Assembly (NCBI RefSeq): GCF_001748225.1
Contig: NZ_BDFE01000003.1
Span: 1 to 45,243, forward strand
Direction: 5' to 3'
Source: Desulfoplanes formicivorans
GTDB taxonomy: Bacteria > Desulfobacterota > Desulfovibrionia > Desulfovibrionales > Desulfomicrobiaceae
DNA length: 45,243 bases
Shown: positions 1 through 45,243 of the stretch, piece after piece
Position numbering within the stretch: the stretch's first letter is position 1
How the letters are laid out: every line of letters begins with the position of its first letter
Notes under the pieces: generated by a model
Told to the model about the DNA's origin: nothing
What the model saw: only the letters and a program-made list of their open reading frames with translations
Database searches by the model: none
Translations under genes and position numbers: made by a program

Positions 1-72
1 GCCGGGAATAATTTTGTGCTCACATCATGAAATTATCCGCTTAAGTCTTTCCGTTTACTGTGAGCGACATTT

Positions 73-672
73 TTACTTTTTGCAGGCAAATCTGTTCAGG
101 TTGTTCTGGACCTTTTTGTACTCCGCAATATCGGCAAAACTGAATACCAATCGTCGGGTGTGGTTGTGGAGCATGTCTCCCACCTTGCGCACCTTGTGCA
201 GGAGCACATCAAGAGGTGTCTCGGGTGTGAGGATGAGGGGATCAAACCTCCAGACAACCTTGTGAGGGCCGAGTCTTTCAGCCAGTCGCTTGAAGGTTTC
301 CACACGTTTTTCCAATGGGGGAACATGGGGTTCCAGACCCTCCCGGTCATAATCGTTGACCGTGAACTGGAAATAGTATTGGGGGATATGCTTGTCCACC
401 AGGTCAAGATACTGCATGAGAGGTCGTGGATTTTTGCTCCAGAAGACAATGACCCGGGCCCTGGCAAAGGAGACATATTGGGGTCTGCGATTAAAGGGAT
501 TCACCCAGACCGAGTATCCCTGTTCCAGACGGTGCGCGAACCAGGGCGCGTAAAAAGCCGGAAGATCCGTGGATCTGCTGGCTGAAAGGATGATGGGGGC
601 AACAGCATTCACCGTATCACCCTTTGCTGTGATCAAAGGAATTTTTTCCCATCCTGTGAATTTTTGAGCCAT
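73..672 (-). CDS. DUF1848 family protein, C-terminally truncated
   Basis: The protein of about 199 residues carries the N-terminal and central DUF1848 signature: ILSASRSTDLPAFY near residue 29, then VNPFNRRPQYVSF, VIVFWSKNP, YYFQFTVNDY, VVWRFDPLIL and FSFADIAEYKKVQNNL. DUF1848 proteins are usually about 260-310 residues and end in a Cys-rich segment. Here the match stops just after QNNLNR and a stop follows within five codons, so the C-terminal third is missing. No frame of the remaining 72 bases restores it. The ATG at 672 is preferred because AGGGAG lies just upstream; an earlier in-frame ATG at 738 lies inside the preceding gene. It starts 13 bases after the methyltransferase gene and is probably cotranscribed with it. 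The biochemical function of the family is not firmly known. Probably a broken gene. Confidence 0.75.
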   Translation of the reverse strand: MAQKFTGWEKIPLITAKGDTVNAVAPIILSASRSTDLPAFYAPWFAHRLEQGYSVWVNPFNRRPQYVSFARARVIVFWSKNPRPLMQYLDLVDKHIPQYYFQFTVNDYDREGLEPHVPPLEKRVETFKRLAERLGPHKVVWRFDPLILTPETPLDVLLHKVRKVGDMLHNHTRRLVFSFADIAEYKKVQNNLNRFACKK

Positions 673-685
673 TGGAGAAACTCCC

Positions 686-1824
686 TTAATAGATGAACGC
701 ATTGGGATATGAGGAATATGTTTCGCCCACGGATTCAATCAGGTTGCCCTGACAGCAGACTTTGCCCTCCCGGACCGGACTGACCGCATAGGCTTTGTGG
801 AGCATGTCCCGGGTGATAAAGGTCTGCGCATGGGGCCTGGGTGCGAACACATAATAGCAGACCTTGGAAACGGTATGTTGTCCTCGGGAATATGCAATTG
901 GTATCTCCCTTTCCTTGAAACAATTGGTGGCCGTGCATGTTGCGCCCCACAATGCACAGGAGATGGGAGAAACGATTCCCAGACTGGAGCTGCCTTGTTG
1001 GATGTGCTGTCGGATTTCCCAAGCCATCCGGATGGGTATCCAGGATTTCATGGTGAAACCGGGCGTGCACACATCCAGCAGTACGCAAATGCCCTTTGGG
1101 GTCAAACGATGGGCAATGGTATTGAGAAAACCGGTATAGAACCTGCTTTTGTCACCCCTTTCACGTGTTTATAATACTCGCAAATGGTTTTCCAGGCCAT
1201 GATGACATCAAAATCGCCCTCACCCATAACTGCTCGCAATTGTTTGCAAAACAATGCCTGATTGCTGTCAAAAACCGTGTGGATCTGCTTGTAGGCCAGA
1301 GAAAAGGACAGCCCCTGGTTTTTCACGGCCTGGATAATGTGACCCTGCAAATCAAGGGCGATTGCATTGCCGTCCACGCTGATCACCTCGACCCGTCCTG
1401 TGTACCCTGTGCTGTCAAGGGTCAGAAGCAGGCCGCAGAGATTCCCGCCCGTTCCCGAACCAATATCCAGAATGCGCAGAACCGGTTTGGCATGCATGGA
1501 GTCGGTCACCATGTCCGGTCTGATGAGTCGGGAAAAAATACCCCTGGATTCGCCAAAAGATCTCGGAAAATAGGTGCCAATGTACTTGCGGTTATGCTCC
1601 AGGTCTGCATCAAGATTGTATGCCACTTCCTTGGGCATGGGGCAGTAGCACGCCCTGATGGGACCGGACCGGGAAAATATCAATTGATCAAGAAACACGG
1701 GCAAGGCCACCGGGGTCCCGGGTTGCACTGAAGCGGAACCCGGGGCGTCATGATGTGGAGGTGGTGGGGAAAAAGGCGATATGTGCCTGTTGTAAGATGT
1801 GGAACGTTGTTTTCCTGTATGCAT
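686..1824 (-). pseudogene. SAM-dependent methyltransferase-like protein, interrupted by a one-base frameshift
   Basis: Two overlapping minus-strand reading frames make one protein of about 379 residues. The first frame (from ATG 1824, with GAGGAGG just upstream) carries a class I SAM-binding motif, RILDIGSGTGGN, followed by VEVISVDGNA as the second strand and DFDVIMAWKTICEYY. It then goes out of frame at the T4 run at 1147-1150 (AAAA in the coding strand). Adding one A restores KSRFYTGFLNTIAHRLTPKG and continues into the second frame, which reads naturally (ICVLLDVCTPGF) to the stop at 686. The ILDIGSGTG motif and a following acidic residue are typical of Rossmann methyltransferases; the substrate cannot be told. 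The N-terminal 30 residues are Ser/Pro rich. It sits directly upstream of the DUF1848 gene. Either a real mutation or a sequencing undercall. Confidence 0.72.
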
Positions 1825-1980
1825 ACAGCCTCCTCGTGGCCATGAACGTGAGCCTTATTGCTTTGGTTCATAAAGACCAACGGGAAGGAATTGGTTTGTT
1901 TCAAACCCTTGCAGACAGAAAATGATTTTCAGGCATCTTTTCCCGGCAGGGACAGATGAATGGTGTTCACCATGGGAACA

Positions 1981-2014
1981 TAAAGGCCCGTATCATTGTT
2001 GATATGGGCCTTTA
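1981..2014. other. Inverted repeat (14-bp stem, one mismatch)
   Basis: TAAAGGCCCGTATC and GATATGGGCCTTTA flank a six-base loop. There is no clear T-run on either side. It lies upstream of the methyltransferase start, in a gene-free stretch (1825-2134) that otherwise shows nothing but the next hairpin. It could be an operator or a weak terminator. Confidence 0.5.
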
Positions 2015-2061
2015 TAGTACAAAGAGCGGGGGAGTTTCTGCCCCGCCATTTCTTGGGCAAT

Positions 2062-2104
2062 AAAAATAGCAGGCATTCAAATCAGAATGCCTGCTATTTT
2101 TTTG
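2062..2104. terminator. Strong bidirectional rho-independent terminator
   Basis: AATAGCAGGCATTC pairs perfectly with GAATGCCTGCTATT around the loop AAATCA. The stem is flanked by an A-run on the left and a T-run on the right, so it can act in either direction. On the minus strand it would end a transcript carrying the small ORF at 2135-2335. Confidence 0.85.
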
Positions 2105-2134
2105 GGATCAATCCCCTCAAGTCGGGGCAATGTT

Positions 2135-2335
2135 TCAGACTCCTGCTCCCAAAACCCACGTCTTGCAAGGGTTGAAAACCGTTTTACCATCCACCTCCCC
2201 CGTTTTGGGGGTCCGGGAAATTTTTGCGAGTGAAAATTTCGGATTTTTTAGAAGTAACTTGTTGTAATCATATACGATTTGATTCACCATCCATCTCTTT
2301 CTGGGTAAGATAAACAAATCAATGGATTGGCTCAT
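2135..2335 (-). CDS. Small basic protein of unknown function (or structured RNA)
   Basis: A 66-codon frame gives a basic protein beginning MSQSIDLFILPRKRWMVNQ, then LLLKNPKFSLAKISRTPK and a C-terminal GKTVFNPCKTWVLGAGV. I do not recognise it. In its favour, a strong terminator lies about 30 bases after the stop, and AGGG precedes the ATG; an upstream TTG at 2353 is possible. Against it, the DNA also contains several short palindromes (CCCCC-AAAAC-GGGGG; CCGAAATTTT paired with AAAAATTTCCCGG), so the transcript could be a non-coding RNA instead. No signal peptide or membrane segment is visible. Confidence 0.4.
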   Translation of the reverse strand: MSQSIDLFILPRKRWMVNQIVYDYNKLLLKNPKFSLAKISRTPKTGEVDGKTVFNPCKTWVLGAGV

Positions 2336-2761
2336 GGCGCCCTGAAATGCCAATCATGGATGGGAGATGAAACAACATGAAACAAGGACCTTTTGTGTGG
2401 AGGAAGCTGCCGAGCATCCAGCCCATAGAAAGCCTTATTGTTCTTCTTCCGAGAACACCGTCAGCACCACCTCATGAAATCCATGAGCGGACCAGCAACG
2501 TTTATCCTGACTTCGGCGTGCATCGCCTTGAAAGTGGCATATGCGCTGAAAATTGCTGTTCAAGGGATACATCGCATCTTCTGTCCACAAAACGTTGCCC
2601 TCCCACCTTGTGTCATATACCCATGGTATGGTATGCCCAGAATTCATTGCGAAAAAATGTCGCTAGGATGGTGTAAGGTTTCAAGATGCTTTGATATTCA
2701 CAGGGAATCCCAGTAGGGAGCACCATAATCTGATTCTGTTCCATGTATAAGGAGAACCATC
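2336..2761. other. Intergenic stretch with no convincing gene
   Basis: Several frames of 70-99 codons are open here on both strands, but none has recognisable motifs, sensible composition and a good ribosome binding site together. The plus-strand ATG at 2377 does have GGGAG upstream, yet the peptide looks random. The last bases hold the ribosome binding site of the DUF6868 gene and presumably its promoter. Confidence 0.5.
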
Positions 2762-3004
2762 ATGGAGATCCAGACACTAACAACATTTTTCATGTGGTGC
2801 ACAATCATAAATGGGTTGCTGTTGGTTTTCTGGAGCTTAATGCACATGCTTGTTCCGGATTTGGTGTATGGTATACAAAGCAGATTCTTTCCGATTCCAA
2901 GAGAAACCTTTCATGTGGTGTTTTACTGTTTCCTGGGGTTATTCAAAATTATCTTTCTTATATTCAATGTTGTTCCGTATGTGGCTCTGTTGATTATCGG
3001 ATAA
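2762..3004 (+). CDS. Small membrane protein, DUF6868 family
   Basis: An 80-residue protein with two hydrophobic segments (about residues 8-32 and 50-78) joined by a loop containing YGIQSRFFPIPRETFHVVFY. The pattern WCTIINGLLL, the FPI-RE-F element and a closing VPYVALLIIG match my recollection of the DUF6868 family, which is short and membrane-bound with unknown function. AAGGAG lies a good distance before the ATG. The next gene on the strand encodes a SpoIIAA-like protein 97 bases downstream, so the two may share a transcript. Family assignment is from memory, not from a search. Confidence 0.7.
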   Translation: MEIQTLTTFFMWCTIINGLLLVFWSLMHMLVPDLVYGIQSRFFPIPRETFHVVFYCFLGLFKIIFLIFNVVPYVALLIIG

Positions 3005-3101
3005 AGATGGGGATTCAACATCATGGTGCATGATTGTGTTGACAGCTCAAGTGCAATGAACACAGCGTGAATCAAGGGATATATATCAAGAGGATACTAA
3101 C

Positions 3102-3482
3102 ATGAAAGTTATAAGACATGGTTTGTCCATCGGCATGGAAAGGACAGGGGATGAATTTTTTCTTACTTTAACTGTCCAAGGAAAGCTGACTCATGAAGAT
3201 TATGAAGTAATGACACCCATAATAGATTCAGCATTGTCAAAAGTTAAAACGCCCAAGGTTAAAGCTCTTGTGGATGTGACGAAATTAGAAGGCCTGGAAG
3301 CAAGGGCTGCGTGGGATGATTTCAAGATGGGGTTAAAGCATGGCAATGCTTTTGAAAAAATATCCATATTGGGGAACAAAAAATGGCCCAAGCTGGCTGC
3401 TCAAGTTGGTAGCTGGTTTATAGCAGGGGAAATGCAATTTTTTGATAATGAAAATGATGCCTTGTCCTGGCTCAATGAATGA
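3102..3482 (+). CDS. SpoIIAA-like STAS-domain protein
   Basis: The 126-residue sequence has the layout of the SpoIIAA-like family (PF11964): an opening beta strand, FFLTLTVQGKLTHEDYEVM, a central KVKALVDVTKLEG strand, an amphipathic segment WDDFKMGLKHGNAFEKISILGNKKW and the closing FDNENDALSWL helix that is typical of the family. These soluble proteins resemble anti-sigma antagonists, but most are not shown to bind sigma regulators, and some bind membranes or lipids. AGAGG precedes the ATG. It follows a small DUF6868 membrane protein and ends before a bidirectional terminator. No partner kinase or sigma factor lies nearby. Confidence 0.8.
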   Translation: MKVIRHGLSIGMERTGDEFFLTLTVQGKLTHEDYEVMTPIIDSALSKVKTPKVKALVDVTKLEGLEARAAWDDFKMGLKHGNAFEKISILGNKKWPKLAAQVGSWFIAGEMQFFDNENDALSWLNE

Positions 3483-3738
3483 TAGAGCCGTTTATCTCAA
3501 AAGAAAAAGAACATTGTTTTGCAAATATTTACTCTATCAATGCATTTCAATGGATTCACAGAGACTGATTTTGATCCGTGGAATTGATGGAAATCAGTTG
3601 TAATGTAAAAAAATAGTGATACTGCAGCAGCTTACGGAAACCAGAGAAAATATCTTGCAATATGACTGACTGTTTTGCATCCAAATGGTGACAACCATCT
3701 GTTTGCTCAAAGTCATCGCCTGTGATGGTCATGGGTAC
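3483..3738. other. Gap between convergent genes
   Basis: Together with the terminator that follows, this 317-base gap separates the SpoIIAA-like gene from the convergent peroxiredoxin gene. No coding signal was found in it. Confidence 0.5.
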
Positions 3739-3783
3739 AAACGAAAAACGACCCGCGCGTGTGCGCAGGTCGTTTTTTCGTTT
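3739..3783. terminator. Bidirectional rho-independent terminator
   Basis: AAACGAAAAACGACC pairs with GGTCGTTTTTTCGTTT, with a further GCGC pairing inside the loop, and A and T runs form the lower stem. It lies between convergent genes and can serve both the SpoIIAA-like gene (plus) and the peroxiredoxin gene (minus). Confidence 0.88.
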
Positions 3784-3799
3784 GCAATTGGTGTTGGAT

Positions 3800-4459
3800 T
3801 TATTTTTCCAAAGGCTTGTGGCAGAACCACCAGTCAAAACATTCAAATTCATCCGTCTTCTCAAGACGTTGTTCTGCATCTTTTTGATTGCTTGCCGGAG
3901 GAATGATGATTCTGTCGTCGATGAGCTCATTTTCAGGCCAGCCTGCTGCAACAGCTCCCTGCTTATCGGATATTTGAAGAGCTTTGACCGAACGGACAAT
4001 TTCATCAATATTTCTACCTACTTCCTGGGGATAATACATGATCAGGCGTACCTTTCCCTCGGGATCAACAATGAATACTGCCCGCACCGTATTGGTTCCC
4101 TTGCCGGGATGCAGCATGCCGAGTTTGAGAGCAACTGAATCATTGGCAGCAACAATGGGAAAGGTGATTTCGACATCAAGTTCTTCTTTAATCCATTGTA
4201 CCCATTTGATGTGGGAAAATACCTGGTCAACGGACATGCCGATCAATTTACAACCAAGTTTTTCAAATTCTGCATATCGTTTTTGAAAGGCCACAAACTC
4301 GGTTGTACAAACAGGGGTGAAATCTGCGGGATGGCTGAACAGGACAAACCAGGTTCCCTTGAGGTCGCCGGGGATGTTCATGGGCCCGTGTGTTGTTTGA
4401 ACCTTCAATTCAGGAAGGGCATCCCCAAGTAACGGCATGTTCAGTTTTGTTTCTTCCAT
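3800..4459 (-). CDS. Peroxiredoxin, Prx6/archaeal thioredoxin-peroxidase type
   Basis: A 219-residue thiol peroxidase that would reduce hydrogen peroxide or organic peroxides in the cytoplasm. The active-site motif [12 protein letters not shown] places the peroxidatic cysteine at residue 51. The C-terminus ECFDWWFC places Cys207 and Cys213, the spacing known from archaeal Prx6-type enzymes that use these cysteines for resolution. Arg-rich [14 protein letters not shown] and [12 protein letters not shown] are also characteristic. Length is normal. An AAGGAGAAGAGG ribosome binding site precedes the ATG at 4459. A possible small upstream gene overlaps its start. No thioredoxin, rubrerythrin or regulator gene is adjacent. 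The role in oxygen defence is an inference from the family. Confidence 0.93.
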
Positions 4460-4689
4460 GACCTCTTCTCCTTGTCTGTACCGACATATTTGGTGTAAAC
4501 ATTCCAGATGTCGGTTTCATCCGGAAGTTTCATGTTTACGACGTGTTGAAAGATTGTTGAACTCACAGGGCGATCCAGCTGAACATGAAAGATCACCCGG
4601 AGAATGGGCATTTCCGGGTAAACGGGTGGACATGGCATGTCTGGATAGACACACCAAATGCTTACCGGAAAATCAATCTTCATGTCCAC
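4441..4689 (-). CDS. Possible small protein upstream of the peroxiredoxin gene
   Basis: An 82-codon frame ends 19 bases inside the peroxiredoxin gene. The peptide ([19 protein letters not shown], then [14 protein letters not shown] and [17 protein letters not shown]) has balanced composition and no long hydrophobic segment, and I do not recognise it. The start has no clear ribosome binding site; ATG at 4683 is an equal alternative. It could be a real small gene translationally coupled to the peroxiredoxin, or simply an open leader region. Confidence 0.28.
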
Positions 4690-4713
4690 AAGTTTTTTGT
4701 TAACGGATAAAGG

Positions 4714-4756
4714 AAAAGGGGCCCTGGCTGTATTACCTGCATCCAGCGCCCCTTTT
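4714..4756. terminator. Hairpin, possible terminator
   Basis: AAAAGGGGCCCTGG pairs with CCAGCGCCCCTTTT with one mismatch and a loop of about 15 bases. T-rich flanks are present on both strands. No clear gene ends next to it on the plus strand, so its role is uncertain; it may insulate the peroxiredoxin transcript. Confidence 0.55.
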
Positions 4757-4841
4757 GTATTAGCTCTTCATGAGGAAATATTGAAGATCATATCGCAGCC
4801 ACGATATTTATCCTTGTGTCACGAAAAAGCTCTTCAAGGTG

Positions 4842-5006
4842 ATGTCAATTATTAGCAGATTTTTCATGTCCCGCCTTCAAACAACCGATCATGGCATTGG
4901 CACCTGTCTGCTTGGTATCCTTGTTTTTTGGTTAATTTTCATGCTGGAATGGGTGTTGCTTGATTTACTGATCAGGCTCATTGTGTCCGGAAAAGCTGGG
5001 ATTTAG
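4842..5006 (+). CDS. Possible small single-span membrane protein
   Basis: A short frame (54 codons from ATG 4842, or 46 from ATG 4866) encodes MSRLQTTDHGIGTC followed by a strongly hydrophobic stretch rich in Leu, Ile, Phe and Trp and the ending RLIVSGKAGI. This is what a small membrane peptide would look like. AAGG lies almost against ATG 4842, which is too close to be ideal, and ATG 4866 has no clear site. The surrounding 0.9 kb (about 4700-5453) otherwise holds only hairpins, so this is the only candidate gene there. Confidence 0.25.
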   Translation: MSIISRFFMSRLQTTDHGIGTCLLGILVFWLIFMLEWVLLDLLIRLIVSGKAGI

Positions 5007-5293
5007 AATATTGGTAAAGTACACGACGCAACATGAACTTATTTTTTTATATAATGACAAAAAGATAAATGAATCATGCAAGAGTTTTGAGCTTTGGTTG
5101 ATACGAATTTTGATAAAATGCATTACATTAAATTTATTGGATATTTGGATGATCTGTTTGGGAACGTTACAAGAACGCAGGGTATGGTCAAGCAATGTCA
5201 GGTTATCCGACTCACCAGGTTACAAAAAAAGTAACAACTATTCAAGTCATATGGATAACTTCAAATAGTGTGACCAATGAATTTTACACTCAT

Positions 5294-5334
5294 AAAAAAC
5301 ATCCTGCAAGGCATTTTTGTAGGATGTTTTTTTA
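5294..5334 (+). terminator. Rho-independent terminator
   Basis: AAAAAACATCCTGCAA pairs with TTGTAGGATGTTTTTTT, with a long T-run on the plus strand and an A-run on the other side. It lies upstream of the MBOAT gene and downstream of the AT-rich, gene-poor stretch 5007-5293, in which I see no convincing gene. Confidence 0.8.
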
Positions 5335-5453
5335 TTTGAATGCAATTTCAAGTAACTATAAGGATTATAAATTATATTTTTTGATGCTGAAGATGTGTCT
5401 GAGTTTAGATGCATAACATCTTGATTTGTTGAAGATTGATATGGAGAAAGAGT

Positions 5454-6913
5454 ATGCTCTTTAATTCATATGTTTTTTTGCTTGTTTTTTTACCCATTAC
5501 GTGGATAATTTTTCGCATAGCATGCAAAAAAAATTATTGGATGTAGCCATTATTGTTCTTGTGATGGCTTCTCTTTTTTTTTATTCCTACTGGAATCCTC
5601 CATTTGTTCTGTTGATTTTGTTTTCCATTGTATTCAATTATTCATGGGGACGACTTGTTCAACATGCAAATATATCAACAATATTTTTTCTTGCTGCAGG
5701 AATTGCGGTCAATTTAATCCTTATTGGTTATTTTAAATACAGCAATTTTTTTATGAAAAATATGGCCAATCTATTAAATCATGATTGGTCAACGGTGAAT
5801 ATTTTTCTCCCCTTGGGTATTTCGTTTTTTACTTTTCAGCAAATTGGCTATCTTGTTGATTGTTACAAAGGAAAAGCAAAGGAGCATAAATTTATTCATT
5901 ATGCCCTTTTTGTGACTTTTTTTCCTCAGCTCATTGCCGGACCTATTGTCCGTTATGATGAAATCATGCCTCAATTTACAAGATTGCGGACCTTTGGTTT
6001 GAGCTACAGGAATTTGTTGATGGGAATCGCCTTGTTATCCATGGGATTGTTCAAAAAAGTAGTTATCGCGGATACCTTTTCTCCCTGGGTTGCTAATGTT
6101 TTTGATTCCCCTGTTCAACCAACATTGATTGAAGCTTGGGGCGGGGCTCTTTCCTATACTTTCCAAATTTATTTTGATTTTTCCGGATATACAGATATGG
6201 CCCTCGGGCTGGCCAAACTCTTTAATATCAATTTACCCATCAATTTCAATTCACCGTACAAGGCTACGTCAATTATTGATTTTTGGAGGCGGTGGCACAT
6301 TTCATTGTCCCTGTTTTTCCGGGATTATCTGTACATACCTCTTGGAGGCAATAAAAAGGGGAAGTTGCGTCAGTACATGAACATACTGGCAACCATGTTT
6401 TTGTGTGGTTTATGGCATGGAGCCGCATGGACTTTTATTTTCTGGGGGGTCCTGCATGGCGCAATGGCATGCATCAATCATTTGTGGATTGATATTTCAC
6501 AAAGGCTGAGAATTCCGCCCATGCCCAAATTGCTCGGGTGGGCACTGACCTTTCCCAGTCTGGTGTTCGCCTGGGTATTTTTCAGAGCCGATTCTTTTGG
6601 AAGAGCTTGTGAAATCTGCAGGGGAATGCTTGGCTTGCATGGAGTATACCTTCCACATCACTATGTCCCCTTGAAAATAATCAGAACATTTTTGGAAGAA
6701 AATGGTATTATTTTTCAATATCCTGATACATGGTCTTTTGCCGGTACTCCTCAAATTGTGGCGATACTTATTGTCTTTGCAATATCCATCTTTAGTGTTA
6801 ATTCAATGACATATTTAAAAAATAGAATTAATCCGTATCTTGTTTCATTTTTTATGACATATTCTGTTTTGTCGATGCATAATGTATCTGAGTTCTTATA
6901 TTTTAACTTTTGA
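5454..6913 (+). pseudogene. MBOAT O-acyltransferase (AlgI/DltB-like), interrupted in an A8 run
   Basis: Membrane-bound O-acyltransferases move acyl groups, usually acetyl, across the inner membrane to exported polysaccharides. Reading starts at ATG 5454 with GGAGAAAG upstream and gives MLFNSYVFLLVFLPITW, the standard N-terminus of the family. It runs into the A8 tract at 5526-5533 and hits a stop soon after. With one more A the frame continues as KKKLLDVAIIV and stays open to 6913, giving 486 residues, the usual length. Key motifs are FFPQLIAGPIVRY, YFDFSGYTDMA, FWRRWHISLS and LWHGAAWTFIFWG; the His of LWHG falls at residue 322 of the repaired protein and is the conserved catalytic histidine. 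An alternative start at 5501 would give only a shortened protein. Its stop overlaps the next start by one base. Confidence 0.88.
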
Positions 6914-8013
6914 TGACAATGAAATATAAAAAAACAGTTTTAAAAATTATACTTTTAACTTTAGTCATTATTGCATGCGTGGCTGGAGTTAATTATATAG
7001 TTGATCCTTTGTGGTGTTTTGATAAAAAGTTTGCTTTTGATGAGAATCAAATAGCTTTTGATGAAAGGCAGCAAAAAACAAATAAGATTACGTTTTGTCC
7101 ATTTGAATATGATACTTTGTTATTAGGAAGTAGTAGGACAACATATATAAATCAATATAATTTTAAAAATATGCATGTATTTAACTACGCAGCAAATAGT
7201 ATGCGTCCTGATGAGTATGGTAAATATATAGAATATGCAAAAAAAATAAATAAAAAATCATTTAAACGGATTATATTAGGGCTTGATTTTTTTGGCACGA
7301 GGCATAGGGAGTTTGTCAGGTTTAACAAACCTGAATACTATATAGAAAAATCTAATTCTTTATTTTATAGATATAAATCTTTGTTGTCTAAAGATACTTT
7401 TATATATTCAATAAAAAATATATATAAAAAATATAAAAAAGGAAATCATGATGGATATTCACGAGTAACAAATATAAGAAATATGTATAAACCAAGTATA
7501 GTTGAAAAGAAAAAAAATATCACTGAGCAGATATGTTTGTATAAAGACACTGTTTATGGAAAAACTTATCAATATATTCCGCAGCATGAATTATTCGAAC
7601 AGATCAAGAAGGACAATTATGATGCTCAATTTTTGGTATTTATAACACCTGTTTCAAAAATATTGCTTGATATTATTGTCCAGCAGGGGAGGCTGGAAGA
7701 TTATAAAAGATGGATTCGTGATTGTGTACAGATATTTGGAAAGATATATAACTTTATGTACTTAAATGAAATAACGGGGAATATGGATAACTTCAAGGAT
7801 GTGCATCATTTTTATCCTGAGATAGGAGTGTTGATTGCAGATAGAATAAGCAATGCCAGTAGGAGTGATGCTCCATCCTTCGGAATACTTGTTACAAATA
7901 ACAATCTCGAATCTCACCTGATGTTTTTATCCACAAATTTGCAGCCACTTGATCTTTCTTGGCGCAAAAAAGTCGACATTCATGATTTGCCATGGGCATC
8001 TTGCAGACGCTGA
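6913..8013 (+). CDS. SGNH/DltD-like membrane-anchored partner of the MBOAT acyltransferase
   Basis: A 366-residue protein with an N-terminal signal anchor (about residues 8-30), then a periplasmic domain. The motif DTLLLGSSRT places a GSS element at 72-74, the position of the nucleophilic block of SGNH hydrolases. DVHHFYPEIG (Asp296, His298-299) is a plausible second catalytic block. The ending FGILVTNNNLESHL fits proteins of this kind encoded beside MBOAT genes. AlgJ, AlgX and DltD play this role in known systems: they hand the acyl group to the glycan or assist in it. Its start overlaps the MBOAT stop (TGATG), so translation is coupled. The gene is markedly AT-rich and Lys/Tyr/Asn-rich compared with the metabolic genes downstream. 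Confidence 0.75.
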   Translation: MTMKYKKTVLKIILLTLVIIACVAGVNYIVDPLWCFDKKFAFDENQIAFDERQQKTNKITFCPFEYDTLLLGSSRTTYINQYNFKNMHVFNYAANSMRPDEYGKYIEYAKKINKKSFKRIILGLDFFGTRHREFVRFNKPEYYIEKSNSLFYRYKSLLSKDTFIYSIKNIYKKYKKGNHDGYSRVTNIRNMYKPSIVEKKKNITEQICLYKDTVYGKTYQYIPQHELFEQIKKDNYDAQFLVFITPVSKILLDIIVQQGRLEDYKRWIRDCVQIFGKIYNFMYLNEITGNMDNFKDVHHFYPEIGVLIADRISNASRSDAPSFGILVTNNNLESHLMFLSTNLQPLDLSWRKKVDIHDLPWASCRR

Positions 8014-8194
8014 TAGATCATGCATTGACGTTTGTAAGCTCGATGTCGCTAAGCTGACCGCTCTGTATTCTCTGATCACCCACTACTGTGAACGGCTGTA
8101 CATCAACATTTATCTACGTGCTCACCATCGGTTTGTTGCAGGGTCACACGTCCGTAGATGCAGCAGGTGCTTGGGGAGAGAAAATATCCTTGAG

Positions 8195-9208
8195 TTAACT
8201 GGAGAGCGTGCGGTCGTGATCGTCCAAGACAATGTCAAGCTCATTAAGATCCAACTCAAGGATGGGCGGAACTTTTCCTTGGGTGTTTTGGGGCGCAGAT
8301 GTTTTGGGAGTGATTTTGTCGGGAGAATCTGGACGGGAAGCCGTATTGCTATGTGGAGGAAGTGTGTCGTCGGGTTTGGGTTTGACCTGACTGGAAGGTT
8401 GTGGAGCAGGGCGGTGGTCCCTTGAGGTGTTTTTGTCCAGTTCATAGGGGGCACCCGTGGAAACGGTTGCGCTTTGTGATGCCTGGAGCTTTTCTTCAAG
8501 CCCCGGAACGATCAGGTCGTTCATTTCGTCGACCACAAGGTGATGGTGGGATTGCTTTGGTGAGGAAGTCGGCCTTTGGGGAGGGCGTGTGGTGCAGGAA
8601 GATGTTGTGGATCGTTCGGGCTCAAGTAAAACCTCTACACCCTGTTGCTGGCTAGGCCCAGTGTCTGGATCCTTAGGCTCAGTATCCTCGATGATGTTCT
8701 CATCAAAGATATCATTAAAGCCATCATCAATAGAAGAGGCCATCTGTATAGGTACTGCACCTTGGGCATTGTGTTCATTTTTGTGTTTTTCGGTTGCCCC
8801 TTCAATCCTGTCTGAAGGTGAGAGGAAAGGAGATTCGGGGGTAAAAGGAATTTTTTGTTTGCCAGAAGCAGGAATCTGGTTAGTATCCTGCTCTGCTGTT
8901 TCCTGGTCAAAGGTAAAGGTTTCCTCGTCCGGAAAAGACGTTGTAGAGGGAGAAGCGGGCAAGTCCCAATCTTCTTCAAGCATGAATGCATCCTCATCTA
9001 TTAGGGATGCATTGTTTTGTGTGGCCTGTTGGGCTGATTGTTGCGTATCAGGAGCAGAAGGCGCAGGACTGTTCTCCAGCCATGATCCCAAGGGTTCCTT
9101 GATCCATTGCAGGCCAAGAGATTTGCGGGTCGTGTCCCAGTTGTGCCCGCATTTGGGGCAAGCATGCAAATGGTCGAACGAATGAAAGCCGCATTGTCTG
9201 CAATACAT
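8195..9208 (-). CDS. Zinc-ribbon protein with a long acidic, disordered tail
   Basis: The 337-residue protein opens with MYCRQCGFHSFDHLHACPKCGHNW, in which Cys3, Cys6, Cys17 and Cys20 form a zinc ribbon. The rest, about 300 residues, is rich in Asp, Glu, Ser, Pro and Thr with no recognisable fold or membrane segment, and ends with an acidic stretch containing DLNELDIVLDDHD. The ATG at 9208 is preferred, with GGGAG upstream; a TTG at 9235 would add nine residues. It follows rsmE with 27 bases between stop and start, and its upstream GGAGG lies just beyond the rsmE stop, so the two are very likely cotranscribed. Function unknown; a protein or nucleic-acid adaptor is only a guess. Confidence 0.75.
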   Translation of the reverse strand: MYCRQCGFHSFDHLHACPKCGHNWDTTRKSLGLQWIKEPLGSWLENSPAPSAPDTQQSAQQATQNNASLIDEDAFMLEEDWDLPASPSTTSFPDEETFTFDQETAEQDTNQIPASGKQKIPFTPESPFLSPSDRIEGATEKHKNEHNAQGAVPIQMASSIDDGFNDIFDENIIEDTEPKDPDTGPSQQQGVEVLLEPERSTTSSCTTRPPQRPTSSPKQSHHHLVVDEMNDLIVPGLEEKLQASQSATVSTGAPYELDKNTSRDHRPAPQPSSQVKPKPDDTLPPHSNTASRPDSPDKITPKTSAPQNTQGKVPPILELDLNELDIVLDDHDRTLSS

Positions 9209-9235
9209 GATGATATCGCTCCCGCACGCCTCCAA

Positions 9236-9982
9236 TCATATCTGATTGTGGGCGCGCATGTGTTGTTCCTGCCAAAAAACCAGGCCAAGACAAAGAAGTC
9301 CTGCGGTTTCCCAGCGTAAAACGCGATTGCCAAGGGAAACCGCTGAGCAACCCGCCTGTTGCAGCAGGTCGGTTTCCTTTTGGGAAAACCCTCCTTCTGG
9401 CCCCAATACAACAAGCACGTCTCCCTGACAGCACAGCTCGGCTGGGTCAAGCATGTGCGAACAGGAGGGATCTTCCCACAAAAATATCCGTTTGGCGTAA
9501 TGCCTGGTCGCCTCAAGGAGTTCCTGAAGACCCGAAGGAGACGTCATCAGTCGGGGAAGCCAGGGATTGGCACATTGTTTTGCCGCCGCTATGCACTGGT
9601 TTTCCCATGATTGTTTGGGCTGATCCGGTGTTTTTCCCTGGGAAAATTCAGATTGCCAAAAGGCTATTCCCCACGCACCCAGTTCAGCCGCCTTTTCCAG
9701 GAACCAGCCCCGCCGTGTGGCCTTGTTCCATCCCGGTGCGAGCCACAATCGGCATGCTGGAACGGGGCTCTCGCTGATACTCAGTGGCTCAAGGGTAACT
9801 GTTTTTTTGGCAGAGGAGACGACCTTGAAGATGCCTTGTCGGCCCTGCCCGTCCATGAGCGCAATACGATCATGGGGCTTGGCTCTCAATACCGTAGACA
9901 AATGGTGTGCTTCGCTGCCTTCAAGCGTGTAAGGTGCAACCCATTTGTCCGGAGGAAGATAAAAACGGTTGGTGCGAGACAT
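9236..9982 (-). CDS. rsmE: 16S rRNA m3U1498 methyltransferase RsmE
   Basis: RsmE methylates N3 of U1498 in 16S rRNA using SAM and belongs to the SPOUT superfamily with a trefoil knot. In the 248-residue product the N-terminal PUA-like part includes RFYLPPDKW and EAHHLSTVLRAKPHD. The knot region shows LGPEGGFS at 193-200 and SLGNRVLRWETA at 216-227; the latter is usually LG-RILR-ETA, here with Trp at one position. ATG 9982 is chosen because it gives the family N-terminus MSRTNRFYL and has GAGG upstream; an earlier in-frame ATG at 10021 would add 13 unrelated residues. It lies about 140 bases downstream of gcvT on the same strand and directly before the zinc-ribbon gene. Confidence 0.93.
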   Translation of the reverse strand: MSRTNRFYLPPDKWVAPYTLEGSEAHHLSTVLRAKPHDRIALMDGQGRQGIFKVVSSAKKTVTLEPLSISESPVPACRLWLAPGWNKATRRGWFLEKAAELGAWGIAFWQSEFSQGKTPDQPKQSWENQCIAAAKQCANPWLPRLMTSPSGLQELLEATRHYAKRIFLWEDPSCSHMLDPAELCCQGDVLVVLGPEGGFSQKETDLLQQAGCSAVSLGNRVLRWETAGLLCLGLVFWQEQHMRAHNQI

Positions 9983-10123
9983 CTTGCTTGAACATCCTCG
10001 TGTTGTGCAACCAGGCCCCATTGTTCTTCATGGACGAGGGGAAGAACGGGGCAAAGCGTGGAAATATGACCAGCACTTTGCCCTGGTGGAAGATCATACC
10101 GGTTTGATTTTATGGAGAACAGG

Positions 10124-11218
10124 TTAGAACTTCATGCGAGCTGTTCCCTTGGTGTAAAACGGTACACTTGCCTTGTTGGCCTTGAGAAGCGATCTGCCGC
10201 GTATTTCAAAGGTGTCGTTGTCATCCACCTCATCGGCCTTGATGTAGGCAAGGGCAATGCTGTGGCCAAGGGAAGGCGCAAAGGAACCACTGGTTATCCG
10301 ACCCACAAGAGTGCCGTCGGGCAAGAAAACTTCATCCCCATGGCGGGCTGCCCGACGCCCGGGAATGGACAGGGGCACCAGCTTTTCCGAAACATTGTTC
10401 TCGTACGCCTTGCCTATGTAGTCGGCCTGGGATTTGAGGAAGAATCCGTATCCGGCTTCAACAGGTGTATGTTCCGTATCAAGATCCTGACCATACAGGG
10501 GAAGACCGACTTCCAGGCGCAGGGTATCGCGGGCACCAAGGCCTGCAGGCTCGACATCAGGGTGCTTGATGAATCGTTCCCACACCTCAAGCACCTTGTC
10601 GGCGTCCATGTACAATTCATAGCCGAGTTCTCCGGTATATCCTGTTCGGCTGACCAGGATGGGAGTACCATCCAGGGTTGTTTCAATAAAATGAAAATAT
10701 CGGAGTTCCTCCCAGGAGCCAGGTATAACCGATGCAAGAACATCCATGGCCAAGGGACCCTGTAAATCGATTTTCCCGGTAGTTTGGGAACGGTTTTCGA
10801 TATGCACATCGGCAGGAAGATGCGACGTGAACCATTCGAAATCACTTTCGATACAGGCACCGTTGACAACTATCATGAACGAGTCTTCTGCCAGATGGTA
10901 GATGATCAGGTCATCGAGAATGCCGCCGAGCTGATTGAGAATGAAGCCGTAGCGGCATTGGCCCGGGATCAGGGTACGCAGATTGTGGGTGACGATCTGT
11001 TCCAAAGCCCGGGCAACCTGATGGCCGGAAACGAAAAATTCGCCCATGTGGCAGATATCGAACAGGGATGCTTTTGAGCGCGTGTGCTTGTGCTCGTTGA
11101 GAATGCCGGCATAGTGAACAGGCATTTCCCATCCTGCAAAGGGAATGAGTTTGCCCCCGTGTTGGCGGTGCCAGTCAATGAGAGGCGTTTGCAAAAGATT
11201 CGAAGGTGTCTGTTCCAT
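10124..11218 (-). CDS. gcvT: Aminomethyltransferase, glycine cleavage T protein
   Basis: GcvT takes the aminomethyl group from the lipoyl H protein, releases ammonia and passes the one-carbon unit to tetrahydrofolate. The 364-residue length is typical. Recognisable elements include TPLIDWHRQHGGKLIPFAGWEMPVHY-type N-terminus, FDICHMGEF, YGFILNQLGGILDDLIIYH, NGACIESDFEWF, SRTGYTGELGYELY, GLGARDTLRLEVGLPLYGQDL and GRITSGSFAPSLGHSIALAYI. AAAGGAG precedes the ATG. Unusually, no gcvH or gcvP gene is adjacent; rsmE follows instead. Downstream of metF-type folate chemistry on the same chromosome segment it fits a one-carbon role. A GcvT-family paralogue such as YgfZ is unlikely given the strong GcvT motifs. 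Confidence 0.95.
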   Translation of the reverse strand: MEQTPSNLLQTPLIDWHRQHGGKLIPFAGWEMPVHYAGILNEHKHTRSKASLFDICHMGEFFVSGHQVARALEQIVTHNLRTLIPGQCRYGFILNQLGGILDDLIIYHLAEDSFMIVVNGACIESDFEWFTSHLPADVHIENRSQTTGKIDLQGPLAMDVLASVIPGSWEELRYFHFIETTLDGTPILVSRTGYTGELGYELYMDADKVLEVWERFIKHPDVEPAGLGARDTLRLEVGLPLYGQDLDTEHTPVEAGYGFFLKSQADYIGKAYENNVSEKLVPLSIPGRRAARHGDEVFLPDGTLVGRITSGSFAPSLGHSIALAYIKADEVDDNDTFEIRGRSLLKANKASVPFYTKGTARMKF

Positions 11219-11367
11219 CGAGGAAATCTCCTTTGATTGTCGTGATGTAAGTGAAACATGAGCAGCGGATGAATTAGCAAGTACTTTGTCAATTCATCCT
11301 GTATTGTCTGGTTTGGTAAACATAAGATGCGTTCATTGGCACGCAGTAAACTGATTTTGGGTAAAAG

Positions 11368-13101
11368 CTATATGGATTTTTCGTGTGTGTCCATGCGGGT
11401 TTTGCGTATAGCCTTGAGTTCATCAATTTGCGAGACCAACCGACCGTAAAGTTTGCGAATGGTCATGCCGTATGAGCTCAAGGTCTCTTCCTTGGGTTTG
11501 AGATATTTGGCGTGAAGATAGCGATCATTGATCGTTGTTTCGCCAATGGCAATGGCCTTGACTACAAGGTGGTCGAAATATTGGACGATTTCGAATTTCA
11601 AGTCCGCCATTGTATTGATCATTTCTTCGAGCATCTCTTTGTAGGAAATTCGTCTGCCCTGCACGTTCCTGTGACAGAGATTTTCAAGATACTGAATTTT
11701 TCTCGCTTGTTGGATATAGCTGTAAATGGATCGAACTTCCTGGTATAATTCGCGTAGTTCGGCAAAATATTCGCTACTTCCTGGTCCTGTGAGATAATGG
11801 TCAAGTACCTTGTTTACATTGGCGTAAAAGTCATCGGAATATCCGATAATGCGCCGTTGGTGTTTGTTGAGCCATGCATGTAGAAATTTAAGGCGGTTGG
11901 AGTGGGTATCGGTGTTTTCAACGATTTCGTGCTTCTTGTACTTGATCTTTCCCTTGAACTCGCCGCGCACAATGTCGTTGAGCTGCAGGGTCATGGAGTA
12001 GGTATCTTTGACAATGTTTCGGGATGTGCAGCAGGCGCCGGTACGCGGGTGGATGATTTCCTGTTTGAGAACGGAAAGTGCCCTGTCTTCCCGGACATTG
12101 TTGCGTTCATACTTGTGTTGGATGTAGGTAACGCGCAGGATGATGGCCTTTTTTTGGGGATGGATGAAAAATCCGTGATCCCGCAGGAATTCGATGACAT
12201 CTCTGTGCTGACCGGAGATGTCCACAAGGGCGAGTTTTTCCACCCGTGGATATCCTCTGTTGTCGGGATGGGGATAGTACGTTGTGATGGTGCGGTCGGA
12301 CTGACCAAGGACCCTGATGAGAAAACGTTCGCCGGATTTGTAGAGACGTCGGGCAAAAAGGGCCGCTGATGTACGACGTTCGGACACAACAGGAAATCCG
12401 TAGAGTTCCATCAGGAATTGATACACGAAATCCCGGTTGCGCTCATAGGTTTCGTTGTCATTGGGTGCAAATTTACCAATGCGCAATCCAAACCGTTTGA
12501 GTTCAGCATCAATATCAGAGGGGAACGATGCGTATACGCCGGCAAGATAATAGTCAAATTCTGCGTCAAGGGCCATGACGTGCGCCCTGTCCATTTTCGT
12601 TAAAAAGGGAAGCAGATCCCCATAATGATCAAGACATGTCAGGTCTTTGCGGCCGGTGAATTTTTTGAAGTTTTCCTGCAATTTTTTGGGAAGACGATCC
12701 AAAAAAACTTGGACATTCCTGGCGTGGATGGATAATTCGAGGGGACATGTCTCTCCTCGGATGAATTCAGGTTCATCTGCCGGAGAGTGAAGGATGTCGA
12801 ATTGAAAGATTTCGTTGAAATAGGAGAGGGGACGATCAAAGGCGATCATGGAAAATCCCGGCAATTCGGGATGTTCATACATATCTGATTCAAACGAGGG
12901 CAAGAGCTCTCTGGGTTCCACCAGCGGGTACTTGCGGTGCTGGAAAAATGGTTTGATGAGGCAGTATTTGGTCTGAACCAGATCGAGAAAGACTTTCAAC
13001 TTTTCAAGCGAATCGATCCGATTGTTTTCCGTTTTTTGCAAAAACGAAGTTTCAATATCGGAAAAGAATGACTTCCATGATGATCGCAATGTGCCTGACA
13101 T
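11368..13101 (-). CDS. Conserved-looking protein of unknown function, 577 residues
   Basis: I do not recognise this protein. It starts at ATG 13101 (MSGTLRSSWKSFF), which has TGGAG upstream; an earlier in-frame start at 13176 would add 25 hydrophobic residues that lack a good site. No membrane segments or signal peptide are visible. It is highly charged, with many aromatic residues, and its C-terminal half (from about residue 420) looks helical and may form coiled coils (YQEVRSIYSYIQQARKIQYLENL, KLYGRLVSQIDELKAIRK). The middle holds GERFLIRVLGQSDRTITTYYPHPDNRGYPRVEKL. No nucleotide-binding loop or clear catalytic motif was found. It is transcribed divergently from the GAF protein and mreB, and a palindrome lies between them. 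Confidence 0.85.
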   Translation of the reverse strand: MSGTLRSSWKSFFSDIETSFLQKTENNRIDSLEKLKVFLDLVQTKYCLIKPFFQHRKYPLVEPRELLPSFESDMYEHPELPGFSMIAFDRPLSYFNEIFQFDILHSPADEPEFIRGETCPLELSIHARNVQVFLDRLPKKLQENFKKFTGRKDLTCLDHYGDLLPFLTKMDRAHVMALDAEFDYYLAGVYASFPSDIDAELKRFGLRIGKFAPNDNETYERNRDFVYQFLMELYGFPVVSERRTSAALFARRLYKSGERFLIRVLGQSDRTITTYYPHPDNRGYPRVEKLALVDISGQHRDVIEFLRDHGFFIHPQKKAIILRVTYIQHKYERNNVREDRALSVLKQEIIHPRTGACCTSRNIVKDTYSMTLQLNDIVRGEFKGKIKYKKHEIVENTDTHSNRLKFLHAWLNKHQRRIIGYSDDFYANVNKVLDHYLTGPGSSEYFAELRELYQEVRSIYSYIQQARKIQYLENLCHRNVQGRRISYKEMLEEMINTMADLKFEIVQYFDHLVVKAIAIGETTINDRYLHAKYLKPKEETLSSYGMTIRKLYGRLVSQIDELKAIRKTRMDTHEKSI

Positions 13102-13167
13102 GTGATTGTCTCCATCTTCAAGTAGCCAACTAGCAATAAACATGATAGTTTTCAACAGAAAATAAAA

Positions 13168-13197
13168 TTGACACATTCGTCAAAAACCCTCTATCGA
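13168..13197 (+). promoter_or_regulatory. Candidate promoter for the GAF protein gene
   Basis: A perfect TTGACA box at 13168-13173 is followed 18 bases later by TATCGA, a weak match to a -10 element. It faces the GAF gene, whose ATG is about 165 bases downstream. The -10 lies inside the palindrome described next, a common position for a repressor site. Prediction by eye only. Confidence 0.35.
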
Positions 13198-13217
13198 TCG
13201 ATCTTTGATCGATAGAG
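13189..13217. promoter_or_regulatory. Perfect 11-bp inverted repeat, candidate operator
   Basis: CTCTATCGATC and GATCGATAGAG are exact inverted copies around a seven-base spacer. No T-run follows, so it is not a terminator. It lies in the 263-base gap between the divergent unknown gene (minus) and the GAF gene (plus) and overlaps the presumed -10 region. A dimeric regulator could bind here and control one or both genes. Confidence 0.5.
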
Positions 13218-13364
13218 CCTCCAGGCTTGTATCCTTCAAACAATGGTGGGTCGCTTGATCGTTTGGGGGAATTGTTGGTCATGAAAGGTGGCCATGCGTT
13301 GTTTGTTAGCGTTTTGGCTGGATAGAAGACGGTTGGCGGTCGTATTTTTCGGGAGACACAAACA

Positions 13365-14345
13365 ATGAGGTGTAACAACAGTCTTGAAAATTTGACACAG
13401 ATTGTCGGTAATATCTTTGATGCCTATTCGGTTGCCATGTTTTTGCCTCAGGAAGAGGATTTTGTGCTCAAGGAATGGTTTAGCCTTGGCGATTACATTG
13501 CCGCCAATACCCGAATAACGCCGGGGCAGGGCCTTGTGGGATGGATAATCAGGAATAAGAAACCCCTTTTGGTTTCCAATTTTGACCAGACCAAAAGTTT
13601 TCTCGGCTATTACCAACAAGGGGAAGAAAAACGTATCAGAGCTTTTATGGGATGCCCCATTCCTCACATTGGTGGGGCTTTGTGTGTGGACAGCAAGACG
13701 ATCCATTCTTTTGCAGAAAAGGATCAAAAGATTTTGGGGCAATTTTCTTCCCTTATTGCTATGCTGTGCGCAGATGTCGGGGAAAAGGGCTTTTCTGAAA
13801 AGGAGTCCTGCCTTTTCCATTTCATGCAAATTCTTCCACAGCTCAGGGAAAAATTCCCTAAGTGGTCATCCTTTTTAAAAAATTTTCTGGTGTTGCTCTC
13901 GCAAAGCACTTCCTTTCCATTTTGTTTCCTGGCCGTAAGGGATGAGTGGGGAAAATCTTATTTTTTGGAAGGATGGAATGAACAGGGGTTTGTGGAACCT
14001 CAAAGGATGGGAGAAAAATTCAAGATCGGCAGCGGGGTGGTTGGATGGACATTTAAGCACCATCAACCTGTATTCACGGAGGATGCAAGGGCCACTTCAG
14101 AAGGTGTCGCCCTGTTTGGAAAGGGATTGAGTCCCATGATGAAGTCTGTCGTGTGCCTGCCCTTGGTGGTTCATAAACGAACACGCAGTGTCTTGGTTAT
14201 GGCGGATGAGAAGCCTCGGGTCATTGATCCTACGCTGAAACGTTTTGCCGTTACCACCGCTGATTATTTATCCTTGTTTTTGGAAAATCTTTATCTTAAA
14301 AACCGCCTTCAGCAGCATAAAAAAAATCTCACTAATCAGCCTTGA
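13365..14345 (+). CDS. Double GAF-domain protein
   Basis: A soluble 326-residue protein with two GAF domains and no output domain. The first (about 1-140) includes ITPGQGLVGWIIRNKKPLLVSNF and GCPIPHIGGALCVDSK. The second (about 160-315) repeats the pattern with IGSGVVGWTFKHHQPVFTEDA and SVVCLPLVVHKRTRSVLVMAD. GAF domains bind small molecules or act as dimerisation modules, and the G-G-VGW-P element is the family hallmark. GGGAG precedes the ATG. It ends about 160 bases before mreB on the same strand, and the two may share a transcript. With no kinase, cyclase or DNA-binding part, it probably acts through protein contacts. Confidence 0.8.
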   Translation: MRCNNSLENLTQIVGNIFDAYSVAMFLPQEEDFVLKEWFSLGDYIAANTRITPGQGLVGWIIRNKKPLLVSNFDQTKSFLGYYQQGEEKRIRAFMGCPIPHIGGALCVDSKTIHSFAEKDQKILGQFSSLIAMLCADVGEKGFSEKESCLFHFMQILPQLREKFPKWSSFLKNFLVLLSQSTSFPFCFLAVRDEWGKSYFLEGWNEQGFVEPQRMGEKFKIGSGVVGWTFKHHQPVFTEDARATSEGVALFGKGLSPMMKSVVCLPLVVHKRTRSVLVMADEKPRVIDPTLKRFAVTTADYLSLFLENLYLKNRLQQHKKNLTNQP

Positions 14346-14504
14346 AATCATGGTGGTTACCATATTGAAGGCCGTTTCCATGTTCGTTGACGTGCATTTT
14401 TTTATGTATTGGTGAGGGAGGTGGCTGCGGCATTATGTACTCATGGTATGGTTAGCGTTGCAATTTCTGGAATACACCACTCGACAACCAAGTGAGCTGA
14501 AACG

Positions 14505-15530
14505 ATGTTCTTGAGCCGTTTTTTTGGATTTATGGGCAAAAATCTTGCGATGGATCTGGGGACAGCTAACACCCTCATCTATACCCCCAGAGATGGTATC
14601 GTTCTCAATGAACCATCAGTTGTTGCCTTGGACAGCAGGACAGATGCCGTGCTTGCCGTTGGCAAGGAAGCCAAGGACTATCTTGGCAGAACACCTGAAA
14701 AAATCAGGGCTGTGCGGCCGCTCAAGGACGGGGTTATTGCTGATTTTGAAGTGACCCGAGCAATGATATCTTACTTTGTGCGTAAGGTTATAACCGGGAT
14801 GAACCTGGTCAAACCCCAAATGGTTATCTGTGTTCCCACTGGGATTACCCAAGTGGAAAAACGTGCGGTGATCGAGTCTGCTCAACAAGCAGGCGCCCGG
14901 GATGTCAAACTGGTGGAGGAGCCCATGGCCGCCGCCATTGGGGCTGGTTTGCCCATTGAGGAGCCTTTGGGTAACATGGTGGTGGATATTGGCGGAGGGA
15001 CGACAGAGGTTGCCGTTATTTCTCTTTCGGCCGTGGCCTATGCTGAATCCGTTCGGATTGCGGGAGATGAAATGAATGAGGCGGTGCAACGCTATCTGCA
15101 GGACGAACATCAACTGCTGATCGGTGAGAACATGGCCGAAGCAGCAAAAATAACATTGGGATCGGCCTATCCTTTGTCACAACCCTTGGAATTCCGGATA
15201 TCAGGCAAAAACATCATTGATGGAACGCCCAAATCCGTTGTGCTTACTGACACGCATATCCGAGAAGCCATCAAGGACCCGGTGAACGCCATTTTGTTGG
15301 CTGTCAAGAGGGCTTTGGAAAAGACTCCGCCTGAACTTGTGGCTGATATAGCCAATAATGGTCTGCTTTTGGCCGGTGGTGGTGCTTTGTTGAGAGGCCT
15401 TGATGCCTTGATCATGAAACATACGCATATCAGAGTAATTGTCGATGAAGATCCTTTGACAACTGTATGCCGTGGTACAGGCGTGGCAATGGCTAATCCC
15501 AAAACTTTCAGCAAGGTGTACATCAACTGA
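14505..15530 (+). CDS. mreB: Rod shape-determining protein MreB
   Basis: MreB is the bacterial actin that guides elongation-phase peptidoglycan synthesis at the inner membrane. The 341-residue protein has the actin-type nucleotide site: AMDLGTANTLIYTPRDGIVLNEPSV near the N-terminus, VVDIGGGTTEVAVISL in the middle and GLLLAGGGALLRGLD near the C-terminus. CVPTGITQVEKRAV and LVEEPMAAAIGAGLPI are also typical. The N-terminal residues MFLSRFFGF form the short hydrophobic end that often anchors MreB to the membrane. The ribosome binding site is weak (GTGAGC). mreC and mreD do not follow, unlike the usual cluster; the next gene is a convergent Nudix-like gene. Confidence 0.96.
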   Translation: MFLSRFFGFMGKNLAMDLGTANTLIYTPRDGIVLNEPSVVALDSRTDAVLAVGKEAKDYLGRTPEKIRAVRPLKDGVIADFEVTRAMISYFVRKVITGMNLVKPQMVICVPTGITQVEKRAVIESAQQAGARDVKLVEEPMAAAIGAGLPIEEPLGNMVVDIGGGTTEVAVISLSAVAYAESVRIAGDEMNEAVQRYLQDEHQLLIGENMAEAAKITLGSAYPLSQPLEFRISGKNIIDGTPKSVVLTDTHIREAIKDPVNAILLAVKRALEKTPPELVADIANNGLLLAGGGALLRGLDALIMKHTHIRVIVDEDPLTTVCRGTGVAMANPKTFSKVYIN

Positions 15531-15588
15531 TCCGCAGAGGGCCTGAACCAGTGTCCTTGTTGGATGCCAACAGGTCTCGTGCGATTGT

Positions 15589-16110
15589 TTACCACGCATC
15601 AAAGAGCTTGCCGTGTCCCCAAAGATACGCGAGGCGTGGGGTGACAAGATCGGGACAAGATTTGACAATGCCAGAGAGTTCATCTCGATCCACCACCAGG
15701 TAGGTACCTATTGGGGGAGGGGGAGAAATCTGGTAGCAATGCTTCATCTTGTAGAGTGCCACAAAAAAACGGCCTGTTGCCACAGAAGGCAGTATCGTTC
15801 CTGCGAATCGTAATTTTCCCGTTTCCCTGCCAATGCATTCCTTAATTATCCTATAGGCGCCATCCAGTGTGCTTTCTCCCGGGTGTAAACATGTTTCAAG
15901 GCCCAGATCCCACTGGCAGGAAGGCGCGTCGTCTCTTTTGATTTTTTTCAGGTAGATTTTGTTGTTTTTGTCATACAACAACACAAGCGTCATGCGATAA
16001 AAAAGTCCTTGTCGCCGTGCCTCTTCAAGGGGCATTGCCCCAAGGGGGACGTTGTAATGGTCCACGATTTCAACGAGGCTGGGAAGGGCGGAGACGTTTG
16101 GAAGTATCAT
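15589..16110 (-). CDS. Nudix-fold protein with a degenerate Nudix box
   Basis: A 173-residue protein resembling Nudix proteins of the isopentenyl-diphosphate isomerase/YfcD type: GLFYRMTLVLLYDKNNKIYLKKI, then WDLGLETCLHPGESTLDGAYRI. The Nudix box pattern G-x5-E-x7-REU-xEE is damaged: where REUxEE is expected the sequence reads RIIKEC, so two of the metal-binding glutamates are replaced by Ile and Cys. It may therefore bind a nucleotide or ligand without hydrolysing it, or be drifting. VSALPSLVEIVDHYNVPLGAMPLEEA at the start resembles the YfcD-type N-terminal extension. The ATG at 16110 has no clear ribosome binding site. It converges with mreB and diverges from rimI. Confidence 0.68.
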   Translation of the reverse strand: MILPNVSALPSLVEIVDHYNVPLGAMPLEEARRQGLFYRMTLVLLYDKNNKIYLKKIKRDDAPSCQWDLGLETCLHPGESTLDGAYRIIKECIGRETGKLRFAGTILPSVATGRFFVALYKMKHCYQISPPPPIGTYLVVDRDELSGIVKSCPDLVTPRLAYLWGHGKLFDAW

Positions 16111-16322
16111 AATGTTTGATGTGCCTATATGCCTGGGGGGTGCGGACGGTTTGAGGTTTTATGTTTCAAGTACTGTTGAGGTTGGTGCATTATTGTGAGT
16201 CGTGATCTTGAGATCAGTGCTGGCCGGCCCGAGGGACGGCCTTAATTTGTCCTATGATGATCTTCTGGGCTCAAAATTCATTCATCGCCACGGGTTTCTT
16301 GGGCTAGCATAGGAAGGTATTC

Positions 16323-16772
16323 TTGTACTCGAAGCCGGAAACATTGCATGTGAATCATGTCCCAGAGCTTGTAAAACTGGAAAAAGTGTGTTTCCCACGC
16401 CCTTGGACGGAAAGGGAATTTGAGTTGTGTTTTCGGCAGGGGCATTTTCATGCCAAGGGTATCTTCAGGCATGAAAGGATGATTGCTTATATTACCTTTT
16501 TCACTTTGGTCGATGAAATCGAAATCGTCAATCTTGCCGTTCATGAAGATCATCGGCGAAAAGGTCTTGGGACGTCCCTTCTTGGTGCACTGCTGGCCCA
16601 CGGCCGTGAGCATGGTTGTACGCGGATAGTGCTTGAAGTTCGCCGATCGAACATGGCAGCACGCCATCTCTATACCCATCACGGGTTCAAGATCGTTGGC
16701 GAACGCAAGGGATACTATCCTCCCAGCGGAGAGGATGCCCTTGTCATGGCACGGTCATGTCCGAATGCATGA
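16323..16772 (+). CDS. rimI: Ribosomal-protein S18-alanine N-acetyltransferase RimI
   Basis: RimI acetylates the N-terminal alanine of ribosomal protein S18. The 149-residue GNAT protein shows CFPRPWTEREFELCF, IVNLAVHEDHRRKGLGTSLLGALL with the acetyl-CoA loop HRRKGLG, VLEVRRSNMAARHLYTHHGFKIVGERKGYYP and EDALVMA, all hallmarks of RimI. The start is read as TTG at 16323 because AGGAAGG lies five bases upstream and an in-frame stop precedes it; no ATG in this frame comes early enough. It is 74 bases ahead of the ABC-F gene on the same strand. Confidence 0.9.
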   Translation: MYSKPETLHVNHVPELVKLEKVCFPRPWTEREFELCFRQGHFHAKGIFRHERMIAYITFFTLVDEIEIVNLAVHEDHRRKGLGTSLLGALLAHGREHGCTRIVLEVRRSNMAARHLYTHHGFKIVGERKGYYPPSGEDALVMARSCPNA

Positions 16773-16846
16773 CAGGCGCCAAACTTGTTTCATACACCCT
16801 TCAGGCCCCGGCCTTGTTCCGGGTGTCCCACACAAACTGACTTAAC

Positions 16847-18826
16847 ATGTTGCGTATCATTCTCGACTCGATTGCCAAGTCATATTCCGGAACCCCGCTT
16901 TTTGAAAATCTCAATGTGGAGATCCGAAGCGGGGACCGCCTTGCCCTGGTTGGTCTCAATGGGTGTGGCAAATCGACTCTCATTAAGATTATTGCAGGCG
17001 TTGTTTCGCCTGATCATGGACAGGTTGCTATTCCTTCCGGGGCCAGGTTGGGGTATGTGGCGCAGGAATTGACCCCATCTGAACTTGATATGTCCCTTGA
17101 AGGATTTGTGCTTGGCGTGTTGCCCTCATGGAGTGCCTTTTGGGAAAAATGGCAGGCAGCCGTCAAGGCCGGAGATGAAAGTGCCATTCAGCAATTGGGC
17201 GCAGAACAACACGAACTGGAGGCCATATGCGGGTACAACCCCGAACACAAGGCCGAAGCCATTTTGCAGGGACTGGGCTTTTCGCGTGAACAATTCACAC
17301 ATCCCTTGAAACGTTTGAGCGGGGGGTGGCGGGAACGTGCCAAGCTGGCCCGGGTGCTTTTGGCGGGCGCGGATATTCTGCTTCTGGATGAACCAACAAA
17401 CCATCTTGATCTGGAAGCTGTCACCTGGCTTGAGGAGTATCTGCGTGGTTATGCCGGCATATTGATCTTTGTGGCCCATGATCGTTTTTTTCTGGATCAT
17501 ATTGCCAACAAGATTCTTTTTCTCGGAGGCGGGAAACCGATTCTTCGACCGGGCAATCTGGAGTCCTTTCTGGCCTGGCATCAGGAATCCGTTCTTTCCG
17601 CCCGGCACAAGGCTGAAGCATTGGAATCGGAAATCGCCAAAAAGGAAGCGTTCATTGCCCGATTCCGCTACAAGGCAACCAAGGCTGTTCAGGCCCAAAG
17701 CCGGCTCAAGCAGGTTGATCGCCTGAAAAAAGAACTGGCGGCCATTCAGCCCGAAGAGTTGCGTCAACAACGGCTGGCTTTCAGCTGGCCGACCCCCAGT
17801 CGTGGCAATAGAACGGTTTTGAGTGTCAGCCATGTGGATTTTTCCTATCCGGATCATGCATTGGTGCTCCAGGATATAACGTTCAACCTCTACAGGGGGC
17901 AAAAGATCGCGTTGGTCGGCCCCAATGGCCAGGGCAAGTCAACCCTTATCAAAATCATCATGGGCGAGCTTGCACCGGATCGGGGAAGCGTGACCCTTGG
18001 AGGGCTGTGCAAGGTCGGATATTTCTGTCAGCACCAGGCCGACATGTTGTGTACCGCCAACAATGTGCTTGCTGAAATACGGCGGTTGTCCGATCCCAGC
18101 ACAACCGACGAAGAACTCAAATCCGTGCTCGGACGGTTCATGCTTGGAGAATCCTTTTGGGAAAAATCCGTGGTCGACTTGTCAGGCGGGGAAAAAAATC
18201 GACTGGTTCTGGCTTCCCTTTTCTTGAGCAAGGCCAATTTTTTTGTTTTGGACGAACCGACCAACCATCTGGATCTTGAAAGCCGGGAAGCCCTTGTGCA
18301 GGCGCTCAACGATTTTCCGGGGACAATCTTGCTTGTGGCTCATGACAGATATCTCTTGGAAAACATTGCCCAGGAGGTCTGGGAGCTTAAGGATTGCGGT
18401 CTCACCGTGTATCAGGATGGTTTTCATGCCTATCAGGAAGCCATGCGCAACAATGTGGTTCGCAATCAGAAAAAATCAGAAGCAACCATTTCCAAGGCCA
18501 ATCGCAATGAGTCCAAACGGCTCAAACGATTGCAGGCGGAAAGGCGTAACCGGGTCTATGCCCTGCTCAAACCCTTGAAAAAGAAATACGCTCGCCTTGA
18601 GAAGGAACTTGAAAAAAATTTTGAAGAGCAGGAACGTTTTGAAGTGATCCTTGCGGATCCGGCAATGTATGCCGATGGCAAGAAAGTGCGTGAAGTGAAT
18701 ATGCAGTTTGCCAAAACGCGGGATGAAGGTGAGCGTTTGATGACAGAACTGGCGTATCTCGAAAAGGAGATGCAGGAAATCGAAGAACAGCACACTGTCA
18801 CGGAATTGCAGGATGAGCTGGCGTAA
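16847..18826 (+). CDS. ABC-F family ATPase (Uup/YheS-like)
   Basis: ABC-F proteins have two ATPase domains and no membrane part and act on ribosomes during translation. In this 659-residue protein the first domain has Walker A GLNGCGKST at 36-44, the signature LSGGWRERAKLARVLL and LLLDEPTNHLDLEAV. The second has GPNGQGKST, LSGGEKNRLVLA and FVLDEPTNHLDLESR. The linker between them is rich in Arg, Lys and Gln, as expected for the ribosome-contacting arm. The last 120 residues are highly charged and helical (LKKKYARLEKELEKNFEEQ), forming a C-terminal coiled coil. No good ribosome binding site precedes the ATG. Subfamily is uncertain. Confidence 0.92.
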   Translation: MLRIILDSIAKSYSGTPLFENLNVEIRSGDRLALVGLNGCGKSTLIKIIAGVVSPDHGQVAIPSGARLGYVAQELTPSELDMSLEGFVLGVLPSWSAFWEKWQAAVKAGDESAIQQLGAEQHELEAICGYNPEHKAEAILQGLGFSREQFTHPLKRLSGGWRERAKLARVLLAGADILLLDEPTNHLDLEAVTWLEEYLRGYAGILIFVAHDRFFLDHIANKILFLGGGKPILRPGNLESFLAWHQESVLSARHKAEALESEIAKKEAFIARFRYKATKAVQAQSRLKQVDRLKKELAAIQPEELRQQRLAFSWPTPSRGNRTVLSVSHVDFSYPDHALVLQDITFNLYRGQKIALVGPNGQGKSTLIKIIMGELAPDRGSVTLGGLCKVGYFCQHQADMLCTANNVLAEIRRLSDPSTTDEELKSVLGRFMLGESFWEKSVVDLSGGEKNRLVLASLFLSKANFFVLDEPTNHLDLESREALVQALNDFPGTILLVAHDRYLLENIAQEVWELKDCGLTVYQDGFHAYQEAMRNNVVRNQKKSEATISKANRNESKRLKRLQAERRNRVYALLKPLKKKYARLEKELEKNFEEQERFEVILADPAMYADGKKVREVNMQFAKTRDEGERLMTELAYLEKEMQEIEEQHTVTELQDELA

Positions 18827-18898
18827 TCCGTTTTCCGGATAACCTGTCCGGGAAAGAATCTTTGTCGAATCGTGGTACACGCCCCCATTGGAGACTTC

Positions 18899-19297
18899 AT
18901 GCATTATACGCCCGTAGTTGCCGGTATTGTCATTCGTGGGAATCGATTTCTGGCTGCCAGACGACCGGCTGGCAGCTCCTTTGGCGGTCTCTGGGAATTT
19001 CCCGGAGGCAAGGTCGAGCCGGGCGAGACCCTTGAGCAGGCCCTGGTTCGTGAGTTTGATGAAGAATTGCGCATCAAACCCCTCAAGGCCAAACTCTGGC
19101 AGGAATGCAGGAAATCCTACCCTCAGGGGCTTCATGTCTGGTTGTATTTTTTCATTGTAACGCAGTTCAAGGGAGATCCCGATCCCCTTGAGGGTCAGAC
19201 CCTTGCCTGGCTGACTCCGGAAGAAGCAGCCGGCAAGACATTTCTTCCGGCTGATGTGGAAATTGTTGGTCGCCTTGCCCGACTCATGCACCGTTGA
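18899..19297 (+). CDS. MutT-type Nudix hydrolase
   Basis: A 132-residue protein whose Nudix box is complete: GGKVEPGETLEQALVREFDEEL, with all the glutamates needed to bind Mg. WEFPGGK and RPAGSSFGGLWEFPGG resemble 8-oxo-dGTP diphosphatase MutT, which removes oxidised nucleotides from the pool. Closing residues LAWLTPEEAAGKTFLPAD are typical of that group. ATG 18899 is chosen because TGGAG lies eight bases upstream; an upstream GTG at 18872 would add nine residues. It lies between the ABC-F and pilB genes on the same strand. The precise substrate is inferred from the family. Confidence 0.88.
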   Translation: MHYTPVVAGIVIRGNRFLAARRPAGSSFGGLWEFPGGKVEPGETLEQALVREFDEELRIKPLKAKLWQECRKSYPQGLHVWLYFFIVTQFKGDPDPLEGQTLAWLTPEEAAGKTFLPADVEIVGRLARLMHR

Positions 19298-19420
19298 ATC
19301 CAGCTGCACCTGTCTGATTTGTTGCGGATTGACCGTGCCCATTGTCAATCTTTGCCATGGCCGACGATCTTTGCTTTGCCGTTCTGTCGAGTGCAACGCT
19401 CACCAACCAGGTGAAGACTC

Positions 19421-21127
19421 ATGCAATCAAATATAAAACAGGCTCTCATTGATTGGGCCCATCTGACTCCCGAACAGGTTCAGACCGTTGATGCCATGCG
19501 TAAAAAACGCCGGCTTGATTTTCTGCATGCGGCCTACAAGAGCGGTGTGGTTACGGATGCTCGCTATGTGGAATTTTTGTCCCAGCGTTTGGGCATTCCA
19601 GCGGTTGATCCGTCTCGCATGCTCATTCCGGAGACGGTTTTGGGGCTGGTTGCCCGGGATTTGCTGGAAAAGTATAATGCGGTTCCCTTTTTCATCAAAG
19701 GCAAAAAACTGTTTCTGGCCATTTCAGAGCCCGATGACATCCTTGCTGTCGATGATATACGGTTCATGACCGGTCTTGATCCCGTGGTTCATGTTGCCTC
19801 GCCAGCGTCCATTGCCCGGTGCATCGCCCAGATCAAGGATGACGATGAACCCGAGGATTTTGGCGATATTCAAGACGCCTTGTCCGACATGGAAGGCGAA
19901 GGCATGGAATTCGATTCCGGGGAATCCGAGGAAAGCGACGATACCTCCACCCTGGAAGCTGCGACCCAGGCACCTGTCGTCAAGATGGTCAATCTGATCA
20001 TCATGGACGCCATTAAGAAGAAGGCCTCGGATATTCATATTGAGCCGTATGAGAAAAATTTCAGGGTCCGCTTGCGTATTGACGGAATATTGCATGAGAC
20101 CATGCGCCCTCCTGTTCGATTGAAAAACGCCATTATTTCAAGGCTCAAGATAATGGCTCACCTGAACATTGCTGAACGGCGCATTCCCCAGGACGGGCGT
20201 ATCAAGGTCAGAACACCCGGTGGCAAGGAAATGGAATTCCGTGTCTCCATTTTACCCACGCTTTTTGGCGAGAAAGTGGTTATGCGCCTTCTGGATAAAT
20301 CCGCTCTTAAAGTGGATCTCTCCCAATTGGGGTTTGAGGAACAATCTCTGCTCACCTTGAACAAGACTGTGCACAAGCCCTACGGCATGGTTCTGGTAAC
20401 CGGACCAACCGGGTCGGGCAAAACAACCACCTTGTATTCCGTCATCTCGGAACTCAACGACGACGGAGTGAACATTTCCACGGCCGAAGACCCGGTTGAA
20501 TTCAGTTTGCCCGGGGTCAATCAGGTTCTGGTCAATGAAGATGTGGGGTTGACCTTTGCTGCAGCGCTTCGGTCTTTTCTGCGCCAAGATCCGGACATTA
20601 TCCTGGTGGGCGAAATCCGTGATTTTGAAACAGCAGAGATTGCCATCAAGGCCGCCTTGACGGGCCATTTGGTCCTTTCCACGTTGCATACCAACGATGC
20701 GCCCAGTACGTTGACCCGTCTGCTCAACATGGGAGTGGACGGTTTTCTTGTGGCGTCTTCGGTCAATGTCATAGTTGCCCAGCGCCTGGTGCGCAAAATC
20801 TGTCCCTTTTGCCGCAGACAGATCGATCCTGACAGCGAAATGCTTTCCCGTCTGGGAATGACCTCCAGGGATATGGCCGGAGCCACCATTTACGAGCCTG
20901 TTGGCTGTTCGGAGTGTAACGAGTCGGGATACAAGGGGCGGATCGGGGTCTATGAAGTTCTTGAAATGACGCCTGAAATGCAGGAATTTGTTCTGGAGGG
21001 GAAAACCGTGCTGGAGATCAGGGAGCTTGCCATGCAGCAAGGAATGATAACCCTTCGAGAAAGCGCCCTGAACAAGTTGAAGCATGGTATTACATCAGTT
21101 CAGGAGGTCATGCGGGTGACGGTCTGA
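19421..21127 (+). CDS. pilB: Type IV pilus / type II secretion assembly ATPase PilB/GspE
   Basis: A 568-residue cytoplasmic hexameric ATPase that powers pilus or pseudopilus extension. The N-terminal about 150 residues form an MshEN-like domain (LSQRLGIPAVDPSRM, KKLFLAISEPDDILAVDDIRF). The ATPase core shows KKASDIHIEPYE, Walker A GPTGSGKTT at 328-336, the Asp box STAEDPVEFSLPGVNQV, Walker B DIILVGEIRDFETAEIAIKAALTGHLVLSTLHTND. A zinc site is formed by Cys461, Cys464, Cys496 and Cys499, as in PilB. An acidic linker (about 140-185) separates the parts. AGGTGA precedes the ATG. The platform gene pilC lies 112 bases downstream. Pilus versus type II secretion cannot be decided from this window. 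Confidence 0.92.
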   Translation: MQSNIKQALIDWAHLTPEQVQTVDAMRKKRRLDFLHAAYKSGVVTDARYVEFLSQRLGIPAVDPSRMLIPETVLGLVARDLLEKYNAVPFFIKGKKLFLAISEPDDILAVDDIRFMTGLDPVVHVASPASIARCIAQIKDDDEPEDFGDIQDALSDMEGEGMEFDSGESEESDDTSTLEAATQAPVVKMVNLIIMDAIKKKASDIHIEPYEKNFRVRLRIDGILHETMRPPVRLKNAIISRLKIMAHLNIAERRIPQDGRIKVRTPGGKEMEFRVSILPTLFGEKVVMRLLDKSALKVDLSQLGFEEQSLLTLNKTVHKPYGMVLVTGPTGSGKTTTLYSVISELNDDGVNISTAEDPVEFSLPGVNQVLVNEDVGLTFAAALRSFLRQDPDIILVGEIRDFETAEIAIKAALTGHLVLSTLHTNDAPSTLTRLLNMGVDGFLVASSVNVIVAQRLVRKICPFCRRQIDPDSEMLSRLGMTSRDMAGATIYEPVGCSECNESGYKGRIGVYEVLEMTPEMQEFVLEGKTVLEIRELAMQQGMITLRESALNKLKHGITSVQEVMRVTV

Positions 21128-21239
21128 TGCTCGGGCAGATTTTTTCCATACCATATGGAGATCTGGACGGTAGCTTGGATGTTTTGGGTGAAGCATGCTG
21201 TTTTCATTATGGTCGCTCAAGGTGCACAAGGAGTGAAAC

Positions 21240-22442
21240 ATGCCCATCTTTATTTACAAAGCCAGAAATCGGAGCGGGAGAAGAGTCAAGGGCGACTTGG
21301 ACGTCTCTTCTCTGGATGTGGCTCAAACAGCGCTCCAGCGCAAGGGTTTCACCGACATCAGGGTCAAGCCTCGTCCCAAGGATCTTCTGGAAGGGACATT
21401 TCTCGAAGAAGGGGTCAAGTCGCGGGATATGGTTGTGTTCAGCCGTCAGTTCGCCACCATGATCAATTCCGGGGTGCCCATCCTGCAATCCCTTCAGGTC
21501 ATGTGCGAGCAGACGGAGAACGGTAAGCTGCGAAGAGCCTTGTATGCCATCCGGAACTCCATAGAAGGAGGAAGTTCCCTGTATGATGCCATGCGCAAAT
21601 TTCCCGACATTTTTGATACCCTGTATGTGAACATGGTCAATGCAGGGGAGGTTGGGGGAATTTTGGACATCGTTCTGACGCGGCTGTCCGAGTACATCGA
21701 AAAAGCGGCCAAACTCAAGGCCAAGGTCAAGGGGGCCATGATCTATCCGGGTGTCGTGGTCACGGTTGCCGTGGCCGTTGTGGCGATCATCCTTATTTTT
21801 GTCATTCCCACCTTTGAAACCATGTTCCGTGATTTTGGAGGAGCGCTTCCCGTTCCCACTCAAATTGTTATCACCTTGAGTCGATTTGTTCAGGAACATT
21901 TTTTCATGATTGTGGCCTGTGTCATTGCCTTTTTCGTGGCCTTCAAGCTGTTTTACAAATGGGAACGGGGCAAGATCCTCGTGGATCGATGGGTCCTTTT
22001 TTTGCCTGTTTTTGGTCCTCTGTTGCGCAAGGTGGCTGTGGCTCGGTTCAGCAGAACCATGGGAACCATGATTTCGAGCGGGGTTCCCATTCTTTCCGCC
22101 CTGGATATTGTGGCCAGAACATCGGGAAACAAGACGGTGGAACGGGGTGTCCTGGAGGCTGCCAAGAGCATAGCCGAAGGACAGAACATGGCAGATCCCC
22201 TTGATGCCACTGGAGTATTTCCTCCCATGGTCATTCACATGATTTCCATTGGTGAATCCACGGGAGCCCTTGATACCATGCTCGAAAAGATTGCCGATTT
22301 TTATGATGACGAAGTCGATGTTGCCGTAGAAGCGTTGACCTCCTTGATCGAGCCCCTGATGATCGTTTTTCTTGGTATTGTTGTCGGGGGATTGGTGGTG
22401 AGCATGTACCTGCCCATATTCAAGATCGGGGAAACCATCTGA
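21240..22442 (+). CDS. pilC: Type IV pilus / type II secretion inner-membrane platform protein PilC/GspF
   Basis: The 400-residue product is a T2SSF-family protein with two tandem domains, each containing the family pattern (FSRQFATMINSGVPILQSLQVM and FSRTMGTMISSGVPILSALDIV). Membrane segments are at about 168-192, 220-240 and 375-392. The N-terminus MPIFIYKARNRSGRRVKGDL and the closing LIEPLMIVFLGIVVGG are characteristic. It forms the base on which pilin or pseudopilin subunits are added, and the ATPase encoded upstream drives it. AAGGAG precedes the ATG. No pilin or prepilin peptidase gene is in the window. Confidence 0.92.
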   Translation: MPIFIYKARNRSGRRVKGDLDVSSLDVAQTALQRKGFTDIRVKPRPKDLLEGTFLEEGVKSRDMVVFSRQFATMINSGVPILQSLQVMCEQTENGKLRRALYAIRNSIEGGSSLYDAMRKFPDIFDTLYVNMVNAGEVGGILDIVLTRLSEYIEKAAKLKAKVKGAMIYPGVVVTVAVAVVAIILIFVIPTFETMFRDFGGALPVPTQIVITLSRFVQEHFFMIVACVIAFFVAFKLFYKWERGKILVDRWVLFLPVFGPLLRKVAVARFSRTMGTMISSGVPILSALDIVARTSGNKTVERGVLEAAKSIAEGQNMADPLDATGVFPPMVIHMISIGESTGALDTMLEKIADFYDDEVDVAVEALTSLIEPLMIVFLGIVVGGLVVSMYLPIFKIGETI

Positions 22443-22583
22443 AATAATTGCCGGAACAAGGGCGATACAACGCCACTGCCGGGCAATCCATGGCATGTTG
22501 TTGGATGTATGTACGTTTCCATGGCGGACAGGTGCAAACCGTATCAATACTGAGCGCATTGTGTACGCATAAGGAGTTTTTTT

Positions 22584-23480
22584 TTGAAGATCAGTGAATT
22601 GTTGGAGCATAACAAGCCGTTTGTCTCTCTGGAGTTTTTTCCACCCCGAGAACGGGTTGCCTGGCCCGGTTTTTTCGACGTGGTCAGGAATCTCAAGACG
22701 ACCCAACCCCTGTTTGTTTCCGTTACATACGGGGCAGGCGGGACCAGGCAGACCAACACGTTGGAGATAGCCACGCGTCTCAAACAGGAGTATGATCTCG
22801 AACCTCTGGCCCATTTTACCTGCGTGGGCGCTTCGGAATCGCGATTGCGGGCCTTTCTGGACGGATTGACCGATGGCGGGGTTGAAAACATTTTGGCTCT
22901 GCGAGGCGATCCCCCCAGGGGAGAACAGCATTTTAATGCTTCGGATGGTCGTTTTTCCCATGCTGTGGACCTGGTCAGGTTTATCCGTGAGGAATATCCG
23001 CATTTTTGCATTGGTGTTGCCGGTTATCCGGAAACCCATCCTGAAGCCTCCAATTCGGCCAGAGATCTGGATTTTCTCAAGGAGAAGCTGGATGCTGGAG
23101 CGGATTTCGTTGTCACCCAGCTTTTTTTCGACAATGCCTTGTATTTCGATTTCGTGTCCAGGGCCCGTTCCATAGGGATTACCCAGCCCATCATCCCGGG
23201 CGTGTTGCCGGTTGCAAGCCTTGCCGGTGTCAAACGGATGATAGGATTTTGTGGCGCCACCATGCCCAAGGCATATCTTGATGACCTTGAACTTGTTCAG
23301 GAACGCTATGGAGATGCTGCTGTACGTGGGCTGGGACTGGGTTATGCTCAACAGCAGGTCAGGGATCTGATCGAACATGATGCCCCTGGCGTGCATTTGT
23401 ATACCCTGAACAAAGCGGAAACCTGTCTGGAAATCGTACGCGGCAACCAGGACCTCTTGGATGCGGGCAAAAAGGGATGA
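22584..23480 (+). CDS. metF: Methylenetetrahydrofolate reductase
   Basis: MetF reduces 5,10-methylene-THF to 5-methyl-THF with FAD, for methionine synthesis or the C1 branch of the Wood-Ljungdahl route. The 298-residue protein has VSLEFFPPRERVAWPGFFD, FVSVTYGAGGTRQTNTLEIA, PLAHFTCVGAS, ILALRGDPPRGEQ, CIGVAGYPETHPEAS, LKEKLDAGADFVVTQLFFDN and IIPGVLPVAS, the expected folate and flavin elements. The start is TTG at 22584: AAGGAG lies eight bases upstream and no ATG occurs nearby. The USG-1-like gene begins about 50 bases after its stop. Confidence 0.95.
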   Translation: MKISELLEHNKPFVSLEFFPPRERVAWPGFFDVVRNLKTTQPLFVSVTYGAGGTRQTNTLEIATRLKQEYDLEPLAHFTCVGASESRLRAFLDGLTDGGVENILALRGDPPRGEQHFNASDGRFSHAVDLVRFIREEYPHFCIGVAGYPETHPEASNSARDLDFLKEKLDAGADFVVTQLFFDNALYFDFVSRARSIGITQPIIPGVLPVASLAGVKRMIGFCGATMPKAYLDDLELVQERYGDAAVRGLGLGYAQQQVRDLIEHDAPGVHLYTLNKAETCLEIVRGNQDLLDAGKKG

Positions 23481-23530
23481 TGCATTCCTTGCCTGCATGG
23501 GCAAATCATAAGCGTATACGTGGAGAAGGA

Positions 23531-24553
23531 ATGAAGACAGACGAGTATGTTGTGGGCCTGGTGGGCGGAACGGGAATTCTGGATCAGGAAATAGTAGCTG
23601 TTCTGGAAGAGCGGGAATTTCCGTGTTCGCAGATGGTGGCTTTTGTGGACAGCGACGGGGATAGGGCGGATCTGACATTCAGAGATGAGGATGTCCCTGT
23701 TGAGTTCTTGCGTGAGGACGGTTTTGAGGGCGTGGATTTGGTCTTTTTTGTGGGTGATAATGATCTGACCGCAAAGTGGATAGGTGATGCCGTCAAGGCG
23801 GGGTGTGCGATTGTCGATTGTTCAACCGACAGGGATGAAGATTCTTTAGCTCCTGTTATAGCATCCGGTGTCAATGATGAGGCCCTGGCAGGTAAGAGGA
23901 TGGCCGCCTCTCCGGGAGCGACGTCCTTGCAGCTTGCCGCTGTTCTCAAACCCCTTCACGACACATTTGCCATAAAGCGGGTGGTTGTTTCCACGTATCA
24001 ACCCGTTTCCAGTCAGGGGCATCCGGGCATTGAGGAATTGGAATCCCAGCTTCGTCATCTTCTCAATTATCAGGAGGCCCAAAGCGAGGTATTTCCCTAT
24101 CAGATAGCATTCAATTGCCTGCCACAAATAGGCGTTTTGCATGAGGATGAATACACGTCCCAGGAAACATCTCTCATCAGGGAAACCATGCAGATCCTTG
24201 GTGACGAGGCCTTGCGGATCACAGCCACGGCCTGTTTGGTACCCACGCTTTTTGGCAATGGGCTGTCCGTGAATATGGAAACATCGCAGGCTATTTCTCC
24301 ACGGGATGCACGGGCCATTTTGAGTCAAATCGATGGAATCACTGTTTTCGACAACCCGGCCGAGGAAATGTATCCCATGCCCCTGATCGTATCCGGTCAT
24401 GATGATGTTTTTGTGGGTCGGATCCGCAAGGATGCTTCTGTGGAACATGGTCTCAACCTGTGGATTGTTGGTGATAATATCCGTAACCAGGCTGTTAATG
24501 CCGTTCGGATCGGAGAGGGCTTGCGGGAAAAGGGACTGGGCGTTTCCAATTGA
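23531..24553 (+). CDS. Aspartate-semialdehyde dehydrogenase-like protein (USG-1 type) lacking catalytic residues
   Basis: A 340-residue homologue of aspartate-semialdehyde dehydrogenase. The nucleotide-binding start reads VGLVGGTGILDQEIVAVLEEREFP and matches the family. However, the catalytic NPNCST element reads SPGATSLQL with Ala130 at the cysteine position, and the catalytic His region (usually GHS) reads LFGNGLSV with Asn243. It therefore should not catalyse the standard reaction. E. coli USG-1 is a known paralogue that also lacks the cysteine, and this protein fits it better. ATG 23531 has GGAGAAGGA upstream; an earlier in-frame ATG at 23477 would overlap metF and add 18 unrelated residues. 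It sits between metF and a class IV aminotransferase gene. Confidence 0.85.
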   Translation: MKTDEYVVGLVGGTGILDQEIVAVLEEREFPCSQMVAFVDSDGDRADLTFRDEDVPVEFLREDGFEGVDLVFFVGDNDLTAKWIGDAVKAGCAIVDCSTDRDEDSLAPVIASGVNDEALAGKRMAASPGATSLQLAAVLKPLHDTFAIKRVVVSTYQPVSSQGHPGIEELESQLRHLLNYQEAQSEVFPYQIAFNCLPQIGVLHEDEYTSQETSLIRETMQILGDEALRITATACLVPTLFGNGLSVNMETSQAISPRDARAILSQIDGITVFDNPAEEMYPMPLIVSGHDDVFVGRIRKDASVEHGLNLWIVGDNIRNQAVNAVRIGEGLREKGLGVSN

Positions 24554-24607
24554 ACACACGCCCAATGATTCCTGTTGCGACTCATTTTGACATGTGGAGA
24601 AGCGTAT

Positions 24608-25555
24608 ATGCAGCAGATAGATGAATATCAATATATGGAAAGGATTCTGGCCCTGGAGCGTCCAGGCGAAAAAAACTTTCTGGCCTTTTACGATCATCGC
24701 CTCCGTGCCTGTGTCACCAATCCCCGTTTGATGCTCATTCCCATGGATGATCATCTGGTACACAGGGGAGACGGTGTTTTTGAAACCCTCAAGTTTGTGG
24801 ACGGCAAACTCTATCAGCTTGATGCCCATATCCAGCGTTTGCGTCATTCGCTGGAAACCATTTTCATCACCCCGCCTGCACCATGGAAGGATATTCGAAA
24901 GATTGTTGTGGAGGTTGCCCGGGCGGCAGGAGTGTCCAACGGCCTTGTTTCCATTTTTATTGGACGGGGATTGGGCGGGTTTTCACTCGATTTCAGGGAG
25001 TGTGAACATTCCACCCTCTATGTTGTCGCCCGGCGCTTTCCCTCCATTCCCCATCAGATATGGGAAAAAGGGGTGCATGCGTGTCGTACGAGTATTCCTG
25101 CCAGATCCAAGGAGCTGGCCCATATCAAGAGCGTCAACTACCTCAATAACGTCCTCATGAAGCGGGAGGCCATTCTCAAGGGATGTGCCTATCCCTTGTG
25201 TTTTGGTCCGGATCACTTCTTGGCCGAAGGCGCAGCAGAAAATATCATTATTGTCGATCACTCGGGGCAGATGGTTGTTCCTGAAATGACCCATGCCTTG
25301 CCAGGTACGACCATGTTGCGGGCATTGGAATTGATCGCCCGTGAACATGATTATGTTACACGGCCCATAAGCGAGGATGATATTCGAGTGGCCAGTGAGG
25401 TCATTCTTCTTGGAACATCCATTGATGCTCTGAGCATTGTTCGCTATAATGGCAAACCCATTCATGACGTGCGTCCGGGACCGGTGAGCAGACGGTTGCG
25501 CCAGCTGTTGCAGGAGGATCTTCTCAAAAACGGGACGCCTCTTGATGAGGGGTGA
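24608..25555 (+). CDS. Class IV PLP-dependent aminotransferase
   Basis: A 316-residue enzyme of the branched-chain aminotransferase / D-amino-acid aminotransferase / aminodeoxychorismate lyase fold. Signature elements are HRGDGVFETLKFVDGKLYQLDAHIQRL, Lys174 in HIKSVNYLNNVL, which holds PLP, then AEGAAENIIIV, MTHALPGTTMLRALELI and EVILLGTSIDAL. Which of the three reactions it performs cannot be decided: the first residues (about 1-40) form an extension before the first motif. ATG 24608 is chosen for its TGGAGAAG. It is the last gene of the 16.3-25.6 kb plus-strand run and a strong terminator follows. Confidence 0.88.
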   Translation: MQQIDEYQYMERILALERPGEKNFLAFYDHRLRACVTNPRLMLIPMDDHLVHRGDGVFETLKFVDGKLYQLDAHIQRLRHSLETIFITPPAPWKDIRKIVVEVARAAGVSNGLVSIFIGRGLGGFSLDFRECEHSTLYVVARRFPSIPHQIWEKGVHACRTSIPARSKELAHIKSVNYLNNVLMKREAILKGCAYPLCFGPDHFLAEGAAENIIIVDHSGQMVVPEMTHALPGTTMLRALELIAREHDYVTRPISEDDIRVASEVILLGTSIDALSIVRYNGKPIHDVRPGPVSRRLRQLLQEDLLKNGTPLDEG

Positions 25556-25704
25556 TCAGATGCACTGGCAACAGCGGACCACGACAGAGGTGGTTCCAAT
25601 GGTATCGGCAACATCCATACAGAGCAATGGCACTATATCGGGAGAACGCATGATCCGGTTTTGATACCCACGATGAGAAACCGGAGTATGCGGGGAAATC
25701 AGAT

Positions 25705-25741
25705 AAAAGCCCGCCTTTCCTTCAGGGAAAGGCGGGCTTTT
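25705..25741. terminator. Bidirectional rho-independent terminator between convergent genes
   Basis: AAAAGCCCGCCTTTCC pairs exactly with GGAAAGGCGGGCTTTT around a short TTCAG loop, with A and T tails on both sides. It serves the aminotransferase operon on the plus strand and the glycosyltransferase gene on the minus strand, and overlaps the stop codon of the latter. It marks the border between the housekeeping block and the glycan locus. Confidence 0.93.
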
Positions 25742-26798
25742 AGTTGTTCTGGAACATGGATTGGTACAAGGTGAGGTATCTGGAGGCCATGGTTTCGTGC
25801 GCATGGTGTGTGCAGACATAGTCATATGCCTTGGCAACCAGTGATTGCGCCAGTTCCGTGTCACTGAGGAGATACTGGATGTTCCTGGCGAGTTCTTTGG
25901 GTTCGTGAATCGGAGAGACGAGTCCGTGTCCCGGGACGATTTCCTTGAGACCTCCAGCGTTTGTGGTTGCAACCGGAATTTTGTGCCGGAATGCCTCAAG
26001 CACCGTACTGCCGAGACCTTCCTCCTGCGAGCTCATGACAAAGACATCGGCCAGAGGCAAGAGCCCTTCAGCATTGTCAACAAAACCAAGCAGAAAGTAG
26101 CATTTTTGCAATCCTGCCTTCAGAACCAGACGCGTTATGTCCGGTTCGAGATTGCCTGAACCACAATGAAAAAACATGGCCTTGGGTTCATCAATATGCA
26201 GCTGTTTGGCTGCTTTGATCATCGTGTATGGGTCTTTGTGGGGGACCAGTGCAGCAATGGACAGAATGATCTTTTTGCCTGCGTGTTTCTGTTTGAGAAT
26301 GTTGTCAGCGATATGCTTGGGAGGTGAAGGAACAGGAGCACGTAAATCAATGGCACTGGGAATGACTCTATCGTTAGCCACTCCAAAATCATCAAGTACC
26401 TGGGCAATGGCCTGGGAGATGGCAACGACCTTGTCAGTATGGCGGTATTTGAACCGCGCTGGCAAGCCCCGCGGTTTGAAATCAACCCTTCGGGTATAGA
26501 CGATTGGAGTCCTGTGAAACGGTTTGGTCAGGACAGCGGCACTTTGTGCCTTGGCTGTTTGGGCATGGAGGATATCAAAGGAAGATCCGTGGGCAGTTAA
26601 AAATGCCATGGCCTGCAACGAATTACCAACTTCGTGGCAGAGAATATGACGTTGTGTTGCCTTGTGGGCAAGGGGATGCCCTTTGCGACATAAAATTTCA
26701 ACCCGGTTCCCCAAGGCGGTCAATCCTTCGGCTGTAAGCAGTGTCTGCTTCTCTCCCCCCCTCCATGTTTTTTCCGTATTGATTTGTAGAATATTCAT
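25740..26798 (-). CDS. Glycosyltransferase family 4 protein
   Basis: A 352-residue GT-B enzyme that would move a sugar from a nucleotide donor. The N-terminal acceptor domain begins MNILQINTEKTWRGGEKQTL. The C-terminal donor domain has SIAALVPHKDPYTMIKAA, YFLLGFVDNAEGLLPLADVFVMSSQEEGLGSTVLEAF with the E-x7-E motif, and TNAGGLKEIVPG. ATG 26798 is chosen; the weak GAGAACG precedes it, and an upstream in-frame start at 26831 would add 11 residues. It is transcribed away from the rest of the glycan locus. It resembles heptosyl or capsular GT4 enzymes, but the sugar cannot be told. Confidence 0.88.
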   Translation of the reverse strand: MNILQINTEKTWRGGEKQTLLTAEGLTALGNRVEILCRKGHPLAHKATQRHILCHEVGNSLQAMAFLTAHGSSFDILHAQTAKAQSAAVLTKPFHRTPIVYTRRVDFKPRGLPARFKYRHTDKVVAISQAIAQVLDDFGVANDRVIPSAIDLRAPVPSPPKHIADNILKQKHAGKKIILSIAALVPHKDPYTMIKAAKQLHIDEPKAMFFHCGSGNLEPDITRLVLKAGLQKCYFLLGFVDNAEGLLPLADVFVMSSQEEGLGSTVLEAFRHKIPVATTNAGGLKEIVPGHGLVSPIHEPKELARNIQYLLSDTELAQSLVAKAYDYVCTHHAHETMASRYLTLYQSMFQNN

Positions 26799-27148
26799 TG
26801 CGTTCTCGGGGTTACCAACAGGTTGTTGCACTCATTGGGGGAGTCGTTTTCATATTTTTTTCTGGCAGATGGCTTAGGACGAGGTATGCGCATGGCTGGT
26901 CGCACAGGCATCTCACAAACGGGCAGGTGATTTTCTAGTTCGCAAGACATGGGAAGTCGAGAAGAAAATGGGCTCCAGAGTGATCAATCCTGAAAAAGAA
27001 GATGAAGCCTTTTTGGGATGATTTTATTTTGTTTTGAATTTCAGATTGTTATATGAATACAAAAGGCATGAGAAAGAGAAGTGGGTGGCATGGATATTGT
27101 TTAACTGATGCAACAGCAGCCCAACCTTTAACTCCATCAGATATCCCT
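26799..27148. other. Divergent intergenic region
   Basis: This gap lies between two divergent glycosyltransferase genes and should hold their promoters. I saw no clear -35/-10 pair, no RfaH ops/JUMPstart-like GGCGGTAG element and no repeat. The plus-strand frame is open from an ATG at 27053, so part of it could be an N-terminal extension of the next gene. Confidence 0.4.
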
Positions 27149-28111
27149 ATGAAAGTAATTGTACAAATTCCCTGTTTCAACGAAGAGCACACGCTTCCCA
27201 TGACGATCAGGGATATTCCCAGGACCATGGAAGGGGTGGACAGTGTAGAGATCCTCATTGTGGATGACGGAAGTACCGATAAAACCGTGGAAGTGGCCAA
27301 GAAACTCGGGGTCAACCATATTGTGCGCAATGTATGCAACAAGGGGCTGGCCTATACGTATGTGACCGCCCTGGATGCGTGTTTGAGGCTGGGGGCGGAC
27401 ATCATCGTCAATACTGATGGGGACAATCAGTATAAGGGTGAGGATATTCCCAAGCTCATAGAACCCATTCTCAAGGGAGAGGCAGAGCTCGTGGTCGGGG
27501 ACAGACAGACCGATTCCATCGAACATTTCAGCCGAAGCAAAAAAGGATTGCAGCGTATCGGAAGCAGTGTTGTGCGGTTCTTGTCAGGAACGGATATTCA
27601 GGATGCTGTAAGTGGTTTTCGGGCAATTAGCCGTAAAGCAGCAATGCGAATGAATATTGTGACAGGCTATTCCTATACTGTCGAATCGATTATTCAGGCT
27701 GGAAAAAAAGGATTGGCTGTAACCAGTGTTCCCATTGGTACAAATGGGAAAACACGGGAATCACGTCTTGTTAAAAGCATTCCAAAATTTATTTCCATGC
27801 AAATCAATACAATGGTTAGAATGTATACCATGTATCAGCCATTGAGAGTATTTTTTTTGATCGGCATGCTGTTCATTCTTGCGGGGATGATTCCATCTAT
27901 CCGATTTGTTTATTTTTACATATCTGGGAATGGTGACGGTCATATCCAATCGCTCATATTGGCTGCAATTCTGTTTATTGTTGGTTTTCAGATATTGGTA
28001 TTGGGTCTGATCGGAGATGTTATCTCGTTCAACAGAAGGCTGATTGAAGAGACATTGTTGCGAGTGCGGAAAATCGAATTTGATTACCTTGGGGCCAAGA
28101 AAACACAATGA
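27149..28111 (+). CDS. GT2 glycosyltransferase, DPM1/polyprenyl-phosphate type, with membrane tail
   Basis: An approximately 320-residue GT-A enzyme. It starts at KVIVQIPCFNEEHTLP with ILIVDDGSTDKT and the metal-binding DTDG-type motif NTDGDNQYKGEDIPKL. Further on are DAVSGFRAISRKAAMRMN and two C-terminal membrane segments (about 235-260 and 275-300). Such proteins usually load a sugar onto a lipid phosphate, or add the first sugar of a repeat. The ATG at 27149 is chosen by homology; ATGs at 27053 and 27068 would add 27-32 residues and neither has a better ribosome binding site. It overlaps the next gene by four bases (ATGA). Confidence 0.88.
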   Translation: MKVIVQIPCFNEEHTLPMTIRDIPRTMEGVDSVEILIVDDGSTDKTVEVAKKLGVNHIVRNVCNKGLAYTYVTALDACLRLGADIIVNTDGDNQYKGEDIPKLIEPILKGEAELVVGDRQTDSIEHFSRSKKGLQRIGSSVVRFLSGTDIQDAVSGFRAISRKAAMRMNIVTGYSYTVESIIQAGKKGLAVTSVPIGTNGKTRESRLVKSIPKFISMQINTMVRMYTMYQPLRVFFLIGMLFILAGMIPSIRFVYFYISGNGDGHIQSLILAAILFIVGFQILVLGLIGDVISFNRRLIEETLLRVRKIEFDYLGAKKTQ

Positions 28112-29223
28112 AAATGACCATTGTCGGGCCAACATATCCTTTTCGAGGCGGGATAGCTCAGCACACAACTCTTTTGTGCAATACGCTCAGATTGCATCAT
28201 GATGTTCAATTCATTTCATTCACAAGGCAATATCCAAAATTGATTTTTCCAGGCAAAACAGATCGTGATCCAAGCAAAAATGCATTGCGTTCAGATCCTG
28301 TTGAATATCTTGTTGATTCATTAAATCCATACTCATGGTACAAAACGACTCAACGCATTATTCAGTTTAAACCAGATAAAATTATTTTTCCATGGTGGGT
28401 TATTTTTTGGGCTCCCCAGACATGGTATATCATTAAAAAAATTCGAAAAAAGATACAAACGAAAATTATAATAGTATGTCACAATGTTGCTGATCATGAA
28501 AATAATGTAATCAAGGAGAAAATCAACAGGCTCGTTCTTAAGAACAGTGATATCCTGATAACCCAATCCAAAGAGGAAACCGGCAAGCTCAGGAAACTCC
28601 TGGGCCAAAAGATCGCTACCGACTCCATTCAAACGGGATTCCATCCCACTTATGCAGATCTATGTCTTGATTCTCCCCAGCATGGGGGTGGGACACGCAC
28701 CAATCATGAACTGCTTTTTTTTGGATTTGTCCGAAAATACAAGGGGCTGGATGTTCTTCTGGATGCCTTGGCCCTGATAAGAGACCAGAAAAACATCCAT
28801 CTCAATATTGTGGGAGAATTTTGGAAAGACAAACAGAGCTATCTAGAAAAAATCAAGGAACTGGGCATAGCAAACAACGTTACCATCATGGATGAGTATG
28901 TACCCAACGAGCAGTTGGGAAGGCATTTTTTGGCAGCAGATTTGGTGGTTCAGCCCTACTTGAGTGCTTCGGGAAGCGGAGTGAGCCAATTGGCATACGG
29001 ATTTGGCAAGCCCGTTATTGCAACAAATGTCGGGAGTATTGGAGAGGTTGTACAGGATTGGGTCAACGGACGTTTGGTTGCGCCCAACGACCCGGCAGCT
29101 CTTGCTCGCGCGATTGTGGAATCCCTGGAAGAGGATCAACTCAAAAAAATGCAACATGAAGCAGAAAAAGTAAGGTATAGATTTTCTTGGGAAAAATTTG
29201 CTGAAATGATAACTGAATGCTAA
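28108..29223 (+). CDS. Glycosyltransferase family 4 protein
   Basis: A 371-residue GT-B protein. The N-terminal MKMTIVGPTYPFRGGIAQHT is typical of GT4 with its GG nucleotide loop. The donor domain shows FFGFVRKYKGLDVLLDALALI, VGEFWKDKQSYLEKI, DEYVPNEQLGRHFLAADLVVQPY, SASGSGVSQLAYGFGKPVIATNVG and GRLVAPNDPAALARAI. It overlaps the previous gene by ATGA and the hexapeptide acetyltransferase gene begins 13 bases later, so the genes are one transcript. The second half is richer in GC than the first. The specific sugar is unknown. Confidence 0.9.
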   Translation: MKMTIVGPTYPFRGGIAQHTTLLCNTLRLHHDVQFISFTRQYPKLIFPGKTDRDPSKNALRSDPVEYLVDSLNPYSWYKTTQRIIQFKPDKIIFPWWVIFWAPQTWYIIKKIRKKIQTKIIIVCHNVADHENNVIKEKINRLVLKNSDILITQSKEETGKLRKLLGQKIATDSIQTGFHPTYADLCLDSPQHGGGTRTNHELLFFGFVRKYKGLDVLLDALALIRDQKNIHLNIVGEFWKDKQSYLEKIKELGIANNVTIMDEYVPNEQLGRHFLAADLVVQPYLSASGSGVSQLAYGFGKPVIATNVGSIGEVVQDWVNGRLVAPNDPAALARAIVESLEEDQLKKMQHEAEKVRYRFSWEKFAEMITEC

Positions 29224-29236
29224 AAAGGGCAGGCTT

Positions 29237-29989
29237 ATGGAAGATACAAAAGTGTACGGCAGTGACACTGGAGAAGGCATTCCAAAGAAAAGTTTTTTTG
29301 AAAAGATATCGATGTATGTGCAACACGTATGTGGAAGCAAGAGCCTTGTGTTTTTTGTTGTCCAAGGAATGATTTTTTTGGTTTTCAAAAATTTTCCTAC
29401 AATTCTTGGAACGTATATACGTCCATTTATCTACTCTATCATATTTAATAAAATTGATTCAGGATGTCTTATTGAAAGTGGAGTTAGATTTGAGATTCCC
29501 AAAAAAATAACACTTGGAAAAAATGTTTTTATCGGAGAAAGCTGTTGGGTGGGTACAGGTACAGGTGAAGGGAATATAGAAATTGGAAAAAATTCATTTA
29601 TAGCGCATCGTTCAACATTGGCCGCTCAGGGGGGAAACTTATGCATTAAAGAACATGTTCATGTCAGTCGTGGAAGCTATATAAATGGAATTGGAAATGT
29701 GACCATTGGCAACGACTGCATGATTGGGCCAAATGTTGTTATCATAAGCGGAACACATAATTATAATGATGTGACAATACCTATTCGCAAGCAAGGATCA
29801 ACAAAAAAACAGATTGTGATTGAAGATAATGTATGGCTTGCCGCAAATGTGAATGTAATGCCTGGTGTGACTATAGGTGAAGGAAGTGTTATTGGTGCAG
29901 GAGCTGTTGTAACGAAAGATATTCCTTCATATAGTATTGCTGTTGGTGTTCCAGCTCGTATCATAAAAAATAGAAAAAATGATGAATAA
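29237..29989 (+). CDS. Hexapeptide-repeat (left-handed beta-helix) O-acetyltransferase
   Basis: A 250-residue acyltransferase of the NodL/WbbJ type that acetylates a sugar with acetyl-CoA. Residues 30-80 are hydrophobic and may form an anchor. The C-terminal two thirds shows hexapeptide turns (IEIGKNSFIAHRSTL, VTIGNDCMIGPNVVI, VTIGEGSVIGAGAVVTKDIP). SGTHNYNDVTIPIRKQG carries the likely catalytic His and the closing VGVPARIIK is the family ending. GGGCAGG precedes the ATG. It overlaps the sulfotransferase gene by 11 bases. Its substrate is probably a repeat-unit sugar of the locus. Confidence 0.88.
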   Translation: MEDTKVYGSDTGEGIPKKSFFEKISMYVQHVCGSKSLVFFVVQGMIFLVFKNFPTILGTYIRPFIYSIIFNKIDSGCLIESGVRFEIPKKITLGKNVFIGESCWVGTGTGEGNIEIGKNSFIAHRSTLAAQGGNLCIKEHVHVSRGSYINGIGNVTIGNDCMIGPNVVIISGTHNYNDVTIPIRKQGSTKKQIVIEDNVWLAANVNVMPGVTIGEGSVIGAGAVVTKDIPSYSIAVGVPARIIKNRKNDE

Positions 29990-30911
29990 ACCAAATTTTT
30001 TTATAGTTGGGGAGCCGAAGTCGGGTACGACAGCCCTTCATGACTTTCTTGATCAGCATCCTCAAATTACGATGTCCACAGTCAAGGAGCCTTATCATTT
30101 TTGTACTGACTTGCATCAAGAAAGTGATCAGTTTCATAAAAAACGTTTGTATTTTAAATATCGTGATCAAGATAAGTATTTATCATTGTTTAAACAGGAT
30201 AAATTGTATGATGCTGTAGGAGAATCATCAACGTTTTATATCTGGTCAAAAGACGCAGCTAAAAACATCCATTCGTTCAATCCTGACGCAAAAATCATTA
30301 TTTTTCTTAGGAATCCTATTGATTTTATATATTCGCTTCATTCGCATTGGGTCGTAGAGACGTATGAAAATATCACTTCTTTTGAAGAAGCGTTGCGTGC
30401 AGAAACTGAGAGAAAAATCAATTGGCAACGGATTCCTTCTCGGGCCTATTTTCCATCCATGTTGTACTATACGTCCATGGCCAATTATGCATCAAAGGTT
30501 AGCAGGTTTTATAAGTATTTTGATCGCGACCAGGTGAAGGTGTTTGTTTTTGAAGATTTTAAAAAAAATAATGCAAATATTTTTCAAAACATATTAAAAT
30601 TTTTAGAAGTGGATCAAACATTTGAGCCGCAATACAAAAAAGTTAACGCGAGCAAAAAACCAAGATGTCCTGCATTGAATTATGTTGCTCAAAATGTGTA
30701 TTTTATTGAAGGTTTGAAAAAAATTATGCCTATGCGTGTTCATCGGATGATTAAGCATGCTGGGCAGAAGATGCTTTGGAAAGAAACTGCACGAGAAAAA
30801 ATGCCTGAAGATATCCGTTATGAGTTGACCAGAAAGTTCTTCCGTGAAGTTAAGTCGATAAGCGATGTATTGCAAAGGGATATGGTTCGTTACTGGAATT
30901 TTAAAATCTAG
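29979..30911 (+). CDS. PAPS-dependent sulfotransferase
   Basis: A 310-residue cytosolic sulfotransferase. The PAPS 5'-phosphosulfate loop is FFIVGEPKSGTTALHDFLDQHP near the N-terminus. The 3'-phosphate binding region is IIFLRNPIDFIYSLHSHW, with the RNP and Ser residues expected. The C-terminal VNASKKPR and the basic tail are typical of carbohydrate sulfotransferases. It is likely to sulfate a sugar of the polysaccharide made by this locus, an inference from context. ATG 29979 and the adjacent ATG 29982 are equal candidates; it overlaps the acetyltransferase gene, so translation is probably coupled. PAPS synthesis genes are not in the window. Confidence 0.86.
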   Translation: MMNKPNFFIVGEPKSGTTALHDFLDQHPQITMSTVKEPYHFCTDLHQESDQFHKKRLYFKYRDQDKYLSLFKQDKLYDAVGESSTFYIWSKDAAKNIHSFNPDAKIIIFLRNPIDFIYSLHSHWVVETYENITSFEEALRAETERKINWQRIPSRAYFPSMLYYTSMANYASKVSRFYKYFDRDQVKVFVFEDFKKNNANIFQNILKFLEVDQTFEPQYKKVNASKKPRCPALNYVAQNVYFIEGLKKIMPMRVHRMIKHAGQKMLWKETAREKMPEDIRYELTRKFFREVKSISDVLQRDMVRYWNFKI

Positions 30912-30930
30912 TGTTTTTTCATGGTGAAAA

Positions 30931-32178
30931 GTGGGAATTCAGAGGTCGTCATTTTATTTCATGGTAGCACGGGTTGTCTTCGTCGCTAGCGCTTATGTGT
31001 TGCACGTTTTTACAGCATACTATTTTAATGATCCTGTATTATATGGAAATCTTGCTGTTGCTTTGAGTATAAGTTCTATTGGTCTTGTATTTATTCAGTT
31101 TGGATTTCCACAATCAATATCAAAATTCATTTCAGAAAACAGATTGCAATCATATGAGGTATTTTTAGCAGGTAGATACGTTTACATGATTTTTGGATTT
31201 ATAATATTTTTGACGTACCTTTGTTTTACTCCACTATGGGTCTATATAACCAAAGACAGCTCATTTATATATATTTTGCTTGTTTCTTCTATGTTGATAC
31301 CATTATTTTCTTATAATAATTCATTTATGGCTTATCTTAATGGATGTCAAAGATTCAAGGAACAGGCTTTTTTTGTAGCTTTGTATCCACTTAATAGAAT
31401 ATTCTTTGCGATAATTTTTATACTTTTAGGTTTTGAAATATGTGGTGTTTTTGCAGGATTTGTTTGTGCATGTATAATAAATGCTGTGCTTTTGAGAAAA
31501 AAAATTCATCAAAAGCAAGGTAACAAAAAGTTTTCGTCAGAACCAATTGTGAAATTTGCGATACCCATTGTGTTTATGTCCATAGGTATTTCACTATATA
31601 TGAGTATGGATATGATAATAATAAAATATTTTTATCAAGATAGTGATGTTGTAGGATTCTATGCTGCATCGTCGGCAATTTCAAAAATACCTTATTATAT
31701 ATATTTTGCATATTCGATGACGTTAATACCGATTATTTCTAGATATATAAATATTTCAATGCATAATGAATCAATTTGTATTATAAAAAAATGTTTGTAT
31801 ACTTTGTGTAGTATGATTGCCGTTTCTTCTATTATTGTTGCTATGTTTTCAACTGAAATTATCGATTTCGTGTACCCAAAAGGGTATTCTTCGTTGGCAC
31901 ACGTTATGTCTATTTTGTTTTTATCAATGGGAATACTTTCTCTTTTTCAAACATTGTCATCGATTTTTATTTCAATAAACAACGTATATATATCTGCAAT
32001 AGTTATTTATTGCATATTAGTGATGGAAGTAGGGATGAGTGTGTATTCAATACCACGCTTTGGTATAATTGGAATGGCATATTCGAGTATAATCCCGGTT
32101 ATTTTCGGGTCGGTTACTTTGATGGTTCTTCTTCTACACAGGCTAAAAGAAATAGGTACGTGCATAAAATCTCTATAA
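30931..32178 (+). CDS. Wzx-type polysaccharide flippase, 415 residues
   Basis: A polytopic protein with about 12 hydrophobic segments and short loops, of the PST/MOP superfamily that flips undecaprenol-linked repeats. Characteristic stretches are FTAYYFNDPVLYGNLAVALS, FPQSISKFISENR, FAIPIVFMSIGISLYMSMDMIIIKYF and VGFYAASSAISKIPYY. The start is given as GTG 30931 with GGTGA upstream; ATG 30961 would remove ten residues. The gene is strongly AT-rich compared with its neighbours. A second flippase gene (34108-35547) is present, which is unusual for a single glycan. The methyltransferase gene follows after 31 bases. Confidence 0.83.
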   Translation: MGIQRSSFYFMVARVVFVASAYVLHVFTAYYFNDPVLYGNLAVALSISSIGLVFIQFGFPQSISKFISENRLQSYEVFLAGRYVYMIFGFIIFLTYLCFTPLWVYITKDSSFIYILLVSSMLIPLFSYNNSFMAYLNGCQRFKEQAFFVALYPLNRIFFAIIFILLGFEICGVFAGFVCACIINAVLLRKKIHQKQGNKKFSSEPIVKFAIPIVFMSIGISLYMSMDMIIIKYFYQDSDVVGFYAASSAISKIPYYIYFAYSMTLIPIISRYINISMHNESICIIKKCLYTLCSMIAVSSIIVAMFSTEIIDFVYPKGYSSLAHVMSILFLSMGILSLFQTLSSIFISINNVYISAIVIYCILVMEVGMSVYSIPRFGIIGMAYSSIIPVIFGSVTLMVLLLHRLKEIGTCIKSL

Positions 32179-32209
32179 TACAATTCCTTTAAATGAATGA
32201 GGAGCAATA

Positions 32210-32926
32210 ATGTTGACCCAAGACAAGGCTGAAGAGATTCAGATCAATTTAGCGCAACTCGAACGCGAAGGTGAAAACTATCGGGGTTCTGGGTGGGGAA
32301 AGAAAAAAATGAATCGTGTTTTCAACCTGCTCAAAAAATATGTTGATTTCGAAGAAGGGCATTATTCGGTGTTGGATCTTGGATGCGGAGGCATGACCCT
32401 GGGAAAGGAGCTTCACAAGATCTCCTCCTTTAATGTTGTTGGCGTCGACATTGTCTATCAATTGCTGTCCACTCTTTCCAAGAAAAGAACTCCGGACATA
32501 CCTCTTGTTTCGGGCGATATTGAACTTCTTCCTTTTCGTGACAACAGTTTTGACCTGATAGCCCACAACCAGGTGCTGCATCATTTTCTGGCAAGACATA
32601 TTGCCCTGTCTGAAATCAATCGGGTTTTAAAGCCGGGAGGACTCCTTTTCAGTATAGAAACAAATGGTTGGAATCCCTACGTTTACCATTGGCATCATTC
32701 TCCCAAAAGCAAAAAAAAGAATTTTATTGGAGATAACGAAAATCCGTTCGGTGTTCTCAAATTCACCAAGGAAGTTGCCCAGGCTGGACTCAAGGTCAGA
32801 GAGTGGAAAATGATCAATTTTGACTTTGTTCAGATTCTTTCCCCTTTTGATCCCTTTTTTAGTGCGATTCCCTTGTTCAACATGGTTTTTGGCGGATCCA
32901 TGGTTGTTTGCGCTCAAAAAATCTAA
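32210..32926 (+). CDS. Class I SAM-dependent methyltransferase
   Basis: A 238-residue soluble protein with the SAM-binding core: VLDLGCGGMTLGKEL at 54-68, NVVGVDIVYQLLSTLS as the second strand, VSGDIELLPFRDNSFDLIAHNQVLHHF with the Asp of the third element, and INRVLKPGGLLFSIETNG. This is the layout of Methyltransf_11 proteins and the C-terminal part is unassigned. GAGGAG precedes the ATG. It could methylate a sugar or a lipid intermediate. It lies between a flippase gene and the radical SAM gene, with 15 bases to the latter, and has higher GC than the AT-rich flippase genes on both sides. Confidence 0.9.
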   Translation: MLTQDKAEEIQINLAQLEREGENYRGSGWGKKKMNRVFNLLKKYVDFEEGHYSVLDLGCGGMTLGKELHKISSFNVVGVDIVYQLLSTLSKKRTPDIPLVSGDIELLPFRDNSFDLIAHNQVLHHFLARHIALSEINRVLKPGGLLFSIETNGWNPYVYHWHHSPKSKKKNFIGDNENPFGVLKFTKEVAQAGLKVREWKMINFDFVQILSPFDPFFSAIPLFNMVFGGSMVVCAQKI

Positions 32927-32941
32927 TCTATTAACTCGTGG

Positions 32942-34108
32942 ATGGCCTGCATGAACGCAAAAGATTTTATTACCCACATTTACCCCAAGACATGGGGATT
33001 CAAACTGGCATATCATGGCTTGAGCAAGCCTATCAGGCCGATAACTTTGACATTTTCTGTTACAAATCGGTGCCAAAGCAGGTGCAAAACGTGTGGTATC
33101 TGGAAAATTTATCCCAATAAATGGCAGGAACCTGCCAATGAGCTCAAACTTGATGAAATCGAGAAGATCTTCAAATCAATAGGAAGCAGGGTGTATTTTT
33201 TTAATTTGAGCGGTGGGGAACCCTTCTTGCGGAATGATTTGCCAGAAATCGTTGAAGCCGCTGTGACCTATCTCAAGCCATCCATTATCCATTCACCCAC
33301 CAATGCCATTGCCACCCGAAGGGTTGTAGAGGGAACACGAAAAATACTTGAAATGCTCAGGGCCAAGGGACTGCACACCCCGGTTACGATCAAGCCGTCA
33401 CTGGATGGGATCGGAAAGCTGCACGATGAGATACGAGGAGTTCCTGGCAACTGGGAAAAATTGATGGCCACGATAACCGAATTGAAAAAACTTCAAGAAG
33501 AATATGACAATTTTCATGTTGAAATCGGAACTGTTGTTTCTAATTTCAACAAGGATTGTCTGGATGAAATTGAAGATTTCGTCCACGGACTCGGTGTCCA
33601 AAGCTATCGGAATGAAATCGCTGAGCAGCGGGAGGAATTTTTTAATGTGGGTGATCCCATAACTCCTTCAGGCGAAGAGTATGCAGAACTCATAAAAAAT
33701 TTTTCAAGTAAAATTCGACACAACCTTGTTAACAAAAAAAAGCTTGCCCAAACAACCGAATCATTAAGGTTGGTTTATTATGATATTGCCAGCGAAATTG
33801 TCAAAAAGAAAACACAAGTCATTCCATGTTATGCTGGTATCACGAATGCTCATCTGACACCACATGCAGAACTATGGCCATGCTGTGTACTTGGTTATAC
33901 AAAATCAATGGGCAACCTCAGAGACACCAATTATGACTTTTGGAAAGTATGGCATAGCGATTCTGCCATCAGGATTAGAAAATATATAAAGGATAAAAAT
34001 TGTTATTGTCCGTTGGCTAATCAAACGTATTCAAATATTGTATGTAATAATAAACAAACAATGAAAATTTTGTATAACATGCTAAGTGTAAAATTCATGA
34101 GACATTAA
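32942..34108 (+). CDS. Radical SAM protein with a SPASM-like Cys-rich C-terminus
   Basis: A 388-residue protein with a radical SAM 4Fe-4S site at Cys44, Cys48 and Cys51 (NRCQSRCKTCGIW, the CxxxCxxC motif) and the following NLSGGEPFLRND with the GGE element. The barrel includes IKPSLDGIGKLHDEIRG. The C-terminal region has further cysteines (IPCYAG, LWPCCVLGYTKSMGNLRD, KNCYCPLANQTYSNIVC) that resemble SPASM or twitch auxiliary cluster ligands. GVPGNWEKLMATI and ITNAHLTPHAELWPCCVLG are typical of SPASM-like enzymes of sugar or peptide modification. No peptide precursor gene is visible nearby. It overlaps the next flippase gene by one base (TAATG). Start at 32942 lacks a clear site; ATG 32951 is an alternative. 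Confidence 0.86.
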   Translation: MACMNAKDFITHIYPKTWGFKLAYHGLSKPIRPITLTFSVTNRCQSRCKTCGIWKIYPNKWQEPANELKLDEIEKIFKSIGSRVYFFNLSGGEPFLRNDLPEIVEAAVTYLKPSIIHSPTNAIATRRVVEGTRKILEMLRAKGLHTPVTIKPSLDGIGKLHDEIRGVPGNWEKLMATITELKKLQEEYDNFHVEIGTVVSNFNKDCLDEIEDFVHGLGVQSYRNEIAEQREEFFNVGDPITPSGEEYAELIKNFSSKIRHNLVNKKKLAQTTESLRLVYYDIASEIVKKKTQVIPCYAGITNAHLTPHAELWPCCVLGYTKSMGNLRDTNYDFWKVWHSDSAIRIRKYIKDKNCYCPLANQTYSNIVCNNKQTMKILYNMLSVKFMRH

Positions 34109-35547
34109 TGAGCTCGTTAGCCAAGCATACAAGCATACTCATTATCTGTAGATTTTTGAATTATGTCATACTGTTTGTGACCCCAGTATTTTTAGTAAGA
34201 ATGCTGTCAGTAGCTGAGTATGGAAAATACAGGGAGTTTATTCTATATTCTGGTATTATTGCCAATCTTGCTTCATTTTCTGTCAATAGGAGTTTGCTTT
34301 ACTTTTTGGGGAAGTACAAAAACAATTCGACCTTTGTTGAAAATAGTATTTTAATAAATTTTATTATATCAATAATTGTTGTGTTGGCTCTGGTTGTATT
34401 CAAAGGTTTAATTGAATATAACTCAACGTATGATTTTGTATACCCTTTATGTGTCTATCTTTTTTTCTTGCTCAATTTTGATTTTTGTGAATCTTATTGG
34501 ATAGCAACACAAAAAACAAATTATGTATTATATTATATAGCAGCAAGAAGTTCGTTGAGGTCTGTGGCACTGATAGGAGCTGCATTTTGTTTGAAAAATA
34601 TTATGTATATGATTTACGCATTGGTGTTGGTAGAATTTTTAAAGTTTATTTTTGTCGCAATATATTCATATAGAAAAAAACTCATTAAATTTAAATTCAA
34701 TTTTGGAAATATTAAGGAACAGATAGTTTATACGTTTCCAATGGGGGTTTCAAATTTTATTTTTTATACGAACAAAGAGATTTCAAAATTTTTCATAATT
34801 TATACACTTGGTGTCGAGTACCTAGCATTGTATGCAGTTGGTTCGTATCAGATTCCAGTCATCAATATAGTAAGAAGTAGTATAGCAGATATTGTTTTCC
34901 CTGAAATTTGTTCGAGGATGAATAGTTCCAAGCATAACGGACTGGATTTGTGGAAAAAAACGAATGTATTGTATTGCGCAATAGTTTTTCCTTTTTTTGT
35001 TGTTTTTTATTATTTTTCAGAAGATTTTATTAGAATATTTTTTACTGATAAATATATAGATTCCGTACCTGTTTTTAGGATATACATGTTTTTGATGGTA
35101 AAAGAGTGTTTTGAAACCGGTATACCTTTGCGGTCTATTGGCAAAAATAAATTTTATGTCTTTGCAAATTTTTTTGCACTTATCATCAATATTTTTCTAA
35201 TTTTCATGTTAAAAGATTATATGCGATTTTATGGTCCCGCAATTGCTTATATTGTGTCTGATACATTTATATATTTATTTTTTGGGCTGAAGATATTGAG
35301 TGTTTATCAGATTAAATTGTATGAAATTTTTTATTGGAAAAAAATTTTTAAATTATCGATCGTTAATATAATGGTTTTTCCTGTTTTGTTGGTTGGTGAA
35401 TTTGTTGAGATAAACTATATCGCCAAACCAATTATCTTTTCATCGTTGTTTTTTATAATTTATTTTGCTGTGATTTCAAGATCAAATATTGAAGAGGTAT
35501 GTTTGGTTTTTAATAAATTGTATTCAAAGATAAAGTTTTATTCGTAA
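34108..35547 (+). CDS. Second Wzx-type flippase, 479 residues
   Basis: A polytopic protein with about 12-14 membrane segments, of the MOP/PST type. Characteristic pieces are FVTPVFLVRMLSVAEYGKYREFILYSG at the N-terminus (the YG-Y/FG element of flippases), GVEYLALYAVGSYQIPVINI, and MVKECFETGIPLRSIGKNKFY. It is extremely AT-rich. Coupled to the radical SAM gene by a one-base overlap. The following 197 bases before the next gene are AT-rich and hold nothing I recognise. Which of the two flippases serves the main glycan is unknown. Confidence 0.82.
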   Translation: MSSLAKHTSILIICRFLNYVILFVTPVFLVRMLSVAEYGKYREFILYSGIIANLASFSVNRSLLYFLGKYKNNSTFVENSILINFIISIIVVLALVVFKGLIEYNSTYDFVYPLCVYLFFLLNFDFCESYWIATQKTNYVLYYIAARSSLRSVALIGAAFCLKNIMYMIYALVLVEFLKFIFVAIYSYRKKLIKFKFNFGNIKEQIVYTFPMGVSNFIFYTNKEISKFFIIYTLGVEYLALYAVGSYQIPVINIVRSSIADIVFPEICSRMNSSKHNGLDLWKKTNVLYCAIVFPFFVVFYYFSEDFIRIFFTDKYIDSVPVFRIYMFLMVKECFETGIPLRSIGKNKFYVFANFFALIINIFLIFMLKDYMRFYGPAIAYIVSDTFIYLFFGLKILSVYQIKLYEIFYWKKIFKLSIVNIMVFPVLLVGEFVEINYIAKPIIFSSLFFIIYFAVISRSNIEEVCLVFNKLYSKIKFYS

Positions 35548-35744
35548 TATAAAATAAAATTAGTGTGTAAAATGTTCATCTATAAGGTGATAATTGTCGA
35601 ATGATAATTCTAAACTCATTATTATTTCTCTGATATCAATATGGAGTATGAAGATATATGGCGATGAATGCTTGATTTGGAATTTTAAAGGATTGGGTTT
35701 TTTGAAATAAAATTATTTGTAAATATAAAGATAGGAAACCATTC

Positions 35745-36971
35745 ATGGCGTACGCAAATTTTTTAAGCATATCTTTTTTATTGATATCACTGACCGTAAA
35801 TCTTTCCTTTGTGTATAATCCTTCTTTTATGGGTTCATTGAGTTTAAAAAATCTTTCTCTCTACATAATTATAATACTTTATACTATTCAGGTGACATTC
35901 CAGGGAGACGACAAATCTGAAACTATGAAGAAGGTAAGTAAATATATTATTATTTACATTGTCTACTCATTTGTGATAATGATATATAAGTCATTAATAA
36001 ATAATGATGTTTCAAATTTATTGAATTTGCTAATGAATTTTAAAAGCAGTTTTGATGCTTTTTTGATATATGTTTTGATTGAAAATTTGCATCTAAAAGA
36101 AAGGGATGCAAACTACAGTTTTTATGTGCTTATTTTGTGTTTCTTTCTATTGAACGCAATGACTGTTTTTGATTCTCTTGGCCTGGTAAGTATCGAAGGA
36201 ATCAGTTTTGATACTAAATATGGAAGATCTCAGGGATCTTTTGGTGAATCAAACGTATATGCCTCATATGTTTCATTTTTTATTCCTATAGTTATTGCGG
36301 GATTTTTTATGTCCAAAAATTTATTATGGTCGATTTTTTTGGGGATAAATTTGTTGTTTGGGGCATATTCCATTGTTTTGACAGGATCAAGAACCGCCTT
36401 TCTATCTTCTTTGTTCGCGTTAATTGCTTTTTTTGTTCTTAGCAGGAATAAAATAATGCAAAATAAAAATAAAAATTTATTGCTATTTATAATATTTTTA
36501 GTAATTTCATCAATAGGAATTTATAAAACAATACCAGAGACTACAGTCTCTGGATTAGAAACTAACATTGTTTCCAGATATCAACACTCATCACTTGATG
36601 AGTATAGTTCCGGAAGGTTGGGTTTGTGGAAAAAAGGATTGGAAATATATGTTCAAAATCCTTTGCTTGGTATCAGTGAGGATTTTACCTCATTGGTTGG
36701 ATCTAATACCCATAATACATATCTGGAAGTTTTGATTTCAAAGGGTTTGATTGGATTAATATTTTTTATGCTAATACTTGTTTTTTTGGTAAAAAAAACA
36801 TTATATCTTTTAAGTAGCAAAAAGAACGAATTACTGTATTATGGGTATTTGTCTGGTTTACTATCATTTATGATTTCGATGTTGGCTTTGAATATGTTTT
36901 CGGCGTATTATTTCTTTTTTGTAACCTCTTCAATTGTGTTAAAGGAAAATTTAAAAATAACAGATGATTAA
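35745..36971 (+). CDS. O-antigen polymerase/ligase-like protein (Wzy/WaaL family)
   Basis: A 408-residue membrane protein with about 10-12 hydrophobic segments and one larger periplasmic loop near residues 255-330. The motifs LTGSRTAFLSSLFALIAFF and SNTHNTYLEVLISKGLIGLIFF are those of the Wzy_C/O-antigen ligase family. It would either polymerise repeat units in the periplasm or ligate the finished chain to a lipid core; sequence alone does not separate the two. AGGA precedes the ATG. A terminator-like hairpin overlaps its end, so it may close a transcriptional unit. Confidence 0.85.
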   Translation: MAYANFLSISFLLISLTVNLSFVYNPSFMGSLSLKNLSLYIIIILYTIQVTFQGDDKSETMKKVSKYIIIYIVYSFVIMIYKSLINNDVSNLLNLLMNFKSSFDAFLIYVLIENLHLKERDANYSFYVLILCFFLLNAMTVFDSLGLVSIEGISFDTKYGRSQGSFGESNVYASYVSFFIPIVIAGFFMSKNLLWSIFLGINLLFGAYSIVLTGSRTAFLSSLFALIAFFVLSRNKIMQNKNKNLLLFIIFLVISSIGIYKTIPETTVSGLETNIVSRYQHSSLDEYSSGRLGLWKKGLEIYVQNPLLGISEDFTSLVGSNTHNTYLEVLISKGLIGLIFFMLILVFLVKKTLYLLSSKKNELLYYGYLSGLLSFMISMLALNMFSAYYFFFVTSSIVLKENLKITDD

Positions 36972-36988
36972 CTTATATCTGTTTTTTG
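36959..36988 (+). terminator. Short terminator-like hairpin
   Basis: AACAGAT pairs with ATCTGTT around an 11-base loop that includes the stop codon of the polymerase gene, and a T6 run follows. The stem is only 7 bp and AT-rich, so strength is doubtful. Confidence 0.5.
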
Positions 36989-37045
36989 CTGATCGCTGCG
37001 TAATTATTTTATTTGAATAAGCATATACTGTTGCCAAAAAAAGTT

Positions 37046-38446
37046 ATGTACGTGGGAAATATGAATTATTCTTGTGAGAAAAAAGATCATATGAATACTT
37101 GTAAATTTTCGTATAGACATGAAATGCAAATATTTTTTGTGTTATTTGTTATCGGAATTTTTTACAGAATTTTAACCGCTGATTATATATCGTATGGTGG
37201 AGATGCGATGTATAAGTGGTTTCAAGTTAAAAGATTATTATATGGTTTTGATTTTACGGGATGGGATAAATATTATCCAACATGGAATCAACATACATCG
37301 CGTTGGGCAATAAATGGAGTTACTTATATATTTCAATATGTTTTTGGTACTCACCCTGTTGTCATGTATCTCTGTGTGTTTTTTATGTTCAGTATTTCTT
37401 TAATTTTTTTGTTTTTGATTTCTTTAAGAATAAACGGTGTGTATTTTGCTACGACATCTTGTTTGATTTATATCTTTTTTCCAGTGATGGATGCAATTGG
37501 TTCACAGTTACTGCCTGGAATTTTTTCTATTACGTATATGCTGATCGCTATTTATTTTATGATACTTTATGTTGAGCGTGATAAATTTGCTTTTTTATTT
37601 ATACATATACTTTTTGTCTTTTTGGCATATAGTTCAAAAATTACAAGTGTCTTTTTTATACCGATTTTTATGATTTTCTTATATAAAAAAAAGAAGAAAT
37701 CGCTTCCATTGATGTATGCATTAAGTTTAATCGTTTTGTTTTTTATTGAAGTTACTGCCTTTTATTTTGTTTCTGATGGCAGCCTCGTGCTTGGTAAAAT
37801 GAGCTGTATTATACAAGGACATGGTCGTGGTGGCGATATTGATTTGAACCATATGTTTTCTTTTATGACATTTTTTGAAAGATGGATTAAGCTGCCAATT
37901 TCATGGAAGTTACTCTTTTTTATATCTTTACTGTCATCATTATATATATTGAAAAAATTCAGAAATTCATGGATTTCGTTTATTGCTGTATTATGTTTAT
38001 GTTTTGTTTTTTTTGAAACATTTGCCATTAAAAGTATCAATCCAATCAAAATCGCGGAGCCCATTCGAGTAAGATATTTGTCTGTTATTTTGCCTTTAAT
38101 GATATTAATGGTTAATTATGTATTATGTAATATTTTTCTTTTGCAAAAGTCATTTATTCGTAAAGCTGTTTATGTCTTGTTGATATGTGCAATACCAATT
38201 TTGTATTTTAAAGAGATTCATTTAGTTGATAATAATATATATAAAGTTTATATCGATGAGAAAATAATTAATTCTTCATTTGAAAACAATAAACCAGAGA
38301 TTTTTGAAAACAAGAAAAAGGCTTATAGGTATTTGTATGTTTTTTTGAAAGATAATTATGTTTTTTCAAATTCGAGTGGAGAGCTTTTGATGGTTAAGAA
38401 TAGTTATAATGGTACAAATAATTACTATGAAATTGTTAGAAAATAA
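37046..38446 (+). CDS. Multi-spanning membrane protein, GT39-like glycosyltransferase candidate
   Basis: A protein of about 466 residues with roughly ten to eleven membrane segments and a large C-terminal hydrophilic tail. The first periplasmic loop has YISYGGDAMYKWFQVKRLLYGFDFTGWD, close to the acidic first loop of ArnT/GT39-type enzymes that use lipid-linked sugars. Later HTSRWAINGVTYIFQYVFGTHPVVMY and YSSKITSVFFIPIF fit that family. The start is unclear: ATGs at 37046, 37058 and 37091 are all possible; ATG 37058 has GGGA close upstream. It is very AT-rich. It may add a sugar to the glycan after flipping. Confidence 0.7.
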   Translation: MYVGNMNYSCEKKDHMNTCKFSYRHEMQIFFVLFVIGIFYRILTADYISYGGDAMYKWFQVKRLLYGFDFTGWDKYYPTWNQHTSRWAINGVTYIFQYVFGTHPVVMYLCVFFMFSISLIFLFLISLRINGVYFATTSCLIYIFFPVMDAIGSQLLPGIFSITYMLIAIYFMILYVERDKFAFLFIHILFVFLAYSSKITSVFFIPIFMIFLYKKKKKSLPLMYALSLIVLFFIEVTAFYFVSDGSLVLGKMSCIIQGHGRGGDIDLNHMFSFMTFFERWIKLPISWKLLFFISLLSSLYILKKFRNSWISFIAVLCLCFVFFETFAIKSINPIKIAEPIRVRYLSVILPLMILMVNYVLCNIFLLQKSFIRKAVYVLLICAIPILYFKEIHLVDNNIYKVYIDEKIINSSFENNKPEIFENKKKAYRYLYVFLKDNYVFSNSSGELLMVKNSYNGTNNYYEIVRK

Positions 38447-38486
38447 AATTTTAGTAAATATTAACTTGCAGCAGAAGGGGGCAGTT

Positions 38487-40202
38487 ATGTACAAGATTAT
38501 GGTATGCTCAATTACCTTGGTCTTTTCATGCATGATAAGTTTTGCATTTGCGGACACATACTATGTCAGTAATATTGATGGAGATGATCAGAACTCAGGA
38601 AAATCGCCAGCAACACCATGGAAATCGTTGCAAAAGGTATCTTCTTCCGCTTTTTCTCCCGGGGACAAGATTTTATTGAAAAAAAATCAGGTTTGGTCAG
38701 AGAGTCTTATTGTATCCAGTTCTGGTAGTGACGGGAAACCAATAACTTACGGATCTTATGGTGAGGGGAACAACCCTCTGATAAAACTGACAACAACTTT
38801 CAAGGACTGGACCTTGGAGACGAGTTCTGGCTCTAAAAAAATATGGAAAGGAAGGATCCCAAATAATAAGAATGCTCACTCAGCAGCTTGGAATGGTGCA
38901 CGTTTGCCTGCGTATCTCGGCTATGCAGCATCAGATGTGTGGTGGGAAGCTCCTAAATCCTTAGTGGATATGAAAAACAACTATTACTATTCACCTTTGA
39001 ATAGTGATGTTTTTTACTTTAGAAATGACTCTGGCAATCCAGGTGCAATGGAAATTGCGCATAGAGATGTTGGAATCAAAGTTGATGGTAAACAATATGT
39101 AATAATAGACGGGATTGATGTATTCGGTCCTGGAGGACTTCAGATAGATGTCACTAACTGCAAATATGTGACCGTTAAAAATCTCACTGCAAGTAATAGT
39201 GCTTATCGTGGATGTATGATTAAAGGTAATTCAGAATATTGTGTTTTTGAGAACATGAAGGCTTTTCATCATAGGAGCACAGGAATATATTTAAATCATG
39301 CAGGTGCGAATAATGTTATAAAAAATTGTGAATCATATGCGAATGGCAATCTTCCAACTGATATGGGTGATCAGGGATGTTTTGGTATTGAAAGTTCACC
39401 AAACAATACCATTCAGGATTGTTATGCTCATGATAATGGCCATCCTGGCGTAGAACATATTGATGCGGCTATATCTGTGTATGAGAGTCCTGGATGTTCT
39501 GTAAAACGATGCTTGATCAAGAACTCAGCGGATAAGGCGCTCATGTTTGCAGGGGACACAAGGGATTGTGTGGCTGCATACAACGTGATTGATGGATGGG
39601 GAGTATATGGTGACTCCATCACTGCCTGGCCCAGTGTTGACGGGTTAAGGCTCGGGGGTGGGGAGTCATCTGCGCGAATTTTTAATACCAAAATTATCAA
39701 TAACCTGTTCATAAATGGTGGCAAAACCATCAAGGCTGGTTATGCGGCGCTTCGCATTCAGTACCGTGAGAATGCGGGAACGATCGTTGCAAACAATATT
39801 TTTTATAATAATAGCGGAAATTTGGAAGTTAACGCTCAATCCAAGGATGGCTTTTCCAATTGGAAATTTTCCAACAATGTATATTACAGGGGGTCGGGAG
39901 CAACCATTTCCTGGGCAGGAAAATCCTACGATTTCAATCGTATTGTTGGAAAGTCTCCAGGATATTTTACGTATGATCAAGGGCAAGGTGAAGGATCTAT
40001 CATGGGCGATCCCAAGCTTGTATCCAATAAAATGGATCTTTTGTCTGATTCGCCCTGCATTGATGCCGGGATTGATGTCGGGGAGTCCTTGGACTTTCAT
40101 GGAAGGCCCGTACCTGTCGGTAGGGGTGTGGATATCGGGCCCTTTGAGTACCAGGGCGGCACCTATATACAACCGCCACAAGGTCTGAAGATTGAAGACT
40201 AA
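38487..40202 (+). CDS. Secreted right-handed parallel beta-helix protein
   Basis: A 571-residue exported protein. It begins with a signal peptide (MYKIMVCSITLVFSCMIS, cleavage near AFADTYYVS). The N-terminal part DGDDQNSGKSPATPWKSLQKV with GDKILLKKNQVW is the usual opening of this family. The central region repeats the right-handed beta-helix pattern (KYVTVKNLTASNSAYRG, YCVFENMKAFHHRSTGIYL, NVIKNCESYANGN, NTIQDCYAHDNGHPGVEH). The end, SPCIDAGIDVGESLDFHGRPVPVGRGVDIGPFEY, closes the helix. Relatives include polysaccharide lyases, hydrolases and epimerases. A catalytic triad cannot be assigned. AAGGGGG precedes ATG 38487; the in-frame start at 38409 would cut across the signal peptide. Confidence 0.86.
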   Translation: MYKIMVCSITLVFSCMISFAFADTYYVSNIDGDDQNSGKSPATPWKSLQKVSSSAFSPGDKILLKKNQVWSESLIVSSSGSDGKPITYGSYGEGNNPLIKLTTTFKDWTLETSSGSKKIWKGRIPNNKNAHSAAWNGARLPAYLGYAASDVWWEAPKSLVDMKNNYYYSPLNSDVFYFRNDSGNPGAMEIAHRDVGIKVDGKQYVIIDGIDVFGPGGLQIDVTNCKYVTVKNLTASNSAYRGCMIKGNSEYCVFENMKAFHHRSTGIYLNHAGANNVIKNCESYANGNLPTDMGDQGCFGIESSPNNTIQDCYAHDNGHPGVEHIDAAISVYESPGCSVKRCLIKNSADKALMFAGDTRDCVAAYNVIDGWGVYGDSITAWPSVDGLRLGGGESSARIFNTKIINNLFINGGKTIKAGYAALRIQYRENAGTIVANNIFYNNSGNLEVNAQSKDGFSNWKFSNNVYYRGSGATISWAGKSYDFNRIVGKSPGYFTYDQGQGEGSIMGDPKLVSNKMDLLSDSPCIDAGIDVGESLDFHGRPVPVGRGVDIGPFEYQGGTYIQPPQGLKIED

Positions 40203-40335
40203 GCAAGGCCACGCATTATGCATCGAACAGATATTCCTGTTGTCGATTCTAATGTGATTGCGTATGCCAATGCCAATTTATACCGAAGATGATTTGTGTT
40301 TTTGTTTTACTCATCTTTAACCATAAGACGACCGC

Positions 40336-41469
40336 ATGAATATATGTCTGCTCGGTTCAAGCTTTTTGCCTCGGATTGGTGGTATGGAATTGGCAATGCA
40401 TCATCTTGCTAATAGTCTTGTAAATTTGGGAAATAATGTAACTATATTTGTTCAAAATATTGATGATAATTTTATTTATCTTCCAAAAAAATATGAAATT
40501 GTGCGATATGGTTTTAATTTTCCTCTATCAGGAAGATCTGGTGCCGATTATTGTTCAGGCATATTTAAATTTTACAATACACTTAAATCAAAAAAAATTG
40601 ATGTTGTTCATTGTCATGATGTTTATGCTGCAGGTAGAATTGCAAGATTTTTTAAATCTAAATTTAATTTTAAACTTGTTATGACCCCGCACGGAGAGGC
40701 CGTTCGGGTAGAACCTGAATTCAATTATGGGTTGCTATTAAATAACAAAGCAAAAAAAATTATTATCAAAAATTTAGATGAAGCAGATTGTGTTACAGCT
40801 ATAAGTAAATCAATTCAAAAAGATGTCGAATTGATATCTCAAAATAAGATTTATTGTGTTCCAAATGGAATTAATGTCAATTTATACAAAACTAATAAAT
40901 CAAAATTCTTACATCAAAAGATCAAAGTAAAACAAGATACAAAAATATTGATTTCAGTTGGAAGAAACCATGCTATAAAAGGGTATGCTTATGGAATAAA
41001 AGCGTTTAGCGCTTTGTTAAAAAAAGGCGTAAGCGATATGGCTTACGTTTTGATTGGTAAAAATACACATACATTGAATCCAATGATAAACGATCTGGGG
41101 TTACAAAAAAAAATTTTTGTAATCCCAGAACAAAATTTTGATGCAATCCGACGTTGCTATCGTTCCGCATGGGCTTTTTTTTCACCTTCCATCAGTGAAG
41201 GACTGAGTTTGGTAAGTCTGGAGGCCATGGCTTCCGGACTACCCTTGGTCATGACAAATGCTTCTGGAAACGAGGATGTTGTTCTGGAAAACGATTGTGG
41301 AATAATAGTTGAAAAAAAAGACTATAATTCGATGGCTAATGGAATTTTTGAGCTATATAATGAAAATAAATTATATAATAAATTTTCAAATAACGCTTTT
41401 GTCAATTCAAAAAAGTATGATTGGGATTTGATTGCAAGTAAATACATCGATGTTTTTAATCGCATATGA
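40336..41469 (+). CDS. Glycosyltransferase family 4 protein
   Basis: A 377-residue GT-B protein. The acceptor domain opens with MNICLLGSSFLPRIGGMELAMHHLANSLVNLG, a common GT4 start. The donor domain shows ISVGRNHAIKGYAYGIKAF, VLIGKNTHTLNPMI, WAFFSPSISEGLSLVSLEAMASGLPLVMTNASGNEDVV and GIIVEKKDYNSMANGI, with the conserved E-x7-E element SEGLSLVSLE. It has a poor ribosome binding site. It follows the beta-helix gene after 133 bases and lies upstream of two more glycosyltransferase genes on the same strand. Confidence 0.92.
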   Translation: MNICLLGSSFLPRIGGMELAMHHLANSLVNLGNNVTIFVQNIDDNFIYLPKKYEIVRYGFNFPLSGRSGADYCSGIFKFYNTLKSKKIDVVHCHDVYAAGRIARFFKSKFNFKLVMTPHGEAVRVEPEFNYGLLLNNKAKKIIIKNLDEADCVTAISKSIQKDVELISQNKIYCVPNGINVNLYKTNKSKFLHQKIKVKQDTKILISVGRNHAIKGYAYGIKAFSALLKKGVSDMAYVLIGKNTHTLNPMINDLGLQKKIFVIPEQNFDAIRRCYRSAWAFFSPSISEGLSLVSLEAMASGLPLVMTNASGNEDVVLENDCGIIVEKKDYNSMANGIFELYNENKLYNKFSNNAFVNSKKYDWDLIASKYIDVFNRI

Positions 41470-41529
41470 TTTTGAGTTGACTTTGTAAGTTGATGATAAT
41501 CTATTGTTTGTAAATAATATAGAAGGTTT

Positions 41530-42645
41530 ATGATAAAAATATGTCTCATATCTTTTAATGCGTTGCCAATTTTGATGAATAATAAAAAATCATCAATGGG
41601 TGGTGCCGAACTTCAATTTGTTTTGCTTGCAAATCATTTGGCTTATCATTCATTTTCAGTTGATTTTATTGTAAATGGAGAAGGACAGGAAACATCCTTT
41701 ATTAAAAACAAAATCAAAATACACAGCCTTTTTTTGAAGTACCTAAAAGGGAAAAAAAAGAACATTTTTTGCGATTGGATAAAACTTTTTTTATGTCTTC
41801 GTAAAATTGATGCTGATATTTACATGATCAAGACCCCAAGACACCTTTTGTTTTTACTGGCCGTGTTCAATTTTTTTTATAACAAAAAAATTGTTTTTGT
41901 CGGGCAGATTGATGAAGACGTTATGCCTTCCAGAGTCTTAGCCAAGGACGGAGTTATCGGTCTGATTTTATACAGATTGGGTTTGACCAATATTTCATTT
42001 ACCATTGCACAAAATTATTGCCAGCTGAAAGGGTTTGTCTGTTCATTCAATCAAAGAAGTGTTTTGGTTAGAAATTATACTTCGTTGAATGAACCTTGTT
42101 GCAGTGCGAAGAAAAAGTATATTCTCTGGGTCGGGAATAACCATGCCAAGAAACATCCTGAACTTTTTATAAAACTAGCTCAAGAGTTGCCTGAATTCCA
42201 TTTTGTCATGATAATGTCGACGACCCCACAAAAGCCACATGACGATGATATTATCGAAATGACTCGTTCAATGACAAATATAAGCTATCTTGGATATATT
42301 CCTTTTTCTTCGATAGGCAGATATTTTTGTGAAGCATCATTGTTTGTTGGAACATCTGATATGGAGGGTTTTCCAAATACATACCTCCAGGCATGGCAAA
42401 CAAAAACACCTGTAGTCAGTTTATATGTTGATCCTGATTGTGTAATAACAACATATAACCTAGGTAAAGTTTCTAAAACATTTGAACAGTTATGTGTCGA
42501 TGTCAAAACAATGATGATAAACAAATCTGAAAGATTACTCATAGGTGATAATTGCTTTGAATATATCGGAAAGTTCCATTCACAACAAATTGTTACTCAA
42601 AAATATATGTCTTTTTTTAACTATCTGATGAAATATGATGACTAA
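41530..42645 (+). CDS. Glycosyltransferase family 4 protein
   Basis: A 371-residue GT-B protein with MIKICLISFNALPIL and GGAELQFVLLANHLAYHSF near the N-terminus. The donor part has KYILWVGNNHAKKHPELFIKLA, HFVMIMSTTPQKPHDDDI, YFCEASLFVGTSDMEGFPNTYLQAWQTKTPVVSLYVDPDC. The region around 25-40 (KKSSMGGAELQ) shows the usual Gly-rich acceptor loop. AGAAGG lies a short distance before the ATG. AT-rich. The next gene is separated by a small element that looks like an insertion-sequence remnant. Confidence 0.88.
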   Translation: MIKICLISFNALPILMNNKKSSMGGAELQFVLLANHLAYHSFSVDFIVNGEGQETSFIKNKIKIHSLFLKYLKGKKKNIFCDWIKLFLCLRKIDADIYMIKTPRHLLFLLAVFNFFYNKKIVFVGQIDEDVMPSRVLAKDGVIGLILYRLGLTNISFTIAQNYCQLKGFVCSFNQRSVLVRNYTSLNEPCCSAKKKYILWVGNNHAKKHPELFIKLAQELPEFHFVMIMSTTPQKPHDDDIIEMTRSMTNISYLGYIPFSSIGRYFCEASLFVGTSDMEGFPNTYLQAWQTKTPVVSLYVDPDCVITTYNLGKVSKTFEQLCVDVKTMMINKSERLLIGDNCFEYIGKFHSQQIVTQKYMSFFNYLMKYDD

Positions 42646-42659
42646 CAAAGCAGCTGCCA

Positions 42660-42750
42660 GGTCCACAAATTTTGGAAAACTAATCACCCTTCGGCTAAAT
42701 ACCGACTTTTCAACTCTGTAGCAGGGTCAAATGTTTTATCTGTGGACACC
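42660..42750. repeat. Imperfect inverted repeat, possible insertion-sequence remnant
   Basis: GGTCCACAAATTTTGGAAAAC at 42660-42680 and GTTTTATCTGTGGACACC at 42733-42750 are imperfect inverted copies with a perfect GTCCACA/TGTGGAC core. The intervening bases (CACCCTTCGGCTAAATACC, GCAGGGTCAAA) are richer in GC than the flanking genes. The ends resemble, from memory, the terminal sequences of IS21-type elements, but no transposase is present. If so, this is a short internally deleted remnant. Confidence 0.35.
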
Positions 42751-42774
42751 GATTTCTAACCGTGAGAAAATAAA

Positions 42775-43917
42775 TTGGACGCAAATAGAGAACTTAAAAT
42801 TGTAATGATTCATTGGGGATTAATTCCTGGTGGTGTTTCAAAATATGCAAAAAGCATTGAAAATATAGATAAATATAACAAAATACAAAGCACAACAATC
42901 ATTATCAATAATGAAAAATGGATATTTGATAGTCGTTTCAGTGATGGGGTGAATCATTCATTGATTATGATTAAAGGAAGATGGGATGCTACATGGGTTA
43001 AAAAATTAAGAGATATGGTAAAAAAAGAAAAACCTGATTGTATATTTATTTTTGGATTCAATGGTGGTTTGGCTGCTTTTTTGGCTACTATTGGGTTGAA
43101 TATCCCGATCTTGGCATCATGGCATGGAAGCTATTATCCTTCAAGTTGTATGCAAAAGATAAGAGCTCCTTTTGTAGAAATCATAGAGAGAGTAATATAT
43201 AAGTATGTTGTTAAGCATGTCATTGCCGTATCAAAGTACGCAGCTCACATGTTGGAAGAAAAAGGAATACCACAACAGAAAATTACAATTATTCATAATG
43301 GAATTTCTAACGATTTAACAACGTATGCAAAATCAGAAAAAAATGAAAATATAATCTCATTTAATCAACATCGTGTAATGGTTGGTACATGTTGCAGATT
43401 AAGCGAACAAAAAGGGTTGAAATGGTTTTTGGATGCCATTGCTTTGGTGAAAAAAAAAGATCCGACTGTGAAGTTTATCATCTGGGGTGACGGTCCTCAA
43501 AAGCAAGAACTGAAAAAAAAATCTATTGAATTGCAGATTGATGATGTTCTTGAGTTTCCAGGATATGTTAAGGATATCAATACATGTCTTGCGAAACTTG
43601 ATATATTTGTCATGTCTTCATATGTAGAGTATTTTTCTATTGCTCTTTTAGAAGCGATGAGAGCCGGATTGGCAATTCTCGCCACGGATGCCGGGGGAAA
43701 TCCAGAGGCCGTTCGTCACGGCAAAGAGGGCCTGCTGACTCCAGTAGATGCACCTCAAGAATTTGCCGATTCTCTTCTAAGATTAGTCAATTCAAAATCA
43801 TTAAGAAATGAGTTGGGGAAAAATGCTCAACGCAGATTTGAAAATACATTCACAGAAGACCAGATGATTCAAAAAACTGCAGACTGGTTTTTAAAATCAA
43901 TTAACGATATTGCTTGA
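42775..43917 (+). CDS. Glycosyltransferase family 4 protein
   Basis: A 380-residue GT-B protein. The N-terminal acceptor domain reads IVMIHWGLIPGGVSKYAKSIENID, with a Gly-rich loop. The donor domain has VGTCCRLSEQKGLKWFLDAIALV, VKFIIWGDGPQKQELKKKS, LEFPGYVKDINTCLAKLDIFVMSSYVEYFSIALLEAMRAGLAILATDAGGNPEAVRHGKEGLLTPV. The E-x7-E element VEYFSIALLEA is present. The start is read as TTG 42775 with GAGAAA upstream; ATG 42805 would remove ten residues. Followed by a strong terminator. Confidence 0.9.
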   Translation: MDANRELKIVMIHWGLIPGGVSKYAKSIENIDKYNKIQSTTIIINNEKWIFDSRFSDGVNHSLIMIKGRWDATWVKKLRDMVKKEKPDCIFIFGFNGGLAAFLATIGLNIPILASWHGSYYPSSCMQKIRAPFVEIIERVIYKYVVKHVIAVSKYAAHMLEEKGIPQQKITIIHNGISNDLTTYAKSEKNENIISFNQHRVMVGTCCRLSEQKGLKWFLDAIALVKKKDPTVKFIIWGDGPQKQELKKKSIELQIDDVLEFPGYVKDINTCLAKLDIFVMSSYVEYFSIALLEAMRAGLAILATDAGGNPEAVRHGKEGLLTPVDAPQEFADSLLRLVNSKSLRNELGKNAQRRFENTFTEDQMIQKTADWFLKSINDIA

Positions 43918-43950
43918 GAATGATATGTTTTTGTTTCTATAAAACACTTA

Positions 43951-44500
43951 CTATTTGTTTTGTATATGTATATGATTTAATTTTGTTGTTGAATAATAAA
44001 TATAATACAATATTTTTAGAAAGTAGTTTTTGATACATATTGAAAAAGAAAGCGTATCAAAAGCTACTTTTTTATTTGAGAAAGAGGAGTTTGTTGTTAT
44101 GCAAGTATTTTTTGCTTGATGCGTTGTATTTTTGAAGACAATGTTTTGCTTGTTGTGGTGCTCAATACGGTAAGCCATGAGAGATAGAAAAATAATGTGC
44201 ACAAGATCAATAAATGTATTCTCCTGGTTTGTGAATGTTTTCTGCAAGCCCACTGATGTGGGATTTGGAGGCGTTGTCTGTATGTCCGCAAGTCGGTAGC
44301 AAGCCTGGTTGATTCCCACGCACCATCCGTAACATGATTTGGGCAGTTGGTTTCAAAGAAACATTATCATCTCACGCAAACAAGCGATCGTTTTCATGTC
44401 ACGAGGATATCTCCGCCCTAACAGTTGCATCCAAGGCTGGTGAATGCAGACTGCAGAGTTTCTATAATGTAAAATGAAGCATATAAAAGCAGGGAAAAAC
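43951..44500. other. Gene-poor stretch with a possible decayed open frame
   Basis: About 550 bases follow the glycosyltransferase gene. The minus strand has an open frame of about 210 codons (44589 to 43951) interrupted by one TGA near 44342. Its middle (KTFTNQENTFIDLVHIIFLSLMAYR) faintly recalls transposase C-termini, but no catalytic motif remains and part of it overlaps the next gene. I cannot support a real product. The plus strand holds a terminator at 44020-44073 and presumably the next promoter. Confidence 0.3.
44020..44073 (+). terminator. Rho-independent terminator
   Basis: AAAGTAGTTTTTGATAC pairs with GTATCAAAAGCTACTTTTTT with one mismatch, and a T-run follows on the plus strand. 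It would end the transcript of the preceding glycosyltransferase gene about 100 bases after its stop. Confidence 0.8.
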
Positions 44501-45093
44501 ATGATTCGGAATAAAAAACAATTATGTGAGTATCTAAGGGCTGATGCGGCAGCGTTAGGATTAGAAGGTAAAAATCCTTTAACAACCATAAATTTAATCT
44601 GGCGTTATCAGATTGTATTGCGAAAAATCGAATATTATATCAATTCTGAAAAGAGTAAAAAAATATTTTTTAGACCTTTTTACTATTTGCAACGTATTCA
44701 ATTTGAAGTTTTGGGAATATTATTGGGATTTACAATTCCACCGAACGTTTTTGGACCTGGGTTGGCCATTGTTCATCGAGGCACCATTGTCGTTAATGGA
44801 AATGCTCGTGTAGGATCGCATTGCAGAATACATGTTTGTGTAAATATTGGTGCATCAGGTGGTAATACAGAGGCTCCTCAAATTGGTGACAATGTGTATA
44901 TTGGACCCGGTGTTAAAGTATTTGGCAACATCAAAATTGCTGATAACATAACCATTGGGGCCAATGCTGTTGTCAATAAAAATTTCTCACACCTAATGTT
45001 ACCATTGCAGGTGTTCCTGCGCGTGTACTTGATCCTGAACCGGTTGTTCCTGAATCGGGCAGAGATTCCAGTATTGGCATGCATATTTCATAA
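44501..45093 (+). pseudogene. Hexapeptide acyltransferase (serine acetyltransferase/CysE-like), frameshifted in an A5 run
   Basis: The protein starts at ATG 44501 (MIRNKKQLCEYLRAD, with AGGG upstream) and shows YYLQRIQFEVLGILLGFTIPPNVFGPGLAIVHRGTIVVN followed by hexapeptide turns (ARVGSHCRIHVCVNIG, IGDNVYIGPGVKVFGNIKIADNITIGANAVVNK). At the A5 run 44978-44982 the frame changes. One extra A gives KKFLTPNVTIAGVPARVL, the standard end of the family, continuing to a stop at 45093 and giving 197 residues. As it stands the frame runs on as unrelated hydrophobic sequence to 45115. Of the serine acetyltransferase type rather than NodL, and in this setting more likely to act on a sugar than on serine. 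Confidence 0.78.
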
Positions 45094-45243
45094 GAACAAA
45101 CAGTTTATCAATTAAAGAAACGAGAACCTTTTTGGTGCAACACGTTAATAGATTTGACTGCAAAAACTCTCTACAATAACGAAAAATTACTACCTATACT
45201 ATTTACAAAATATACAAAATTTAGTATATATTATCGAAATTAA

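Follow-up and report, generated by a model that had tools for sequence, protein, structure and literature searches.

An asd_B-type ASADH homologue of Desulfoplanes formicivorans, predicted to be catalytically dead, at the resident asd locus of its order

The aspartate-semialdehyde dehydrogenase (ASADH) homologue P0001, a protein of 340 residues encoded in the 45,243-nucleotide stretch of Desulfoplanes formicivorans DNA analyzed here (the window; Table 1), is the resident asd of its order at the ancestral metF-asd-aminotransferase locus, that is, a displaced orthologue and not a duplicate. As a sequence-only reading of this DNA had proposed, P0001 is not expected to function as an ASADH, with 7 of 8 active-site positions replaced. 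The best explanation, which we consider probable, is that a foreign Asd replaced the native ASADH in catalysis and that the latter was retained as a pseudoenzyme, in parallel to USG-1, with a present role that we infer below.

Gene, predicted fold and active site

The P0001 frame is translated through 340 codons without an internal stop. An alternative in-frame ATG is located upstream, at 23477, but the start at 23531 is favored because it is preceded by a probable ribosome-binding site, GGAGAAGGA, and matches the starts of the homologues. Both PF01118 and PF02774 are detected above the cut-off in a Pfam scan, the AlphaFold model has a mean pLDDT of 90.6 and a pTM of 0.90, and the closest PDB matches of the model in a structure search are asd_B-type ASADHs (TM ~0.92), so that the fold is predicted to be intact outside the active site, in agreement with the earlier reading. 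P0001 passes the PRK14874 equivalog model (293.6 vs a cut-off of 223) and fails TIGR01296 (283.7, below the cut-off of 324.2). Automatic annotation would hence name the gene asd, and this name, as had been anticipated, would be wrong. Thus, P0001 resembles the asd_B ASADHs (TIGR01296; S. pneumoniae ASADH, V. cholerae ASADH II) in fold and shares the locus of the intact enzymes of the order, but differs from them in the active site and in falling below the TIGR01296 cut-off.

Table 1. Features of the asd block, in window coordinates
Feature	Position	Strand	Basis
metF, methylenetetrahydrofolate reductase, conserved upstream neighbour in the order	22584..23480	+	PF02219, 299.8 bits; TIGR00676 above cut-off
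Probable ribosome-binding site	23520..23530	+	Read from the sequence, immediately 5' of the P0001 start
Resident asd_B-type ASADH homologue P0001, putatively dead catalytically	23531..24553	+	ORF, Pfam, active-site alignment, AlphaFold
Asp102 codon, replaces phosphate-binding Arg (Sp Arg99)	23834..23836	+	Alignment; Arg role from PMC3276109
Gly129-Ala130 codons, replace Asn and nucleophilic Cys (Sp Asn127-Cys128)	23915..23920	+	Alignment
Gln157 codon, sole active-site residue of 8 retained (Sp Gln155)	23999..24001	+	Alignment
Codons 211-214; Gln211 in place of substrate-binding Glu (Sp Glu220), Ser214 in place of phosphate-binding Lys (Sp Lys223)	24161..24172	+	Alignment
Leu236 codon, replaces substrate-binding Arg (Sp Arg245)	24236..24238	+	Alignment
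Asn243 codon, replaces acid-base His (Sp His252)	24257..24259	+	Alignment
Class IV aminotransferase, conserved downstream neighbour in the order	24608..25555	+	PF01063, 136.7 bits

Eight positions were scored, in S. pneumoniae (Sp) numbering Arg99, Asn127, Cys128, Gln155, Glu220, Lys223, Arg245 and His252, where we take Arg99, Cys128, Gln155, Lys223 and His252 to be the correct numbers of the respective active-site residues. At these sites, P0001 reads D G A Q Q S L N, so that 1/8 is kept and 7/8 catalytic or substrate-binding residues are changed. Both substitutions that had been pointed out from the sequence are borne out by the alignment, namely, Ala130 at the nucleophilic Cys (SPGATSLQ vs NPNCSTIQ) and Asn243 at the catalytic His (LFGNGLS vs FYGHSES), and neither is a local misreading given that five further canonical residues are also replaced (Asn129->Gly, Arg102->Asp, Glu211->Gln, Lys214->Ser and Arg236->Leu). 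All eight residues are retained in each of 30 homologues from the order and in 35 of 36 homologues from other named genomes. Furthermore, P0001 differs at 26 and retains 42 of the 68 alignment columns that are at least 98% constant across 164 intact relatives; these changes include G18D, S40D, R42D and G319N, at positions that presumably belong to the coenzyme site of ASADH.

No relocated nucleophile is apparent in the P0001 alignment; the cysteines of the FNCLP and TACLVP motifs are not read as such because they are common to the copy of the sister species, which keeps the normal Cys. P0001 could be an enzyme with a different reaction or substrate that employs the remaining pocket, given that the predicted overall fold and Gln157 are retained and that families of the semialdehyde-dehydrogenase superfamily differ in substrate, but such an activity appears very unlikely for a protein that has neither a nucleophile at the Cys position nor a base at the His position and is changed in more than a third of the near-constant columns, including the presumed coenzyme-binding residues. 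The roles of the eight residues, and the numbers Asn127, Glu220 and Arg245, follow PMC3276109; according to the table of this paper, the residual activity of H. influenzae ASADH is <0.01% with Cys->Ser, 1.0% with His->Asn, 0.07-0.4% with changes of Arg103 and 3.3% with Lys246->Arg.

Locus, ancestry and the second Asd of the genome

The location of P0001 between metF and a class IV aminotransferase had been considered unusual, but this is where asd normally lies in the order: the three genes are found together in 7 of the 8 longer loci from the order (L126-L133), and metF and asd in the eighth. For the aminotransferase, a start at ATG 24608 is proposed from GGAG at 24596-24599, compared with TTG 24575 in the ORF list. 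Between D. formicivorans and its sister species (G077, the sole other member of the genus in the sample), identity is 77% for both metF and the aminotransferase but only 48% for the resident asd. Identity of P0001 to the asd of the order is 44-48% in the 30 best rows of the homologue search. In a free tree (trees took 81 or 75 of the 224 aligned rows), P0001 falls inside the 22-row clade of the order (support 100), beside the copy of the sister species (86), with an end branch of 2.32 vs 0.28 for that copy. When P0001 was kept outside the other 21 rows of the order, the likelihood of the tree was higher than that of the free tree, so that the exact position of P0001 is not fixed owing to its long branch, and the shared locus is a stronger argument than the tree for P0001 being the resident gene.

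Genes for T2SSE (with MshEN) and T2SSF are located directly 5' of metF (window 19421-22442), and several loci of the order likewise have a T2SSF gene in the vicinity of metF-asd. On the other side of the asd block, the region 25740-34108 encodes glycosyltransferases, a hexapeptide acyltransferase, a sulfotransferase-like protein and a radical SAM/SPASM protein, and is probably a surface-polysaccharide cluster.

The classification of P0001 as a USG-1-type paralogue, suggested previously, is not supported. P0001 scores below the cut-offs of both PRK05671 (214.2 vs 284) and PRK08040 (162.6 vs 273), which we take to be the USG-1 models, it occupies the native locus of the order, and the free tree separates it from usg; E. 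coli usg clusters with the asd_B proteins of Gammaproteobacteria (support 99). The tree of ASADH and USG-1 proteins that had been called for thus places P0001 in the asd clade of the order, but a forced clade of P0001 and USG-1 is not rejected (p-AU 0.285). In principle, P0001 could be a true USG-1 member transferred from Gammaproteobacteria, considering this p-AU value and the similar loss in P. aeruginosa USG-1 (PDB 2hjs), in which Ala is aligned with the Cys and Asp with the His; the failure of both models, the native locus, the affinity of usg with gammaproteobacterial asd_B and the much lower identity to 2hjs (29% in the structural alignment) than to the asd of the order make such a transfer highly improbable. 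What P0001 and USG-1 (E. coli usg b2319 and 2hjs) have in common is an asd_B-type fold that lacks the catalytic Cys, and E. coli, like D. formicivorans, possesses an E. coli-type Asd in addition. Unlike P0001, E. coli Usg retains the catalytic His, is encoded in a pdxB-usg-truA locus and stems from a different branch of the free tree.

The genome of D. formicivorans encodes three PF02774 proteins: P0001, a 357-codon frame near 299 kb of contig C15 that is taken for argC by elimination, and an E. coli-type Asd (C15:21353-22456), on a different contig from P0001, with an intact GGNCTVS motif and a score well above the cut-off of TIGR01745 asd_gamma (600.6 vs 402.9). The true asd that the sequence-only reading had expected elsewhere in the genome is thus the E. 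coli-type gene, the product of which is likely to be active judging from the intact motif and the model score. The possibility that P0001 is a duplicate of this gene was rejected given that the two belong to different subfamilies and that P0001 occupies the native locus of the order.

The E. coli-type Asd is found in only 2 of the 199 genomes of the order, both from the genus in question, whereas an asd_B match is present in 192. The two E. coli-type proteins share 85% identity, and one further nearby gene is common to both genomes; the nearest among the other phylum copies fetched is 71% identical, so the gain probably predates the split of the two species. In two other genomes of the order that are 99-100% complete (G103 and G109), neither an asd_B match at an E-value of 1e-10 nor an E. 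coli-type Asd was detected.

Resident and second Asd across the phylum

The resident copy of the sister species keeps 6/8 residues, with the Cys retained and His->Gln and Lys->Arg replacements, and departs from the near-constant columns at three places only (Gly161->Glu, Lys214->Arg and His243->Gln), with base errors being possible among these substitutions in an assembly that is 77% complete and consists of ~390 contigs. In the tree, this copy evolves at an approximately normal rate.

In the phylum sample of 395 genomes, the E. coli-type Asd is present in 67. The search for asd_B among carriers of the E. coli-type Asd covered 67 genomes (66 from the phylum and the sister species), with D. formicivorans added separately, and produced matches in 16, so that 17 genomes possess both types; in most of these, the E. 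coli-type gene was recognized by model score only. The resident copy is altered in 14 of the 17. One of the altered copies retains 7/8 residues (L115 in G352), another one keeps the Cys and His but only 4/8 in total (L116), and in the remaining 12, including P0001 and the copy of the sister species, the Cys and/or the His is replaced. The three genomes that keep 8/8 all have asd_B adjoining the E. coli-type gene.

By comparison, all 8 residues are present in 164 of 166 control genomes without an E. coli-type Asd (30/30 from the order and 134/136 others). The controls are distinct genomes from 57 families and represent a part of the 279 genomes, among the 295 in the phylum with an asd_B match, that have no E. 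coli-type Asd. Those from the order comprise the 28 best loci plus 2, out of 190 matching genomes other than the two of the genus, and the other 136 come from the best-scoring loci, 40 listed places and 40 of the weakest; 70 of 80 weak control genomes were read, the other 10 being mostly fragments, and G200 (66% complete) was dropped. The two exceptions, G288 (L233) and G253 (L237), which belong to other families, combine a dead asd_B with a second Asd of the EA type that has an intact Cys motif and passes TIGR00978, so a type other than that of E. coli may also be the one that takes over. Every altered resident asd in this sample coexists with another Asd, with an intact motif where this was read.

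No asd_B match was found in 51 of the 67 genomes with the E. coli-type Asd, so that loss of the resident gene is the common outcome and retention that of a minority; PF02774 is matched once or twice in 50 of these 51 genomes, and the two additional matches of the remaining one, G231, were read as ArgC and an EA-type Asd. The altered copies are confined to a few lineages, namely, f1 (the genus of D. formicivorans), f38, f105 and the two EA cases. With only 2-3 contrasts among phylogenetically independent pairs (sign test p >= 0.5), the association between an altered asd_B and a second Asd is not significant after correction for phylogeny, there being too few independent events. Fisher p-values calculated for the same association count related genomes as independent and are therefore no reliable guide.

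Within f38, the Cys position is occupied by Pro, Ala or Ser, or else the Cys is kept together with Asn at the His, and this variety suggests several separate inactivations. Of the 14 altered copies, 13 have lost Gly161 of the YQAVSG loop, among them that of the sister species, which retains the Cys; E. coli Usg lacks this glycine as well, so that its loss might be an early or convergent step. In several scanned loci, the altered copies of f38 and f105 adjoin aconitase-like genes (probably leuC/leuD), leuB-like genes and/or cbiQ. The near-intact copy in L115 is flanked likewise (leuB-asd-cbiQ), so the altered copies are apparently in their native place; no leu-type or cbiQ neighbours were found within the stretches scanned around L120, L122 and L123. 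An interpretation of L115 as a pseudogene was withdrawn given that the flagged TAG is the natural stop after 332 residues.

In the three genomes with two intact enzymes (L112-L114 in G546, G475 and G260, from two families), asd_B and the E. coli-type asd lie within ~1.7 kb of each other, and G260 and G475 contain a third semialdehyde-dehydrogenase gene, probably argC, ~3 kb further. These side-by-side pairs possibly represent an early stage of takeover. A second ASADH isoform that occurs beside a Gram-negative-type ASADH in a species given as "V." is reportedly a redundant enzyme, going by the title of the paper; this isoform resembles the three intact pairs, and P0001 differs from it in that the active site is lost.

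Constraint, decay and reasons for retention

Along the P0001 branch, 84 of 272 comparable first codon positions (31%), 65 of 284 second positions (23%) and 74 of 124 third positions (60%) are changed; the third positions are saturated, and pairwise dN/dS with P0001 is unusable for the same reason (dS saturated). In simulations of neutral drift by 0.15-0.30 substitutions per site, no stop arose in 3.1% to 0.25% of the runs. For three congeneric species with Cys->Pro, dN/dS is 0.24, 0.16 and 0.17, and the other altered pairs range from ~0.08 to 0.46 (the highest being L122/L123), several-fold above the ~0.04-0.05 of three pairs of intact copies. The codon-position pattern and the stop simulation favor selection on P0001 after inactivation, and the case is clearer for the three Cys->Pro relatives. 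Together, these comparisons argue for an altered protein that is constrained, albeit less than the enzyme; a recent release is nevertheless possible, and part of the constraint on the P0001 branch may date from before inactivation.

These data bear on the possibility that P0001 is decaying, i.e. was released after the arrival of the foreign Asd and is drifting toward loss, with the frame still open either for lack of time or through avoidance of polarity. Resident genes without a detectable match in 51 of 67 genomes, the fast evolution of P0001 and the elevated dN/dS of the altered copies are all compatible with decay, but second codon positions have changed far less than third ones, drift of the size seen in P0001 would rarely leave no stop, the dead copies of three congeneric species show dN/dS of 0.16-0.24, and the fold of P0001 is predicted with high confidence; on balance, we consider decay unlikely.

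The reading of P0001 as a retained pseudoenzyme implies the following scenario. The ancestor of the genus would have gained a second, E. coli-type Asd, which probably took over the essential reaction, as suggested by its distribution and intact motif, while the native copy stayed in the metF-asd-aminotransferase locus. As its sequence shows, the native copy has lost catalytic, substrate-binding and several probable coenzyme-site residues, evolving approximately eightfold faster than that of the sister species, and has kept its frame, predicted fold and signs of constraint at the protein level. P0001 would now most likely be a folded and probably dimeric pseudoenzyme that binds a protein or a ligand and might function in aspartate-family or one-carbon metabolism. 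The simplest reason for its retention would be a second, non-catalytic role which the native ASADH performed before the takeover and for which the foreign enzyme could not substitute.

The combination that characterizes a pseudoenzyme, namely, a predicted intact fold, loss of the catalytic residues and coexistence with a homologue that has an intact motif and is presumably active, is found in P0001. Against this reading, avoidance of polarity on the aminotransferase gene further downstream could be the only reason for the open frame, three genomes with both Asd types keep both intact, and retention is the minority outcome. The trypanosome prozyme, a catalytically dead paralogue that activates its partner (PMC5201418), is comparable in that a dead enzyme is found beside a homologue which, for P0001, is presumably active. 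In contrast to the prozyme, the active partner of P0001 would belong to another subfamily (18-22% identity to E. coli-type structures), and a heterodimer of P0001 and the E. coli-type Asd was considered and set aside as unlikely at ~20% identity in structural alignments.

We tentatively suggest, as a possibility that is yet less likely to be right than wrong, a general rule for bacteria that gain a second Asd: the resident asd_B either disappears or persists at its locus as a dead protein, and this would have occurred separately in at least three families of the phylum and in Gammaproteobacteria (USG-1). In the literature on USG-1/usg, ASADH, pseudoenzymes and gene displacement, where coverage of subscription journals was poor, we found no report of a case like P0001. 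Dead asd_B-like proteins are known from USG-1; what is new, as far as the literature was searched, is an independent case that arose from the resident asd after a foreign takeover, together with the intermediate sister copy and the parallels in the phylum.

The annotation of P0001 is hereby corrected, given that a standard equivalog model would name it a working enzyme and would mislead metabolic models and target lists based on asd. With the part-way copy of the sister species, the transition from active enzyme to pseudoenzyme is represented by a natural series. That other bacteria appear to make a USG-1-like protein from their own asd bears on Usg, a gene of unsettled function in Gammaproteobacteria; PMC6358828 describes a growth defect of a Salmonella usg deletion under oxidative stress that is reversed by a truA plasmid, which leaves the role of Usg itself open there. 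If the rule outlined above is true, ordinary asd_B ASADH would carry a conserved non-catalytic function that comes to light when another enzyme takes over the reaction, and that ASADH itself has a second role is a testable claim.
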